Positions 1 through 64,000 of a DNA stretch of 64,000 nucleotides are shown here, one piece after another. This stretch comes from Lepisosteus oculatus (lineage: Eukaryota > Chordata > Actinopteri > Semionotiformes > Lepisosteidae). Location of the stretch: the NCBI RefSeq assembly GCF_040954835.1, contig NC_090696.1, forward strand, positions 72,539,722-72,603,721. The letters run 5' to 3'. The notes beneath the pieces were generated by a model. The model saw nothing but the letters and a program-made list of their open reading frames with translations. It was not told where the DNA came from and did no database searches. Numbering within the stretch: the first letter of the stretch is position 1; each line of letters begins with the position of its first letter. The position numbers and the translations under genes were made by a program.

Positions 1-521
1 TCGGTTTGCTGAAGGGAAGGAAATTGATTGATTAAAAACAGGATACAGTATTACGATATTCTTGTATACTTGTGTGCAGTCAATATCAATGCTTTTTTCA
101 TTTATTTGCCCAATTGACATAAGCAGTTGATTTCGATTCTTGTAAAGATCCAAGGGTGCAACTAATTTTTATGTCTCTGTTGAGATATAAAATGAATGAT
201 TTCCCTGCTGAGAGACAGTGATTTCTTAATAGCACTACTCCTCTGGAAAGAAGTATGTTTTTTTCTTTGCAAAAGTGAACAAGTATTTAAGAAAACTTTT
301 TAGAAAAAAAAATGATCAGCGGTTTCTGAAGAAAGATAGCTCTTGAGATTTACTTTTGAAGATTTGATTCATCCTATGAAATTGTTTTGTAATCAACCGA
401 GATAAAATAGAAGAAAATAGAAAGGGACATTTTACAAAACTGTGAAAGTAAAGGAGTTCAGTGGAGTTTAATATCTTGCTATCGGGCAGCCATGAAGCAT
501 TAAAGGAGAAGCTCACATTAC

Positions 522-743
522 CTCGGCCTCAGCACTCTCACTTTCTCCATCTTCCTCCTCTCCATTCTGCTCAAGCTAAAAAAAAAAAAAAAAAAAAAAT
601 CTCTTAATGCTGCCTCACAGAGGTAAAGCCAACAGCACTTAAAATATAAAATAAAATATAAAATAAACTAAAATAGAACTTACTGGGACTGGACTTGCGA
701 ATGCCGCACCAAAGAAATACAGCAATAATATTGCAGATTTCAT
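522..743 (-). CDS. SCPP-type gene B, 5' part (acidic; continues past the left edge)
   Basis: Two phase-0 coding exons are visible. The exon at 684-758 (coding 684-743) encodes the signal peptide MKSAILLLYFFGAAFASPVP and ends at a gtaagt donor; its acceptor is a pyrimidine tract ending tttttcaag. The exon at 522-575 encodes 18 residues, LEQNGEEEDGESESAEAE, and has a T-rich acceptor and a gtaatg donor. A signal peptide ending just before the exon boundary, followed by short phase-0 exons with Ser-x-Glu sites (SES, SAE) for the secretory kinase FAM20C, is the hallmark of SCPP genes. The protein would be secreted into mineralising matrix. I saw no convincing further exon in 1-521, so the rest must lie outside the window. 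The exact orthologue is not recognisable from 38 residues; it could be an acidic or an enamel-type member. It lies downstream of gene A on the same strand. Confidence 0.6.
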
Positions 744-900
744 TTCTTGTCAATCAAACTTGAAAAACATGAAAAACAATTAAATAATAGTGTTTGCAAA
801 ACAGTTTTTTTTAATCAATCCTTTAAAAAGTCCAGCTTAATTCATCTCTGGATGATTATTTTCTACCTAGTAGTACCTGGAAGTAAGCCTAAATACAGTA

Positions 901-960
901 CAATTATTATTACGATAAAAGTATAATAATAATAACAATAATAATGATAATAATAGTGGT
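901..960. repeat. AAT/ATT trinucleotide microsatellite
   Basis: Imperfect run of ATT, AAT and ATA triplets in the putative first intron of gene B. Confidence 0.6.
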
Positions 961-1402
961 GTTGTCTGTTATAGCTGCAGAATTAAAATTGCTTTAATCA
1001 AGTACTACTAAAATAACACATCTGCTGAAGATAGCAAAATACACATCACATGTCTATTATATAAACCTTTATAATTTAATATAAAAGAAACAACTTAGTT
1101 ACTACCAATGTTTAACAGGGAGGACACCACAACAGGATATAGAAGGTGATGCCCAAATGAATAAAATAAAAGGTCTCTTCACGTGTTAGGATTTATATAT
1201 TAAAGATATAATGCAAAATTAAAAGCTGTTTTCAACCTTTTACCCTTTAGTCCAGAATCCTTCATCAGGTAAAACATTTTTAATCACACTTTTAACATTT
1301 ACATTATTCAAAAATAATACTTGCCAACAACAGATATCGTTAAGGTTAAATTAAAAAGATAGTTAAGTTAAAAACAGAGTAAATTAAATCTTGAATTATT
1401 AC

Positions 1403-1465
1403 CTTTGTAGGGGAGCTACAGCAAATTCCCTTAGAAAACAGTGATGCTGTAGAGTGTTAAAATTT
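1403..1465 (-). other. Candidate untranslated exon 1 of SCPP gene B
   Basis: Read on the minus strand, a short exon ending CTACAAAG is followed by the donor gtaata. It lies about 30 bp downstream of a TTTAAA box at 1492-1497. The signal-peptide exon of gene B follows after an intron of about 644 bp. An untranslated first exon followed by a signal-peptide exon is the usual SCPP layout, which is why I read it as exon 1. The 5' boundary is only estimated from the TATA-like box. Confidence 0.4.
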
Positions 1466-1491
1466 AACTGAAATGTTAGCTCCAAGCGGGA

Positions 1492-1497
1492 TTTAAA
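1492..1497 (-). promoter_or_regulatory. TATA-like box of gene B
   Basis: TTTAAA on the minus strand, about 95 bp upstream of the donor at 1402. Gene A and the DSPP-like gene have the same hexamer at a similar place. Inferred from position and sequence only. Confidence 0.35.
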
Positions 1498-3003
1498 CAC
1501 TATGCATGTAAGTGTTTGTCCAATCAGGAGATGTGATGTATTGAAAACATGCAGTTGAAAAAAAAAAACCTGTTGCTTGACAACAAAGAACCCCCAAATT
1601 TCTCTGAAAAAACAATGAGTGACTTAACACAGGCCACAACATATGATGCACAAACGTCTCAGTTGCCTTCCAAGGCATGAAAGCCTGTCATAATAGACAC
1701 CGCAGTCGCATTATGATGCAAAAATTTCAATAACAATAAAATGCGAAGCTCTGTAATTAGATATTCATTCAACACATGATCTTCTCATTTGTTCCAAAGG
1801 TGTGAGGGTTGAGTGATAAACGGCATCAGTGAGCTCAGCGTGAAGGGGAGTTGACAGTAATTCCAGGAATAAAAAGAAACACAAAAAATGTAATGGTGTG
1901 TTGTCAAGCGCTTGAGCGGATGAGGAAGAGACAAGAAGGAGGGAGGGCAAAGGAATTAAAACACGAGAATGGGATCATGAAAATGTAGCCATCTAAACTG
2001 TTTGGGGTTAAAATGGTACAGGTATAATAAATAATTCAAGTGACGCTATTATGTGCGATTTTCAGAAAATGAGAGGAGTACAAGGGCCTGGCGCAGGATC
2101 CCAGCACTACATTCCAGCATATTACCACATTCATACTGTAAATGGGGTCGGATCCTATTGAGGAGATCAGCAGTCGTACCTTTCTCATCTTACCTCACTA
2201 TGTTCCTTTTCCATTAGCAAGTTCCCTGGCCCTCCTGGTATAGTCGTTCCCAACTGGCAGTTTGCTGAGTCAACTCTTTCAGTCCAGCACCTTGTCTGAA
2301 TCTGGTCCAGGCCCTGGGTGTTGGCACTGGTTTTGTAAGTGCTTCTGCGTTTCATTATTATGTGCCAGCAACTTTGACACCTGGAGTGGAGGTAATTATT
2401 GCACAATCGAAAAGACAAAGTTGTTGAAATTGTTCTGGTGAAACCACCTTTATGTTATACAGTAGTACACATGATTAAAAGTGAGAATAGGAGGTATTGC
2501 TTTAAACAAAGAGATATGGGAGTGAGAAATACTAACTACCAAACAGGCTCGAATGGGTTGAATAACGTCCTGTCACTTGGAACTCTTTTTATCTCTATCA
2601 CGAACCATATAAACCCATAAGAAAGTTTGGTACATTAGAAATCCCATCAATGTTCCTTTCCTCTGTTCCAGGCTTATTTCAGCACAGACAGCTGTTGAAT
2701 CTACAGAGGTGCTTCAGGGGCTTATTTTCAATATAAGGAGAGCCCACATATTCAAACTGGACCTACATAAGGCCAAATAAAAATTGAATGCTCATTTTCC
2801 AGAAAGTCCTCTAACTGTAATAGCAGTAATACCAGCAGGAATCTCATTGAGAACAGAGGACAGTGGGGAAATGGAGCTTCAGATCATTCTAACAACTTTA
2901 TAATGTATCCAAATGCACAGCTCAACAGACAGGCAGTACAATATGCGCTTCTTTAAAAGTGCTTTTCAGACATGTCCCATAGAGCTTTACTTTAAGAGAT
3001 CAT

Positions 3004-3215
3004 TTAAGGGAGAATTTGGGCTTTAGCCTGGCTAGAGTAACAGTCATGGAGCTCCTGCATGCTAATGCAGCTACCTACTGTACTTGAACTACTTAAACCT
3101 ACCAATGCAAGAAAACACAGGGAGAACATACAAGCGTGCAGATGGCACCCCAAGTCTGGTATTGAACCCATGGCTCCAGCACTGTACATTGCTGCCATAA
3201 ATGTGGCACACTCAT
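3004..3215 (-). repeat. tRNA-type SINE fragment
   Basis: On the minus strand it reads as the common fish SINE: an altered head with a box-B-like stretch (gggttcaataccag on the plus strand), then a body resembling 'tgtatgttctccctgtgtttt'. Similar fragments occur at 27.0, 37.5/38.1 and 39.3 kb. Family assigned from memory of the pattern. Confidence 0.5.
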
Positions 3216-3761
3216 ATACTGTACAGTGTGTGCAGCATATATCTGTTTAGATAAAACTAAAGAAATCATGAAAGAGAGAAAGGGGCAATAATTCAGGTAC
3301 TGTAGTATAGTGCTTCCTCACTTTAAATCAAAATGTGCTTTATGAAATGCATTGCAGATCACAGTATGTAGCTTTCCCAAAACATATGGATGACACTTTG
3401 AAACAATAAAGTAAGCTGTGTACTGTACAGTATGTTACAGTATGTATCTGTTAAATGGACATACAGTAGTGTTATGCTTTCTGAGAGCCAAGAACTTGCT
3501 TTTGGAATTACAGTGCTGTTGCAGCAGCTGTGCTTTGAAGAGAAACTAGTCTGATGTCTTTTGTACAAACAAAACAACTAAGTTCCTTTTATTATTTGTG
3601 CAGATAGCACCCCAGGTCTGGAATTTAACACAATGATATATCCTTTGATTTCAGTATTTTTGATATGTTATTTGCCCAAAACGTGGGTTCCCATTTCTTC
3701 AAAGGAGAAGAATGACACATGAAAACTGGTTGTTAAAATAAACTTAATCTTGCCATAGACT

Positions 3762-3960
3762 TACCTCATGCCTGGTCCTGGAGGGCTGGTGTTCCTACTG
3801 AGCTTGTAACAACCTGAATCAGCTCATTGTTCACTTAATTAGAACACTTTAACAGCTTTTTCCAGCATTTCAGGTGCTGGTGCTTTAAGGAGACTGACAA
3901 AATTTACACACACGCTGACTCTCTGTAACTCTCCAGGAGTCGGAAGCCCTAATTTAGAGG
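3762..3960. repeat. Probable interspersed repeat fragment
   Basis: Contains 'tggtcctggagggctggtg' (CCAGCCCTCCAGGACCA in reverse) and a later 'ctctccaggagtcggaa', a signature of short repeats spread through fish genomes. An exon-like reading on the minus strand with a gtaagt donor was discounted for this reason. Confidence 0.35.
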
Positions 3961-4440
3961 AATTTAGACAGAACAGAATGGAATCTCAATCTGTGAATCG
4001 CCTTGCATTTGTTCCCAAGCGACTTGCATGAAAAATTGATTTTGATCGACTTTAGAAACACAACGTTCTCACGTGGTCTGATTGTTGTGAAGGAAGTTCC
4101 ATTAGATAAACACCCAGATTGTTTAATCCATACAGTGTTTACTTAGCAAGGTTCAAGATGGGAAAACATTAATCAGGGCTTCTGAAGAATCTTACCCTGG
4201 GGCTAAGGCTAGGCCTGTTATTACATTTAGTTTGAGAAAGTGCTGTGGTTACTACAGTGAATCACTAGCACATATTTACTACTAGTTATACTATAACTGT
4301 ATATACAATTTACTAGTACTGGCATTTTATGCTACTGTAGCAGTTTACACTCTGCTGTTTTTGAAATCCAACAAAAAAGTTCTATAAATCTCACTCCAAT
4401 CCCGTTGAACATGGAAAACTATACTGCATGTGGCCTTTTT

Positions 4441-4600
4441 TTAAAACGTAAGAAAATGGCAAGAGATGGCTGTTCAGTCCATTTATTCCCATGTGGAAGT
4501 TTGGAAATGTTTAGAAGAAACCAGGATATCAGCTGTAACAACAAGGCAAGGCCCAGAATATTCAATAATTAATATTTACAACAATTTAAAAGAATTATTG
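4441..4600 (+). repeat. Interspersed repeat fragment ('ggctgttcagtccat' family)
   Basis: Resembles the widespread fish repeat in which 'aggccattcagcccat' is followed by a segment on suture-like 'tcagc..caacaac'. Related fragments are at 11.7 kb and 57.65 kb, all on the plus strand. Decayed. Confidence 0.4.
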
Positions 4601-7455
4601 TCTTCGTTATTCTCATGACAGGGCACCACTGGCAGCTTTCAGCTCCTTTAATTTAAACTTGAAAACTGCCCCTTTTTAAAACAATTTTAAATAAGTCAAG
4701 TTTGAAGAAACTATTAATCCAGAAAAATGTTCAATTAGTCAGTGAATTTGTTGATTACTGAGTTAGTCAAAACTCAAAATGTGGTATAAATTCTTCTGTA
4801 TAACCAACAAACACCCACTTTAACATACAGTATGCTTCAGGCAGAAAATACTTTAATAGTAATTATATAAACTGAAAATCTGTTGTAACAGCAGCATCAC
4901 ATGTGCACCAGCATTTTAAAATGAAATAAAAAAGAACAAAATCTTTCTGGTGATGTAAAAATGTTAATTGTGAAGTTCAATGTTTTATATATGGTTTTCA
5001 TGGTTCTTTAAAAATATTTTAGTTTTAGAATATTTAGTATGACTTCAGGAAAAATGTTTTGTGACATGCTGCTGAATTATAATATTTGTGCCATGAAACA
5101 ATTAATGATTTTAAGATGTCAGGTTTTCTACAGAACTACAAGAATCATAATTTCCTTAAAATAAAATCAGTTCAAATGCTGAAAAACCAAAGCAGAATTA
5201 TATATTTTCTTACATGTTTATTGTAACATATTTTGATGTTTCATAACCATATTTTGCCTCTCATATACAATCATATTTGCTTATGCATTGTTCACAACAT
5301 GTTTAGGACCAATAAACACACAAACATATGCAGACATCTTTCATTATTTTCCCTGCAGGGCACATGTACTATTCATCAGCCAAATGTCTGGAAGAAAAAA
5401 GAAGAAACTGAGTCACTAATAACTTAGAATACTGCTACTACTAACAATGCTAATAATAGAAGGCAGACCTTCATGTGTATGCTAAGTGTGAAATATACAT
5501 ACATTTTCACTAATATCCTGAAGACTACAGATGTGATAAAATACACATATCTGTGAATCATTTCAAAACATTGGTATAAATGATTAGGACTCTAGATGCT
5601 GAATTTACAGTTTGTGAGGCACTACTGTTGTACAGTACCCTTGTACTAAGTTTCTACCTAGTACTAATCCAGCACAACAGTGGATGCAACTGTCTGAGAT
5701 TTCCAGATTCTGGAAAATGTATTTTTTAAAATTAAAATTGTACCTCCGTTTTACAATATTAGCTCCATAACAGAACCACAAAATATAGACTTTAGAAAAG
5801 AAAAATACAAACAAAAGAAAATACAATACTAACAAGTGTGACTACTACCTGGACTAAACAATCATCAGAATTTTATGAAATAAAAACTATTTGCACTTGT
5901 ATATGTATTCCTTATGTGTATTATAAAATAGGATGACATTGTATAGCAGATGTAATTTCACAGCCTAAGTGCATTCATGGCTACCTGACCTTTCTTTCTG
6001 TTCCTGAATCTCAGACTGCATCACATGACATCACTCATACGGTTTCCCATCAAATATGTCCCCAGTATACTGTACATCATATACAGTACTGTACACTGTG
6101 AGTGTCAGACTTGCACACAGTTACTAGCTGTATTCTGAAACTTGCTTTCTTCCTCTTCCAGGCCCTTCTGAAATATTTAATGAGCAAAGCAAACTGTATC
6201 ACTAGTATCAATAGTAGCCCATGAACACTTGTGCGAATAACATAGGTACTCATTTCATATTTCCAGGGCACTAAACAAAAAAGGCTGTCATTTTAGTTAC
6301 CGTACCTCTTAAATTTAGAAGACATCTTAATGTCAAAAATGTTGTGTCACAATATTACGGAAAAGCAAACTTCCAGGAGAACAGTAAAATAAATTTAGAT
6401 ATTGTTTACCTTTTTTCTTATGGTGCTGTCATTCAATAAGTGCGGTACCTTTGCTAAAGGTAAAAATATAATTGGCTCATTATTCAAAGCTAGAACTTCA
6501 TTAAAGCTCTTTTTGCTACATCAAAAACTATCTATATTGTCTGTGTTTACGTGGTTTATTTGCTGATCGTTTGTTTCCCACTTATGAAGCTCCATATAAT
6601 ACTAAAACAAACCTTTTACAAGCTTCACCTACCTACAGGCTCAAATTACCAACCGGAAAGAGGCATTTAATTTCATGTCTTACTGATAAGAAAATGTATG
6701 ATGTAAATAATGTATAAGAGTGATCTTTTACCTCTATTTGCTTCATTTTTTCACAGTATTTTTCAAGATAAATGTCTTGGTTGCTTAACGCACCTGTTTG
6801 TCATGGTAAAAATGTCCTAAAATACTGCAGATATTACCATCACTGCCAGTGCTAAAGCTCTAAAAACACCAGTATTAGCATATACAATTGCGGGGTAGGG
6901 TCTCTAAACTCCTAACGCACAAGTTTTGCACAAGTTTTCACTCGTAAGAATTAGGTAAATCATGATTACTCAGTAAATCCAGTAATTAATTTTTGTATTT
7001 TTTCGAAATTATATTGGGTTTAATTTTGGTTTCTCAAAATTATATCTCTTCCTTCTCTTACACTGATCCAGTAATCCTGTTTTTTAGAATGAGGTTTGTG
7101 GATTTTTTTCCTGAGCCCTTGTAATGTTAATTGCACAGCTCATCTTGTTCCTGTGAGGATATGTATGTTTCACTCTGAGTCGTGTGTAGCGCGATACAGA
7201 CCGTCTCAGTGGCTGTATGTGTACTGTACCTGATGACAGCCCGAAAGCCAAGAGGAGACACCTCTCCAAATTGATATTTTTGTACATTTCATAATCACTA
7301 AAAAATAAGCTATGTAGTCAAATGAATAAACAAGCAATAAAACATCTGAAAATAGATTTTTAAAGGTGAGTGCACCTTTAAACCGCACGGTAAAATCAAT
7401 TATGCTTTAAAAAGCATTGTTGTTTTTTTAACTGAATCATTAACAGTCGTCTTAC

Positions 7456-7584
7456 CCGTGGTGCCCTTAGACCATATGGAACTGCTCCGTATCCATTATA
7501 TCCATTATATCCATTATATCCATTGTATCCATTGAAGCCAGCATAGCCTCCATACCCATAGCCCAAACCCAGCAGACCAGTTCC
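7456..7584 (-). CDS. Gene A exon 6: Gly/Tyr/Asn repeat exon
   Basis: Encodes 43 residues, opening GTGLLGLGYGYGGYAGF, then five NGY repeats (residues about 75-89 of the predicted protein), and closing GAVPYGLRAPR before a gtaaga donor. The nucleotide repeat is a 9-mer (AATGGATAY) at about 7489-7534, so the peptide array could expand or contract by slippage. Aromatic-glycine repeats are unusual in SCPP proteins and resemble low-complexity adhesive or assembling segments. Confidence 0.6.
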
Positions 7585-10500
7585 CTAGTGTTGGACAGCA
7601 ATGAAATTGGGACACAGAGAACATCATAGGTGACGAATGCATATAAACCTCTAAATACTGAATACTAAATACTGAAACAACCTGTTAAGTGAATGTTACA
7701 ATTCATATCTATTCTCATTCTCACTCTCATTCTTTGATGATATTTCTATTGAACTAAAACCTGCATTTGTCATCACTGATTAAAAAAAATAAATGCTGGT
7801 TTAATCCAAATGTTTTTTGCAGGGTCTTATTCATAGGGTGTAAAGAAAATTCAGCACTTTCAGTTTTATGGCCACTTCAGGTGTTACATACATGCAAATA
7901 CCTACAGTATGTTACTGTTACTGTACATGGGATATACGGTGACATAATGCTGGTACATTATGTCACATTTGACAATTACCAGTAAAAAGATGATTTAATC
8001 TGTATCCCAATATACATCCCTTTCACTGTTTAAATAGCAGATGTAATTTTTATTGTTAAATTTCTGAAGCAGTTTTCTACGTATTTGCAATACATGATCT
8101 GCCAACTCCAAGGCTTTGTGTGACACTAATTCCGATTTCCTCTAACATGCACAAAAAACATTACAGTAAAGAGGAGACGCAAGTACACAAAACAACTGAA
8201 AATCAGCTGTAAGGTTTACTGCATTCCTGTCTGTCATTAGAATGAACGGCTGTAACATACCAGCGTTGGGTCATAAGGAATAGGAATAGGTATTGGCTGT
8301 AATGAGAGTGTAGAAAAGAAAGTATAAATAACACAACCGTGAGATTTAAGTTCGTCATTTCTGTTTCTGTCACTCACTCACTAAACTGGTGGTACCAGCT
8401 CATTACATCTTATTTAACGCTTTTAGGTGCAAGCAATTAAGCAATTTGGTGATGTTTTTAGTTGTTGAAAGACACATAAGGTGTGAGTACATTATAACCG
8501 ACGGAAAAAAAGTTACAAATTCTTTAGCACAAGCCCTTTAAGTCTGCACAGCAAAATTTACTTGAAGAAGAGGAACCAAATTTAAAAACAAAATCTGTAA
8601 ATACCTGTGCTACTACTACACCTACTATCCCTGTTACTATTACCATTACTACATTTATTATTACTACCCTTAATAATGACAAGAACTTTTTTGTTTGAAT
8701 AATGTGTTGGTGTATTAATAAATTTGTGGTTTTACCAATTACCCGTTTTGAATTTATATCTAATACTGGGAAGTACTTGACTATAGTTCTGCTCAAATAA
8801 AAACTGAAACTGAACAATATAAAAACTCTAAATGAGATTGCCGAGCAGAGCATTTTGGTGAACTCCAGTGACAAAGACACAGTTAGGGAGGAAAGTTAAA
8901 ATTACCTGTGGGATTTGAATTGCTGGCTGGTAGAATGCACTAAAACCCTGTAAAAAGAGACTAGTGAATACATTATAGGAATATACGCTGGTCTGTATGT
9001 GAACGTGGCATGTTTGTTCACAAGGTACTGCAGCCAGATTTTAGAAAGGCAATGCTTTGGTAGAACTACTTTGGTAGAAGTGCAGTTTTTCTTCTGATGT
9101 GCTGCAACACAGACTAAAAATGATTTTTAGTCTTTCAAACTAATTCAGATTTCAAACTACTCTTTCAAATTTCAAACTACTGCCATAAATTTAGCTCAAA
9201 ATCACTGTTTCTATGCATAGGCCCCCGAGCATCCTTGATTGACTGTCAAGCCTGTAAACAGCGAAGACTAGTATTGACATTTAAACTAGCCACAAGTAGT
9301 GTCAAATACAGTATATGAAGGTACTGAAAAACAAGGCTGTCCCTGTATGTGATTGAAGAAACATTTACAAAATTTACAAAATTATCTGGTGCTTAATCCT
9401 TTTTATTATTTTCTTTCTTGTTTCTTCAATGTCAATATCAATAGTAAGCTGTTAAAAAGCTAAACATCCTAATTGATTCATTATAAGAATAAACAATACA
9501 AAAATAAAATATTAATAAACTTTTATGGATATGAGGGCTTAGTATGAGTTTCTTCTGAAAATCATTTTAAAAATGTGTTCTCCAATTTCTAAGCAATTTT
9601 AAAAAACAAACAAAGCCCAACAAATAGTCCTAGAGCAGGGGAATTCCTCATACTGTAGATAAGTTAGGAAGTTACTCTGCAAAAGTAATCCTGGCAGAGA
9701 TCACATAATGACATTTATGAACTCTGTACCATATCTGAAAGAACAGATTTGCATTTAAAAACTAAATTTTTTCTTAGTTTAATTGAGAAGCCAGCATTGG
9801 GTCAAAATAATTTTAAAGTTGCGTCTCTTAATCAACAATAAAACCTGGAAAGTTCTAGCCTAGATAAATATGTTAATTATCCAAAAATTGTAACACTTGA
9901 CAGCACACCATCTCATAAGGAATTATTTTTCTGATTTTAAAGTCCATTTATAAAGTACTTCTTCAGTTGGTTTCTGAAAATATTATTACATGTATATGCT
10001 GTACTTCACTATTTTGCTGCAATGAGGCATGTAATAGTGATTTTCTTGTAAGGATAGCTTTGGTTTGTTTTCACACACCCATTCTGCTACTTTTCGAAAT
10101 ATTAAATTATTAATATTAATATTAAAAAAGAAAGTTTAATGCTCAATCTTTAGTAGGGTAATAAATAAAATCTTCTTTCTTGATTGTTTTTTGCTTTTCT
10201 GTATTCTCACACAATTAATGACACATAACTTTTTCTTTTCTTTAATAAAAATTATTATTTTTTAAATTTTCATGTATATTTGGAAAAAATTTAAACTGGA
10301 ATTTGGGAGTATATGCATAGCAATTATTGTTTTCAGAATTCTTTTATTTTAGTGTTTTTTTTTTAAAAGGTGATTTATCAAACACATCAAGTGATACTAC
10401 ATCCATCTACATCTTTTCAGGTGTGTTAAAATAAATGAATTTGAAAAGGTAGAATTTCCTACAATGTGCTTACCTCATAACTTGAGCTTCCCCCGTATTG

Positions 10501-10779
10501 CTCAGACTAAAATGAGAAGAAAAATTGTCTCTGAGAATGCAAGCAGGGAAGATAAAGTTTGTATTTTCATTTTGATTGTCAGCAGTGTACCGTAGCATGT
10601 TGTGATGTCATGCTTCGAGAATTAACGAAACTTTCTCCTGTTCTGAAATCAAAGGTAGCCATACTCACTTGAACAACATCATAATTCCATTTATGAACAC
10701 AAGAAGTTTAATTACTTACTGGGACTGGCATCAAATAGACAGCTGGAAGTATGCAGGCAAGCAGAATGAACGTCCTCAT
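7456..10779 (-). CDS. SCPP gene A: P/Q-rich secreted matrix protein with a Gly/Tyr repeat exon (3' end not found)
   Basis: Five coding exons on the minus strand: 10720-10779, 10474-10506, 8906-8947, 8261-8296 and 7456-7584. All have GT donors and AG acceptors and all are phase 0 (60, 33, 42, 36 and 129 nt), giving 100 residues so far. They encode the signal peptide MRTFILLACILPAVYLMPVP; SEQYGGSSSYE with a Ser-x-Glu site (SYE); GFSAFYQPAIQIPQ; PIPIPIPYDPTL; and a 43-residue Gly/Tyr-rich exon with five NGY repeats. The layout (untranslated exon 1, signal-peptide exon 2, small phase-0 exons, Pro/Gln content) is that of the P/Q-rich SCPP subfamily, whose members build enamel, enameloid, ganoine or attachment matrices. 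I do not recognise the specific orthologue. A stop codon could not be located with confidence. Extra small exons inside the introns cannot be excluded. Confidence 0.65.
7489..7534 (-). repeat. 9-bp coding tandem repeat (about 5 copies)
   Basis: On the plus strand, repeated 'atccattat' units with one or two substitutions, in frame within gene A exon 6, each encoding Asn-Gly-Tyr. Confidence 0.8.
8261..8296 (-). CDS. Gene A exon 5
   Basis: 36 nt, phase 0, encoding PIPIPIPYDPTL. Acceptor ctctcattacag, donor gtatgt. Alternating Pro-Ile is typical of unfolded P-rich SCPP segments. Confidence 0.6.
8617..8690. repeat. Degenerate ACT/ATT trinucleotide tract
   Basis: Runs of tac, act and att triplets in a gene A intron. 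It creates a spurious open frame on the minus strand. Confidence 0.5.
8906..8947 (-). CDS. Gene A exon 4
   Basis: 42 nt, phase 0, encoding GFSAFYQPAIQIPQ. Acceptor ctttttacag, donor gtaatt. Confidence 0.6.
10474..10506 (-). CDS. Gene A exon 3
   Basis: 33 nt, phase 0, encoding SEQYGGSSSYE. Acceptor ttctcattttag, donor gtaagc. Contains an S-x-E (SYE) secretory-kinase site, as exon 3 of SCPP genes commonly does. Confidence 0.6.
10720..10779 (-). CDS. Gene A exon 2: signal peptide
   Basis: Encodes MRTFILLACILPAVYLMPVP and ends at a gtaagt donor. The exon begins at 10805 after the acceptor tatattttag, leaving a 26-nt untranslated leader before the ATG. The N-terminus (basic residue, hydrophobic core, then MPVP) is a standard SCPP signal peptide. 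Confidence 0.75.
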
Positions 10780-11376
10780 GGTTCCAGACTCCGTAGTTTT
10801 GGTTCCTAAAATATACATAAAATTCTGCTTTATTTTTTGTTGTGTGATTCTACATCCAATATACATTAAACCCTTAATGCTTGTTTTATAGTATGTATCC
10901 AGCTTTTAGAGTAAGTATAACTATGGTAAACAAACAAATAAAATAGTCCATCCATGACCAAAATTGATTTCAGGATATTTCAAACAAAAGTAAAAAAGAT
11001 TTGTTTTTTTTTTTTACTTTGAGGCCTGTTTTAAACATGCACACATTTACACCTAAGGACTCACAAATATCTTTGTAAAGAAAATAATACGAAAAGGCGT
11101 AAAGATAAAAAAAGTGTTGTAGATTCCAATATTTCCGTTTATAAATCAATACTATATTTTTATCAAGGCTATATTTGTGTCATGCAAAATGATAATAATG
11201 CAGTAGACAGTTTTGCATTCATAGTATATTTACAGAATATGACTCTCCTATATTGAAACAGTAGATTGTAGAGTAATAAAGCACTGACAACATTTACAAG
11301 AGAAAAAATTTAAATCAAAGCACTTAAGAAAATAGAGAAGTACCATTGATGGTACTTTAGGGATGCTCAGCCTTAC

Positions 11377-11403
11377 CTGTTGTGTAAACTTCTGTTCTCT
11401 ACT
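11377..11403 (-). other. Untranslated exon 1 of gene A
   Basis: Minus strand: a leader ending TTTACACAACAG followed by the donor gtaagg, about 55 bp downstream of a TATA-like tttaaata. The 5' end is estimated from the box position. Confidence 0.45.
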
Positions 11404-11428
11404 GAAGAGTTTCACATGCCAACACTGG

Positions 11429-11436
11429 TATTTAAA
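11429..11436 (-). promoter_or_regulatory. TATA-like box of gene A
   Basis: TTTAAATA on the minus strand, about 30 bp upstream of the inferred transcription start near 11400. Confidence 0.45.
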
Positions 11437-11689
11437 GCTTGCCAAATAAACACAATTATTTAATAACCACAGACTATTGAGAACTGCTGTTTCCACAGCC
11501 ACGTAAATTCCAACAACATTACTGTTCTCTTGGCATAGCATTTAAAGCCATGGGAGATCAAAAGAACAAGTGTCTTCATTTAGTTCGGTATTGACTTTCA
11601 CTGTTACAGTCTTATAAGCACAAAGGCACACATGTTGAGTCTATAATGAAACAGAACAACTGAGTCTCCTTTGTTTTAAGAAGAGTTAC

Positions 11690-11905
11690 AATCAAGAGAA
11701 GGCTATTCAGTCCATGTAACTGTCTCTGACGTTTTAATTGATACAAGGATCTCATACAGCCATTTCTCAAAGGTTATCAGCCTCAACAATATACTGTAGA
11801 TGGCTGCATTCGTTGCATTTACAGCACACAAAAAATCTCATTTTTAAATGCACTTCCACACAGTTTCCACTTCTGTCCTCTGGTTCATGTTTCACTGTTC
11901 TGAAG
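11690..11905 (+). repeat. Interspersed repeat fragment ('ggctattcagtccat' family)
   Basis: Same family as the fragments at 4441 and 57620; includes the motifs 'atctcatacagccattt' and 'cagcctcaacaata'. Lies between the gene A promoter and the SPARCL1 3' end. Confidence 0.45.
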
Positions 11906-11929
11906 AAGGCCCACTATTTTGACCTTTGT

Positions 11930-12400
11930 TAGCGTCGTTGAGGGCCGAGTCAGGGACACATTGGAGACGACCACCAGTGAACGGAGATCTACCCACAAAC
12001 GAGCTCACCAGTTCCAGTGGCTGACTACTTACAACAAGCGCTGCCATATGTGTTAACCATCACCACCCATCATTCCTCACTCATCTCTAGTCACAACTTA
12101 GTTAAACCCTCAAATCCCTCTGCTCTTCGCTCGGTATTGGTTTCCCTTCTTAAGAGCTCCTACCGCGCCCATTTTTTTCAGAAAACTCTTGTAAACGACT
12201 TCTTTGGCTTTGGACTTTGTTTTTGTTCCTTGACCACGATCTCACCTGACGATTCGGATTGGAATCCAGTGTTCACCGTTGCCTCGACTCTCTCTCTCAC
12301 TCTCATCTGCATAGGATCATTCCACGTTCTGACTTGGATTCGTAACACACATCTTGTTCAAGCAAAAGTACCTCAATTGGTACATTTTACTTAATCATTT
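11930..12400. repeat. Probable mobile-element remnant
   Basis: A C-rich block, unlike its AT-rich neighbours, with phrases such as 'gactctctctctcactctc' and 'tggactttgtttttgttcc' that recall retroelement spacer sequence. The plus-strand open frame here has no recognisable domain. Low confidence. Confidence 0.25.
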
Positions 12401-12539
12401 TCCCCATATGCTTGTTGAGTCCTCACTCACCTTAACATAAAAAAACTAAATTCCGTAACATAATATTCTTTCATTCATGGAATTAAACATCCATAGGATC
12501 TCATTGGGTATTCGAAGAAAGACTCACAAGGAAAATAGA

Positions 12540-13096
12540 ATTAAAATTAAAAAGTCTGTTTATTAGAAGTGTTAATACATAGTAGCATGACACTGAAAGA
12601 AAGCATTTTAGAGCCACTGTTTGTTAAATAAACAGTACTGACTGTGAAGAACAATAGGAGGATCATTGCTGTACTTCCAAAGATGTACCAAGTTTTACCT
12701 GTGCTCTTACAACACAAAGTATTATTCCCTGTGACTAATACACACAACATTTGGTTAATAATGGTTATATACTCATACCCACTGAGTAACTGTTTATACT
12801 CACATACAGTTAACATACTGTAGATTTTATAAAAATGCAATTGCATATTTTCAGACTTTGTAGTTACCCTAACATATACCATTTATTTGTTCTTCTTTGT
12901 CTGTTCAGTGTTTGAGAGACAGCAAAGGGCTGGAGATCATCTTTGTATTCTGTTGTATTTTGCGTAACACACGTAACACACATACATCTACAAACTCATT
13001 TCTCCAGACTCTTACAGTACAGAAAGTGAGAATTTTGTATCTTCAGGGCTACAAAATCCACTTGTTTGAGCTGCTTTTGGACATCGTCGACTGGTG
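12540..13096 (-). other. SPARCL1: SPARCL1 3' untranslated region (probable)
   Basis: Continuous sequence after the stop codon. AATAAA signals on the minus strand are at 12882-12887 and 12559-12564; the second would give a 3' UTR of about 555 nt. Which one is used cannot be decided from sequence. Confidence 0.4.
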
Positions 13097-13125
13097 TTAG
13101 AATAGGAGCTTGTCATCCATGTCCA
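13097..13125 (-). CDS. SPARCL1: SPARCL1 exon 11: C-terminus and stop codon
   Basis: 29 nt after acceptor ctttacag; with the split codon it encodes VDMDDKLLF and TAA. The LLF end matches the SPARCL1 C-terminus. Confidence 0.85.
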
Positions 13126-16100
13126 CTGTAAAGATGCAACAACCAGACATGTTTAGGCAAAACAATGATTGGGGACCTAAATGATAGGATTTATTTTTTG
13201 TTTATGTGACTTAAACTTTTAAATACAGTATATTTCCTCATCTGTTGAGCAATGTTACATTTATACTTGATTGTTGTTAGAATATTTTATTTTGCTTGTC
13301 ATTTTAAGATCAATATCCAAGATCAATATTCCTGTTATTATCGGGATGTCACTTTTTCCTGTGTTACCGTAAACAGGACAGTCTGCCATAAGCACAGAGC
13401 ACAAGGTGGAGGTACATCCTAGATGCGATGCCCATCCTTTTCACACAGGGTTACACACAGGCCTAGTTTAGAGACTCCAATTAATCTCCCCAACATGTCT
13501 CCAAGTGGGATGAGGAAACCAGTACGAGCTCACTTTGGAAAGGTTTTCTGGTCCCTGGTAAATTAATTGGCTACTTGCTAGATGCGCTTTTCATCAGTCA
13601 CTATTAAATTTTAAGTGAGGATCTAACCAAACAATATTTAGTTACTGTTTTTTGTTTGTTTCATGCGTCTCATTTGCAATACGGCTCGACGTATTGTCAA
13701 ACGCCGGAATAGAACAGTCAGGCATAAAAACAAAGCTTGTACCGTCAAGTTTACGCAAGACTGGGGGGAAACTTGAGCACGCTCTCACCTTCCTTGATGC
13801 CGAAGCAGGCGCACCACTCCCGGAAAGACACCTGCTTGTCTTTGTCAGCGTCACACTCCTGAAAGAAGCGGGAGGTGCAGTGCTCCATAGGCACCAGGGG
13901 CACACGCAGCGGAGCCAGCTCAGAGTGGGAGAGGTACCTGCGGACACAGCATGGAATTAACCTCTACCTGTTCCTTTGCAGCCCCCGCGTGCTGACGCAA
14001 CTAGGTACAGTACTCAAGCTTCATACCAATATAACTTGCTCATCAGGGCTGCACAGAACATTTTTTAATATAGAGAGCTCAGAAACAGGCCCAGTAGTTT
14101 GCACAGAGATATTACCAAAAGGTAATGGTGTTTGAAATTCAATTTTACCTATCTACTGAGACAGAATGACAACGCAGCACCATAAAAGGACACATTTAAA
14201 TATAGAAACCTTGAGCTCCGAAATCTTAGTGTTAAATAGACAAGCATTTTTTTTTTATTCTTCACTTAGTGCTGCGATTGAGAGGGAATAAGAAATAAAG
14301 GAAACCGTTTCTCCTGTCAAAAGAAATGCATATAAGGTCATAGGATTCCATGACCAACAGCAGTGGAAAAAGACCTACTGTCTGTATAAAATGCTGGTGT
14401 TGGACTGTCAGAAGTTTGTAAAACCAGCCTTAACACTTAACCAGAATACCTTCTCCACTCTAATACACCAAGAGTTAAGACCTGCAAAACACATCTTTTT
14501 GATTTCTTTACACCTTCCAACATAACAACCCAAATGCTTTTTTTGCACTTGTACTGTATTCCTGTTTGTGCTTTTCTGTTAAGACTTTTCACCTAACAAG
14601 GCAGATGAAACATTTGGTATAAACGGAGGTGCTGGGTTCAAAATCATTTAACATTTTATTCCTCAGCTGTGTCGATGGGGACAACACGACACTCTGTTTG
14701 GTCTCCCATTTGATTAATGATCTCAAGCTTTGTACAGAATACTGAGTTCTAAACTAACTAACACGCCACCTTACTAGACTATCCTAATTAAAGATGATTC
14801 ACTGACAATCAATGTTTGTCACGTCATTAACTTTTTCAAATGAATTTCTGCAGGAAGGTTAGATCCTGATCTCGCATACTTCCGCTTGCCTGCATATATC
14901 GGTCTCGTACCCAGGACATCCAGTAGTGCATCTCTCCACTGTCCCTCCCGCCACCCCATCTACAGTACACCCCTGCAGCAACTTCCTGGTCTGGGCCATA
15001 AGGCAGGGCTGCCAGTTCCCTCAGCCAGGTGAGCTTCGCCCAAATGTACCCTGCCTATCCCTCCTCTCTGGTTTATGAGGATCTAACCGAACTGGTGGAA
15101 TCCATTGTTTCTGTGTTCTGACCTGTCAGCAGGGTGTTGGTCCATCTGTGCAAACTGCCAGTGCACTGGGTAGATATACATGTTGTAATTTTTTTCAAAG
15201 TCTCTGACCAGCGTCTCAATGGGGTGATCGTCTGCCTGAAGCCGTCTCTCACTCTCATGCATCTTCTGAACCTGTGGAAGCAAAGTACATCTTCAGGGTA
15301 CTGTGAATGATCCCAAAGTCAAGAAAACAATATACTGTATGAGGGCCAAAAAATAAGCTTCACGTTGATTATGAGAAAGAAGGAGTAAATCACATATTTG
15401 CAGACTGCTTGTTTTCACACCTCCTCCTTCTGTTAATTTTGTTGGCAAAATCATCTTTCAAACTCAATTCTACCTTACTAATGTGAAAAAAGACATACCT
15501 ACTACAATTATTTAATTTGGAATAAAAATGCATACTGTATGTACTAGAGGGGCATATTGACTTAAGGGCTCTAGCCTCTAGCGAGAGCACGGGGCATCTG
15601 TATTAAGTAATACAATTGTAAATCATTAAAAGCTTTCAGAAATCACAATACTGTGTATGTAGATTATAAAGTGTTTTGGATAGGTTGTGTTTTTGCGTGT
15701 TGCTGCAATATTGCCTGTCATACAAGGTTCAATAATTCAAATAGAATATTCTATTATTTTATGACAGTACTCTGTTCTCTTTTACGTTTGGTTTAACCTT
15801 TAAAAGGCCCCAGAGTGTATTTCCATTTCTGGTGTCCCCTCAAAGTATTCTTTCTGAATACATTACATCTCATACCTCAATACACCACTATTTGTAAGTG
15901 AGTGCAAAAGATTCCAATATCCAAGATCAAAGAATGATTGTCTTTCCTACTAAGGAAAACTTTAACATCAGGTATTTTGAGATGTGCCCAATCTTGTGAC
16001 TTTACATAACCAAGTACTGTATACATATTTTTGCACAGAAAGGGTTTGATATGCCAGGCTTGCTTTTTTTGTTTTATTTACTTCAAATCACAAATGTGAA

Positions 16101-19100
16101 AATGACAAAATCATCTGAATAATATCTCTAGGTGGGAATTTTCATCTCTACCCACCATTAACATAAGCAATCACATTTTATATGATGTCATTTGAGAGAA
16201 GAATGCTGTGAACAGCCAAATATTGGATTAACATAAATCATATCCAGCAAGATCCATTCTGAATTCAGCTCCTTTGTTATACAGTACATCATTACAATTG
16301 CTTACCCTTGTGCGCTGCTTAGGGGTAAGAAAGCCAGGAGACTTCATGTCATGTTCATAAAGCTGTAGCAAAACATTTTTCAGCCAGTCGCGCATGCGCA
16401 GAGGGAACTGTGCCAGCTCATTGGCCTGACAAGGTGCAATGTCTGTTAAAGCACATAAACCCCACATTAATACCATAGCAATCACATCCCCTTTCAACTA
16501 CCCATTTTGTAATGGGATTCATGAGAAAACTTCAATACAAAAGGCAGACCCCATCTCCTATCAATCACTTGCTTGCAAAGGTATTGCACAAGGTAAAAAC
16601 ATGGTAAGGTAAGGTAATAGCATAATTGCAGACTTTTTCTATCTCACATTTCTACACTTAAGCATCTCTCCACAAACTACATCCATCTCCACTGCCAAAG
16701 CAGTCACCCTTTGGCTCATTTAAGAGACTGGCATATTTTTAAATGCATTTTAAATTAAAAAACCCAAGACTCAAGAGAGCCGCACCTGACATACATTTGA
16801 AGAATACAATCGACAGTGCTATTTAAAATATGCCTTGTAAATTAGAACGCAATAAAAATTAAAGATAAAAACTATGCTTTGTTTGTGAGAAAAAATAACT
16901 TTTGTGCCCCGCCCCAAAAGTAATGTTTTTCCCATACATTTGCAAGGTCCAGCGTAATCTAAGTGAAGTCTATGGCCTTTTTTAGTTCCGTCAAGATTGC
17001 ACTTTGTAGCAAAAAGCTGACAAGATGTGTCGTAGGTCTTGTTGTCAGTTCCACACACCTAGATGAAGCAAATAAAAAAAAATGAATTGCAGAGACAAAA
17101 TGCATCTATAAAGTTCTGAAGTTCTGTCATCATTGATATCCAGCTTCAATACTTTGAAGGCCAAATTGTCCAAGGTACTGTATATAAACACAAAGGATAA
17201 TGTCCTCAGGGCTTGCATATTGTTACCACTGTTTGAGATCACAATCCCCTCTTTATGCAAGTCTACAGGGCTGTCAGATCTGGCAGCCTGCATGTTTTTC
17301 TTTAACATCCAGGTGTACCAGAGAGCATTGCTTTACTGACCCTCTTAAGGATCAGTTAGTGGCCAGATGCATCACATTTGTAGAAGCAGGCATTTGTAGA
17401 AGGTCAATTAATTTTCAAATATAAGAAAACACAGTGGAGATTGATTTGTCTGGTCTCTTAGTATAGCGCTAACCATCTGGAGTGTGCAAATGAGGTTTTT
17501 GCCAATTGGCAACATTTTGTGGACAGATGAACCATGATTACATCTCCACAGGGACTAAATTAATCCACATAGATCATGTAATTACTACTACATGTTGGTA
17601 GGTTTACAGAAGAGCTAAATTAAGTTTCTTTCAGGTTGTGTTACATCAGTTAAGCATTTTTTCGGCTTGTGTGTTTGCTTGTGCATACTGCACAGTATAT
17701 GTGTACAATTGTCGTAAACAGTACTTACATGCTCAAATTCCCCTTTGCTGGAAATACATGAGGAGGGATCCTGACAGACACACTCGGGATCATTATCTTT
17801 GTTAACTTGACAGATTTTGCCTCGTTTGCAACGGAAGTTTTCACAGGTACCTGAATTAATGAAAGAAGAATCAGAAATTCTTATTTGTCTTCTTAATTCC
17901 AGCCTTTTGTAAAAGCTTACCTTTAATTAATACACAGTAGAAAGGACATAAGAACTCGAAAACACCTTCAACAACATGACTAGGTAGCATTTTCCTTACT
18001 CCCACAGCTCCTTGGGTAAATAAATGAATAAAAAAAACAGGTTCCAGAGAAACAATATCTTTTCTGTAATGTGGTGAATACAACTTTACATAATATTCTA
18101 AAGGAGGGTTATTTGTGCAAAATGCATTATATTCTGAAGCAGAAAAGATAACTTGCTGAATCTACATTAACTCTCATGTTTCAGTTTAAACTAATAACAG
18201 GAATCAGACCTGTGTCATTGACGTATGTTTGTGCAGTGTTCTGAGCTAACCAAGTGTTACCAAGCTAACCCGTCAGGTCCAAAAAGAAAAGCACACAAAC
18301 TATAACCATCATTTATAAATGATTTATAACTCATAAAATATTTCTGTTATGTTTTAAAGAATATCTCTGTTTCATTGTTTAATTAGTTCAAATCTTTTTC
18401 TTTACTCCTTATACCAGTGGTTTATTTTTTCCATTCTCTTGAGAAATAAAGAAAAATGGCATCATCATACATGTAGTTGTTACCGAGATTCCTAATGAAG
18501 TTCTAAAAGAGACGTACCTTGTTGAGAGATGAACCCTGTTACCAGATTCCTGAATTCCTACCATGTGTGCACTTCAGGAAATAATACTTACTGACATCTG
18601 CTTCCTGCGTGTCCTCATCTCTGGAAAGCTGTTCCTGGAGGTAAACCTCCTCAGCAGCCCTTTTCTGAACAGGACTAATCCCAATCACTGATGTCTAAAT
18701 GGATTGGAAAAACATGTCTATAATCAAGCAGTGCTACAGTAAGTACACATGATGGGCCTTAGATTTCTTCTTGTGATTTTATGGGAATAAAATTGAATAA
18801 TGTAATGAACTAGTCAGTTTGAAATGCAAACACACACCAGTGCATCCTGATTATCTTGTAGATTTGTTCACACTATGACATGAAAACTTTGAATTTAGAA
18901 GCAGAATTTAAATACAAGACAAATGCTCAATCGAATGATATAAAGGTGATCTCGATAACTATTTCAATCCCAGTATTTTTTTTTTTATTATTTCTTATTT
19001 CCCCATTAGGTGTTAATCAAATGTTTTAGGGACTTTTTTCAACTTTATTAAAATTTCTAATGGATAAAAGTATAATATTTCTTTGAGTTAATATAATTCT

Positions 19101-22100
19101 ATTCTATCAGCGAGAGAGAATTATTAATTAAACTGACATATTCTAGATGCAATTGACATCACCTTCATGTCAATCAGTTGTGCAAAGGTTTGTATTTAAA
19201 TTTAATTTATGGAATGTAAATAACCCTGAAGAAGGTCTGAAACATGCCCGCTAGTTCTTATTGTTTAATATTAGAAAAAGAGAATATTTCTGAAAGCTTT
19301 GTGTTCTTATCTACATGAGTGTAGACCTTTCTCTAGCTGTTGATTTTGTACAATTCCAAGTTTATTATAGCTATAAGAAATACTTCTGGAACAGGAATGT
19401 GACCCCCAATATTTTAATTAGAAATGTAAACAGTAGCAATAATGCTATCTGAAATATTGAATATACTGAAATAGTGTAATACCTCTGGAGGTCTGCATAT
19501 AATTCAGGCTGGACAGGAAGCACATACTGTTGTCTGCATTCCTTTTATTTAAAGAACCTGGGATATAGCCACTGCCTACTAATTGGCGAATAAGTGCTGA
19601 CTTACATATATAGCAAAGTACTTTTGACTAGGTATACAAATTCTGTCTGTGGCCATTGAAATAGCACTTCAACATTCCTATTTAAGGAGGTCACAAAGCT
19701 TCACCCACATCACAAACATTGTTTTAGCTGACTCCTAAAGTGACTTGGATATTACTGGTCTGTTTTGTTGGATTTTCAAAGAGAAGCCTTCAAGCCTTAT
19801 TGTTCTGTGCCTGCCAGAGATACACAGCGATCTGACATATGTAATGATATGACTTGCAGTGTTCTGTATCTACAGTATATAATTACCCATTTTCCTGATT
19901 TCCTCTTTTTGGTTTTAGGGACTGTGTTCTCCCTCATCTGAAGAACCCCATGCCCCCCATCCGGTCTTTCTTGAGCTCCATGTTCACTAGATGTTTTTCC
20001 ACTGTGGCTTTTCTTTTCGTTTTTTGATATGCCATTCATGCGACTGGCATTGCTTTCCTGCTGCTCCTCCGCACTGCTCTCTGTTCCTTCTGGTTCTGTA
20101 TCTGTGGCCTCTTGCAGGTTGTTGTTACTGTCGTCTTTGTTTTTGGGCTCACTCCCTGTGTCTTTGGATTGACTGCTCTCAACGTCATCACCCTCTTCTT
20201 CGTTGACCTCTGGACTTTCACTCATGCCCTCTTCCAGAATACCTCTTGGTTCAAACTGGTTCCTACCTCTGTGTTTTCCTTGGGAATCATAGTCATCACT
20301 GTCAATGTTTGATTCTCCATCATCTTCCCTGACCTCTCGGCTGTCCTGATCATCCTTGTCTTCAGTATAGCCCATATCTGTAAGTATTTCAGTCTCTGTA
20401 CTGCTGCCAATCTCCTGAAAGCTGCTTACACTATCATTGCCTTTATCATCTGGTTCATCTGCTGATAAACCATCTGCCAAATCCTGGGATCCCCTTCGTC
20501 TGTCCAGGTCATCATCTTGACTTGTCTGTGCCTCTTCACTGAGTAGCACAGGTGAAGCATTCTGCTCAGTATCTTCTTCATCCTGTTTTTCCTGACTGCT
20601 TGCTTCTAAGGATATTACAGCAGGTAGCTTTTCTCCTTCACTTAACTTGTCAAGATCCCAAGATTCCTTGGGATTTAACATCATAAAACAAAAATAGAAA
20701 GTTTGAAATTATACTTTGTTTTTCAAACATTAACATTTTCAAGCATGAACATTTAAAGTAAGAATGATTAATTTATCTTTGCTCATACAGTATATCTCTC
20801 TTAGAAATGAATTATAAATTGACTTCAATGTATTTCACTTCCCAATGTTTTTGGGGGGAGGCAGCAGTACTTTATATATTGGGTACTTTATGTATTGGGT
20901 AAGAGAAAAACTGAAAATACTGAATTGTCAAACAGCCTTTTCTGAAAACAGCTAATGGTTAATGCGTTAGTATCTTTGCTTTTGTTGCATGTAGTCAATA
21001 AAGCATTCTCAACAATACAAATACAAAAAAGTCTTAGTGATATGTTACTCCTTTCAGTCTGAAAACATATTTTGTAGAAGGTAAGGTGAGAAGAATGAAG
21101 AAGATAAGAGGTGATAAGGAGGTAAGGAGCTCCAAATAAGGAGATAAGGAGAGGATCTAACACAAAAGCAGCACAAAGCTTGGTATCAATTTAATATTAC
21201 CCTAGAAAGAAACTCAATTTTCATAAAACATTAATATTAACTTCATTGAATAATATCGTAACAGTTACCATACACAAATCTTGTTTAATTTGTTATGTAA
21301 GCAAACATGGAAACACATTTTGTAGTTTATAGTCATTACTACTGTCAGTAAGTACTGTATGCAAAAGATTATCTATTACCTTTCCATTCTGTGTCACTGG
21401 TGTCTTCAGTGAAACCGTATGTGTTCTGTGAGGCTTGCTTGTTACCTTGTGCATGAGAATTAAAATAAGCAACAGTATTCTGAATAACAATAATAATATG
21501 AAACAAATAACAAAAACAAATAAACCCCAGAAAAATGTTAAAAGAAATGTATGTTATATACAGTATAATTAATCAGTTTCCAATGTGATGGAACATCCTT
21601 GATCATGGTTCTGGGCCTACATTAAGGAAAAACATTGCTCACCTTTTGAAAATGTGAAACATTATATATGATATCTATTTAATTGACTCAAGGTTTAAAG
21701 TTACTTTTTTCATGCAGAAATTGTTTGGTTAGTGTTTATTTCTCTTTCAGGCTTAATATAGTTATTACCTCTTGAGAGTTGCAACATCACTGCCAAACAA
21801 TGCTGAGCATGTCTACTCACATTTTTGTCCCTTCATGAACCTGATAAATGCAACAGTGCAGTAGGGTATCAGAGGACTGAGAGCCTTGTTCCCTTGTTTT
21901 AGCCAGGACCTAGTTTCTGCCCTACCCATTGTCAACCTTGAAACTGTTGAATTCTCATATTCCACTCTTCCTGGTGTACAACCAGTCCTGCCCTGCCAGT
22001 TGCTTTCTCCCTTACTGGCGAGTGAACTGTAGCTGCCATGTGGACGTCCCTCATATTGCTGAAGCTAACTCCTCTCGTTTCCATAGCCACTCAGAGAGCG

Positions 22101-22829
22101 AAACAAGCTTCCTTTTACTGCCTTAGACTGTGCCATGCTAAGATCATGCTGCTGGGTGCTAAATATGAGGTGGGTCAATGGAGAAGGTTGACCACCCACT
22201 CCAACAGGGTGGCTGTGTAGAGTGAAAGAACACCCACCCCCCTATTTGGTGTTCTACCCCTGACTCTCACAGCAGCAATCCTGGTAGGACTCTTCCTTAC
22301 ATTGCCAGGATGTTGCTCTTTGCCGGGAGCCTTCCATGCAGTGTAATGCCCAATGTGATGCCTAAAGGGATGTGGAATGCCCACACACTGGGAAGCCCAC
22401 AGGGATGGCATAGGTCCTGCTGTGGACCAAAGACACATTCAAAGAATGATCTGGATGCAGCATGGTCCTCAATCCGTATCACGAGTTTAGCAGAAGGCAA
22501 CCCAGTTGGAACGGACACTTTCATCAGCATTACCTTGGGCTCTTTGTCCTTCTATTTTTGACAGCTTGGGCTCCCAAGAGGTAATAGTTACCTTCATTCT
22601 GAAAGGAAACACTATGTTTCCAGAGTACACACATGATAGTCAAACTGTTCTGAGTCTGCCAGCAGGATCTTCTATTGTCCAAAGCAGAATGCTTTTTCAG
22701 TACATCATAAGTCAGCGCTGAAACTGTATAAAATACTTCTGTGAAGTTTTAAAGAATAAATTCGAACCACATACTTACAGGGTCAGCAAAAGCCAAAGTC
22801 AAGAGACAAAGTAACAGTAAATTCATCAT
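13097..22829 (-). CDS. SPARCL1: SPARCL1 (hevin / SPARC-like 1), complete coding region in ten exons
   Basis: Coding exons: 22779-22829, 21380-21445, 19887-20666, 18592-18694, 17729-17850, 16938-17058, 16306-16442, 15123-15271, 13789-13937 and 13097-13125. All boundaries are GT/AG and all phases agree, giving 1707 nt and 568 residues. Order: signal peptide (1-15 or so), short linker exon, an acidic low-complexity domain (40-299), a linker (300-333), a follistatin-like Cys-rich module (334-374), a Kazal-like module (375-414), the extracellular calcium-binding (EC) domain (415-568) with a variant EF-hand ([17 protein letters not shown]) and a canonical EF-hand loop [12 protein letters not shown] at 539-550. 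The ending [14 protein letters not shown] resembles SPARCL1 rather than SPARC. The protein is a secreted collagen- and calcium-binding matricellular glycoprotein, considered the closest relative of the ancestor of the SCPP genes. It is head to head with the DSPP-like gene, as in tetrapods. Oddity: an extra cysteine in EWCACFG next to the EF-hand disulfide cysteine. Confidence 0.93.
13789..13937 (-). CDS. SPARCL1: SPARCL1 exon 10: EF-hand pair
   Basis: 149 nt, encoding [20 protein letters not shown] through the canonical calcium loop [12 protein letters not shown] and WCACFGIK. Calcium ligands are at loop positions 1, 3, 5, 7, 9 and 12, with Glu at 12. Phase 2 in, phase 1 out. GC content is clearly higher than in the surrounding DNA. 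Confidence 0.92.
15123..15271 (-). CDS. SPARCL1: SPARCL1 exon 9: EC domain, collagen-binding helices
   Basis: 149 nt starting [11 protein letters not shown] and including [19 protein letters not shown], the conserved core preceding the first EF-hand. Phase 0 in, phase 2 out (donor gtcaga). Confidence 0.9.
16306..16442 (-). CDS. SPARCL1: SPARCL1 exon 8: start of the EC domain
   Basis: 137 nt encoding the first helices of the EC domain, including [20 protein letters not shown]. Phase 1 in, phase 0 out (donor gtaagc). Confidence 0.9.
16938..17058 (-). CDS. SPARCL1: SPARCL1 exon 7: Kazal-like module
   Basis: 121 nt encoding [20 protein letters not shown] and on to LDYAGPCK, the Kazal-like half of the follistatin domain. 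NKT is an N-glycosylation sequon. Phase 0 in, phase 1 out (donor gtatgg). Confidence 0.9.
17729..17850 (-). CDS. SPARCL1: SPARCL1 exon 6: follistatin-like module
   Basis: 122 nt encoding the Cys-rich segment [14 protein letters not shown] followed by [10 protein letters not shown], the follistatin N-terminal hairpin of SPARC-family proteins. Phase 1 in, phase 0 out. Confidence 0.9.
18592..18694 (-). CDS. SPARCL1: SPARCL1 exon 5: linker
   Basis: 103 nt, phase 0 in and phase 1 out, encoding [20 protein letters not shown] and a short acidic stretch. Acceptor ccatttag, donor gtaagt. Confidence 0.8.
19887..20666 (-). CDS. SPARCL1: SPARCL1 exon 4: acidic domain
   Basis: 780 nt, phase 0 at both ends, 260 residues very rich in Glu, Asp and Ser, starting [13 protein letters not shown], with many S-x-E and S-x-D sites (for example LSEGE, SESPE, SSAEEQ). 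A single large acidic exon in this position is diagnostic of SPARCL1. The domain is variable in sequence between species and is thought to bind calcium with low affinity. Confidence 0.85.
21380..21445 (-). CDS. SPARCL1: SPARCL1 exon 3
   Basis: 66 nt, phase 0 at both ends, encoding 22 Thr/Lys/His-rich residues starting [14 protein letters not shown]. Acceptor catgcacaag is weak in pyrimidines; donor gtaata. Confidence 0.7.
22140..22600. other. Unexplained GC-richer block in SPARCL1 intron 2
   Basis: A stretch with open frames on both strands and a base composition unlike the flanking AT-rich intron. No domain or splice context is recognisable. Most likely a decayed mobile element. Confidence 0.25.
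22779..22829 (-). CDS. SPARCL1: SPARCL1 exon 2: start codon and signal peptide
   Basis: Encodes [17 protein letters not shown], then a gtaagt donor. The exon starts at 22845 after the acceptor ttattattttcag, so 16 nt of leader precede the ATG. Two tandem ATGs; the first is taken as the start. Confidence 0.85.
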
Positions 22830-25800
22830 TTCCTCTTACTCCAACCTGAAAATAATAATGACCGCTTTAGTGCTATGAAATCAAACATTCTATATAGTCT
22901 CAATAATCTAGCAAATATACTGTTGAAAATTCAACAATTTTAAGTGAAATATATTGCCTTTCTGCTTTGTGCATCCATAACTTTTACAGTAATGTGTCAT
23001 ACAGTAGATCGGGTCAGCTAAGTCCGTCAAAGTCAATTATGAAGCAGAGAATTCAGACAAATTATAAACGTATTGTAATATTTCAAAAAACAAATAAAAA
23101 ACTATGTACCAGTTTTGAGATGTGCAAAATATACAAAGGGACTGAGTACACACTTCAAAACATTTTACTGCCATTCTTAATGTTTTGGTATTTAAATTGC
23201 CGTTTGCTTTCCCCAATGATACCCAAACCAAACAATGCCTATAATTACAATGTTTTGACTGCATTTTTATAAATGTAGCCAAAAAGTGTTACTACATGCT
23301 ATTAGAGTTTTTTTTGTCAAAACAAAATAGTTTATAACAGAATATTTATTTTTAATCCATTTCTAACAATTTTTGTCTTCCAATACAGGACTATAGGTCA
23401 TTGAAAAAATATCACTCCTAGTGAGTCTTAAACACACCCCATCAGATGTGGCACAGACAGTCAAGTATTTGAAGGGATTATGATAAAAAAACACTAAAAG
23501 TTCAACATGTTCAAACAATATCTAGTAATTAAGCAAATGTTTTAGTTTATCAAGCAATTAGGAAAACCACACATTCTCTAAGCTATAAAACATTTCCCTA
23601 AGGTAAAAGAAAGCAGACTGTTATGAATTATTATGATATGATTAATCAAGCCAGGATAATCACCATGTGGTCTAAGGATCATGAAAACAAAAATGTTACT
23701 AACAGGCCTAAACTAGATTGACACACTGTTATGGTGGTGTCCATTTCTATACCAATTGTTCTGTAACATTAGGTAATACAGAACATTTCTGTATGATATG
23801 CAAGTTGTATATATACATTTATATACATTTTTAACATAATTAAACAATCCTTTTGGAATTACTATCTGAATTTTAGCTTCCCTTTGTGTGTCCATATACA
23901 TCCAGTTCATCAATATACAATTATAAAGGGTCAACCACAACAGCGGCAAATTCAGATCACTTCCTCTAATTCTGGTACAGCAAGAATATTCTCATGTCTG
24001 AAAGTACTTTCTGTTACTATTGGAGACAATTCCCAGCAGGCAATACTTCCCAGCTAGCAATGTCATCGTATTATTAATTTTCTCAATCAGTTTTAACATT
24101 AGAATTCTAAAGCTTAAAAAAGGCAAGAAAATGGTTTACTAAGGTAAAAAATAATTTACTTTCATTTTAAAACAGATATTTTTTATGGCGTTACTTTATT
24201 GCGATGACATTTTAAATGTTAATTACAGTTAATGATACCATCTTACTCATCATCAGCATGTTGTCTGCAATATACTGTGAGTACTGTCTTTTCATTTCTC
24301 CTGTGAGAAAGTATAAACATGATTTTCCAGAAATAATATCAAACAGTATCAAAATCATATTGACAGAATAAATTGACAGAACAAGTCTAAACTCATCATT
24401 TGAATGCTGATCAAGGCTGTTCAAGTCTTGTCTCACGCTTATAGACTCAACGATCAACAGTGATGGTCTACCTAGTACCTAGTCTTGGTTGTGTATGTAC
24501 TTTAAGAATACTAGACAAGATAATGGAATTGAATTACATACTACAGATATAGAAATCACAAAAAAGAGATTTGCATAAATTCCCATTCTGCTAAATTCTA
24601 AAAATTCTGCATCAGTGCTGAGAAAGAAAGCCACATATTTTATGTAAATTACGTATTTTTTCTCTGGGCACACAAATTCACGCTGGTTCAAGACAATGGT
24701 TCTAATTATGTATACATTATTAAATCAGATGAAGACAAATTTACTGTACATACACAGAATCCAAAAAAATGTTGGGTCTTTGTCCTAGAAAAAAAAAACA
24801 TCCCTGTGCTGTAAATTCACGTTTTTCTTTCAATAATAAACATAACAGTGCCACCATTTGGATGTTCCATATACTGCAGCAGCTTTTGAGAATTGTTGCA
24901 TTTATAGACATTTGCAGATAGGAAATAATTAATAGAATCTCTTTCTATAAAATATTTGTTTCATAGAAACAAATCTTTACCCACACATACAGTACAATTT
25001 ACATGTTTTGATGGCACATGAAATAAAGAATATTTTAAAACTTTATGGAACCTGAATAATGTGACCTTTGACACTAGGAAATAAAAATGAGCACATTCCA
25101 TCTATTAATAAAATGAAATAATGTTATGTTTTTGTTATATACTGATGCAGAAAATGAAATACAACACTCAGATATAAAGGATTGCAGAAATATTTTATAC
25201 CTAGATATCCATACAAAATCATAGAAAATGTGAGCAGACCATCATAATTCATTTTCAGTATAAGATGTGACTTCTCTGAACACTGACACAATCCTAGGAC
25301 AATGCTGAAGCGATAGAACTGATCATCTTCTGGGTACGAACTCTTCCTATGCGAGACAGCCATTTGATGTTGTTTACTTTTGAGGGCGTTTTTTAACCCG
25401 TGGAAGAACTACAGTATTAGGGTCGAGTAAGGAGAAAATGCTGACTACAACCTTTTCTTAAAGTCAGGCCTTTGTAATCCTAGCAGGATATGGTCTTGTC
25501 CAGAAGGACACTACTGCATTAGTTTGCAAGAGCAGAAAAACAACTGGCTCAAGGCCTTTGTCAAAGTATTGCTGAGAAGTAAGGTGGTACTCCATCTGCA
25601 CCAAAACCATTTTTGCGTTAAGAAGATTTCTCCTCACAACAGCGCAGGTTCACTGCATTTTCGGTGGGCTTGCACAACACCGTTAGCATAAAGCTCACCA
25701 TGACGTCTCCACCTGTGTTGTTTTCCATCAGGTCTGTCAAGGGCAAAATTATATTCATCAGGGAAGAAAATAGCCACCCCTCCTCTGTGCCGCCACCCTG

Positions 25801-26999
25801 GACATTTTCTGGCCCACAGAAGATAGCTGATCTCTCAGCAGTTAACATACAAGTATTGTCCCTGATGAAGCAGAGGATCCAATTCTCCAGAAGCTTATCC
25901 ATAAGGTAACACAAGCAAGTCACCTTCAATTATACCAACAGCAGCTGGGTAATCATCGTCGCTCAAGCAAGCCACGGGAACTCGTTCTCTGTTCTTGCAA
26001 TAATTAAAATCACATCTTTTACATGGCCGTTCCAACAGATTCTTTGTGTAATTTTAACGGGAGGCTAATACCAAACACAGTAAATGAAGAGACAGTAAAT
26101 GTTAGTTTAAGACGATAGTTCAGGAGGAAGTGAGATGCTAAACTCACCCACTTGTGCCTACAAATCTATAACATCTTGCTTGCATCTTGGTTTGTTTTAA
26201 CATCCTTTCTTCCACCCCATCTTTAACGCAACAGCAACTCCAGGGTTTATCTTTCATTAAAGAGGCTCCAAGGGAGTTACCCAAATAAAGCTAGGTATTT
26301 GAATCTTGCCTCTTCTCTGTCGACGAAACTAGTGAAAAAATTCCGTAGAGCTGCAGTGGAGTTCTGTTTCAGTTCATTTTTAAAAGAAAAAAATACAGTA
26401 TTAATTTACTGTACATTATTCTGTGGCAAACAATAAGCTCAGAAATGTAAAATAAAATGGTTTTCAACATTATAATGATTATTAACAGGGAAACTTAAAT
26501 AAGGAATAAAGAAAACATGGTTTAGAATCAATGTGGTTTCTAGTGACCAATTTTTTTTAAACGTTCCAGGATGTACTTGAACTAGAACAGTGGCTTTTCA
26601 ACTACTTTACCCCTTTTTTAAGTAATATATAAGAATAAAGACTCCCAACTAAAATATAACACCAGACCGAAGCCTAAAATTACTCTAAAAAATGCTACTA
26701 TCAAATAAGTGGCATAAAATGCACAACTGAAGCTAAGTACTGTAGATCTATTTTAAGAAAAGAGCTGTCAGACGTTTTAAGAAGCATGAGAGTACTTATT
26801 TTATTCAATACTGGACATTTTTTTTTCTGGGGACCCCTAAAGAGAATATGAGGCATTTTATTTCAGGTACTGTATTTCATTTCATTTAGAAGACTGAATG
26901 TTCTGTATTAGATAATAAAACACTGCTAAACACAGTAGCTAAAAAAGGGCTAGAATGTAAGCAGTAAAAAATGCCATTAAACATCCATCCTAACCATTT

Positions 27000-27205
27000 C
27001 TTCCAATTCAGAGTCATGGAGAAGCGAGAGCCAATACCAGTCCATCACAAGGCAGACACATATTTTAGCTAGAAACGCACTCACACCTAGGGCAAATTAT
27101 CACAAAAGCCAATCTACCTACAGTACCAACATGTCTTTGGACAGTGTGAGCCCAAGGTCCCAGCGCTGCAAGGCAGCAATGCTAGCCTCTGCGCTACTGT
27201 GTTGC
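27000..27205 (-). repeat. tRNA-type SINE
   Basis: Reverse complement opens with a tRNA-like head (cagtagcgcagaggctagca), then 'cagcgctgggacct', then a body with 'gtccaaagacatg' and a tail-like 'gaattggaagaaatggttagg'. It has lost a middle piece. Lies between exon 2 and the candidate exon 1 of SPARCL1. Confidence 0.55.
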
Positions 27206-28478
27206 CAGCAAGCAAATATTTCTTATATTATATTTTATATTTAGAGAGAATTCCTAGAGTATTCTAATTACTATACTATTACTATTCAATAATACAGGAA
27301 TATTTTGATTTAAATAATGCAATCGAATGCCAGAGAAACATATCTGTTTTTAGAATTTTCTTTTGATATTTAAAAGTTCAAGTCAATCACCATTGTATGT
27401 CAATTCTACCTTTCTTAAATTTAGTTCAAGAAATTTGCAGGTATCCCCCTAATTTGGATCAGAATTCTGTTACCCAGAACAGCAGACACTGTTGTTATGA
27501 CAACAGGCTTTTGAGGTTTTTGTTTCTCAAAGGTCAGATTCAGAATCCTGCGCGGAAAAGTAAACAGATGAAACTACTAGACTGGAAAAAGAGTTGACTA
27601 AGTATACAAACTTTTTGTCCCTTGGTATTAACAATGAGGGCGTTAATGTCGCTACCTCAAAAGAACAATGGAACATTGGATCGCTTCCAAACAGGATAAC
27701 AAAAGCTGACAAATACAGCATGTCATAGTTGATAAATTACCTGAATAAAATGGAATTTTAACCAAACCTTTTACTTTTACTTCTGGGACATAGTTAAAAA
27801 ACAGATCACAAATCAAAATGTTTTATATGTTTTCTCATAATTACCAAATAACACCATAAATCTTTTAGTCTGCTTTAGGCATTTCATTTTTTTAAATGTC
27901 ATTATAATCAAGAGATTATTTTCCCTTCCTCAAAAATGTATGTCTGTAAACATCTGTATGGTTTCTATCTTTGGGAAAACAATATATTTTTCTTGCTACT
28001 GACATTTAATCTAAAAAAATCCCCACATAGTTAGTATTTTATTCAATTATTATATTTCATATACTTGATTAGTCATTTATTATAAAAATACAAAAGTAAT
28101 AAGTGAGAACTTGGACCACAAAGCATCATTTTAAGTTATACTATTGCAAAATAATGTAGCCTGAGGACAGATTAAACAAATATAGCATAGAAATGAATTT
28201 TGGACAAAGATCAGACAGCTTGGTCTTAACTACCTATAACTCAATCACAATTAGATAAAATAATTTCACAATTTATTTTACATTGAATGAAAATCTTCAT
28301 TATCTTTTTTTGTGTTAAGGCACATTTAAAAATGACCAAATAGGATATTTCACGTACAGTAATTCAGGCCTCTGACAGTTAATTCATTTCTAAAATTACG
28401 GCTTCTCTATATTAGTGTTCCGTACTTTTCTTTGCATCTTTATGGGATATTAGTGAAAACAAAGCAGATAAAAATTAC

Positions 28479-28590
28479 CTTGAATCTGTGACTATGGGCA
28501 GATTCTGATTGTCGAAAAAGATTCTGTTCGGAAGGGATTGTAGATTTGTCTGCCTGATCCCAGACTGCAGATGCATACTGAGACAAAGCT
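28479..28590 (-). other. SPARCL1: Candidate untranslated exon 1 of SPARCL1
   Basis: Minus strand: an exon-like stretch ending CACAGATTCAAG before the donor gtaatt, starting about 30 bp downstream of a TATA-like ATAAAAG (28614-28620). It would splice to exon 2 across a 5.6-kb intron; SPARC-family genes have a noncoding first exon. It contains an upstream ATG whose frame stays open and stops within the exon 2 leader, just before the main ATG. No transcript evidence is available. Confidence 0.4.
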
Positions 28591-28613
28591 GCTCTGAACA
28601 GAAATATCCATGT

Positions 28614-28620
28614 CTTTTAT
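28614..28620 (-). promoter_or_regulatory. SPARCL1: Candidate TATA box of SPARCL1
   Basis: ATAAAAG on the minus strand, correctly spaced from a plausible start at about 28590. Confidence 0.35.
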
Positions 28621-29092
28621 TCATGCTCCTCAGTCTGGAAACAATGAAGGCATGCAGGAACGGAGCCCTGTGAAAAAGCAGCAGTCAGTGCTTAGAAGGG
28701 AAAATCTAAGGCTGACATCAATATTAAGAATAATTACATTTTAGAAGATCACATTTTGTATTGAAAATATGCAGGTTCCTATCATATTTATACCCAGGTT
28801 TCATTTCACCTTGTAACTTTGTTTTCACGTGTTTTTTTAACAAAGTCAATTTGTTAGTTGGCTAGGCAAATAGTGATTTGTACACCTGATTTGGTCAGCA
28901 TTCTCCACAGAGTTTGCTGAAGCTGCTGAATTCCAGAGAGAAATCGAGAGAGAAATATTTGAATGTGCTATAAATTCATCTCCCTTTGAAAGGATCCCTA
29001 AGGATCTGATAAATTCACTCAGACATAATCTCATAAGGATTACTTTAAAAAAAAAATTTTTTTTCATTAGTTTATAATAGTGAAATCTAAAG

Positions 29093-29181
29093 AGAATGAA
29101 TAAAACACCAAATATTTCTCCATGAATTGACAAGCTATCCTTGTCAATTCATGGAGAAATATTTGGTGTTTCATTCATTCT
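29093..29181. repeat. Long near-perfect inverted repeat (hairpin)
   Basis: Arms 29093-29134 and 29140-29181, 42 nt each, differ at one position and flank a 5-nt spacer (ctatc). It contains no microsatellite. Either strand would fold into a stable stem-loop if transcribed. Confidence 0.9.
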
Positions 29182-32100
29182 TAAATATTCATTCTAAAAT
29201 AATTCTGTATTCTTAAATAGAAATGCTGTATTTATGAACAAAACGTTTCCTCACTACAGTTACAGATGTTTGTAACAGTGACTGTGCTTTCCTGTTTAAT
29301 CACTTGCTGTAAAGTCCCAGCTTTGGAAGTTGTATAAAACTGTTTTGTGTTCTAGTATTTAGGAGCAAAATAGCTTCAATTCATGTTGCATATGTTTCTC
29401 ACTCTTTACCTTCAACAAATTATGCTCTAAGTGGAAGGAATGCATCATCAACACAATTTGTTTTCTGCTGTTTGTATCTCCTCTATAGGTTCTTTACTCA
29501 ATAGTCGCTTCATTAGTCAAAGCTGAGTGTCCATAAATGCCTTGGACACACAAAACATGCATACATCATCATCACAATCATCATTGCCAGGGCTCCCAAA
29601 AGTTTTCCAAACATATTTCTTCATCGTCCATTCTTATGTTTTCTTTTTACTGTAGTTCATTTTTGGGCTCCTGTAATCTGTTCTGATATTTTCCTGGTCC
29701 ATTTCTCTTGCTAAGGATTGTTTCCTGAATCTTTTACTGCTGTTGTACTTATATGCTTATATGTACTCTGACTCACTGATTTCCTTCTCTGCTCCCAGAA
29801 CCCTGGACTTACATTTATCTTTTATATACTGTACATATTTTTTATGCAGCATACAGATTTAACAACTATATGTTAATAAGGGCAGCACATGTTGGTCCCT
29901 TTAAGACACAAAGGCAATTTTAATTTTATATTGTTCATTAAAAATCATAGTTCCGAAAGCACTCAAGTGTATTTTTTCTCTTCTTTTTATGGACAACTGT
30001 TTTGTAACTGGAGACATTCCATTAAAACATGAAATTGTTTTGACCTCTTGTATTTTGGAAAATACAGTATGACGTCATTCTCAATGGGAAGACAATTTTG
30101 GTTAAACGATGCTTTGAAACCTCTCTGTCCATTTACAAATTTTGGCTCGCCGCATTTCTCACACTTCTCCTGGAGCTTGTGACCCAGATATTAATTCTTT
30201 TCGACACGCTTTCTGGTCTGGAGTCCCCCTTTCTCGCATGCTCTTTAATTCGCTCTACTTTGCTTCAAATTCCTGCACTCTTCCTCTTTCTCCAAATGTT
30301 TTCTTCTTTTTACTTTCTAGGGAGTCATCTCTGTTGCTTATTAAGTGTGTTTGAGATGAGAAACTTTTTTAATGCTTTGAGTCAAACAATGTGCTCCTCT
30401 CAGAATCATAGTTATCACACCTAAAGGTGGGCAGATACTGCAACCTGAAACATTGTGAACCAAAAAAACATTTCTTAGCAAATTCTGAAGACAAGAAAAT
30501 AACAAATGTAATATTTGTTTAATCATGAAGTACATTAAATACTGCTCTTTTTTGGTTCACTTTCTAAGCATTTCTCCAAATTAGTCACAAGGGGGCATAG
30601 TAACTACTGATATAGATAAGAAATGACACTTGGTGCCTTTTGTCTTGCGTTTTTTTCCTCAATGTTGAAAGTAACTGAATACCTTGAAAAGAAATATACA
30701 GAATAGAAACCTGTGTATACAGTATGCTGTTTGTACTAAACCCAGAAAGTCTGAAAATGAACTTAAAGAAAAAGATTATAGCCTTCCGACAAAAGAATGG
30801 GTCAACTAATGGCTCAACATACTACTGTATATACATATATATAGTATGTCAATTGATATCATCAATTGAAATCCAGCTTTCCAAAGTAAAATGGTCTAAT
30901 GTGCTTCAAGAGTGGAAGAAGCTCAAACAACATGACGTGACGAGTGTTGCCTGTTTAAACAAACCCATTCAAGCGTCGAATGATCTGAAAGCAAGAATGT
31001 GCTGCAGAAGCAGCAGACACCCTAAAAAGATATTTGCTTGGATGAAGAGAAAAATAAGTGATTAAGTGAGAACACAAGCAAGAGGATGCGACATAACTGC
31101 AAGAGTAAATTGTCCAAAGACCAGACGCACCGCAAGACAAATCAAAGTTAATGGGAAAAGTCCAAGGCTCAGAAATAAAACTACGAAAAAATACCTTTCA
31201 TTTAACAATTTGGATGGAAATAGTTGAACATAGAAGTGAATTGAAAAAAAAAACGGGAGGCTCCTTCAACTGCAAGTGGACTGATAAAAGCTGAAGTACT
31301 GTAGTTATTTCTATCACAAAGTGCCTGTAATAGATTATATAGGCAAACAGCAGAAACTAGCAAGTTTGTCCATAGGATCATTCTTTTTTTACTTTCTTAT
31401 TGTTTTGCTAATTTCTGCTTGTTTGCTACACCAACTGAGCAACTAAACCATAATTTATTTAAACGGACAGTTATTGCTGGCATTACTACACTTACCACCA
31501 TTTTTTATTTATTTTTTCAAATTCCTATTGAAATTGATAAACAGCATTGCAGATAAATATGATTTCAACTACTAAAGGACAAAATGCCTGAATTTTGTGT
31601 TTTACCACCCACAGAATATTGGGGGAGGAAACAAATATTGCTTATTTCTTGGCAGCGATTCCAAACTTTAATGTATAACACATACAGTATTACTATTTCA
31701 TTTTTTCTTTTCTATCTTATTTTAGCATATAAAGCTCTGCAGTATCACAACAGGACAGGTTCCAAATATGCCAGGAGAGGAAATCTGAAGGCTCTCAGGA
31801 CTACTACTGTGAAAGGCCAAGAATCATTCTTTAGCAAGAGAGCTAGGTGAGAGTAGGGAATGTTCCCCAGACAGACAGAGCACACACACTAGACTTGGGA
31901 CTTGTTTAATATGATATTTTGTACAAGGGGACAAGCACACTCTGTGACGAAAAGTTCAGTGGATCATTCAGTGGACAGGCTGTTTAGAAATCAGATCTAC
32001 TGTATATGAGGCCAAACATTGTCCCAGGAAATCCCAGGAAACATCTGCCAGATGTTTTAATTTCCCTTATAATGGAGGAGCAGAAAGAGAGGAAGGCAGT

Positions 32101-34440
32101 CCTTCATTTTTGCCCCTGAAATTCAGCATGCTACTGTACGCTTCAGGGGAAAGATACCGCTCATCTCCCCAGACGGGGTCACAGCCACGTATTGTAGAAC
32201 AAAGGCTCATCTTAAGAAACTGCAGGCAGCTACAGTAAGATCTTGTAAACATTGTAAGTCGCTGAAAGAGCAAAGATCATACTCATTAAAATCATCTGCT
32301 AGAGAGTGAATACCTTCATCACTCTGGAAAAGGTAAAGGGCAATTAACTTCAAGGTGTTTATAATTAAGGAAAATAGGAGAGTGAGACTGGCAAGTTTTT
32401 TGGAGTTCTGTGAACCATTTTACCAAACACCGAATTAGAAGAAATTATGGGGCCAATCTACAATGTTTAAGGGGGAACTCCAGTATAAAACACAGTTAAA
32501 AAGTAAGACCAATATTTATTTTTATGTCAATTGTAATATTCTTCTTTGCTGAAAAAGCAGGATTTCGAAATAAAGCTTTTCTTAGGTTTAATTGTGAAAT
32601 TCTTTAAACATATACTTGAAAAGTCAAGGGGAAGTGTAGAAAATGAGGGAAAGTATATCATCATTATTAAGTAACAGATAAATTAACAGGATTTTATTGA
32701 ATAGTCCATAACAGATGTAATGAAGTCAAAAATGCCTTTCAGGTCTCTGCATTAGACATTAACTCACTGAAAGAGTTTTGAGAAAATAATTTACATTAAC
32801 AGTTATGTAATTGCAAAAAATATTTAATATTGTCTTAATATTGTAGGTGTGTATACACAATCACACATATCTGATAAAACTTTTTTTTTATCCTTTCTGC
32901 AATTTCCTTTGGTTAATGACTGCCCAAGCAAGTTTTGAATGTATGTTTTTCTATTTCGTTTTTGTTGTTTGTACAATTTTATCAGATTTAATCTCTGTTA
33001 CTTCAGTGACATTATTGTAAATCACATACTTGACTGTACTGTAATTACTGCATTTCTAAACATGAGTGCCTAGTTTTATTAATTTGTAAAATAAACTATT
33101 AAAACAATTCCACATAATCAGATACCACAGACAGTGGTCCTGTTGCTGTGAAGGCACACTCAAAATATTTAATCTGAATAATGGTTCACTTAACATTCAC
33201 ATAATTTCATAATTTCTTTGAATAAACCACTTCTTTTTAATCCTGGAATCCTTAAAAAGGCAATGGGTGGCTGTGACTGTCAGAAGAGGTGAGACAGCCG
33301 TGGGGTTTCTTTAATCCAGGAGGTAAAAACTGCAGATTGTGAAGCTGCAACATCATGAAGAGAACATTTCTTTTAAATGGTACTACACCTTTTTGGTTCA
33401 TGAAAATCCGTCCATAATTAACAATTTTTTTAGGTATTTGTTGCACTTCAACATTTGAATATGAAGAACGCCCAGCCTAAGTCTCTTTTGCTGTTATTTT
33501 GTGAATTTCAACACACGCTTTCCTTACTCACCTGTTGAATGTACTTGTGTGTTAGTTTTGTTTCTTTTTTTAATTTATACCTCTGTAATTCTCTATGGTT
33601 ACTGTGCTTTATCATCATTTGGGTCTACTACAACATGTCTGGAAACAAAGAAATGAACTTTTCACCTTTCTTCAGGTTCATAGAAGCTGTGACTTATGCG
33701 ATCTGCTTAAGTTAAAACTATTTGAAGATTCAAGAAAAGCAAATTGAACACTTAAGCACTGTTCTCTCAATGAGAATTCGTTTTCAGTCATCGATTAAAA
33801 ATGATATTTATCAGAATATATAACATTAAAGTAACCCTGAACAGCTTTTGATCACCACACCAGCTGTGGAAGGCTATTTTGAGATCCTCAAAAAAATAAT
33901 TATTGATGATAAATATAGCTAATTGATAAAATATGGTTTATGCTGCACACAAAAAGGACATATTTATTTCTGTTCTATAGGGTGGCTTTGTGAGATCAGT
34001 CCTTCTCATGAAACGTTTTCTTCACACTGTCAATATCTAGAGTATGAACCTCATCAAGGCTTTTATGAGCTTAAAACATTTAGCAGATGGGTAAGTATTT
34101 TCTTAATTCAACACTCATTCGGTCAATACCAAAAACATTCTAAGAGCTCATAAAAGTAAATAGTTTTTTGAGGTTTTTATAAAGAAAATTAGACTGAATC
34201 ATGTCTGCTGTTTGGTCCACATAACCTCCAGTGATCAAACTGTGTAAAAGAAAATGGTTTCTTGCTACTTATTAAGATGTTTGAATAACAAATTACTGTA
34301 TCTATAAAATTATAGATACTTAGAAGACCTGCAAATTAATAAACTAATCAATCTGTAAGAACAAAATGATCTCAAATTTTGAGAGAGAAGAGAAAATGTG
34401 TGAAAGTTATTATTAATAATAGCTTTACATACCAAAGGAT

Positions 34441-34705
34441 CCCCAAAGTATTTTGTGGCACTTATTAGGCAAAGTGAGAAAATGCTTCATCGATTGAAAT
34501 AAAGGAAAGATCTGGGGAGACAGGCTGGTGGGCCAAAGTGGAATTTAGCCCCAGACATTAAGAACATTGCTATCGAATCTTTAATGACCAAGTAGTCAGG
34601 ACATTGGGTTAACACCCCATCCAGAGAATGGCACCTCTGAGGCACTGATATAGAAAGGGGGGACCTGAAACAAATGCTCTGCATACTGACACAGCAGCAA
34701 CCTGG
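34441..34705 (-). repeat. Fragment related to the 5S-type SINE at 37.6-38.1 kb
   Basis: Reverse complement carries 'tggatggggtgttaaccc', 'gtcctgactacttggtcatt' and 'ggggctaaattcc', which match the order of motifs in the middle of the element at 37.78-37.90 kb. Confidence 0.4.
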
Positions 34706-34709
34706 TTTT

Positions 34710-34950
34710 CCAAATAAGACACAACAATCCAATTGATTAACGAGATGTGTCTGGTTGGACGGTGTGCATGGACTTATTGCAGTATGAAAAAAACTGTATT
34801 TTTCAGTGATCTGTGAATCCTAGTACGGGTATCTCTTGTGCTTTAAAGATTCAGATGTGTTCTCATTTTTTTCACAAAGACGGAAATAAAAGTGTCCTCA
34901 AGGGGCACAAGTCTAGTAAAATATCATTTTTAAAATGTAAGTATATATAC
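34710..34950 (+). repeat. Diverged duplicate segment, copy 1
   Basis: Aligns by eye with 36200-36465: both contain 'cagcaatccaattg' or 'caacaatccaattg', 'ttcagatgtgttctcattt', 'gtcytcaaggg' and 'gtctrgtaaaatat' in the same order. Confidence 0.65.
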
Positions 34951-36199
34951 AATTTTATTTAGAGGTCTCCCAACTTTATATTAACCAGGCCCAGTCTTGC
35001 TTAGATCTTAGGTATGAGATCTGATCAGACAAACTATAAGGTAACAATGCTATTTTTGGTCACAGAAATTCTTCTATGTGATCTTAAAAATAATCTCCAG
35101 CTATATCACTGTCATTTTTAAGTTTAACACATTTAAATGGTTGATAACTGGATAACTACAGTAAGTTTTAATATATGGTATAGAAATCCCACTATAGAAA
35201 ATGTTCTCATTTTTATGTCATTGAGGAAGAATAATTTAGTAAACATTATACAGTAGCTTGACTTGCAAGTGGTTCAATATGTTTTTTTTTTTAAGTGTTC
35301 CTGCTTCCTTTGGTGTGTAAAAAGGACTTCAAATACAGTATCTACAGGTCAACTGCAATGTTTACTAACAGTTTGAAGGGTTGTACGTTTTTTGCTTTTT
35401 GCCAAGTGCTGGAACATCTTGCATTGCTGGGTTTAGGGTTTCTCCATGTGGTTTCACCACACTGCCTACACAAGCCACAGAGAAACAGACACGATTAAAA
35501 AAGAAACATCTGTGATAGTTTAACTCCAGTTCTAATGTGTAATGAATACATTATTCAGCCTCTCACGTCATATTTATTTCCTCAAATCGAGTCAATTCTT
35601 CAGTCACTTATGCTTTTAAACTGCCCCACCACAGACATAGAATTTGTTAACAGTGCTTTAATTAACATTAGATAACATCACAACTAATCAAAACACATGC
35701 ACCAACAACATAATATCATACCCTCGTGTTGTATTCCCTTGGAGAACTTGAAAGCACACAATTTGGGTATCGAGCACAAACAATAATACAAAAGTTTTTA
35801 ATTGATGACCATTTAGCAGTTAATCCTAAAAATATTGATAGCTTGGATTCAGATAAAAGAAGTGAATGCTCTTTCCCATACTGCTCCCGTACTGCTCTGT
35901 TTAATTGGAATGGATCTTAAAAATGTTCATATAATTAAACTTCACACAATGTGTACTGAAAACGTATTACAGCATATATAAGTGAAAGAGTGCTAAAATC
36001 CGCAAAAAGAAAGCATTTCTTCTCAGGGAATTGATTATAGCACCTCAACAGAGATATTAAAGAACAGAACACAGAAGTTATCCATATGCTGGAATTCCAT
36101 GGAAAGGCTAAAAAGTGAAAATACTGAAATTTAAACTTCACGTAGCACGTTTGTAAGCTTCATAATCTCATATATCTATGGCAGGTGTGTGTCGTTGTG

Positions 36200-36465
36200 T
36201 CCAAATAAGGCACAGCAATCCAATTGTTTAATGTGTTATGGCTGGATGGACAGAGTACATGAGTACATTTGTGAAGGGAATGGAAATTCAGGAGGTATTG
36301 TAACAGAAACCTCTGCTTTTCAGGAACCTCTGAATTCTGGTATGTGTATCTCCTGTGCCTTAACGGTTCAGATGTGTTCTCATTTTGTATTTTCACAGAT
36401 GGTGAAAAAGGTGTCTTCAAGGGCCAAAAGTCTGGTAAAATATAATTTAAAGAATTGCATATAAT
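36200..36465 (+). repeat. Diverged duplicate segment, copy 2
   Basis: Partner of 34710-34950, about 1.5 kb away in direct orientation. It has an internal stretch of about 40 nt that copy 1 lacks. Confidence 0.65.
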
Positions 36466-37500
36466 ACATTGCTCTGTTATTTATGTCAATGCCATAAGCA
36501 TATTAATAATTAATAATTAATTGTCTGTGGTCAACTATTAATAAAGCACACAGAAATCCTTGTTTCAGATGACCATGCAGTCATAGTACAGTATATGCTG
36601 TTGCCTTCTATATGTGAAGGCCACATCCTTTTCGAAAAACCACATCATGACGTCCCTGGCCAGTAAGATAAATTGTAGGATGAGATGAAGCTCGCTTTGT
36701 AATTATTTCTATAAGACGAGCATCCCTTGCTTTCACAGACATTCTGCAACCAAGACTGTTTCTTTAGAGCTAAATATGTCAGTGTAAGAAGTTTTCTACA
36801 TTTCCCAGTCTAGCTTTCTTTGACAGTTTTCTGAGAATAAATGAAACCACCTCTTTTTCGTGGTAGAAAAGGCCACTGTGCGGTCTTACATAATTACACA
36901 GTAAAAATAGGAGCTCTCTGTAAAGATCAGGTGGCTCAATAAGCAACACTCTGAACTTCTAACGGAAACTGAACCATTGACCAAATATGGGTTTCCTGAA
37001 TGCAGGATTAGGGTCTTAATGATTAATGAGATTTGGAGAACTACACCATTTTTGGGGGGCATTTTTAGAAGTTAACCTTCAAGTAACAACAATTGGAGTC
37101 TAAACATCTCAAATAAATAGAATAAAAATAACTCCCATAACATTTGCTTTTTTAATAGACCTGAAAATTATTGAAAATGTGTGATGCATACAGTATACAC
37201 AATTATATGAAGGTTAAAAACATGTGTTGCAACTGAAGCAACTTTATTTCTCAATGTAATCTCCTGACAAAAGTGCTTTTACTACACTTGCCTTTTTAAA
37301 TATGATGTCTCTGATATTGAGGGGATCCTCAACACAGAAAATATCATCCATACACAAAAAAATGTTGCAAACATTGTTATTATTCCTTAATAAAGATTCT
37401 GCTACCTACGTTTTGTGATTCTTGCAACTAAAGTCCCACTCTGTACAGGTGAAAAAAATGTTTTCTCCTTATAAAAATGAATATAGACAGTTTTGTGGTT

Positions 37501-38330
37501 GGCATGGTGTTATAGTAGTTAGCAATGCAGCTTCACAGCGCTGGATCCTGGGTTCAGTTCCTGAGGTGCTATCTAAACCTATTTAAGTCAGCCGCCATAT
37601 TACCCTGCAACTCATCTGGCAACCCACTGAAGCTGAGCATGTGTGAGCCTGGCCAGAACCTGCTGGGAAAGTAAAGATTGCTGCTGGCAAAGGTTTTAGT
37701 GGGACCAGTAGGAGGTGCTCATCCTGCAGCCTGTAAGGGTCATAATGCCCCATTATAGTGATAGGGACACTATAGTGTAAAAATGGTACTGTCCTTCAGA
37801 TGAGATGTAAAATCAAGATCTTCACTCTTTGTGGTCAGGGCATTTCCTGAAAGAGGAGGAGTGTTGCTGCCCCGGATTCCTGGCCAAATTTCCCATTTGC
37901 CTGTACTAATCCTGGACTGCTAATAACCCCGATCTCTGAACTGGCTTCATCACTTTGTTCTCCTGCCCACTGAGAGCTAGTGTGTGGGGAGCGTTCTGGC
38001 GCACTGTAGTTGCCGTTGCATCATCCAGGTGGGGCTGCACATTGGTGGTGGAGGGGAGTCCTCATTACCTGTAAAGTGCTTTGTGTGGAGTATCCAGAAA
38101 AGCGCTATATAAACAAAAGGATTATTATTATCATCCTGAAGGAGTTTGTCTGTTGTTCCTGTGTCCGTGTAGGGTACCCCCAGGTGCTCCATTATCCTCC
38201 CACGGTCCAAAGACATACTGTACTGGTAAGTTTATTGGCTTCTAGGAAAACTGGACCCGGTGTGAGTGTGTGTCTCCAGCTCCCCCATGACCGTGTATTG
38301 GATAAAGATGTTAGAAAATGAGTAGAAGGA
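37501..38330 (+). repeat. tRNA-type SINE split by an inserted 5S-type SINE
   Basis: The head 37501-37575 is tRNA-like with a box B (ggttcagttcc, 37551-37561). Its expected body resumes at about 38137 (ggagtttgtctgttgttcc, then cacggtccaaagacatac). Between them sits a different element (37588-38133). Confidence 0.55.
37588..38133 (+). mobile_element. 5S rRNA-derived (SINE3-like) element
   Basis: Opens with a decayed 5S-like head: gccgccatattaccctg, ctcatctggcaac, ctgaagctgagcat, gtgagcctggccagaacctg, matching the order of the 5S rRNA internal promoter. It ends with gcgctatataaa and an ATT-rich tail (attattatta), as SINE3-type elements do. Confidence 0.55.
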
Positions 38331-39269
38331 AAATGTTTTGTAAAAATCTCTCTCTACAGTTAACAAAGAGAGTACACTTCAATACACATCCATGCATACC
38401 TGTAGATACAAGCTGTCAGTGATCCACTTATAATCCATTTTACTATGAAGGCTATGGTGGTTTGGTACACGTGGTGCTGTTTCTAGATACACAGATTTAT
38501 TGTTCATTCCTCAAAAACCCTAAAGAAATCCATGCAATCACCCACAGTATTTGTCCCCAGAAACCTAAGAGGAAAACTGTAATTGATTCGTCTGAAGGAG
38601 AGAACTGAAAATGAGGTACTGTAACTCCACATTATCAGCCTCATATGGAAGAATATCGCTATCATTTTGAATATTTGTTGGTATCTTTGCATTTGTCAGA
38701 TAGTCAGGGATACCATGAACCTTCAGACAGTCTTGTATTTAAGAAAGAGAATCATTTATTTTCCACCAGTCATTACGCAACATATAATTTCTCAGGAATA
38801 CACAGTTCATGTCCATTTATATGAACGGCCCAGTAACATCAAAGACCTACCCTGCATCCTGTTATTCTTGTTTTGTGTAAACAGCAAAACACATTTTTGG
38901 GCTGCCCAAAATGTATCCAGTTCATTTTGTGAGTAACTTTAAGACCTTTTAAATGTTTTACTTAATTAAAAAACATATATGGCATGAAATTATGCATGGG
39001 ATGCATTAGGCTAACCCAATGTACTGTAAGTAAATCCTGCTATGCTGCATAATCATTAAATAAAAGCTGGAAAGCCAAACAATAGAGAAGAAACTGCAAA
39101 CATTTTAAATTTGCATACCAGCACCAAAATATGTTGAGAAACCAACATCTCTGGTTCTAGAAATAATGAATTTGTTTGCATGCTATAGTAGTAAAAGTAT
39201 GTTCAGATCAGGCTAAAAGCATGCATCCATGTTAGAAGTTGTTTTTTTCTTGTGGATGAGGTTTGCAAC

Positions 39270-39525
39270 GATCCAAAATGTATCCCGAAATCAACGTGGG
39301 AATCAACTCAGTCCCCACCTCCTATGGAAAAAGGAGGGAAAGGTAACAGTCAGACTTCACCTGCATACTGTTGAGAAAGTAGGGATGAACTAGAGCTTCC
39401 CAAGAAAACTAGGGATGTACATGCAAACTCTTTGTAGACAGATGCCTGAATCCACAGCTGAGCGAAGGATTTTGATCCTGTAAGGCAGGGGTGCAAACCA
39501 CCATGCCACCCACACAAAGTTCATT
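39270..39525 (-). repeat. tRNA-type SINE remnant
   Basis: Reverse complement begins 'tgggtggcatggtggtttgc' and continues with a SINE body containing 'agagtttgcatgtacatccc'. Decayed. Confidence 0.45.
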
Positions 39526-42500
39526 GTGCTCTCTTCTGTATAAAACAAATGCAAATTCCCAATTTTACCACGATTAAAAAAGCCTAATGTTTGTCATCCT
39601 GTGGGAAAATGGTAAATTGGCATTCTAGAAGATTTTTTTTGACACTTTTACGACTTCATTGTTTTGTTTTCCTAATAAAAAACAAACAAACAAAAATTCA
39701 GGCAGGACAGTGGAACGGCTCTGAGCTGCTGGTGTCCTGGGGGCACTGGTATTCTACCTTCTTCCAGAGATACTCTGTCCCATGTACTGTAACTGGTCAC
39801 CTGTATGTGTGTCTCTGCCCTGCAATGGACTGGAACTTAAGCAGCTGTTTCACAATAGACGCATGGACATTTTACCGTCTTGCTGTGCTAACTTTGTAAT
39901 ATCCTCTGTGGAGGTTTACATGGACACTGGTATCTTGCTTAATGACCTGAAACTCTCCTTCATACCTCCATGTGCAGTTGGTTGTGAGCAGGGAAGGAAG
40001 AGAGAGGGATGGGACGAGTGTTGCACACAAGTAAATTAATTATCCATGAACAACTAATGATAACTAATACTCAGATGCTATCGCACCAAATGACCTACCT
40101 GTACATTACCCCACCAAAAATTAGACGTATCCCTAGTATTGAGTCTGCCACCACCAGAAGAATCAGTTCCACTACTCAGTTAACCACAGGTGGAGTACTT
40201 TGAAGATGTCTGAATTGTATTGGATAGATATTCTGTGCCTCTCAGCAGAGCTACAAAGGCACATACTCCAACAGGGCATGAAATGGCTAAAATGAAGAAA
40301 TTAACAAATGAAAAGATCTTTTAATAATACTCATAAAACATTGTTTTATACTGCATATTTTGAAGCGGCTTTTAAAAGAGCAAAGGGGCTTTACAATCCA
40401 TATAACAGCTGAAAACGTTTTCCTCCTTTCTTTACTTTTTTTTTTTAGTCCTATGTATTACGAGCCTGTTCGTGCTTGTTTAGACACCTGATTTTGAGAC
40501 AGGGTAGCTGCTACAGTAGTCTCTTCAGAGGAGTTGTGAACTGCAGCCGAGCTCAGTTACTCCTTTCAGTCATACAGCAGGGCCTGTGAGAACTGTGAGT
40601 GTCTTGTCTATGAAAAGTGTACAGGTTTTGCAGGTGAATGAGAAGAGTAGTGCATTTCTACAGGATGGCAGGAGTCAAGGGACAACCTGGCCACTTGAAG
40701 GAAGAAATGTGCCAATATAAACATGAGAAAATGCAAGGTCTCTGGTTTAAAAACACAGATGCATTTCTTACAGCCTCTTAATGAGGAGTTACTATTTTAT
40801 TTGATGTAAAGTTCTTTATGCCTGTTCATTTGCTGTCCCCTCCAATCCTTACAAAGCCTAAAGCTGTGCATTAACACTGACATTTGCAATTGTCTTGTGT
40901 TCCTTGTGATTGCAGCCACCCATTGAGTGCATTTTACTCTACTATCAAGCACAACCTATCCAGTTAATTCTTGACTTTTGCTAAGTGCTAAGAGAAACCA
41001 CTTGAGAATAATATGTGATTACTCTTCTACGAACTATAGTTAGCTTCAACTCATCTTCCCTGTAATTGAAACTTTGGTTCAAATTTTATAATAAAATCAC
41101 AGAAGATAAGTTTCACAGCAATTTACAGTCAAAATGTCTTCGCTGCTCAAACTCCTTATTCTTTGTCTTCAGGAGTAAACAGGAAATTGTCTAAAAATAA
41201 AATCATAAATTAATTCAGATTTATGTGGCATATAATGTGGTGTATAGACTGTCAGCAGTTTTCAGGGTGCGAGCTGATATTTCTGGAAAAGGAAGCTTCA
41301 GACAAAATCAAAGAAATTAATATAGAGAATTTTGTGTAAAGATCCTGACAATCAAAACATAATATTATAACCTTCCAATTTTTCCAGACGGGTTATAAAT
41401 TAGAAAGTTCTTTTAGACACCTGGATTTCATAGACAGCCAAAGCGAATAATAATTGATCATTTGCACCTGCTGCCATTTCAGCAAATGCAAAATCGATTG
41501 ACATTTCCATTGCATTTTCCTATTAACTCATACTTGTACTCACCAACGATTTGTGTTGATTTGTTGCACTAGAAGTCATGTCGAGTCATGTAGTTTGACG
41601 CCAGATTAAGGACTGTTCTAGTTTAATTATTCTGAGAAAAATACACCGAGCATCTCTGTGTTTTTCGCTCTTATGCGCATTAAATTAAAACAGCTTTTAA
41701 CTTCTGAGACCAACTCCTGAATGTCTTTTAAGGGGAAGCAGGAAAGTTTCTCCAACACAATTAATCAGTCTAAGGAACTAGGCAGATCAAGGAAGCACTG
41801 TGAAATTTCTAAAGCTGCACCTGTCGTTTGATCACTTTAGCCACATGGGTACAATACAGTATATGGTATGTGCAGTCATGTTGGGAAGATGAACCAAACA
41901 TTGTAGTCTCTGAAAAACAGCATCGGAATCCAGACTGAGCTGTAACTACGTAGCACATCCTAAAGACACGTGGTATCTAATAACAACAGGATTTTCATAG
42001 TCCAGCTGCTGTCACACAAGATGTAGCTGGGCCAAAGCCTAAGGATTGACTGATTAACTGAATTAACCTGTGATTCACATCTGAAGTGAGGTCACTCACC
42101 TGATCAAACTACCTTGGCCCTCTAGTTATAAAAGCCAGAACAATCCTATGTTATAGTCTTTTTAAAGCCCATGCTTTAGTTGGTTTTCTGCTGAATTTCT
42201 TTAAAAAATCATTTGGGAATGCCATCCAACTTCATTCTCTGTATTCCTGATGTCACCCAGGCCCAAACTTGCTTCAGGGATATAAAGTCATACACCTTCT
42301 ATTTATCTCTTCCTAGCAGGCATAGTTTTCTAGTGCTGCCAGCAAATAAGAACTACTTTTCCAGCCTCAAATATCGACATTTTGTACTATTGTTTTTTTT
42401 TCATAATTCCTCCAATGATACTGTAGTATTACCTTTCCTAGACCCAGATCATACCCAGATCAACCTGACCAAAATGTTACTGTTGCACCTCACATAGTGA

Positions 42501-42649
42501 AAAATATATGAAAATATTTTGAAAAAATGAGCTTGCACTTCCTTGTAATGATCTGCATATCCAAGTCGCAGAGCTTTAACTGTACTTCACGAGGAATGAC
42601 AGCAGCCGAAAGCTTGGGAGAAATTAGAATTGTTTATTGTGATGTGGAG

Positions 42650-42870
42650 ATTTGGCGTAACCCGCTTGGCTGAGGGCCAACCTCCCGGCCGTTGGACGGG
42701 GAGGATAGGACCCCCATGCGGCCAATTGGGCAGCTGCAAAGGTGGAGAGGGGGTGGAGGAGGGATGACGAAAACGAACGAGGAAGAGGAGAGGGTGACGT
42801 CTGATATTTATGGAGACCGGTTGCTTACGTCAGGATTAGTGAGAATTGCAGCAGCTGTGTTGAATGAGCG
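42650..42870. other. Small GC-rich block of unknown origin
   Basis: Contains 'cctcccggccgttggacgg' and purine-rich stretches, out of keeping with neighbours. It may be a mobile-element fragment or an unannotated regulatory island. No gene can be supported. Confidence 0.25.
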
Positions 42871-45127
42871 CGGCTGCCTTCATTCCTCCCGAACTTTCAT
42901 TAAAAACTCCATAAAATATGTGTCTGTCATCAAGATTTTATGTTGAGTAATTGATAATAGCTTTGCACAAAATATTTATAACTTCTGAATATAATTGCAA
43001 GAGCTGTCTCTGTCAGTTACAATACTTATTCTATGAAACTAAGTTGTGTTGAAAATTAAAATGCATGAGTACAATGCTGTCAACACTTTTATTGTGAACT
43101 ATCAAGGGTGCTGATGAGGGACTTATAAGGTGATGCAAAATATACCATACCACTCATCGATCCACATGATGACTGCAGCTCTCTGTAGTTTAGTTGTTAC
43201 TGACATGAGATTAAAGGTTAAAAGATGAAAGGGTTTACCTTTGAATGAGAAATATTTCAGAGCAGAAAAGAAGGTGATATCATCTGCAGCTAGTCTTTGT
43301 TGTTACATGGTCTCGACAGTCATTTCCTAGAGTTCTGAAGCCTGTACTTAAGAGTTTTTTTCTTGTATATCTGAGTACATGTTGTATGTTTAGGCTACAT
43401 ACCACACATTTAAATTTACTACATGCCATTTTAACATAGTATAGTTATTACATTTCAGTGTGACCCTTTGACCCATTTTGCAGCAGACGGCCCAAGACAC
43501 TGATTTTGAATAATATACTGTATGGGGAGGTCAATGCAGTTAATCTATTTTAATTTTATAATAAACCATCAGGTTTTTTATCAGAACACTCCCCATCCTG
43601 TCCAAAACAGGTGGAATTACCCAGCGTGTTTTATGTCCCATGATAACCTAGGTCTGTAAAGTAGTAGCAGACAAGGGTATTCCTCAATGTCGTGTGTCTT
43701 GAGAAAGAAGAGTACTAGGACATGACCTGCAAGAAACTAGACTCTGTGTGCATGGTGCATCTCTGTGGGCAACAACATACCCAGCTGTGGTGTAAATTCA
43801 GACATTATCAAGCATGTATAGCAGATTATGCAGTAGTATTAGGAGGTGCAGTTCTGGCTGTAAGAATCTACTGATTCAGTGTCTACATCTCAAGCAGAAC
43901 TATAACAACAGATTTTGGCTGAGTGATCCCATAGCTACTGGAACTGATTCAAAGCTGGTTGTAGCTGTAATTGTTGTCGTGGGGCTGAACAACCTGCCAT
44001 CAGTATCAATCCCAAATTTTGTACCAGGGCAGTATCAGGAGTTGATATTCTAGGCACTAAAAAAAACAAACAATTTTTGCTGTGTAAATAACTGCAGCAT
44101 GGACAAAGCAACCTAGGGTTAAAATTGGACTTCAGAAGCCTCTTTATGGTTTTAGGGTTACTTCTTTATTCCTCTGAGGGCTAAGGGTCTCCGCTCCTTG
44201 TATTATCACTTTCCTATTGGACAAAAACACTGGATGGAACTGGATCTAGTTATAAGCAGTAACTAGATGTTCCACATACATTTATTTTACCTTCTGTTTC
44301 TGTATGGAACAGCGCATTATGTATCAAATACCAGCAATATGGAGATATTAAGTAAACCGTTAAGAAAAAACATCAATGCCTCATTTCACCCCAATCTATT
44401 TTTAATCATCTTAGTACTCACTTGTGTGGTTAACTTTATATACAACGTAAAAATATACTGGGAAAAAGTCATGTTCAGTTATGCACAAATATGGGCTCTA
44501 AAACAAAAGGCAACACAAAGTTTTCAGAGTTTGAAATAATAGTATTAAACATACTATTGTTGTTTAGTGTCATAGTGTCATAGTTCGTATAATCTTGGAA
44601 GAAAGAAAACGAATGTCTCAATATCACTGAAAAGTGTGAAGATATAAAATTTAATACAATATTCTTCATATAATTGAATCTTATTTCTGTTCAAATTGTT
44701 AAGCATTTGTCTGTGATAATGTCATCTACCAATGATTCTTGAGAAAGAAAACATGTTTCATTCATACTTTGGTGGTTAATGAATGAATGTAGTATATAAA
44801 CACCGCGTGCCAGTTTGCTTAAATAACCGTTTCTTCATTTTCAATTAAGGAATATTAAAAATCATACTTTTGTGTATATTTCTCTGAAGTAGCAAAACAA
44901 TCATAGTGACTGAACATGAATAAAAACTCCATGAAAACCCAGACATGTGTCTCACAAGGAGTACTTAAAAAGAAAGAAAGGGTTGATATTCTGTGGGAAA
45001 TCTGGTAGTGGCATATACTATATACAGTCGAAACAGGATGTATGGAAGTGTATAAATTTGGAAACCTAAACATTATTTGTTTTTCTGATGAGATTTAATT
45101 ACATGGACTCAAAAACTAGTCATTTTC

Positions 45128-45184
45128 AAACCACTTGGGTACTTCCTGAAAATATACCTGATGACAGAAGGAAATGTAGGCGTT
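45128..45184 (+). promoter_or_regulatory. Upstream element of the DSPP-like gene, repeated at 63.7 kb
   Basis: About 80 bp upstream of the TATA-like box. It aligns along its length with 63686-63745, including accac, atayacct and TGACAGAAGGAA then tgtagg. Position suggests a promoter-proximal control element; function is inferred. Confidence 0.5.
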
Positions 45185-45263
45185 GAAGTGTCAAGGTATC
45201 ACCCTTGTGACATCAGAAAATGTTTTCTGGTCACTGATTGGTTTTCAGAAATCTTAAAGAGAG

Positions 45264-45269
45264 TTTAAA
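45264..45269 (+). promoter_or_regulatory. TATA-like box of the DSPP-like gene
   Basis: TTTAAA about 30 bp upstream of an initiator-like ttcagtgagc at 45291-45300. Confidence 0.45.
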
Positions 45270-45294
45270 TGCCAAGAGATAAAACTATTTTTCA

Positions 45295-45423
45295 GTGAGC
45301 AAATACAGTGTAACTCCAAGATACCAAACCTCTAAACACTGACCACGTACACAGAGGTTCATAACAGCAGCAGTGAGAAGTTAAACAGTCATACACCACT
45401 GAGAGCACCTTTCTTGGCAACAG
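45295..45423 (+). other. Untranslated exon 1 of the DSPP-like gene
   Basis: Ends TTGGCAACAG before the donor gtaagg. No ATG-led frame runs into exon 2. The 5' boundary is estimated from the TATA-like box. The first intron is about 2.3 kb. Confidence 0.5.
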
Positions 45424-47778
45424 GTAAGGATTTTGATTTTTAGTATTATTGTTTTCTGTTTTAACACATATTCTTTTTTTCTGGAGGTGTGCAGAAATAG
45501 TTTAAAATCTTGTACATGAAATTTGTTCATTTACTAACATGTCAGCTATATCTTGTTAGAATGAAGGTTCAATAGACTTAGAAGAGGTATGTATCAGTGA
45601 TCATTAAGAAATGTTTAAGAAATAATATTAAAAATTATTTTGTACTTAACTATATTGTATGTCTATGTCTATTTAACTTAACAATACTTTATATAGTTTT
45701 TAACTCCTAACTGGGTAATTAGATTTCAGTTTTTTTGCTTTGATGAACATTTTTAAATGTTCCTCAAATTCAATTTTAAATTTGCTTTCAGTTCTTAAAA
45801 TGTTGAATGGGATATGGAAATGGTATCAACTCTCAACCGATTACTGACTATCAGAAAAATAAGTGAGCAAACTCTTAATTAACACATTAAGGAGAGTATG
45901 CATAAAATTATGAATGCTGGAATTGCTGGAGCAATATGTTTGAAGTTTTTTTTAGAGAAAATGAAGAACTTAATGCAGAAATAGGAAACGAAAATCTCAA
46001 CACACCACACCTGTGATGAACAGTCCAGATGGAGCTAAAACTGAGAGACACAGGGTTCCCCCAGGGCCAAAGTTGAGGACCAGTGCTACAAGTGTGTGGT
46101 GCCCTTTTAGTGTCAAGATTAATACAAAATAAATAAATAGTACCTTAATTTCAAAAATGTAAATCTTCAAAAGTCTCAGAGTACATAACGGTTCCATAGA
46201 CATTAGAAGACTGTCCCTGGTTTTCCTGATAAAATTAGGGCCTGAATCAGTACATTCTGGACTAACAGTTGGACTGTAGTTATGCAATATGATTTAACTT
46301 ATCAAGCTAGACCATTCAGTGCCTTATTTGTAAGATGAAGAACCATACAATCCTTGGAATTCTGAATTTTACTTTACTAAGGATGGCTTATGTGCTGATG
46401 CAGAAATACTTTTACTATTTTTAATACTTTTTCCCACATAAGCTGCAAAATTTAGATATACTGAAACCTCATAAAGAAGCCTTAGAAAAGTACCTTAGAA
46501 GGTAACCCAATATCTAAGGCACAACAGAAGTCAATTTTTGATTAAATAAAGGCATGCATCAGTATTTCATTATTGGAAAGGCAGCATAAGGTCTCAACCA
46601 AGCGATGTCACCTAGGAGAAAGGGAAATATCCGTATGGAATTTCTAACATCTAATTTAAATTTAAAAATGGGGTCAAAAGTAAAGGCTTCTAAATTCCAT
46701 TTCATTTCAGTGTCATCAACAACTTTGAAACAATGAAATAAGGTCTCAAGAACTGAATTAAAACCTAGTTACAAAAACAATGGTTTTACCTTCCTCAGAG
46801 TATGGTCATGTCTCTTCTACCTGATGCCCATGAAGGATTCGGCTATCTATAACTTCCACTTCCACTTCTAAATGATATATACTGTACATTTACAGTATAT
46901 ACAATAATGTGGTTTGAGAATGTTGGAAGTGTTCATGAAAAAAATATCAACAAACTCCAATAAGTAATGTAATGAAATATTCTTTGTATTATAAAGAAGA
47001 ATTTAAAATAACATTACATGCAGTTACAGTAAATTACCCTACACATGCGCACATGTCATGCATATCTTGGAGCGAGACAGTGCTCTAAGTTTGTGGTGTC
47101 CTTGGTATTTATCTTGGCACAGGGTTGCAGAAACATAGATTATGCGGCTGCCTCAACCTTAGTTCATCTTATGTTTTTTCTGAGGTAGTTTTATATTTCA
47201 TATAACAGCCTATATACTGTACTATCCTTTTAACGATATGGCCCAGATGTTGTGACTGCAGTTAATCTGACAGGCTTATTCAAATGAAATGAGGATAAGA
47301 TTACATAAAGTGTGTATGGAGAAGCAGAAAACCGAGAAATATTCAGCAAAGGTAATAATAGATACCAAAATCCAGGCTGAAGTGGAAGATTACTGTACCT
47401 TTGTATTTGTGCCACAAAGAAGTCTAATTACAAAAACATTTATAAATTCTTGACTTGTTTTAGCATTGGGCTCCCCGAAAATAATAAAGTTAATTTATTA
47501 TTTAAATAAGCCTAAAACTCTGCTAAACAATTATGTGACTTCGAGGCTCTTGCTATTCTACTGGTGTACATACTGTACATTCATGATTCTCTTAGCAAAC
47601 AGCAGACTTTGAGATTGCATAATGGAAACCTGCTGTTTTTCAACATTTCTCCCACCTGTAAATGCTGGTATCTGCCGTCAAAACATTAAAGTGGGCCGCA
47701 ACAGTAAAATATCTGAAATTCCAAGCCTCTCATTACTTCAAATTGTTACGTCTTTTTCATAGGTGACTGCGTGACACC

Positions 47779-47832
47779 ATGAAGATCTTTATTTCAATAA
47801 CGTTCCTTCTGGCTGTGGCATCTGCTGTGCCT
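47779..47832 (+). CDS. dsppl1: DSPP-like exon 2: signal peptide
   Basis: Exon begins at 47763 after acceptor ttttcatag, with a 16-nt leader, then 18 codons and a gtaagt donor. Confidence 0.88.
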
Positions 47833-50470
47833 GTAAGTAGACTGGGATACGTATGTATTGTTTTTCCAACTAATTTACAAAAGAAAACAATGGAATTGCT
47901 TGTACTTGTCGTGTTACACACCCCCCCAGTGTTATTCCTTTCTGCTGTTTCAATTATTTGTACTGATTATATGGAAATTTAGTTTGATTATCTCACAGTA
48001 ATGAAGGTCACTTATTTAACATGCTGTTTGCGCATTGATTTTCAATATATGTACTTCTTCTTTTTCCTAGACATTCTGGTATCGAAACAAAATCAGTACT
48101 CAGGAGGACAACTCAGAAATCCATGGGGTATACTAGCTATTCTCTCCTTGAAATCTTAACTTTTTATTTCACATTAAGTAAGATGTTTGGCAACCCTGAT
48201 ACAATATGATAGAATATCTGTCACATCTGCAATTTCATTGAAGACTCCACACTGACTCTCATTTGAAATCGATCACATTCAGCTCAAACTTACGAAGAGG
48301 GAAACGTCTATGATATCCTTCACAGCACAGTGATAACACAACAAATACTGTAAATGGCATGCACACTTTGGGATGTACTGTATGTATTTAAAGAAATACT
48401 TCTAATAATAATTGGTAGTACCAGTATTCATTTCTACAGAATTAGTTTAATGTTATGACAATAAAAGTGTATTATCTAAATGTTTTTTATAGAATTAAAT
48501 CTCACGGAAGTAATAATGTTTTGTGAATTTATGTTGCAAATATCTACCAATACTATTGGAAAAGCTAATACTTTGATTCCTATGTGTCAATTTAGGGCGC
48601 TATTGAGAATGGAGGCACACCAATTGGAACTGATGGGGCATTTGGAGTGACAGCAGGAAAAGGCAGTGATAACAAAGAAGTGGAAAGAAATGACCCAAAA
48701 GTAAATGGGCTTAATGCTGTCCAACCTAGTAATGGTCTAGATGGCATGACTGGTGGAAGTGTAAAAGTTCAACAAAAAAATGTAAATCATGCTGTTGTAA
48801 GTGCCACAAAGAATAATGTGAATGATTTTGGGAACACTATTCTCATTGAAGATTATGAGGTTGGTGATGCAGAGATAAGAGATAAACAGGAACTGCAGAG
48901 TCATGGTGCCAATTATGAATTTGATGATAAAGGACTGCATGGTGATGATCCAATGGCATTCTATGGAATACATGGTGATGATCCAATGGCATTCTATGGA
49001 ATGCAAGGAGATGATCCAAAAGCATCTGATGGAAATAAAAATGAAAATCAAGAAAATGATCATTCCAGTTCCAGTTCCAGCAGTGAGGAGAGTAAAAGCA
49101 GTGACTCCAGTTCCAGCAGTGAAGAAGGCAAAAGCAGTGATTCCAGTTCAAGTTCTAGCAGTGAGGAGGGTAAGGGCAGTGACTCCAGCTCCAGTTCCAG
49201 CAGTGAGGAGGGTAAGGGCAGTGACTCCAGCTCCAGTTCCAGCAGTGAGGAGGGTAAGGGCAGTGACTCCAGCTCCAGTTCCAGCAGTGAGGAGGGTAAG
49301 GGCAGTGACTCCAGCTCCAGTTCCAGCAGTGAGGAGGGTAAGGGCAGTGACTCCAGCTCCAGTTCCAGCAGTGAGGAGGGTAAGGGCAGTGACTCCAGCT
49401 CCAGTTCCAGCAGTGAGGAGGGTAAGGGCAGTGACTCCAGCTCCAGTTCCAGCAGTGAGGAGGGTAAGGGCAGTGACTCCAGCTCCAGTTCCAGCAGTGA
49501 GGAGGGTAAGGGCAGTGACTCCAGCTCTAGTTCCAGCAGTGAGGAGGGTAAGGGCAGTGACTCCAGTTCTAGCAGTGAAGAAGACAAAAGCAGTGATTCC
49601 AGTTCAAGTTCTAGCAGTGAGGAAGGTAAAAGCAGTGACTCCAGCTCCAGTTCTAGCAGTGACTCCAGCTCCAGCTCCAGCAGTGAATCCAGCTCCAGTT
49701 CCAGCAGTGAGGAAGGTAAAAGCAGTGACTCCAGCTCCAGTTCTAGCAGTGACTCCAGCTCCAGTTCTAGCAGTGAGGAAGGTAAAAGCAGTGACTCCAG
49801 TTCTAGCAGTGAATCCAGCTCCAGTTCCAGCAGTGAGGAGGGTAAAAGCAGTAACTCCAGCTCCAGCTCCAGCTCCAGCTCCAGTTCCAGCAGTGAGGAG
49901 GGTAAAAGCAGTGACTCCAGTTCTAGCAGTGACTCCAGCTCCAGCTCCAGCAGTGAATCCAGTTCCAGTTCCAGCAGTGAGGAGGGTAAGGGCAGTGACT
50001 CCAGTTCTAGCAGTGACTCCAGCTCCAGTTCCAGCAGTGAGGAGGGTAAGGGCAGTGACTCCAGCTCTAGTTCCAGCAGTGAGGAGGGTAAGGGCAGTGA
50101 CTCCAGCTCCAGTTCTAGCAGTGAGGAGGGTAAGGGCAGTGACTCCAGCTCTAGTTCCAGCAGTGAGGAGGGTAAGGGCAGTGACTCCAGCTCCAGTTCC
50201 AGCAGTGAGGAGAGTAAAGGCAGTGACTCCAGCTCCAGTTCCAGCAGTGAGGAGGGTGAAGAGAATGCTGAGCCAGATAATGGTACTAATGAACCAAGTA
50301 TTTCAGAGTCTACCAATGATGTGGGCACTCAGAGTGTTCCTGTTACAGACAAACAAAACACTAAAAAGGTGATCAAGCCTCGTAAACAAGTTATCCAAAG
50401 AAAACAACACAGCGTTGAAGACGATGACAATAGTAATGGCAGCGACGATACAAGTGACCAGAGTAGCTGA
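47779..50470 (+). CDS. dsppl1: DSPP-like acidic SCPP protein with triplicated tolloid cleavage motif
   Basis: Exons 47779-47832, 48071-48127 and 48596-50470 are all phase 0 and join to 661 residues. Residues 1-18 are the signal peptide MKIFISITFLLAVASAVP. Residues 19-37 (TFWYRNKISTQEDNSEIHG) carry an S-x-E-like acidic exon 3. The large exon has an N-terminal Asn/Gly-rich part, then YEFDDKG and three tandem sites (LHGDDP, IHGDDP, MQGDDP; cuts predicted after residues 153, 164 and 175). These match the BMP1/tolloid site that separates DSP from DPP in DSPP and splits DMP1. Residues 194 to about 590 are a Ser/Asp/Glu/Gly/Lys repeat analogous to phosphophoryn, dense in S-x-E kinase sites. The tail is basic (KKVIKPRKQVIQRKQ) then acidic. 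No RGD is seen. The gene is head to head with SPARCL1, the position of DSPP in tetrapods. The symbol follows my memory of a DSPP-like gene named in gar; strict orthology with DSPP is not proven. Probably secreted by odontoblasts or bone cells to control mineral growth (family inference). Confidence 0.88.
48071..48127 (+). CDS. dsppl1: DSPP-like exon 3
   Basis: 57 nt, phase 0, after acceptor tttttcctag, with donor gtatac. It encodes 19 residues ending NSEIHG. Confidence 0.75.
48596..50470 (+). CDS. dsppl1: DSPP-like exon 4: large acidic exon and stop
   Basis: Starts GAIENGGTPIGTDG after acceptor caatttag, in phase with exon 3, and ends SDDTSDQSS then TGA. 624 codons. A single huge last exon holding almost the whole protein is typical of acidic SCPP genes (DSPP, DMP1). 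Confidence 0.88.
   Translation, partial: GAIENGGTPIGTDGAFGVTAGKGSDNKEVERNDPKVNGLNAVQPSNGLDGMTGGSVKVQQKNVNHAVVSATKNNVNDFGNTILIEDYEVGDAEIRDKQELQSHGANYEFDDKGLHGDDPMAFYGIHGDDPMAFYGMQGDDPKASDGNKNENQENDHSSSSSSSEESKSSDSSSSSEEGKSSDSSSSSSSEEGKGSDSSSSSSSEEGKGSDSSSSSSSEEGKGSDSSSSSSSEEGKGSDSSSSSSSEEGKGSDSSSSSSSEEGKGSDSSSSSSSEEGKGSDSSSSSSSEEGKGSDSSSSSSSEEGKGSDSSSSSSSEEGKGSDSSSSSEEDKSSDSSSSSSSEEGKSSDSSSSSSSDSSSSSSSESSSSSSSEEGKSSDSSSSSSSDSSSSSSSEEGKSSDSSSSSESSSSSSSEEGKSSNSSSSSSSSSSSSSEEGKSSDSSSSSDSSSSSSSESSSSSSSEEGKGSDSSSSSDSSSSSSSEEGKGSDSSSSSSSEEGKGSDSSSSSSSEEGKGSDSSSSSSSEEGKGSDSSSSSSSEESKGSDSSSSSSSEEGEENAEPDNGTNEPSISESTNDVGTQSVPVTDKQNTKKVIKPRKQVIQRKQHSVEDDDNSNGSDDTSDQSS
49064..50260 (+). repeat. Coding tandem repeat: 42-nt / 14-residue Ser-rich units
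   Basis: Basic unit SSSSSSSEEGKGSD. Ten EEGKGSD units follow each other at an exact 42-nt period from about 49168 to 49546. A central part (49560-49980) has irregular units with extra SD or SE inserts, and a second regular block follows to 50260. All repeats keep the reading frame, which also opens the other frames. Confidence 0.92.
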
Positions 50471-51005
50471 GGAAGAAAGTAAATCAAAAAAAGGATATAC
50501 TGTTCTAATTTATCTGTGACACAAAATCCTGTCCAGAATGGTATATACACATTATATAAACATGTTATGGGATGTTAAGGAAAGCATAGAAGAAAAAATA
50601 TATTTTGTTTTAAAAATCATTGAAAATGAAAAACATAGATATATTTCCCTGTAGTACAAATGCTTGAAACTAAATATAAAAAGTGTTCCAATATGATGTA
50701 CTAATGCTCCAAAACATGACTAGAGTATTTACAAGGTTAAAGTTTTCTGAGGTAGCTAAAGAGATATAAAAAAAGAAACATTGGTACTTAATTCTCAACA
50801 AATGGACTTGTAAACAAAAATACAAAGTTAAAAGAAACTAACTTACAACTGTCAAAACTGCAGTAACTTCAAACTTCACCATGACTGTTATGGAAACTTC
50901 TTGAAGTAAATGTGTAATGATGCAGATTATGTGATAACTCAAAATGTGTTCTATGTAAAAAGCACTCTAAAGTTATTTCTAATAAAGATCTAAGTTGCTG
51001 AATAT
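50471..51005 (+). other. dsppl1: 3' UTR of the DSPP-like gene
   Basis: About 530 nt from the stop codon to just past the poly(A) signal AATAAA at 50981-50986, followed by a GT-containing stretch (ttggtgttt). Confidence 0.7.
50981..50986 (+). terminator. dsppl1: Poly(A) signal of the DSPP-like gene
   Basis: AATAAA, the first canonical signal downstream of the stop codon on this strand. Confidence 0.7.
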
Positions 51006-51884
51006 AACATTGGTGTTTACATCTTACAGACTAGACCATTCGTACTAGAATCTTCCTGCTGCCAATATTGCAAACAGTAAACAGTAGCCACTTATAATCA
51101 TATTAAGTCTTTAAAATCTATAGTTATACAGAAAATTCCCTGCTAAATAATACACATCCCACTGAAAGTATTACATTTTGTAAGAACGACTGGGAGAAAC
51201 CTATAGTAGAAATGTATGTTGGTCATAGACTTTTCAAACTTTTCTGACTTGTGTGCTAAAGGCACAGGTAATGGAGGAAATGTCACAACTTTAGCTCTAA
51301 CAGTCATGCTGAGCACAAAAACTACATGTCCCAGAATCCACCACTGTAGCGACACATCAAAAACAGTACAATGCAGAATTAGATGATAACTTTCTCTGGC
51401 ATAATGAGCATGTACTGTTAAAAAATTCATGGTATGCATGTTTAACTGTCAATGTCAAAATCCAAATGAAGAGGAACGTTTTTAGTTGAGGCCCAGTTTA
51501 TCTGCAGGTTCACTAAGTCTGAACTGGGAGAAGTTAATAAATTGCTACAACTAGACCAATAATGAGCTAATTGAAAGTTTTAATGAAACTTACAGTCACA
51601 CCTGCCTTCAAGAAAGAGTTGGACCACCAAGATTTATCACAATATTTGCTCTCATCCACTATTAAAAATCCACTTATTCCTGACAACAGTTACCAATATT
51701 AGCAAAAGGCATTTCATGTTGTGAAAAAAAAACAAAAAATTGAATAAAAATGATGTTAAAGCGAAGCAAAAATTAACTTTTTTTCAAGAATAAAATATGT
51801 GCATTTACAACTCAGACCACAACAGAATGTGAAGATTTATTTTCTCTGACCATTTGACCAGGTTTGATGCTTCTATGTCCCATC

Positions 51885-52730
51885 TCTCATACTGTAGCTA
51901 TAAAAGATGGCGGCCAAGGTCAGATGTTACTCTTACATCAGGACTCATCAGTGCCAAAGCTGTTACCGAACTTTGCAGTTCACCTGCTCTTCAACCCCCT
52001 AAAACACACCTCCTGTGTATTTCCCCTTCGTCATCTCTCTACTTCGTCTCCACTCCACTGCAAAGGTCCCATGTCCCAGTTAGGCCACTGGGCCCTGCTT
52101 AATCAGGCTGCAAGTCCCAGACTGTTCTCTGAACTGGGCCCCCCGTGGTGGAATGACCAGTGCTGGGGGCGGTGGCGTAACATGGGGGCGTGTTCAGTGT
52201 GGAGGCGGAGCCCTTGATTAAGGGCGATGCATTGCCTTAGCAACCACAGCTGTCAAGGCTAATTAAGGACAGGCCGCAGCTGTGGGGGCCCTTTAAGACA
52301 CACTGAACACCTTCCCGTAGGGACGAGCAGGCCCCCGCAAGGGGAGAGGCTTCCAGCGACAGTCCCAGAGGGGACTGGGGAAAGAGCGCCGGAGACGTAT
52401 TTTGCTTCTTTTTATTTTCTTTTTTTTTTTCCTCCTGTCCCTCCATGTATCCTCACCAGGGCAGGTTGAGTTTTCTTTCTTTTTTTTTTTTTTTGGCCTT
52501 GCTCCTTTTCTTCCAGTCTGGACCCCGCTAAATAGGGACAGTCCAGACTGCATTCGGCTGTACCCAACCGGTTTCTTTTTTTCCAGACTGGACATCGTTA
52601 GATAGGGATAGTCCAGTCTGGATGCCACTGTGCAAAGCGGTGTGCTTTCTTTCTTTTTCTGTTTTTTCGGGGGGGTTTCCTAGCCTCACACTGATCCGCC
52701 CCCTCAAACGAGGCGTCAACCTTTAACAGT
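51885..52730 (+). other. GC-rich block: possible retroelement leader or orphan promoter
   Basis: Abrupt rise in GC and CpG relative to flanks. It starts with ctataaaagatggcggcc (a TATA box fused to a YY1-type AAGATGGCGGC site), passes through C- and G-rich sequence and long T tracts, and carries two tandem stem-loops of about 70 bp each (52513-52551 and 52583-52621). No long coding frame. YY1 sites at the start position are typical of some retrotransposon leaders and of housekeeping promoters; I cannot tell which applies. Confidence 0.35.
52513..52621 (+). repeat. Two tandem stem-loops
   Basis: Stem 1 is CAGTCTGGAC/GTCCAGACTG (52514-52523 and 52541-52550). Stem 2 is CAGACTGGAC/GTCCAGTCTG (52584-52593 and 52611-52620). 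The units are offset by 70 nt and the loops are similar (ctaaatagggaca and ttagatagggata). Confidence 0.75.
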
Positions 52731-53555
52731 GTTCAGTTTGGCTCCTCCCACTCTCACATTGTTACAGAACTCACTCACCATCTTCCAGAAGGAACAGAAA
52801 GCCCCTTTCTTTAAGGTATTCCTAACCTCAGAGACCTGTGACTAATACTCACTTACTTTCCCTTACTATACTCTTATGTCGCTGCTTTTTTTGTCTGTCT
52901 AGCACTACCACCTACTGTAATTAACATTGCGCTTACTGTTGTCTGTGGTTTTATCGTTGTTCTATGCTAATATTATAAATAAACAGATGGAGTGAAGCAT
53001 CAGCCAAATGATAAAATGTTTAATATAAATGACAGAAAAGTATTGCTATTGTCTGTGTACTTAAAGTGCACTTACAATGGTTCAACTGGAGTCAATTAAT
53101 TGAGCATTTCTCAAGTTAGCTGTTAAATTTCACTCCATAACATACATAGCAATTGGACCAACAATGAAGATCAATGATCTTTTCAATGAGAGAAGCACAG
53201 ATTAGGAGAACATTTCAAAGACCCTGATCTTCATTAAAAAGTGGAATTCACATTATACCACCTCGATACTATCTATATACACTAGACATTAAGTATATCA
53301 GGCTCTCCTACCCAACAGAGAAGCTGGTTGAGCAGAAACTGTTTAGAATGCCATTGTGAAGCCTGTAGCTTTTTTGTAGCTTCATTCATTTATTTACACA
53401 TCCTTATTTATTACAATTGTGCCCTAGAAAATTATGCTGATTTGTAACAGCTGACTGAAACAACAAAACACCAACAACAAGGAATGCAATTTTTATAAAC
53501 CATTTTTAGAAAGTTTTATTGAGGTTCAACATATTTTAGATTTTGATCCATTTCA

Positions 53556-53785
53556 CTATTGGTACTGTATGTCAATGACATTAAAGCGTCCTTTTGCTTG
53601 GAATTGCTGAAATAAAGCGTGTCTGATGACTAACTGTTTTACGACCCAATAACGTTTATGGGGAACAAAACTGGATCCATTTCTCCAGCCAGCTTCACTC
53701 AGATCTGCGTCATCGGGGACGTTGTTTTCACCGGTCCAGGAGTATACAGGCAAGACGTTGCAGATGGATGTGAAAATAAAGAACG
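53556..53785 (-). CDS. Unidentified open frame with a nearby poly(A) signal
   Basis: The minus-strand frame reads on through VYSWTGENNVPDDADLSEAG and ends NVIDIQYQ. It contains several CpGs and looks more protein-like than other small frames nearby. AATAAA on the minus strand lies at about 53513-53518, roughly 40 nt past the stop. I do not recognise the family. No in-frame upstream ATG or convincing acceptor was found, so it may be a terminal exon, a retrogene fragment or chance. Confidence 0.25.
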
Positions 53786-55607
53786 GTCACAAAAGAGCAA
53801 TTTGTCTCATCTAGTTTTTTGGTAGCTTTGGATGCACAGTATTAAAAACTCCTAAACATTTCAATGATGTAATTTGATGTGATTTTGTAATACTCCTTAT
53901 TGAGACACACAAGTATGTGTAAAGCATGTACAGTACCTGTAAATGCAATATTCTATATATGTGTGGAGTGGCCATACTAAACCTTTCCACTAGGAGGTGC
54001 CCAATAAGCACTTTTACAACCATTGATGATATGCATTACTTAAATACTTTAAACAAAACAGAGGAAAAGGTTAAGAAGTGTCGCAATAATGATTCTGCTG
54101 CGGTCCTATGAGTAAATTCAGCAAAATCTCTAGACGAGGAAACAAGTAGTTTGTTTTGTTGGCTAACAAATACGACTTTTTCTCACTAATGGGAAACAAG
54201 TCAAATACAGGTAGTTGTCATTATATACAGTAGATACGTTCCTGAACGATACAAATTTCCCATGAGAATATATGTAAAAGGACGGAACATTGTATGGACC
54301 ACTCCCAGCTAGAGGGATGAACTCTCAAAAAACAATAACACATATTTATGCATGTAAAGAGTTTCACATGGTTGTACTAAAAGTCATTTTAAATGAAATG
54401 TTTGTTAATATTTTTCAATTTTCAAGTTAAAAGTGAAGGGAAAACTGTTGTTAGTGGTGAGTGATGAACAGTCTGGAAAATGCAGGAGGCATGTGCCCAC
54501 TGACACATCCGGACTGAACAACCACCTTCTGATGTCTGATGTCATTTATTTAAAAGTCTTGTAAGTAACATTACAAAATCATGTGTGCAGTATTTAGGTT
54601 TTTATCTTATTTTCTTTTAGTTGTACTTATTGAATGTTAAGGTTGATTTTTTTTAATGAATCAAAGTTATTGTTTCATTTACAGATTAATTGAAATTGAA
54701 TTTCTTTTTTTAGATTTTTGAACGTAGTAGATTAACGGAATTTTTTCTACTTTCTTTTATTTTGTCTAACATTTTATACTATATAAACATAAGGTATAGG
54801 CCAACACTTTATTTCATTGCTTGATTTGGCACTAATGAGATGAAGAGACTCAAAGGGACTCAAATTGGTGAAACAATTCCAGAGTTGAATAAATGCTCTG
54901 ACCCTTCTAAGCTTTCAGGATGCTGTGCTTGCTGTCAACAACCATGGGCTCCTCTAAGCAGCTGACTGAGGACTTGAAAATAAAGATAATGGAATTTCCA
55001 CTGTCAGAAACATCATTAAGAAATGGAAGGTAAGGGAGACTGTTGAGGTCAAGGAAAGATCTGGAAGACCCAGAAAAACATCTGATAGACCTGCTCGTAA
55101 ACTGGTGAGATATGCAAAGCACAACCCACATATCACTGCAAAGGACCTGCACAAAGGCATAGCTCACTCGGAGTAGTGGTCCACAGGTCCACAGTACGGT
55201 GCTGCATACACAAAAATGAAGTGCATGGAAGAGCTGTTAGAAGGAAACCTCTCTTGCGATCTCATCACAAAAGGCAGCTTCACAAAAAATGAACTTTTTG
55301 GCCACAACCACAAAAGACACACTTCTGTGGCAGCCAGTGGTACAGAAAATATTGTGCAGGTGGAAGGAAGAATGGATTCAACTAATTATCAACAAATCCT
55401 AGAAAGTAATGTCCCTGAATCAGTGAAGTAGTTGAAGCTGAAAAGAGATTTGATATTTCAGCAAGACAATGGTCCAAAAAATACTTCAAAATCAACCATG
55501 AAGTTCTTGCAGGAATTAAAGACTAAGGGTTTGGAATGGCCTTCACAGTCCCCAGATGTGAAGATCATTGAAAAGCTGTGTGGAGATCTCAAACATGCAG
55601 TTCACCG

Positions 55608-56051
55608 GTAATTGTAATAGGCTGGGTAAATTAGTGAATAATAAGTGGCAAAAGAATCTGGAATAATCAAATCAACATAAGTATCCTTTACAAACAGGGT
55701 GACTAAGAAAGCCAAAAGCATCAGGGAGTGTGTGTCTCACCCCCTCCATTGTGAATTCACACTTCTCCCATCTGGAAGATGCCTCTGTGCCCCCAGGTGT
55801 AAAACCAACAGACTCAGGAAATCTTTCATTCCCACTGCAATTACACTCTTAAACAATACAAAGTAACTACCTTGTCTCTTGTTTCTTATCTCCTGTAACA
55901 CTACTGTATTCTCTTCCCTTTTGGTGATGTTTATTTGTCATTGTGTTGTGTTTGACTGTACCATTAAACGAATTTCCCCTCGGGAATAATAATAAATTAT
56001 TATACAATAAAACTCGGCTCAGCTCGACTCAACTCGACTCGAATCAAATCG
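55608..56051 (+). mobile_element. L2-like LINE 3' end inserted in the Tc1 relic
   Basis: Encodes a typical reverse-transcriptase-element C-terminus (HPLHCEFTLLPSGRCLCAPR, then SFIPTAITLLN and stop) followed by the common tail motif gaatttcccctcggga. It separates two parts of the Tc1 transposase whose flanking bases rejoin in frame. Confidence 0.65.
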
Positions 56052-56053
56052 AA
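56012..56053 (+). repeat. Pentanucleotide microsatellite
   Basis: Degenerate ctcga/ctcaa units at the tail of the LINE insertion. Confidence 0.6.
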
Positions 56054-57619
56054 GACCTAAGAATATTTCTGAGCTAGAAGAGTTCTGCAAGGAAGAGTGA
56101 AATGATCATTCCTAAAGCAAGCAGAAAAAGACTCTTAGCTGGCTACAAGAAACGTTTGGAAGCTATGATTTCTGCCAAAGATGGTGTTGCTAAGTACTGA
56201 CTGACCCAAGCTTTTGCACATGCCACATTAACTGTTTTATTGTTTTCAGTCTGTTAAATTCAGCAAATTAATAGCGATTGTGCATGAAATAGTGCAGAAA
56301 TATGTCATGTTTATGTTTGTACCCTGTAGAGGTTGTATTAATTTCTTTTCACTTAGAGATTCGGTGAAACATGCAATTTGACCAGGGGTGCCTAAACTTT
56401 TGGATACAACTGTACAGTATATCATTTTGATGCATGTTACATCCAAAGCATTTAAATAATCAAGGACATATTATACAGTGTTACTGTTAATAGGGTTTAC
56501 AAATATGTGAGTGAAGATCTTGAACAAAAAAACAGACTGTGCTTTTGGATCACAAGAGTTACACATCTACAGGCCATTCTGCATGTAGATTTCAGATGTC
56601 AAGTTGCAGAGAGATGTCAAACATTAACTTACATAAATCAGTTATGTAATTTGTGGTCCAGTATTGCCATTCAGAGCTCAGGTGAAACCTAAAGAATACA
56701 ATGTCTTTGGTCAAAATGAACCAGTCTCTGTCCATTCATTTTGAGTCCACTTGAACTGGCTAGGTCCTCAGAACGTTAAATAAGAAGGACCAGATTCTTT
56801 ACGTGATTCTACCTTTTTCATGAGGATTACAAAACATTCCCAGGCCAGTCAAGGGTTATAGTCTCTAGGGTTTCCTTCAAGGTCTCTGCCAAAGGAGATG
56901 TTCTCAGTGGAGCTACAGTGGAAACCTTCCAAAGAGACATCTCTACTAGGGACACAACTGGATCTTCTTGATTTTCTCAAGGGATAGCGTCTCTTCAGAG
57001 CTCTACCACAAGTTAGTCCCTGTGAAGAAATCACTTTTCACCCTTTTATAACCATGATGGTCTTCTGGTCAGTACCCAAATTCAGACAATTAACCATGCA
57101 CACTTTCAATAATGTTCCATTACACATGAGGTTTTTATCAGATTGTTGAGTGACAACTTATCTGAGCTGAGCTGTTAAAAGCACATTATTTGAATGATGT
57201 AATAAAACTCCAGTGCAAATGTCTTGCACTTTTTTGTACAGTTTGTTTTACTACTCATGTCCAGATTGTTTTTAAATTGTGACTGGTAGAGTCTGTCACA
57301 TCATTAACACTTAATAAATTGCAGAGCAGCAATGAAAATGCAACGACCTCCTCCGAAATGACATATTCTTCATGCAATAAATCCTCAGATCACTGATGCA
57401 AATCTGAATTAAAATAAATGCTTAGAGAACGTTTTTGTGAGTCAGAAAAGTTTCTTTTCTCACTGGCTTTTTCTGAACTAGTATACACTAGGCAACTAGT
57501 GTATAAAAAACACAACAGTGCAGACTACATTTCATAGAATGTCAGAATGTCTGTGCGCTGTGCATATACCAGTCCTATAAACCAAACATATTAATGAATT
57601 ATACAGTAATACACACAAA

Positions 57620-57780
57620 AAAGCTTATGAAAGAGGAGGCCATTTGCCCCATTTAATCCATTTGGCTGTTAGTAACCGATTGATCTCAACATTTCATCCA
57701 GCCATTTCATAAAAGAAGTCAGATTATCGGCTTCAAAAGCATGGCTGGATAGTTTGTCAGGTCACTGATCACATTGGAGC
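57620..57780 (+). repeat. Interspersed repeat fragment ('gaggccatttgcccc' family)
   Basis: Contains gaggaggccatttgcccc, tggctgttagtaaccgattg and tcatccagccatttc, the same family as 4441 and 11690. Confidence 0.5.
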
Positions 57781-57799
57781 TCTATTTTTAAGCTAATAA

Positions 57800-60700
57800 A
57801 AAGGAAACAAAGACTGGAATGATACTATTTCCTTTTTACTTCGAGTGAGAGGCTTTTGAATTCAACTGTTTTATTTGCAACCATGACAGAAAACAGAAAA
57901 TCTACAAAACATCTGTGAACAAAACCTGCTTTACTAAAGAAACTTCGAATATTAAGTAGACATTTATGAACCTTACCAAGAAGGTTCTCTGTGACACTTA
58001 ACAGCATATCATGTTGAATACCATTCCCTCTCAGATGGGAAATGCAGTTTAATTTCTGGACAAACAGAAGTCTTTTAGTTGCATTTACCCAGTGTTTCCT
58101 AACTCAAACATTGAAAGAAATCAAATCAGCTGTTATTTTCCAGGTCTTAATCAGAAATTGTAATTTGTACTAGTTGTTATGGCTTTGGCTGCACTGTAAT
58201 TTATTGGTCACGCCAATAAAGTTCATAGAACTTCATAACTTATTGGAAGGTTAAACATGCTGGAACCTGGCACTCGAAGACCAAGGTTATTTAATGTTGC
58301 TCAGCTGTTTTAATCCCCTTTAAATAAAAGCTACTTAAAAAGCAAAATAATTATCATCCATACATAAAGACACCATTAAATATACTGTAAGCTAAAGTCA
58401 TCTTACTACTCATCAGGATTGACTGGTATCATCAGTCAGTCCTCTCCCTCTCTTTAGAAATGGCGTTTTTAATGAGTCATCATTCACTAACATTGCATCC
58501 TTTATCTTGTTCGAGTCATACAGTATATCATATTTTTTGTTACATTATTCTGCATGGATATTTGTATTTCCTCTGACAAACCAAAATAATGTCATATCAT
58601 GCCATTCCAAGTGATATCCTGTTAGCTATTAAATCTTAAATGTCAAGACTATTTTATCTGAAAAGTTGCATCCTGGAAGCCAAAGATGAGGTCATTACAA
58701 AGTGAAAGTAAAAAGAGGATGTAAAGCAGACTAGTTATCTAGCCTTCAAATTCTTTATAATTATACTCTCAAAGGAAAGACCAGAAGAGGCGGACATTAT
58801 TTTCTTTTTCCTGCGTAGTGTAATTGTAACAAGACCGAACGTGTCACATTTTTTTATGCTACACAATGTTTGAATACTTTATCTTAAAATTATTATCAAA
58901 TTCACAAAATTGAGTTAGCCTGGTTTTACCACATCATGTAATAAAATGTATAGTTAAGTAACTAAATCAATTTTAGACCTCACTTTTTTAACATTATCTT
59001 TCTTGACTAAGATTAAATTCATGAGGAAACATTTTTAAGGCAGAGATTTGAAACTAGCAGATCAAAGCATTAAATATAATTAAATAACAGCACCTTAATT
59101 TTGCATTAATCAAACATTTAAATAGGTCATGGCAAAAAACACAATAACTTCAGACTTAACGCACTTTGAAATCAAGAATCAATGTCAACTTGTCTGCAGT
59201 TAATGATCTGACACCCGAGCTCGAGGTACGAAAAAGGGCCTAGAGCTATTAAAGTGAATGTTAATTGGGTTTTCTCAAACTTATCAGATCCACTTGTCTC
59301 TGTGGATCTGACGTTTACCATGGATGAACTGCTGACTACTTAAGACTGCTTTCCATCAGAGATCCAATGTACTGTATAATCTAAAAACACTTATTTAGGC
59401 CCTTCATTCCTCTCTGTTCATTTGTCTTCAAGGCAGTGAGGAGCACACTCAGAGCTTGGAGACGGCTCCACCTCATTCCTATAGTTGACTAAGAGATAAA
59501 AAAAGGTGCTTATGTCTATAGGATATGAGTAACCTTGAGTCCCACACCCATTGAGACAACTTCTGTTGTTCCTGTTTACTCCACTTTCTTTGTTCTTTCT
59601 TTTCTGCCCACTGCCTTATTCGTAGTCTTGGAGCATTTTTTAGCTTCTTCTGCTGTCTTCCCATTTTTAATTGTTTATAAGTCTGCCCTAATAACTCTGG
59701 TCTTTGGATTGAGAAGCTCTTTCAGCACTGTTGCACAACTTTTCTGCCAGCCTACAGTTCTTATAATTAATTGTCCCACCAGGAGACTGTCTCCTGCTTA
59801 CTGGCCTTTGTGATCCTTTCAAACATTCTAAATCCTGAAGGTGTTTCCACTTATTGGAAGTTACTGTTCTTAGTCTTGGTGACCATTTAATACATATTGA
59901 TAATGAGCGCAGGTGATACGTATATTGAATCACATGCAAAACTAAACCAAACCATTTGCCAACAAAAGTGAAAAACAATAGAGCACTAGTGTCAGCTAGT
60001 GACAATATCTGCATTTCTTGTAATTCAAGAGATGTGATGTCGTTTTAATGCACTAGTAAGTCCTCATTTAGAATATTGTAAACAATTTTTGTTACCTATT
60101 TATAAAAAAGTGGTTGATGCTTTGGAACAGGTCCTGATACATTCTTGGGTTTAAACTAAGGAATCAGTGCCGAAGATTAGTAAGTATGCAGATGTACAGT
60201 AGGTAAGGGATTTCCACGCAAGTTAATCATAGCAAAGGAGTTACCTGTGAGCCAGTGATCATACATGAATGCACAGAGACAGCTTCAGTGACTCCAGGAC
60301 AATAAAAAGCAGGACATAGAAACGATGGTGATGCATTATGTAGAGTGAGGAAATGCTGCTACTCATTGTTTGTTACTGATGAAGAGTGTTGTGTCTGCGT
60401 CTACTGGGTGTGTTGTCGTCTCACTAAATACTTAGATCTACAGTCTATTGTCCCTGCTCTTCAGCGTGGAAAGCGCAAAGATGGTGTGGGTGTATTTGTT
60501 ATAGTTTGAGCTTGGGCCACTGGGTTTTACAAAGGACACTATAACCACCAGAAAATATTTTGGAATGGACAATAGTACAGTGCCATTATTTACAGAACAA
60601 ACAACAACAAACACATAAATCAGGCTGGAGAGACCTGGCACATTTTCACAACTGAGCTATCAGTACTGCAAGAAATGGGTATTAAAGCATGTTGTTCAAA

Positions 60701-61780
60701 ACACAATGGCTGCTACTGTTCAAAAAGAGTTTGACTTACAAAAGCTTATTTTTAAAATTTTGCACTCTTTTACTAAACCTTTACTATAATTCCTATGTTA
60801 TTCAATAGATAGCAGTGTTTAATATTATTTTTTGTAATTTTGTTGTTTTTATTTTTTAATAATGCTGTGTCCCTGCATCATTTGATTAAAACTTCAAATG
60901 ATGATGCTGTTTATCAGTTCCAGGACAGTTTTGTAATTCAATATTTGATCCTGTATTTTTAAAAAACACTACTGAAAAACACTTTTAAAAAGCTTAATCT
61001 CATAATGTAACTGTTATGCTCACGTCTTTTACAATAGCTCATATGTTCGTGTACAGTTTTTGTGAATATAAATGTATTATATACACAACCTACTCCACAC
61101 ATTCAAATGAAAAAAAAAGCAAGAAGTAAAAAGATAATATGGAAAAATTGCAATTGCATAATTATTCAAATTCTGAAAGGGGACCTTTCTCAGATCAGTT
61201 ACTAAATCTTGGTAACAAAATAAATTCATTGTTGTTATAGAAAATTTCAAATTTCGTATAAAGCACAAAATCATGAACTTTGTGAAAGTACTGTAAATAG
61301 CCATGTTGTCACAAAATCGCATTCGAGTTCCCACGAATAGCGACATGATTCAGCCTCCTCACTAGTCTCCATAATAGCTAAATTAATGTGACGGCAAAAC
61401 CATGTTAAAATCAAAAGCCATATTTGTATTGGATTCAAAGAGATGTGTTAACAAGCCTGCTTGTTTACAATGCCATAGGGCCGCACACTTCACCGGAAGT
61501 TTTGTTGCCTCATTCCGAATCGCAGAACATGGAGCTGAGCGTACCTGGAAATACGTATATTTTGTGGCGTAAATGGGAGATTTTAATTAAGTTACTGTGT
61601 ACATTTTACTTTGATTGCAGTTTGAAATGCACTCATCAATGCTGATTCTTTCTAAGCCCGAAGTATGAAAATGCAGTGGCGAACCTAAATAATTTTAAGT
61701 GCACATAAATAGGGTAGCAAACCACAATTACTTGAGTGCTTCAACTCAACAATCAGGCCCTGTATCTGTGTGAAATAATA
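57800..61780. other. AT-rich intergenic stretch without recognised genes
   Basis: Short domain-less frames only. One small perfect inverted repeat (CAGATCCAC/GTGGATCTG) lies at 59285-59310. Confidence 0.4.
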
Positions 61781-61789
61781 ATGTTCTTC

Positions 61790-62880
61790 ATGATTTCAGG
61801 ATGAAAACAATCGTCTTTGGTGAGGCTTCATGGTTAAGTACTCGTTTTCAAAACTCAACCATGGAGACTAAGAAGCTTTCAGAGCAAGTCAGGGGTAAAG
61901 TGATAGAAAAGCACTGATCAAGAGATGGGTATAAAAACACTTCAAAGACCCTTCCTATCTCATTGAGCATAGTGAAGTTGATCATTAATAAATGGAAGGC
62001 AGCTAGGCACTGCCTAGATCAGGTCGTCCCTCAGGAAACTGGATAGAGATGCAACTGTTAGGCCAACAGCAATTTTGAAACAGGTCAATGGCTGAGATGG
62101 GAGAAAATGTCCGTGGGTTAATAATATACAGGTCACTCCACAAAAGGGGCTTGTATAGGATTGAAAAATAACATTTCGAATCCCTCATGCTGGAATAAAA
62201 AGAGCGCCTAAAGCAACAAAATTGAAATATATACTGAAAGCACGTGGCAATAGGTTTCGTGGTCAGACAAAACGAAATTGGAACATCTCAGTAGAAATGT
62301 AAAGTGTTACATCTGATAGAATCCCAGAACAGGGCCTCACTCAATCAACACCATCCCCTTCTGTCAAGCAAGGTGGTGGCAGCATCATGTTATAGTTCTG
62401 CTTCTCATCAGCAGGGACTGGGAAGCTTTTCAAGACTGATGGGATTGTGGAAGGAGCAGAGTACTGACAAATTTTGGACCACCACATTCTGCCACATGCT
62501 TCAGACCCAAACCTGGGATAAAACTTAACCTTCCAGCAGAACAGTGCTTCAAAGCACAAGGTCAAACCAGTGCTGGGGTGGTTTAAGAACAAGGAAGTCA
62601 ATGTGCTGGAATGACTTGAATCCAGGTGAGAAACTGATATCTGGACAGACTTTAAAACTCCTCTCAATAACTGATCATAAAGCTAATTAAGAGAGAGCTT
62701 GAGCAAATCTTTCAAGATTAATGTACCAAATCAGCGTGCAAAGCTGGTAGACACTTACCCAAGAAGACATGTAACTGCTTGCATAGGTGTTCCAACCCCA
62801 TACTGAGTTCATGGGACTGGTTACTTCATAGACATTTAAAAAAACATATTTTTTTTTTCAGTCACTTTAAAGTTGGGTAA
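61790..62880 (+). mobile_element. Second Tc1-like transposon relic
   Basis: Begins with the helix-turn-helix region of a Tc1 transposase (KKLSEQVRGKVIEKH, then INKWKA), followed by SVKQGGGSIML and decayed catalytic sequence. Interrupted by many stops and frameshifts. Terminal repeats were not identified. It is a different family from the copy at 54.8 kb. Confidence 0.7.
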
Positions 62881-63685
62881 AATTTACTGTAACATACGTT
62901 ACTCCTAGTCTCCATTCTGAGCATTAGGAGTGTGGGAATCCCAGATAACATCTGCAGAACCAGAGAGTGTGTGGATCTCGGATTGTTCTTATCCATCACC
63001 ATTGGCTTCATCGATGACAATCTTTCTCAACCACAAGCAGTAGCAATGAATGGATATATGATCAGTGACAATAATGAACTGTGAGTAAGAGGGAAGATGA
63101 AAAACATGTTCATTTCAAAGTTAGTTTTGAGTTAATTTAGCACACAAAGCAATGAGTGACCTGTACCTTACATGCAGTTTGATGGCTTTAGAACTGTCAC
63201 TCCCTGGAAGTAATAAATCTTCCTATATTCAAATTTAACACATGAGAATGGTCGGTTTACTTTATTAATCAAGAGTCTGTTTCTGATATAAACAGTCCCA
63301 GTCTCATATACCTCTCCTCTGGGTCTCAACAAATTCTTCTATACGTTATAGACTATAGATATCAAACTCAGAAATAGAAATCGGACTTTATAAAAATCAG
63401 TACAGATATGCATACATAGGAAGACACAGATAGCACTGTTTTTATGTTTTCTATATTACTATGGTGTAGTTTAGAATGTATGAAAGTGTTAAATCTTTTT
63501 TGGGGGAGAAGCAGAAATATTTCCTAACCGGAAGATACTCTGCTTTCATTATGATCTTCCCTACATGATGTGGGCGAAAACTCTTCATTTAGTCTGTGTT
63601 CAGTGGCAGCAGACTGTATAATAATGGTTTAAATTTAGAAACCTTTGATAAAGCAGTCAATGGAGAGGAAAGAGAGTGACCATCT

Positions 63686-63812
63686 TTAAACCACAAGAGG
63701 ATTTCGGAATAAACATACCTCTGTGACAGAAGGAAGTGTAGGAGTTTTGTAGGCCAAAAGGAAAAGCCTCTCACACCTTGTACTGCTGCCGATAAATAGC
63801 TCTGGCATTCTG
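63686..63812 (+). promoter_or_regulatory. Candidate promoter or exon 1 of another gene at the right edge
   Basis: Carries a TTTAAA at 63685-63690, the element shared with the DSPP-like promoter (to 63745), a TATA-like gataaatag at 63791 and possible donors ctg|gtaagt at 63812 and aaag|gtaagg at 63936. Any coding exon would lie outside the window. Confidence 0.3.
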
Positions 63813-64000
63813 GTAAGTAACCAATACAGAGATTAAATTCTGACTTCGAATATTTAAAATACTATACAAAGGATACTTGCGTTTGTCAAATCATCTGGCA
63901 ACTATTGTTTTAAAACTCATTTTATCACCCAGGAAAGGTAAGGTAAATTTGTTTATGCTTTTTTATTTACTTCTATAACTTTTACTTATTGTTGATTTCT

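Follow-up and report, generated by a model that had tools for sequence, protein, structure and literature searches.

The locus and its gene neighborhood

The window, a stretch of 64,000 nucleotides from Lepisosteus oculatus, carries a SPARC/SPARCL1-type gene and, on the opposite strand and pointing away from it with the two start codons 25 kb apart, a predicted gene whose large last coding exon contains three tandem copies of a motif resembling the tolloid/BMP1 cleavage site of DSPP (Table 1). The best PDB matches of the SPARC calcium-binding piece are SPARC/BM-40 chains, and the five include 7kbu, which we take to be SPARCL1/hevin. The 302-residue acidic open frame of this gene (19797-20705) matches no Pfam family, and because of this frame we lean to SPARCL1 rather than SPARC as its identity.

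A scan of the + strand between the two genes for other SCPP signal exons, of a kind that may miss genes, gave none with strict donors and six weak candidates with relaxed donors, none of them convincing. Candidate signal-peptide exons with phase-0 GTAAGT donors are present at 743 (MKSAILLLYFFGAAFASPVP) and 10779 (MRTFILLACILPAVYLMPVP), both on the - strand, and these possibly mark SCPP genes of the P/Q-rich kind on the far side of the SPARC/SPARCL1-type gene; a simple P/Q scan returned no row near either position. Elsewhere in the window there is a 42-nt inverted repeat at 29093-29181, with arms 98% complementary and separated by 5 nt, perhaps a hairpin RNA or a mobile element of small size, and a 9-nt tandem repeat (TATCCATTA, 4.9 copies) at 7490-7533. 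No part of the window, the inverted repeat included, matches an Rfam family at gathering scores.

Table 1. Features of the locus; the arrow marks a predicted cleavage position.
Feature	Position	Strand	Remarks
SPARC/SPARCL1-type gene	13754..22829	-	FOLN, Kazal and SPARC calcium-binding domain matches; acidic open frame (19797-20705); signal exon at 22829
Signal-peptide exon, coding part, MKIFISITFLLAVASA↓VP (MKIFISITFLLAVASAVP)	47779..47832	+	phase-0 donor GTAAGT; signal cleavage site predicted
Short exon of 19 codons, TFWYRNKISTQEDNSEIHG, phase 0	48071..48127	+	acceptor TTTTTCCTAG, donor GTATACTA; predicted from sequence
Large last coding exon, 624 codons plus stop	48596..50470	+	open frame; acceptor CAATTTAG
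Left flank YEFDDKG	48914..48934	+	conserved left flank of cleavage site (pig: YEFDGKS)
Copy 1, LHG↓DDPMAFYG	48935..48967	+	predicted scissile bond 48943/48944
Copy 2, IHG↓DDPMAFYG	48968..49000	+	predicted scissile bond 48976/48977
Copy 3, MQG↓DDPKASDG, canonical site	49001..49033	+	predicted scissile bond 49009/49010
Ser-rich phosphophoryn-like repeat, 42-nt unit of about SSSSSSSEEGKGSD, 27.7 copies	49064..50257	+	tandem repeat

The predicted gene and its product

If expressed and spliced as predicted, the gene would encode a secreted protein of 661 amino acids, with the signal peptide on an exon of its own, introns in phase 0 and the motif array within the last exon. The expected mature N-terminus, VPT, fits at two positions the hydrophobic-Pro-hydrophobic pattern (ER-ESCAPE motif) described for DSPP (PMC6097701), the third position being Thr. 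The 137 mature residues that precede the first expected cut are rich in Asn and Gly, and the part that follows the third expected cut comprises 486 residues, 265 of them Ser, with SxE/SxpS chaining reaching 235 of the 265. The Ser codons of this C-terminal part (49010-50467) are of mixed type, 168 AGY and 97 TCN. There are 54 SxE kinase sites in the C-terminal part and none in N-terminal residues 17-153. A kinase site of the SxE/SxpS type near the N-terminus is listed as an SCPP feature (PMC4707025), and its absence lowers the claim to DSPP/DSPPL1-type membership, the feature being drawn from one passage and possibly varying from gene to gene. The predicted protein contains no RGD, and the large exon matches no Pfam family up to an E value of 0.1. 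At 50360-50470, on the 3' side of the Ser-rich repeat, the frame encodes a basic stretch (KKVIKPRKQVIQRKQH) and then an acidic end (SVEDDDNSNGSDDTSDQSS), the latter bearing a faint resemblance to the SNNSTSDE motif of anole DSPP (PMC2803795).

A tandem array of three motif copies

The array, with its left flank, lies in a single open frame that reads YEFDDKG-LHGDDPMAFYG-IHGDDPMAFYG-MQGDDPKASDG (48914-49033). The copies are in frame, 33 nt apiece and gapless (48935-49033), and the first two have the linker MAFYG in common. This arrangement had been described in the first-pass annotation as YEFDDKG followed by LHGDDP, IHGDDP and MQGDDP at 33-nt spacing with a shared MAFYG, and re-derivation of coordinates and residues found the description correct. 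Tandem Repeats Finder detects the array unprompted (48938-49034, period 33, 2.9 copies, 89% matches, score 143). At the nucleotide level copies 1 and 2 are identical at 31 of 33 positions, both differences falling in the first codon (CTG/ATA), and each is identical to copy 3 at 25 of 33. The GDDP core is kept in all three with a single synonymous change (GGT/GGA) that sets copy 3 apart from the others, and all three of the linker codons by which copy 3 differs from copies 1 and 2 alter the amino acid.

The array is the product of tandem duplication at the DNA level, with chance ruled out. When the residues of the 192-residue part preceding the Ser-rich repeat were shuffled, at least one GDDP arose in 1675 of 200000 shuffles and three GDDP in 0 of 200000. 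When all six frames of the window were scanned, with + strand hits at 49060-50260 skipped, the three places in the array were the sole matches to [GSNAQ]DDP, and under the looser pattern [MLIV][QH][GSNAR]DD the same scan gave one extra match, LQADD at 15227-15241 on the - strand, inside the SPARC-type gene. The segment HGANYEFDDKG, which is encoded by the 33 nt immediately preceding copy 1 and shares CATGGTG with it, was considered as a decayed fourth copy and set aside by judgement; since YEFD is a conserved flank, the sharing of CATGGTG is more likely due to chance.

Relationship to the DSPP cleavage site and history of the array

The cleavage context of pig DSPP is YEFDGKSMQG↓DDPN (YEFDGKSMQGDDPN; Tsuchiya et al., PMC3179315), and in the native pig protein both BMP-1 and meprin alpha cut the G↓D bond (PMC3179315). 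For rat DSPP in insect-cell medium, mass spectrometry places the cut at this bond too, and the BMP1 product is of the same size (PMC3398931). MQXDD is described, as one motif, in all mammals that the authors of one study successfully investigated, and MQGDD in both DSPP and DMP1 of the anole; the motif is not invariant, because a database sequence of the kangaroo rat reads MQGDG (PMC2803795).

Against this background the left flank is the most telling element. YEFDDKG is identical to pig YEFDGKS at five of seven residues and stands at the same spacing from copy 1 as the pig flank from its core. The match scores 28, whereas the runner-up place scores 10 in the part before the repeat and 23 in six frames of the window; composition shuffles reached the score in 0 of 100000 trials, and permutations of its own seven letters did so in 262 of 100000. 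This flank is unique to copy 1, copies 2 and 3 scoring -11 each, and the canonical core MQGDDP is found in copy 3. To the right of the core, copy 3 (MQGDDPKASDG) was set against mouse DDPKSSDES (PMC8526674) and rat DDPNSSDESNGSDG (PMC3398931). The likeness is visible to the eye. Over the first six residues the score against mouse was reached by 580 of 100000 mixed-composition shuffles, and the score against rat by 21941 of 100000 own-composition shuffles over 19 residues and 27997 of 100000 over nine; because own-composition shuffles so often reach the rat score, the right flank contributes little.

A flank beside copy 1, a canonical core in copy 3 and derived linkers between them make up the pattern expected of tandem duplication within one ancestral site, and homology to the DSPP-type BMP1/tolloid site is well supported by these sequence comparisons. 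The earlier proposals that this is a DSPP-type site duplicated locally from a single ancestor, and that the last copy is the closest to the tetrapod site, are both supported: the pig YEFD.K flank directly precedes copy 1 at equal spacing, and copy 3 is MQGDDP. The explanation that we consider likely is that two tandem duplications, each of 33 nt and in frame, gave a DSPP/DSPPL1-type acidic SCPP gene three BMP1/tolloid sites in place of its single ancestral one, and that the precursor is cut here by tolloid-family astacins. The first duplication would have copied a unit like MQGDDPKASDG, and the second, more recent, its diverged upstream copy. That the duplication giving copies 1 and 2 came second is suggested by the pairwise identities, a pattern that gene conversion between these two copies would equally produce.

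Which of the bonds are cleaved

On the model of DSPP, tolloid-family (astacin) proteases would cut the secreted precursor after Gly and separate a DSP-like part of 137 residues from a Ser-rich, phosphophoryn-like part that starts with DDP, whichever copy is used. Since G↓DDP is present in every copy, the two-part outcome would be equal for a cut in any of the three, with a difference of 11 or 22 residues. The copies need not be equally good substrates. The double change of MQ to IE abolishes BMP-1 cleavage of both peptide and protein (PMC3179315, PMC3398931), and changes at P3 and P2 are thus able to kill the site for this enzyme. Copies 1 and 2 depart from MQG at these same two positions, although each retains a hydrophobic P3 and Gly at P1. 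A split of the protein in this stretch, as in DSPP, is most likely, with copy 3 (GMQG↓DDPK) offering the surest scissile bond and copies 1 and 2 serving as extra or weakened sites; cleavage of these two (GLHG↓DDPM and GIHG↓DDPM), if it occurs at all, is probably less efficient.

Two more specific versions of this explanation can be weighed. In the first, only copy 3 works, and copies 1 and 2, which repeat instability produced as neutral by-products, are drifting away from the motif. The loss of MQ at P3 and P2 from both copies, the amino-acid-changing nature of every linker codon difference from copy 3, and the presence in the same exon of another expanding repeat, the 42-nt array, all favor it. 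Against it, GDDP is intact in all three copies save for the one synonymous change, though copies 1 and 2 may be too young for decay; Leu at P3, as in copy 1, is known from the TLL1 sites QLQK↓DE (PMC8262646); and even the IE variant SIEGDDPN, uncut by BMP-1 and meprin alpha, is cut by meprin beta (PMC3179315). We regard this version as a serious possibility, held at somewhat less than even confidence. In the second, all three bonds are cut, giving redundancy and two 11-residue peptides, DDPMAFYGIHG and DDPMAFYGMQG. The G↓DDP and hydrophobic P3 of every copy are consistent with this, as is the tolerance of SIEGDDPN by meprin beta, but His at P2 occurs neither in the DSPP site nor among the nine distinct TLL1 sites considered out of the 17 used in one study (PMC8262646), and the Ile at P3 of copy 2 also occurs in the IE variant, which neither BMP-1 nor meprin alpha cuts (PMC3179315). 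Cleavage at all three bonds seems to us rather unlikely. A more elaborate proposal, and a more doubtful one, is that of a functional multi-cut cassette, in which astacins cut the three G↓D bonds and free two near-identical 11-residue peptides with an unusual aromatic linker, and in which the number of sites is a tunable, repeat-driven trait that sets the completeness of phosphophoryn release in dentin or scale mineralization.

A weight matrix derived from a few tolloid sites was tried as a predictor of cleavage and given no weight, the IE negative control SIEGDDPN scoring 11.87. It was built from nine sites, namely SMQGDDPN and eight of the nine distinct sites considered out of the 17 used in PMC8262646, with GEAATSPM dropped for having no Asp at P1'. 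It ranked GMQGDDPK first (14.26), GLHGDDPM second (10.04), HSVEDDDN next (7.24) and GIHGDDPM fourth (6.97), and once SMQGDDPN and GMVGDDPY were removed from it, no copy of the array was within the top eight listed. A natural triplication with variant P3 and P2 residues is itself a ready-made test of the positional needs of tolloid proteases, which the MQ to IE double mutant leaves open.

Identity of the gene

The gene combines a location in the SPARCL1 cluster, an MQXDD site ahead of a Ser-rich domain, and a long phosphorylatable repeat of Ser and acidic residues, features of the DSPP/DSPPL1 type, and its putative orthology to DSPP/DSPPL1 is based on motif, anatomy and neighborhood. The principal alternative is that the gene is DMP1, for which the first-pass annotation gives the cleavage site MQS↓DDP. 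DMP1 is cut at the same kind of motif, and the anole protein carries the very sequence MQGDD (PMC2803795), but the gar protein ends in SNGSDDTSDQSS and is devoid of HNKPXXDXDDNDCQDGY, the sequence given for the C-terminus of DMP1 in PMC2803795, and its long Ser repeat is DSPP-like. The six-frame scan described above found neither DC.DGY nor CQDGY in the window, and an identity as DMP1 is improbable. Still less probable, and disfavored, is that the motif arose independently in an unrelated protein made of repeats. A sequence as short as GDDP can come from repeats rich in Asp and Gly, and 1675 of the 200000 shuffles contained it, but such an origin is at odds with YEFD.K at equal spacing, the SPARC/SPARCL1-type neighbor, the SCPP-type exon structure and the Ser-rich tail.

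Comparison with known systems

Among proteins unrelated to this one, the site GMVG↓DDPY, presumably that of prolysyl oxidase, has the Gly at P4 and the G↓DDP that are found in all three gar copies. It is listed as a TLL1 site (PMC8262646). DMP1 has the same kind of tolloid site as the gar gene, which differs in lacking the C-terminal DDNDCQDGY (PMC2803795).

Going by published descriptions, the gene expected in the gar cluster is Dsppl1, known from coelacanth, reptiles and ray-finned fish. Dsppl1 is present in coelacanth and reptiles (PMC4707025); in bichir and gar, dsppl1 is counted with the acidic SCPP genes and is placed in cluster I, which bears sparcl1, of bichir and/or gar (Kawasaki, PMC13367325). 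Across the 63 teleost genomes of that survey, denticle herring is the only species for which the sparcl1 cluster is reported to contain a dsppl1-like gene (PMC13367325). This distribution suggests that the host of such a locus is a non-teleost ray-finned fish, the denticle herring or a lobe-finned vertebrate. If the host of the present sequence is a ray-finned fish, as the gene neighborhood suggests, YEFD.K together with MQGDDP would put the split into DSP and phosphophoryn before the separation of ray-finned and lobe-finned lineages. Anole DSPP shares with the gar gene MQGDD, a large open frame preceded by a short leader exon, and mixed AGC/T and TCN Ser codons; unlike the gar gene, it is described with one site and with a remnant RGQ after that site (PMC2803795).

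Mammalian DSPP, in which DSP is parted from DPP at SMQG↓DDPN, resembles the gar gene in the YEFD.K flank (pig), the MQGDDP core and the position of the site just before a long Ser-rich repeat, and it lies at the SPARCL1 end of its cluster (PMC2803795), as the gar gene likewise lies beside a SPARC/SPARCL1-type gene. The gar gene is without RGD, and so are 16 of 35 mammals, so that RGD is not required for DSPP (PMC2803795). The gar N-terminal part is short (137 residues), unlike that of mammalian DSPP, and the gar repeat consists of SSSSSSSEEGKGSD-like units with both AGY and TCN Ser codons, whereas mammalian DPP repeats are of SSD with AGC/T codons except in SKSD tetrapeptides (PMC2803795). Among the literature matches listed, taken by titles and abstract starts, none names a duplicated or triplicated DSPP cleavage site, which is not to claim its absence from print. 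Mammalian DSPP is described with a single motif and is cut at one conserved bond (PMC2803795); in the gar gene the motif is present in three tandem copies.
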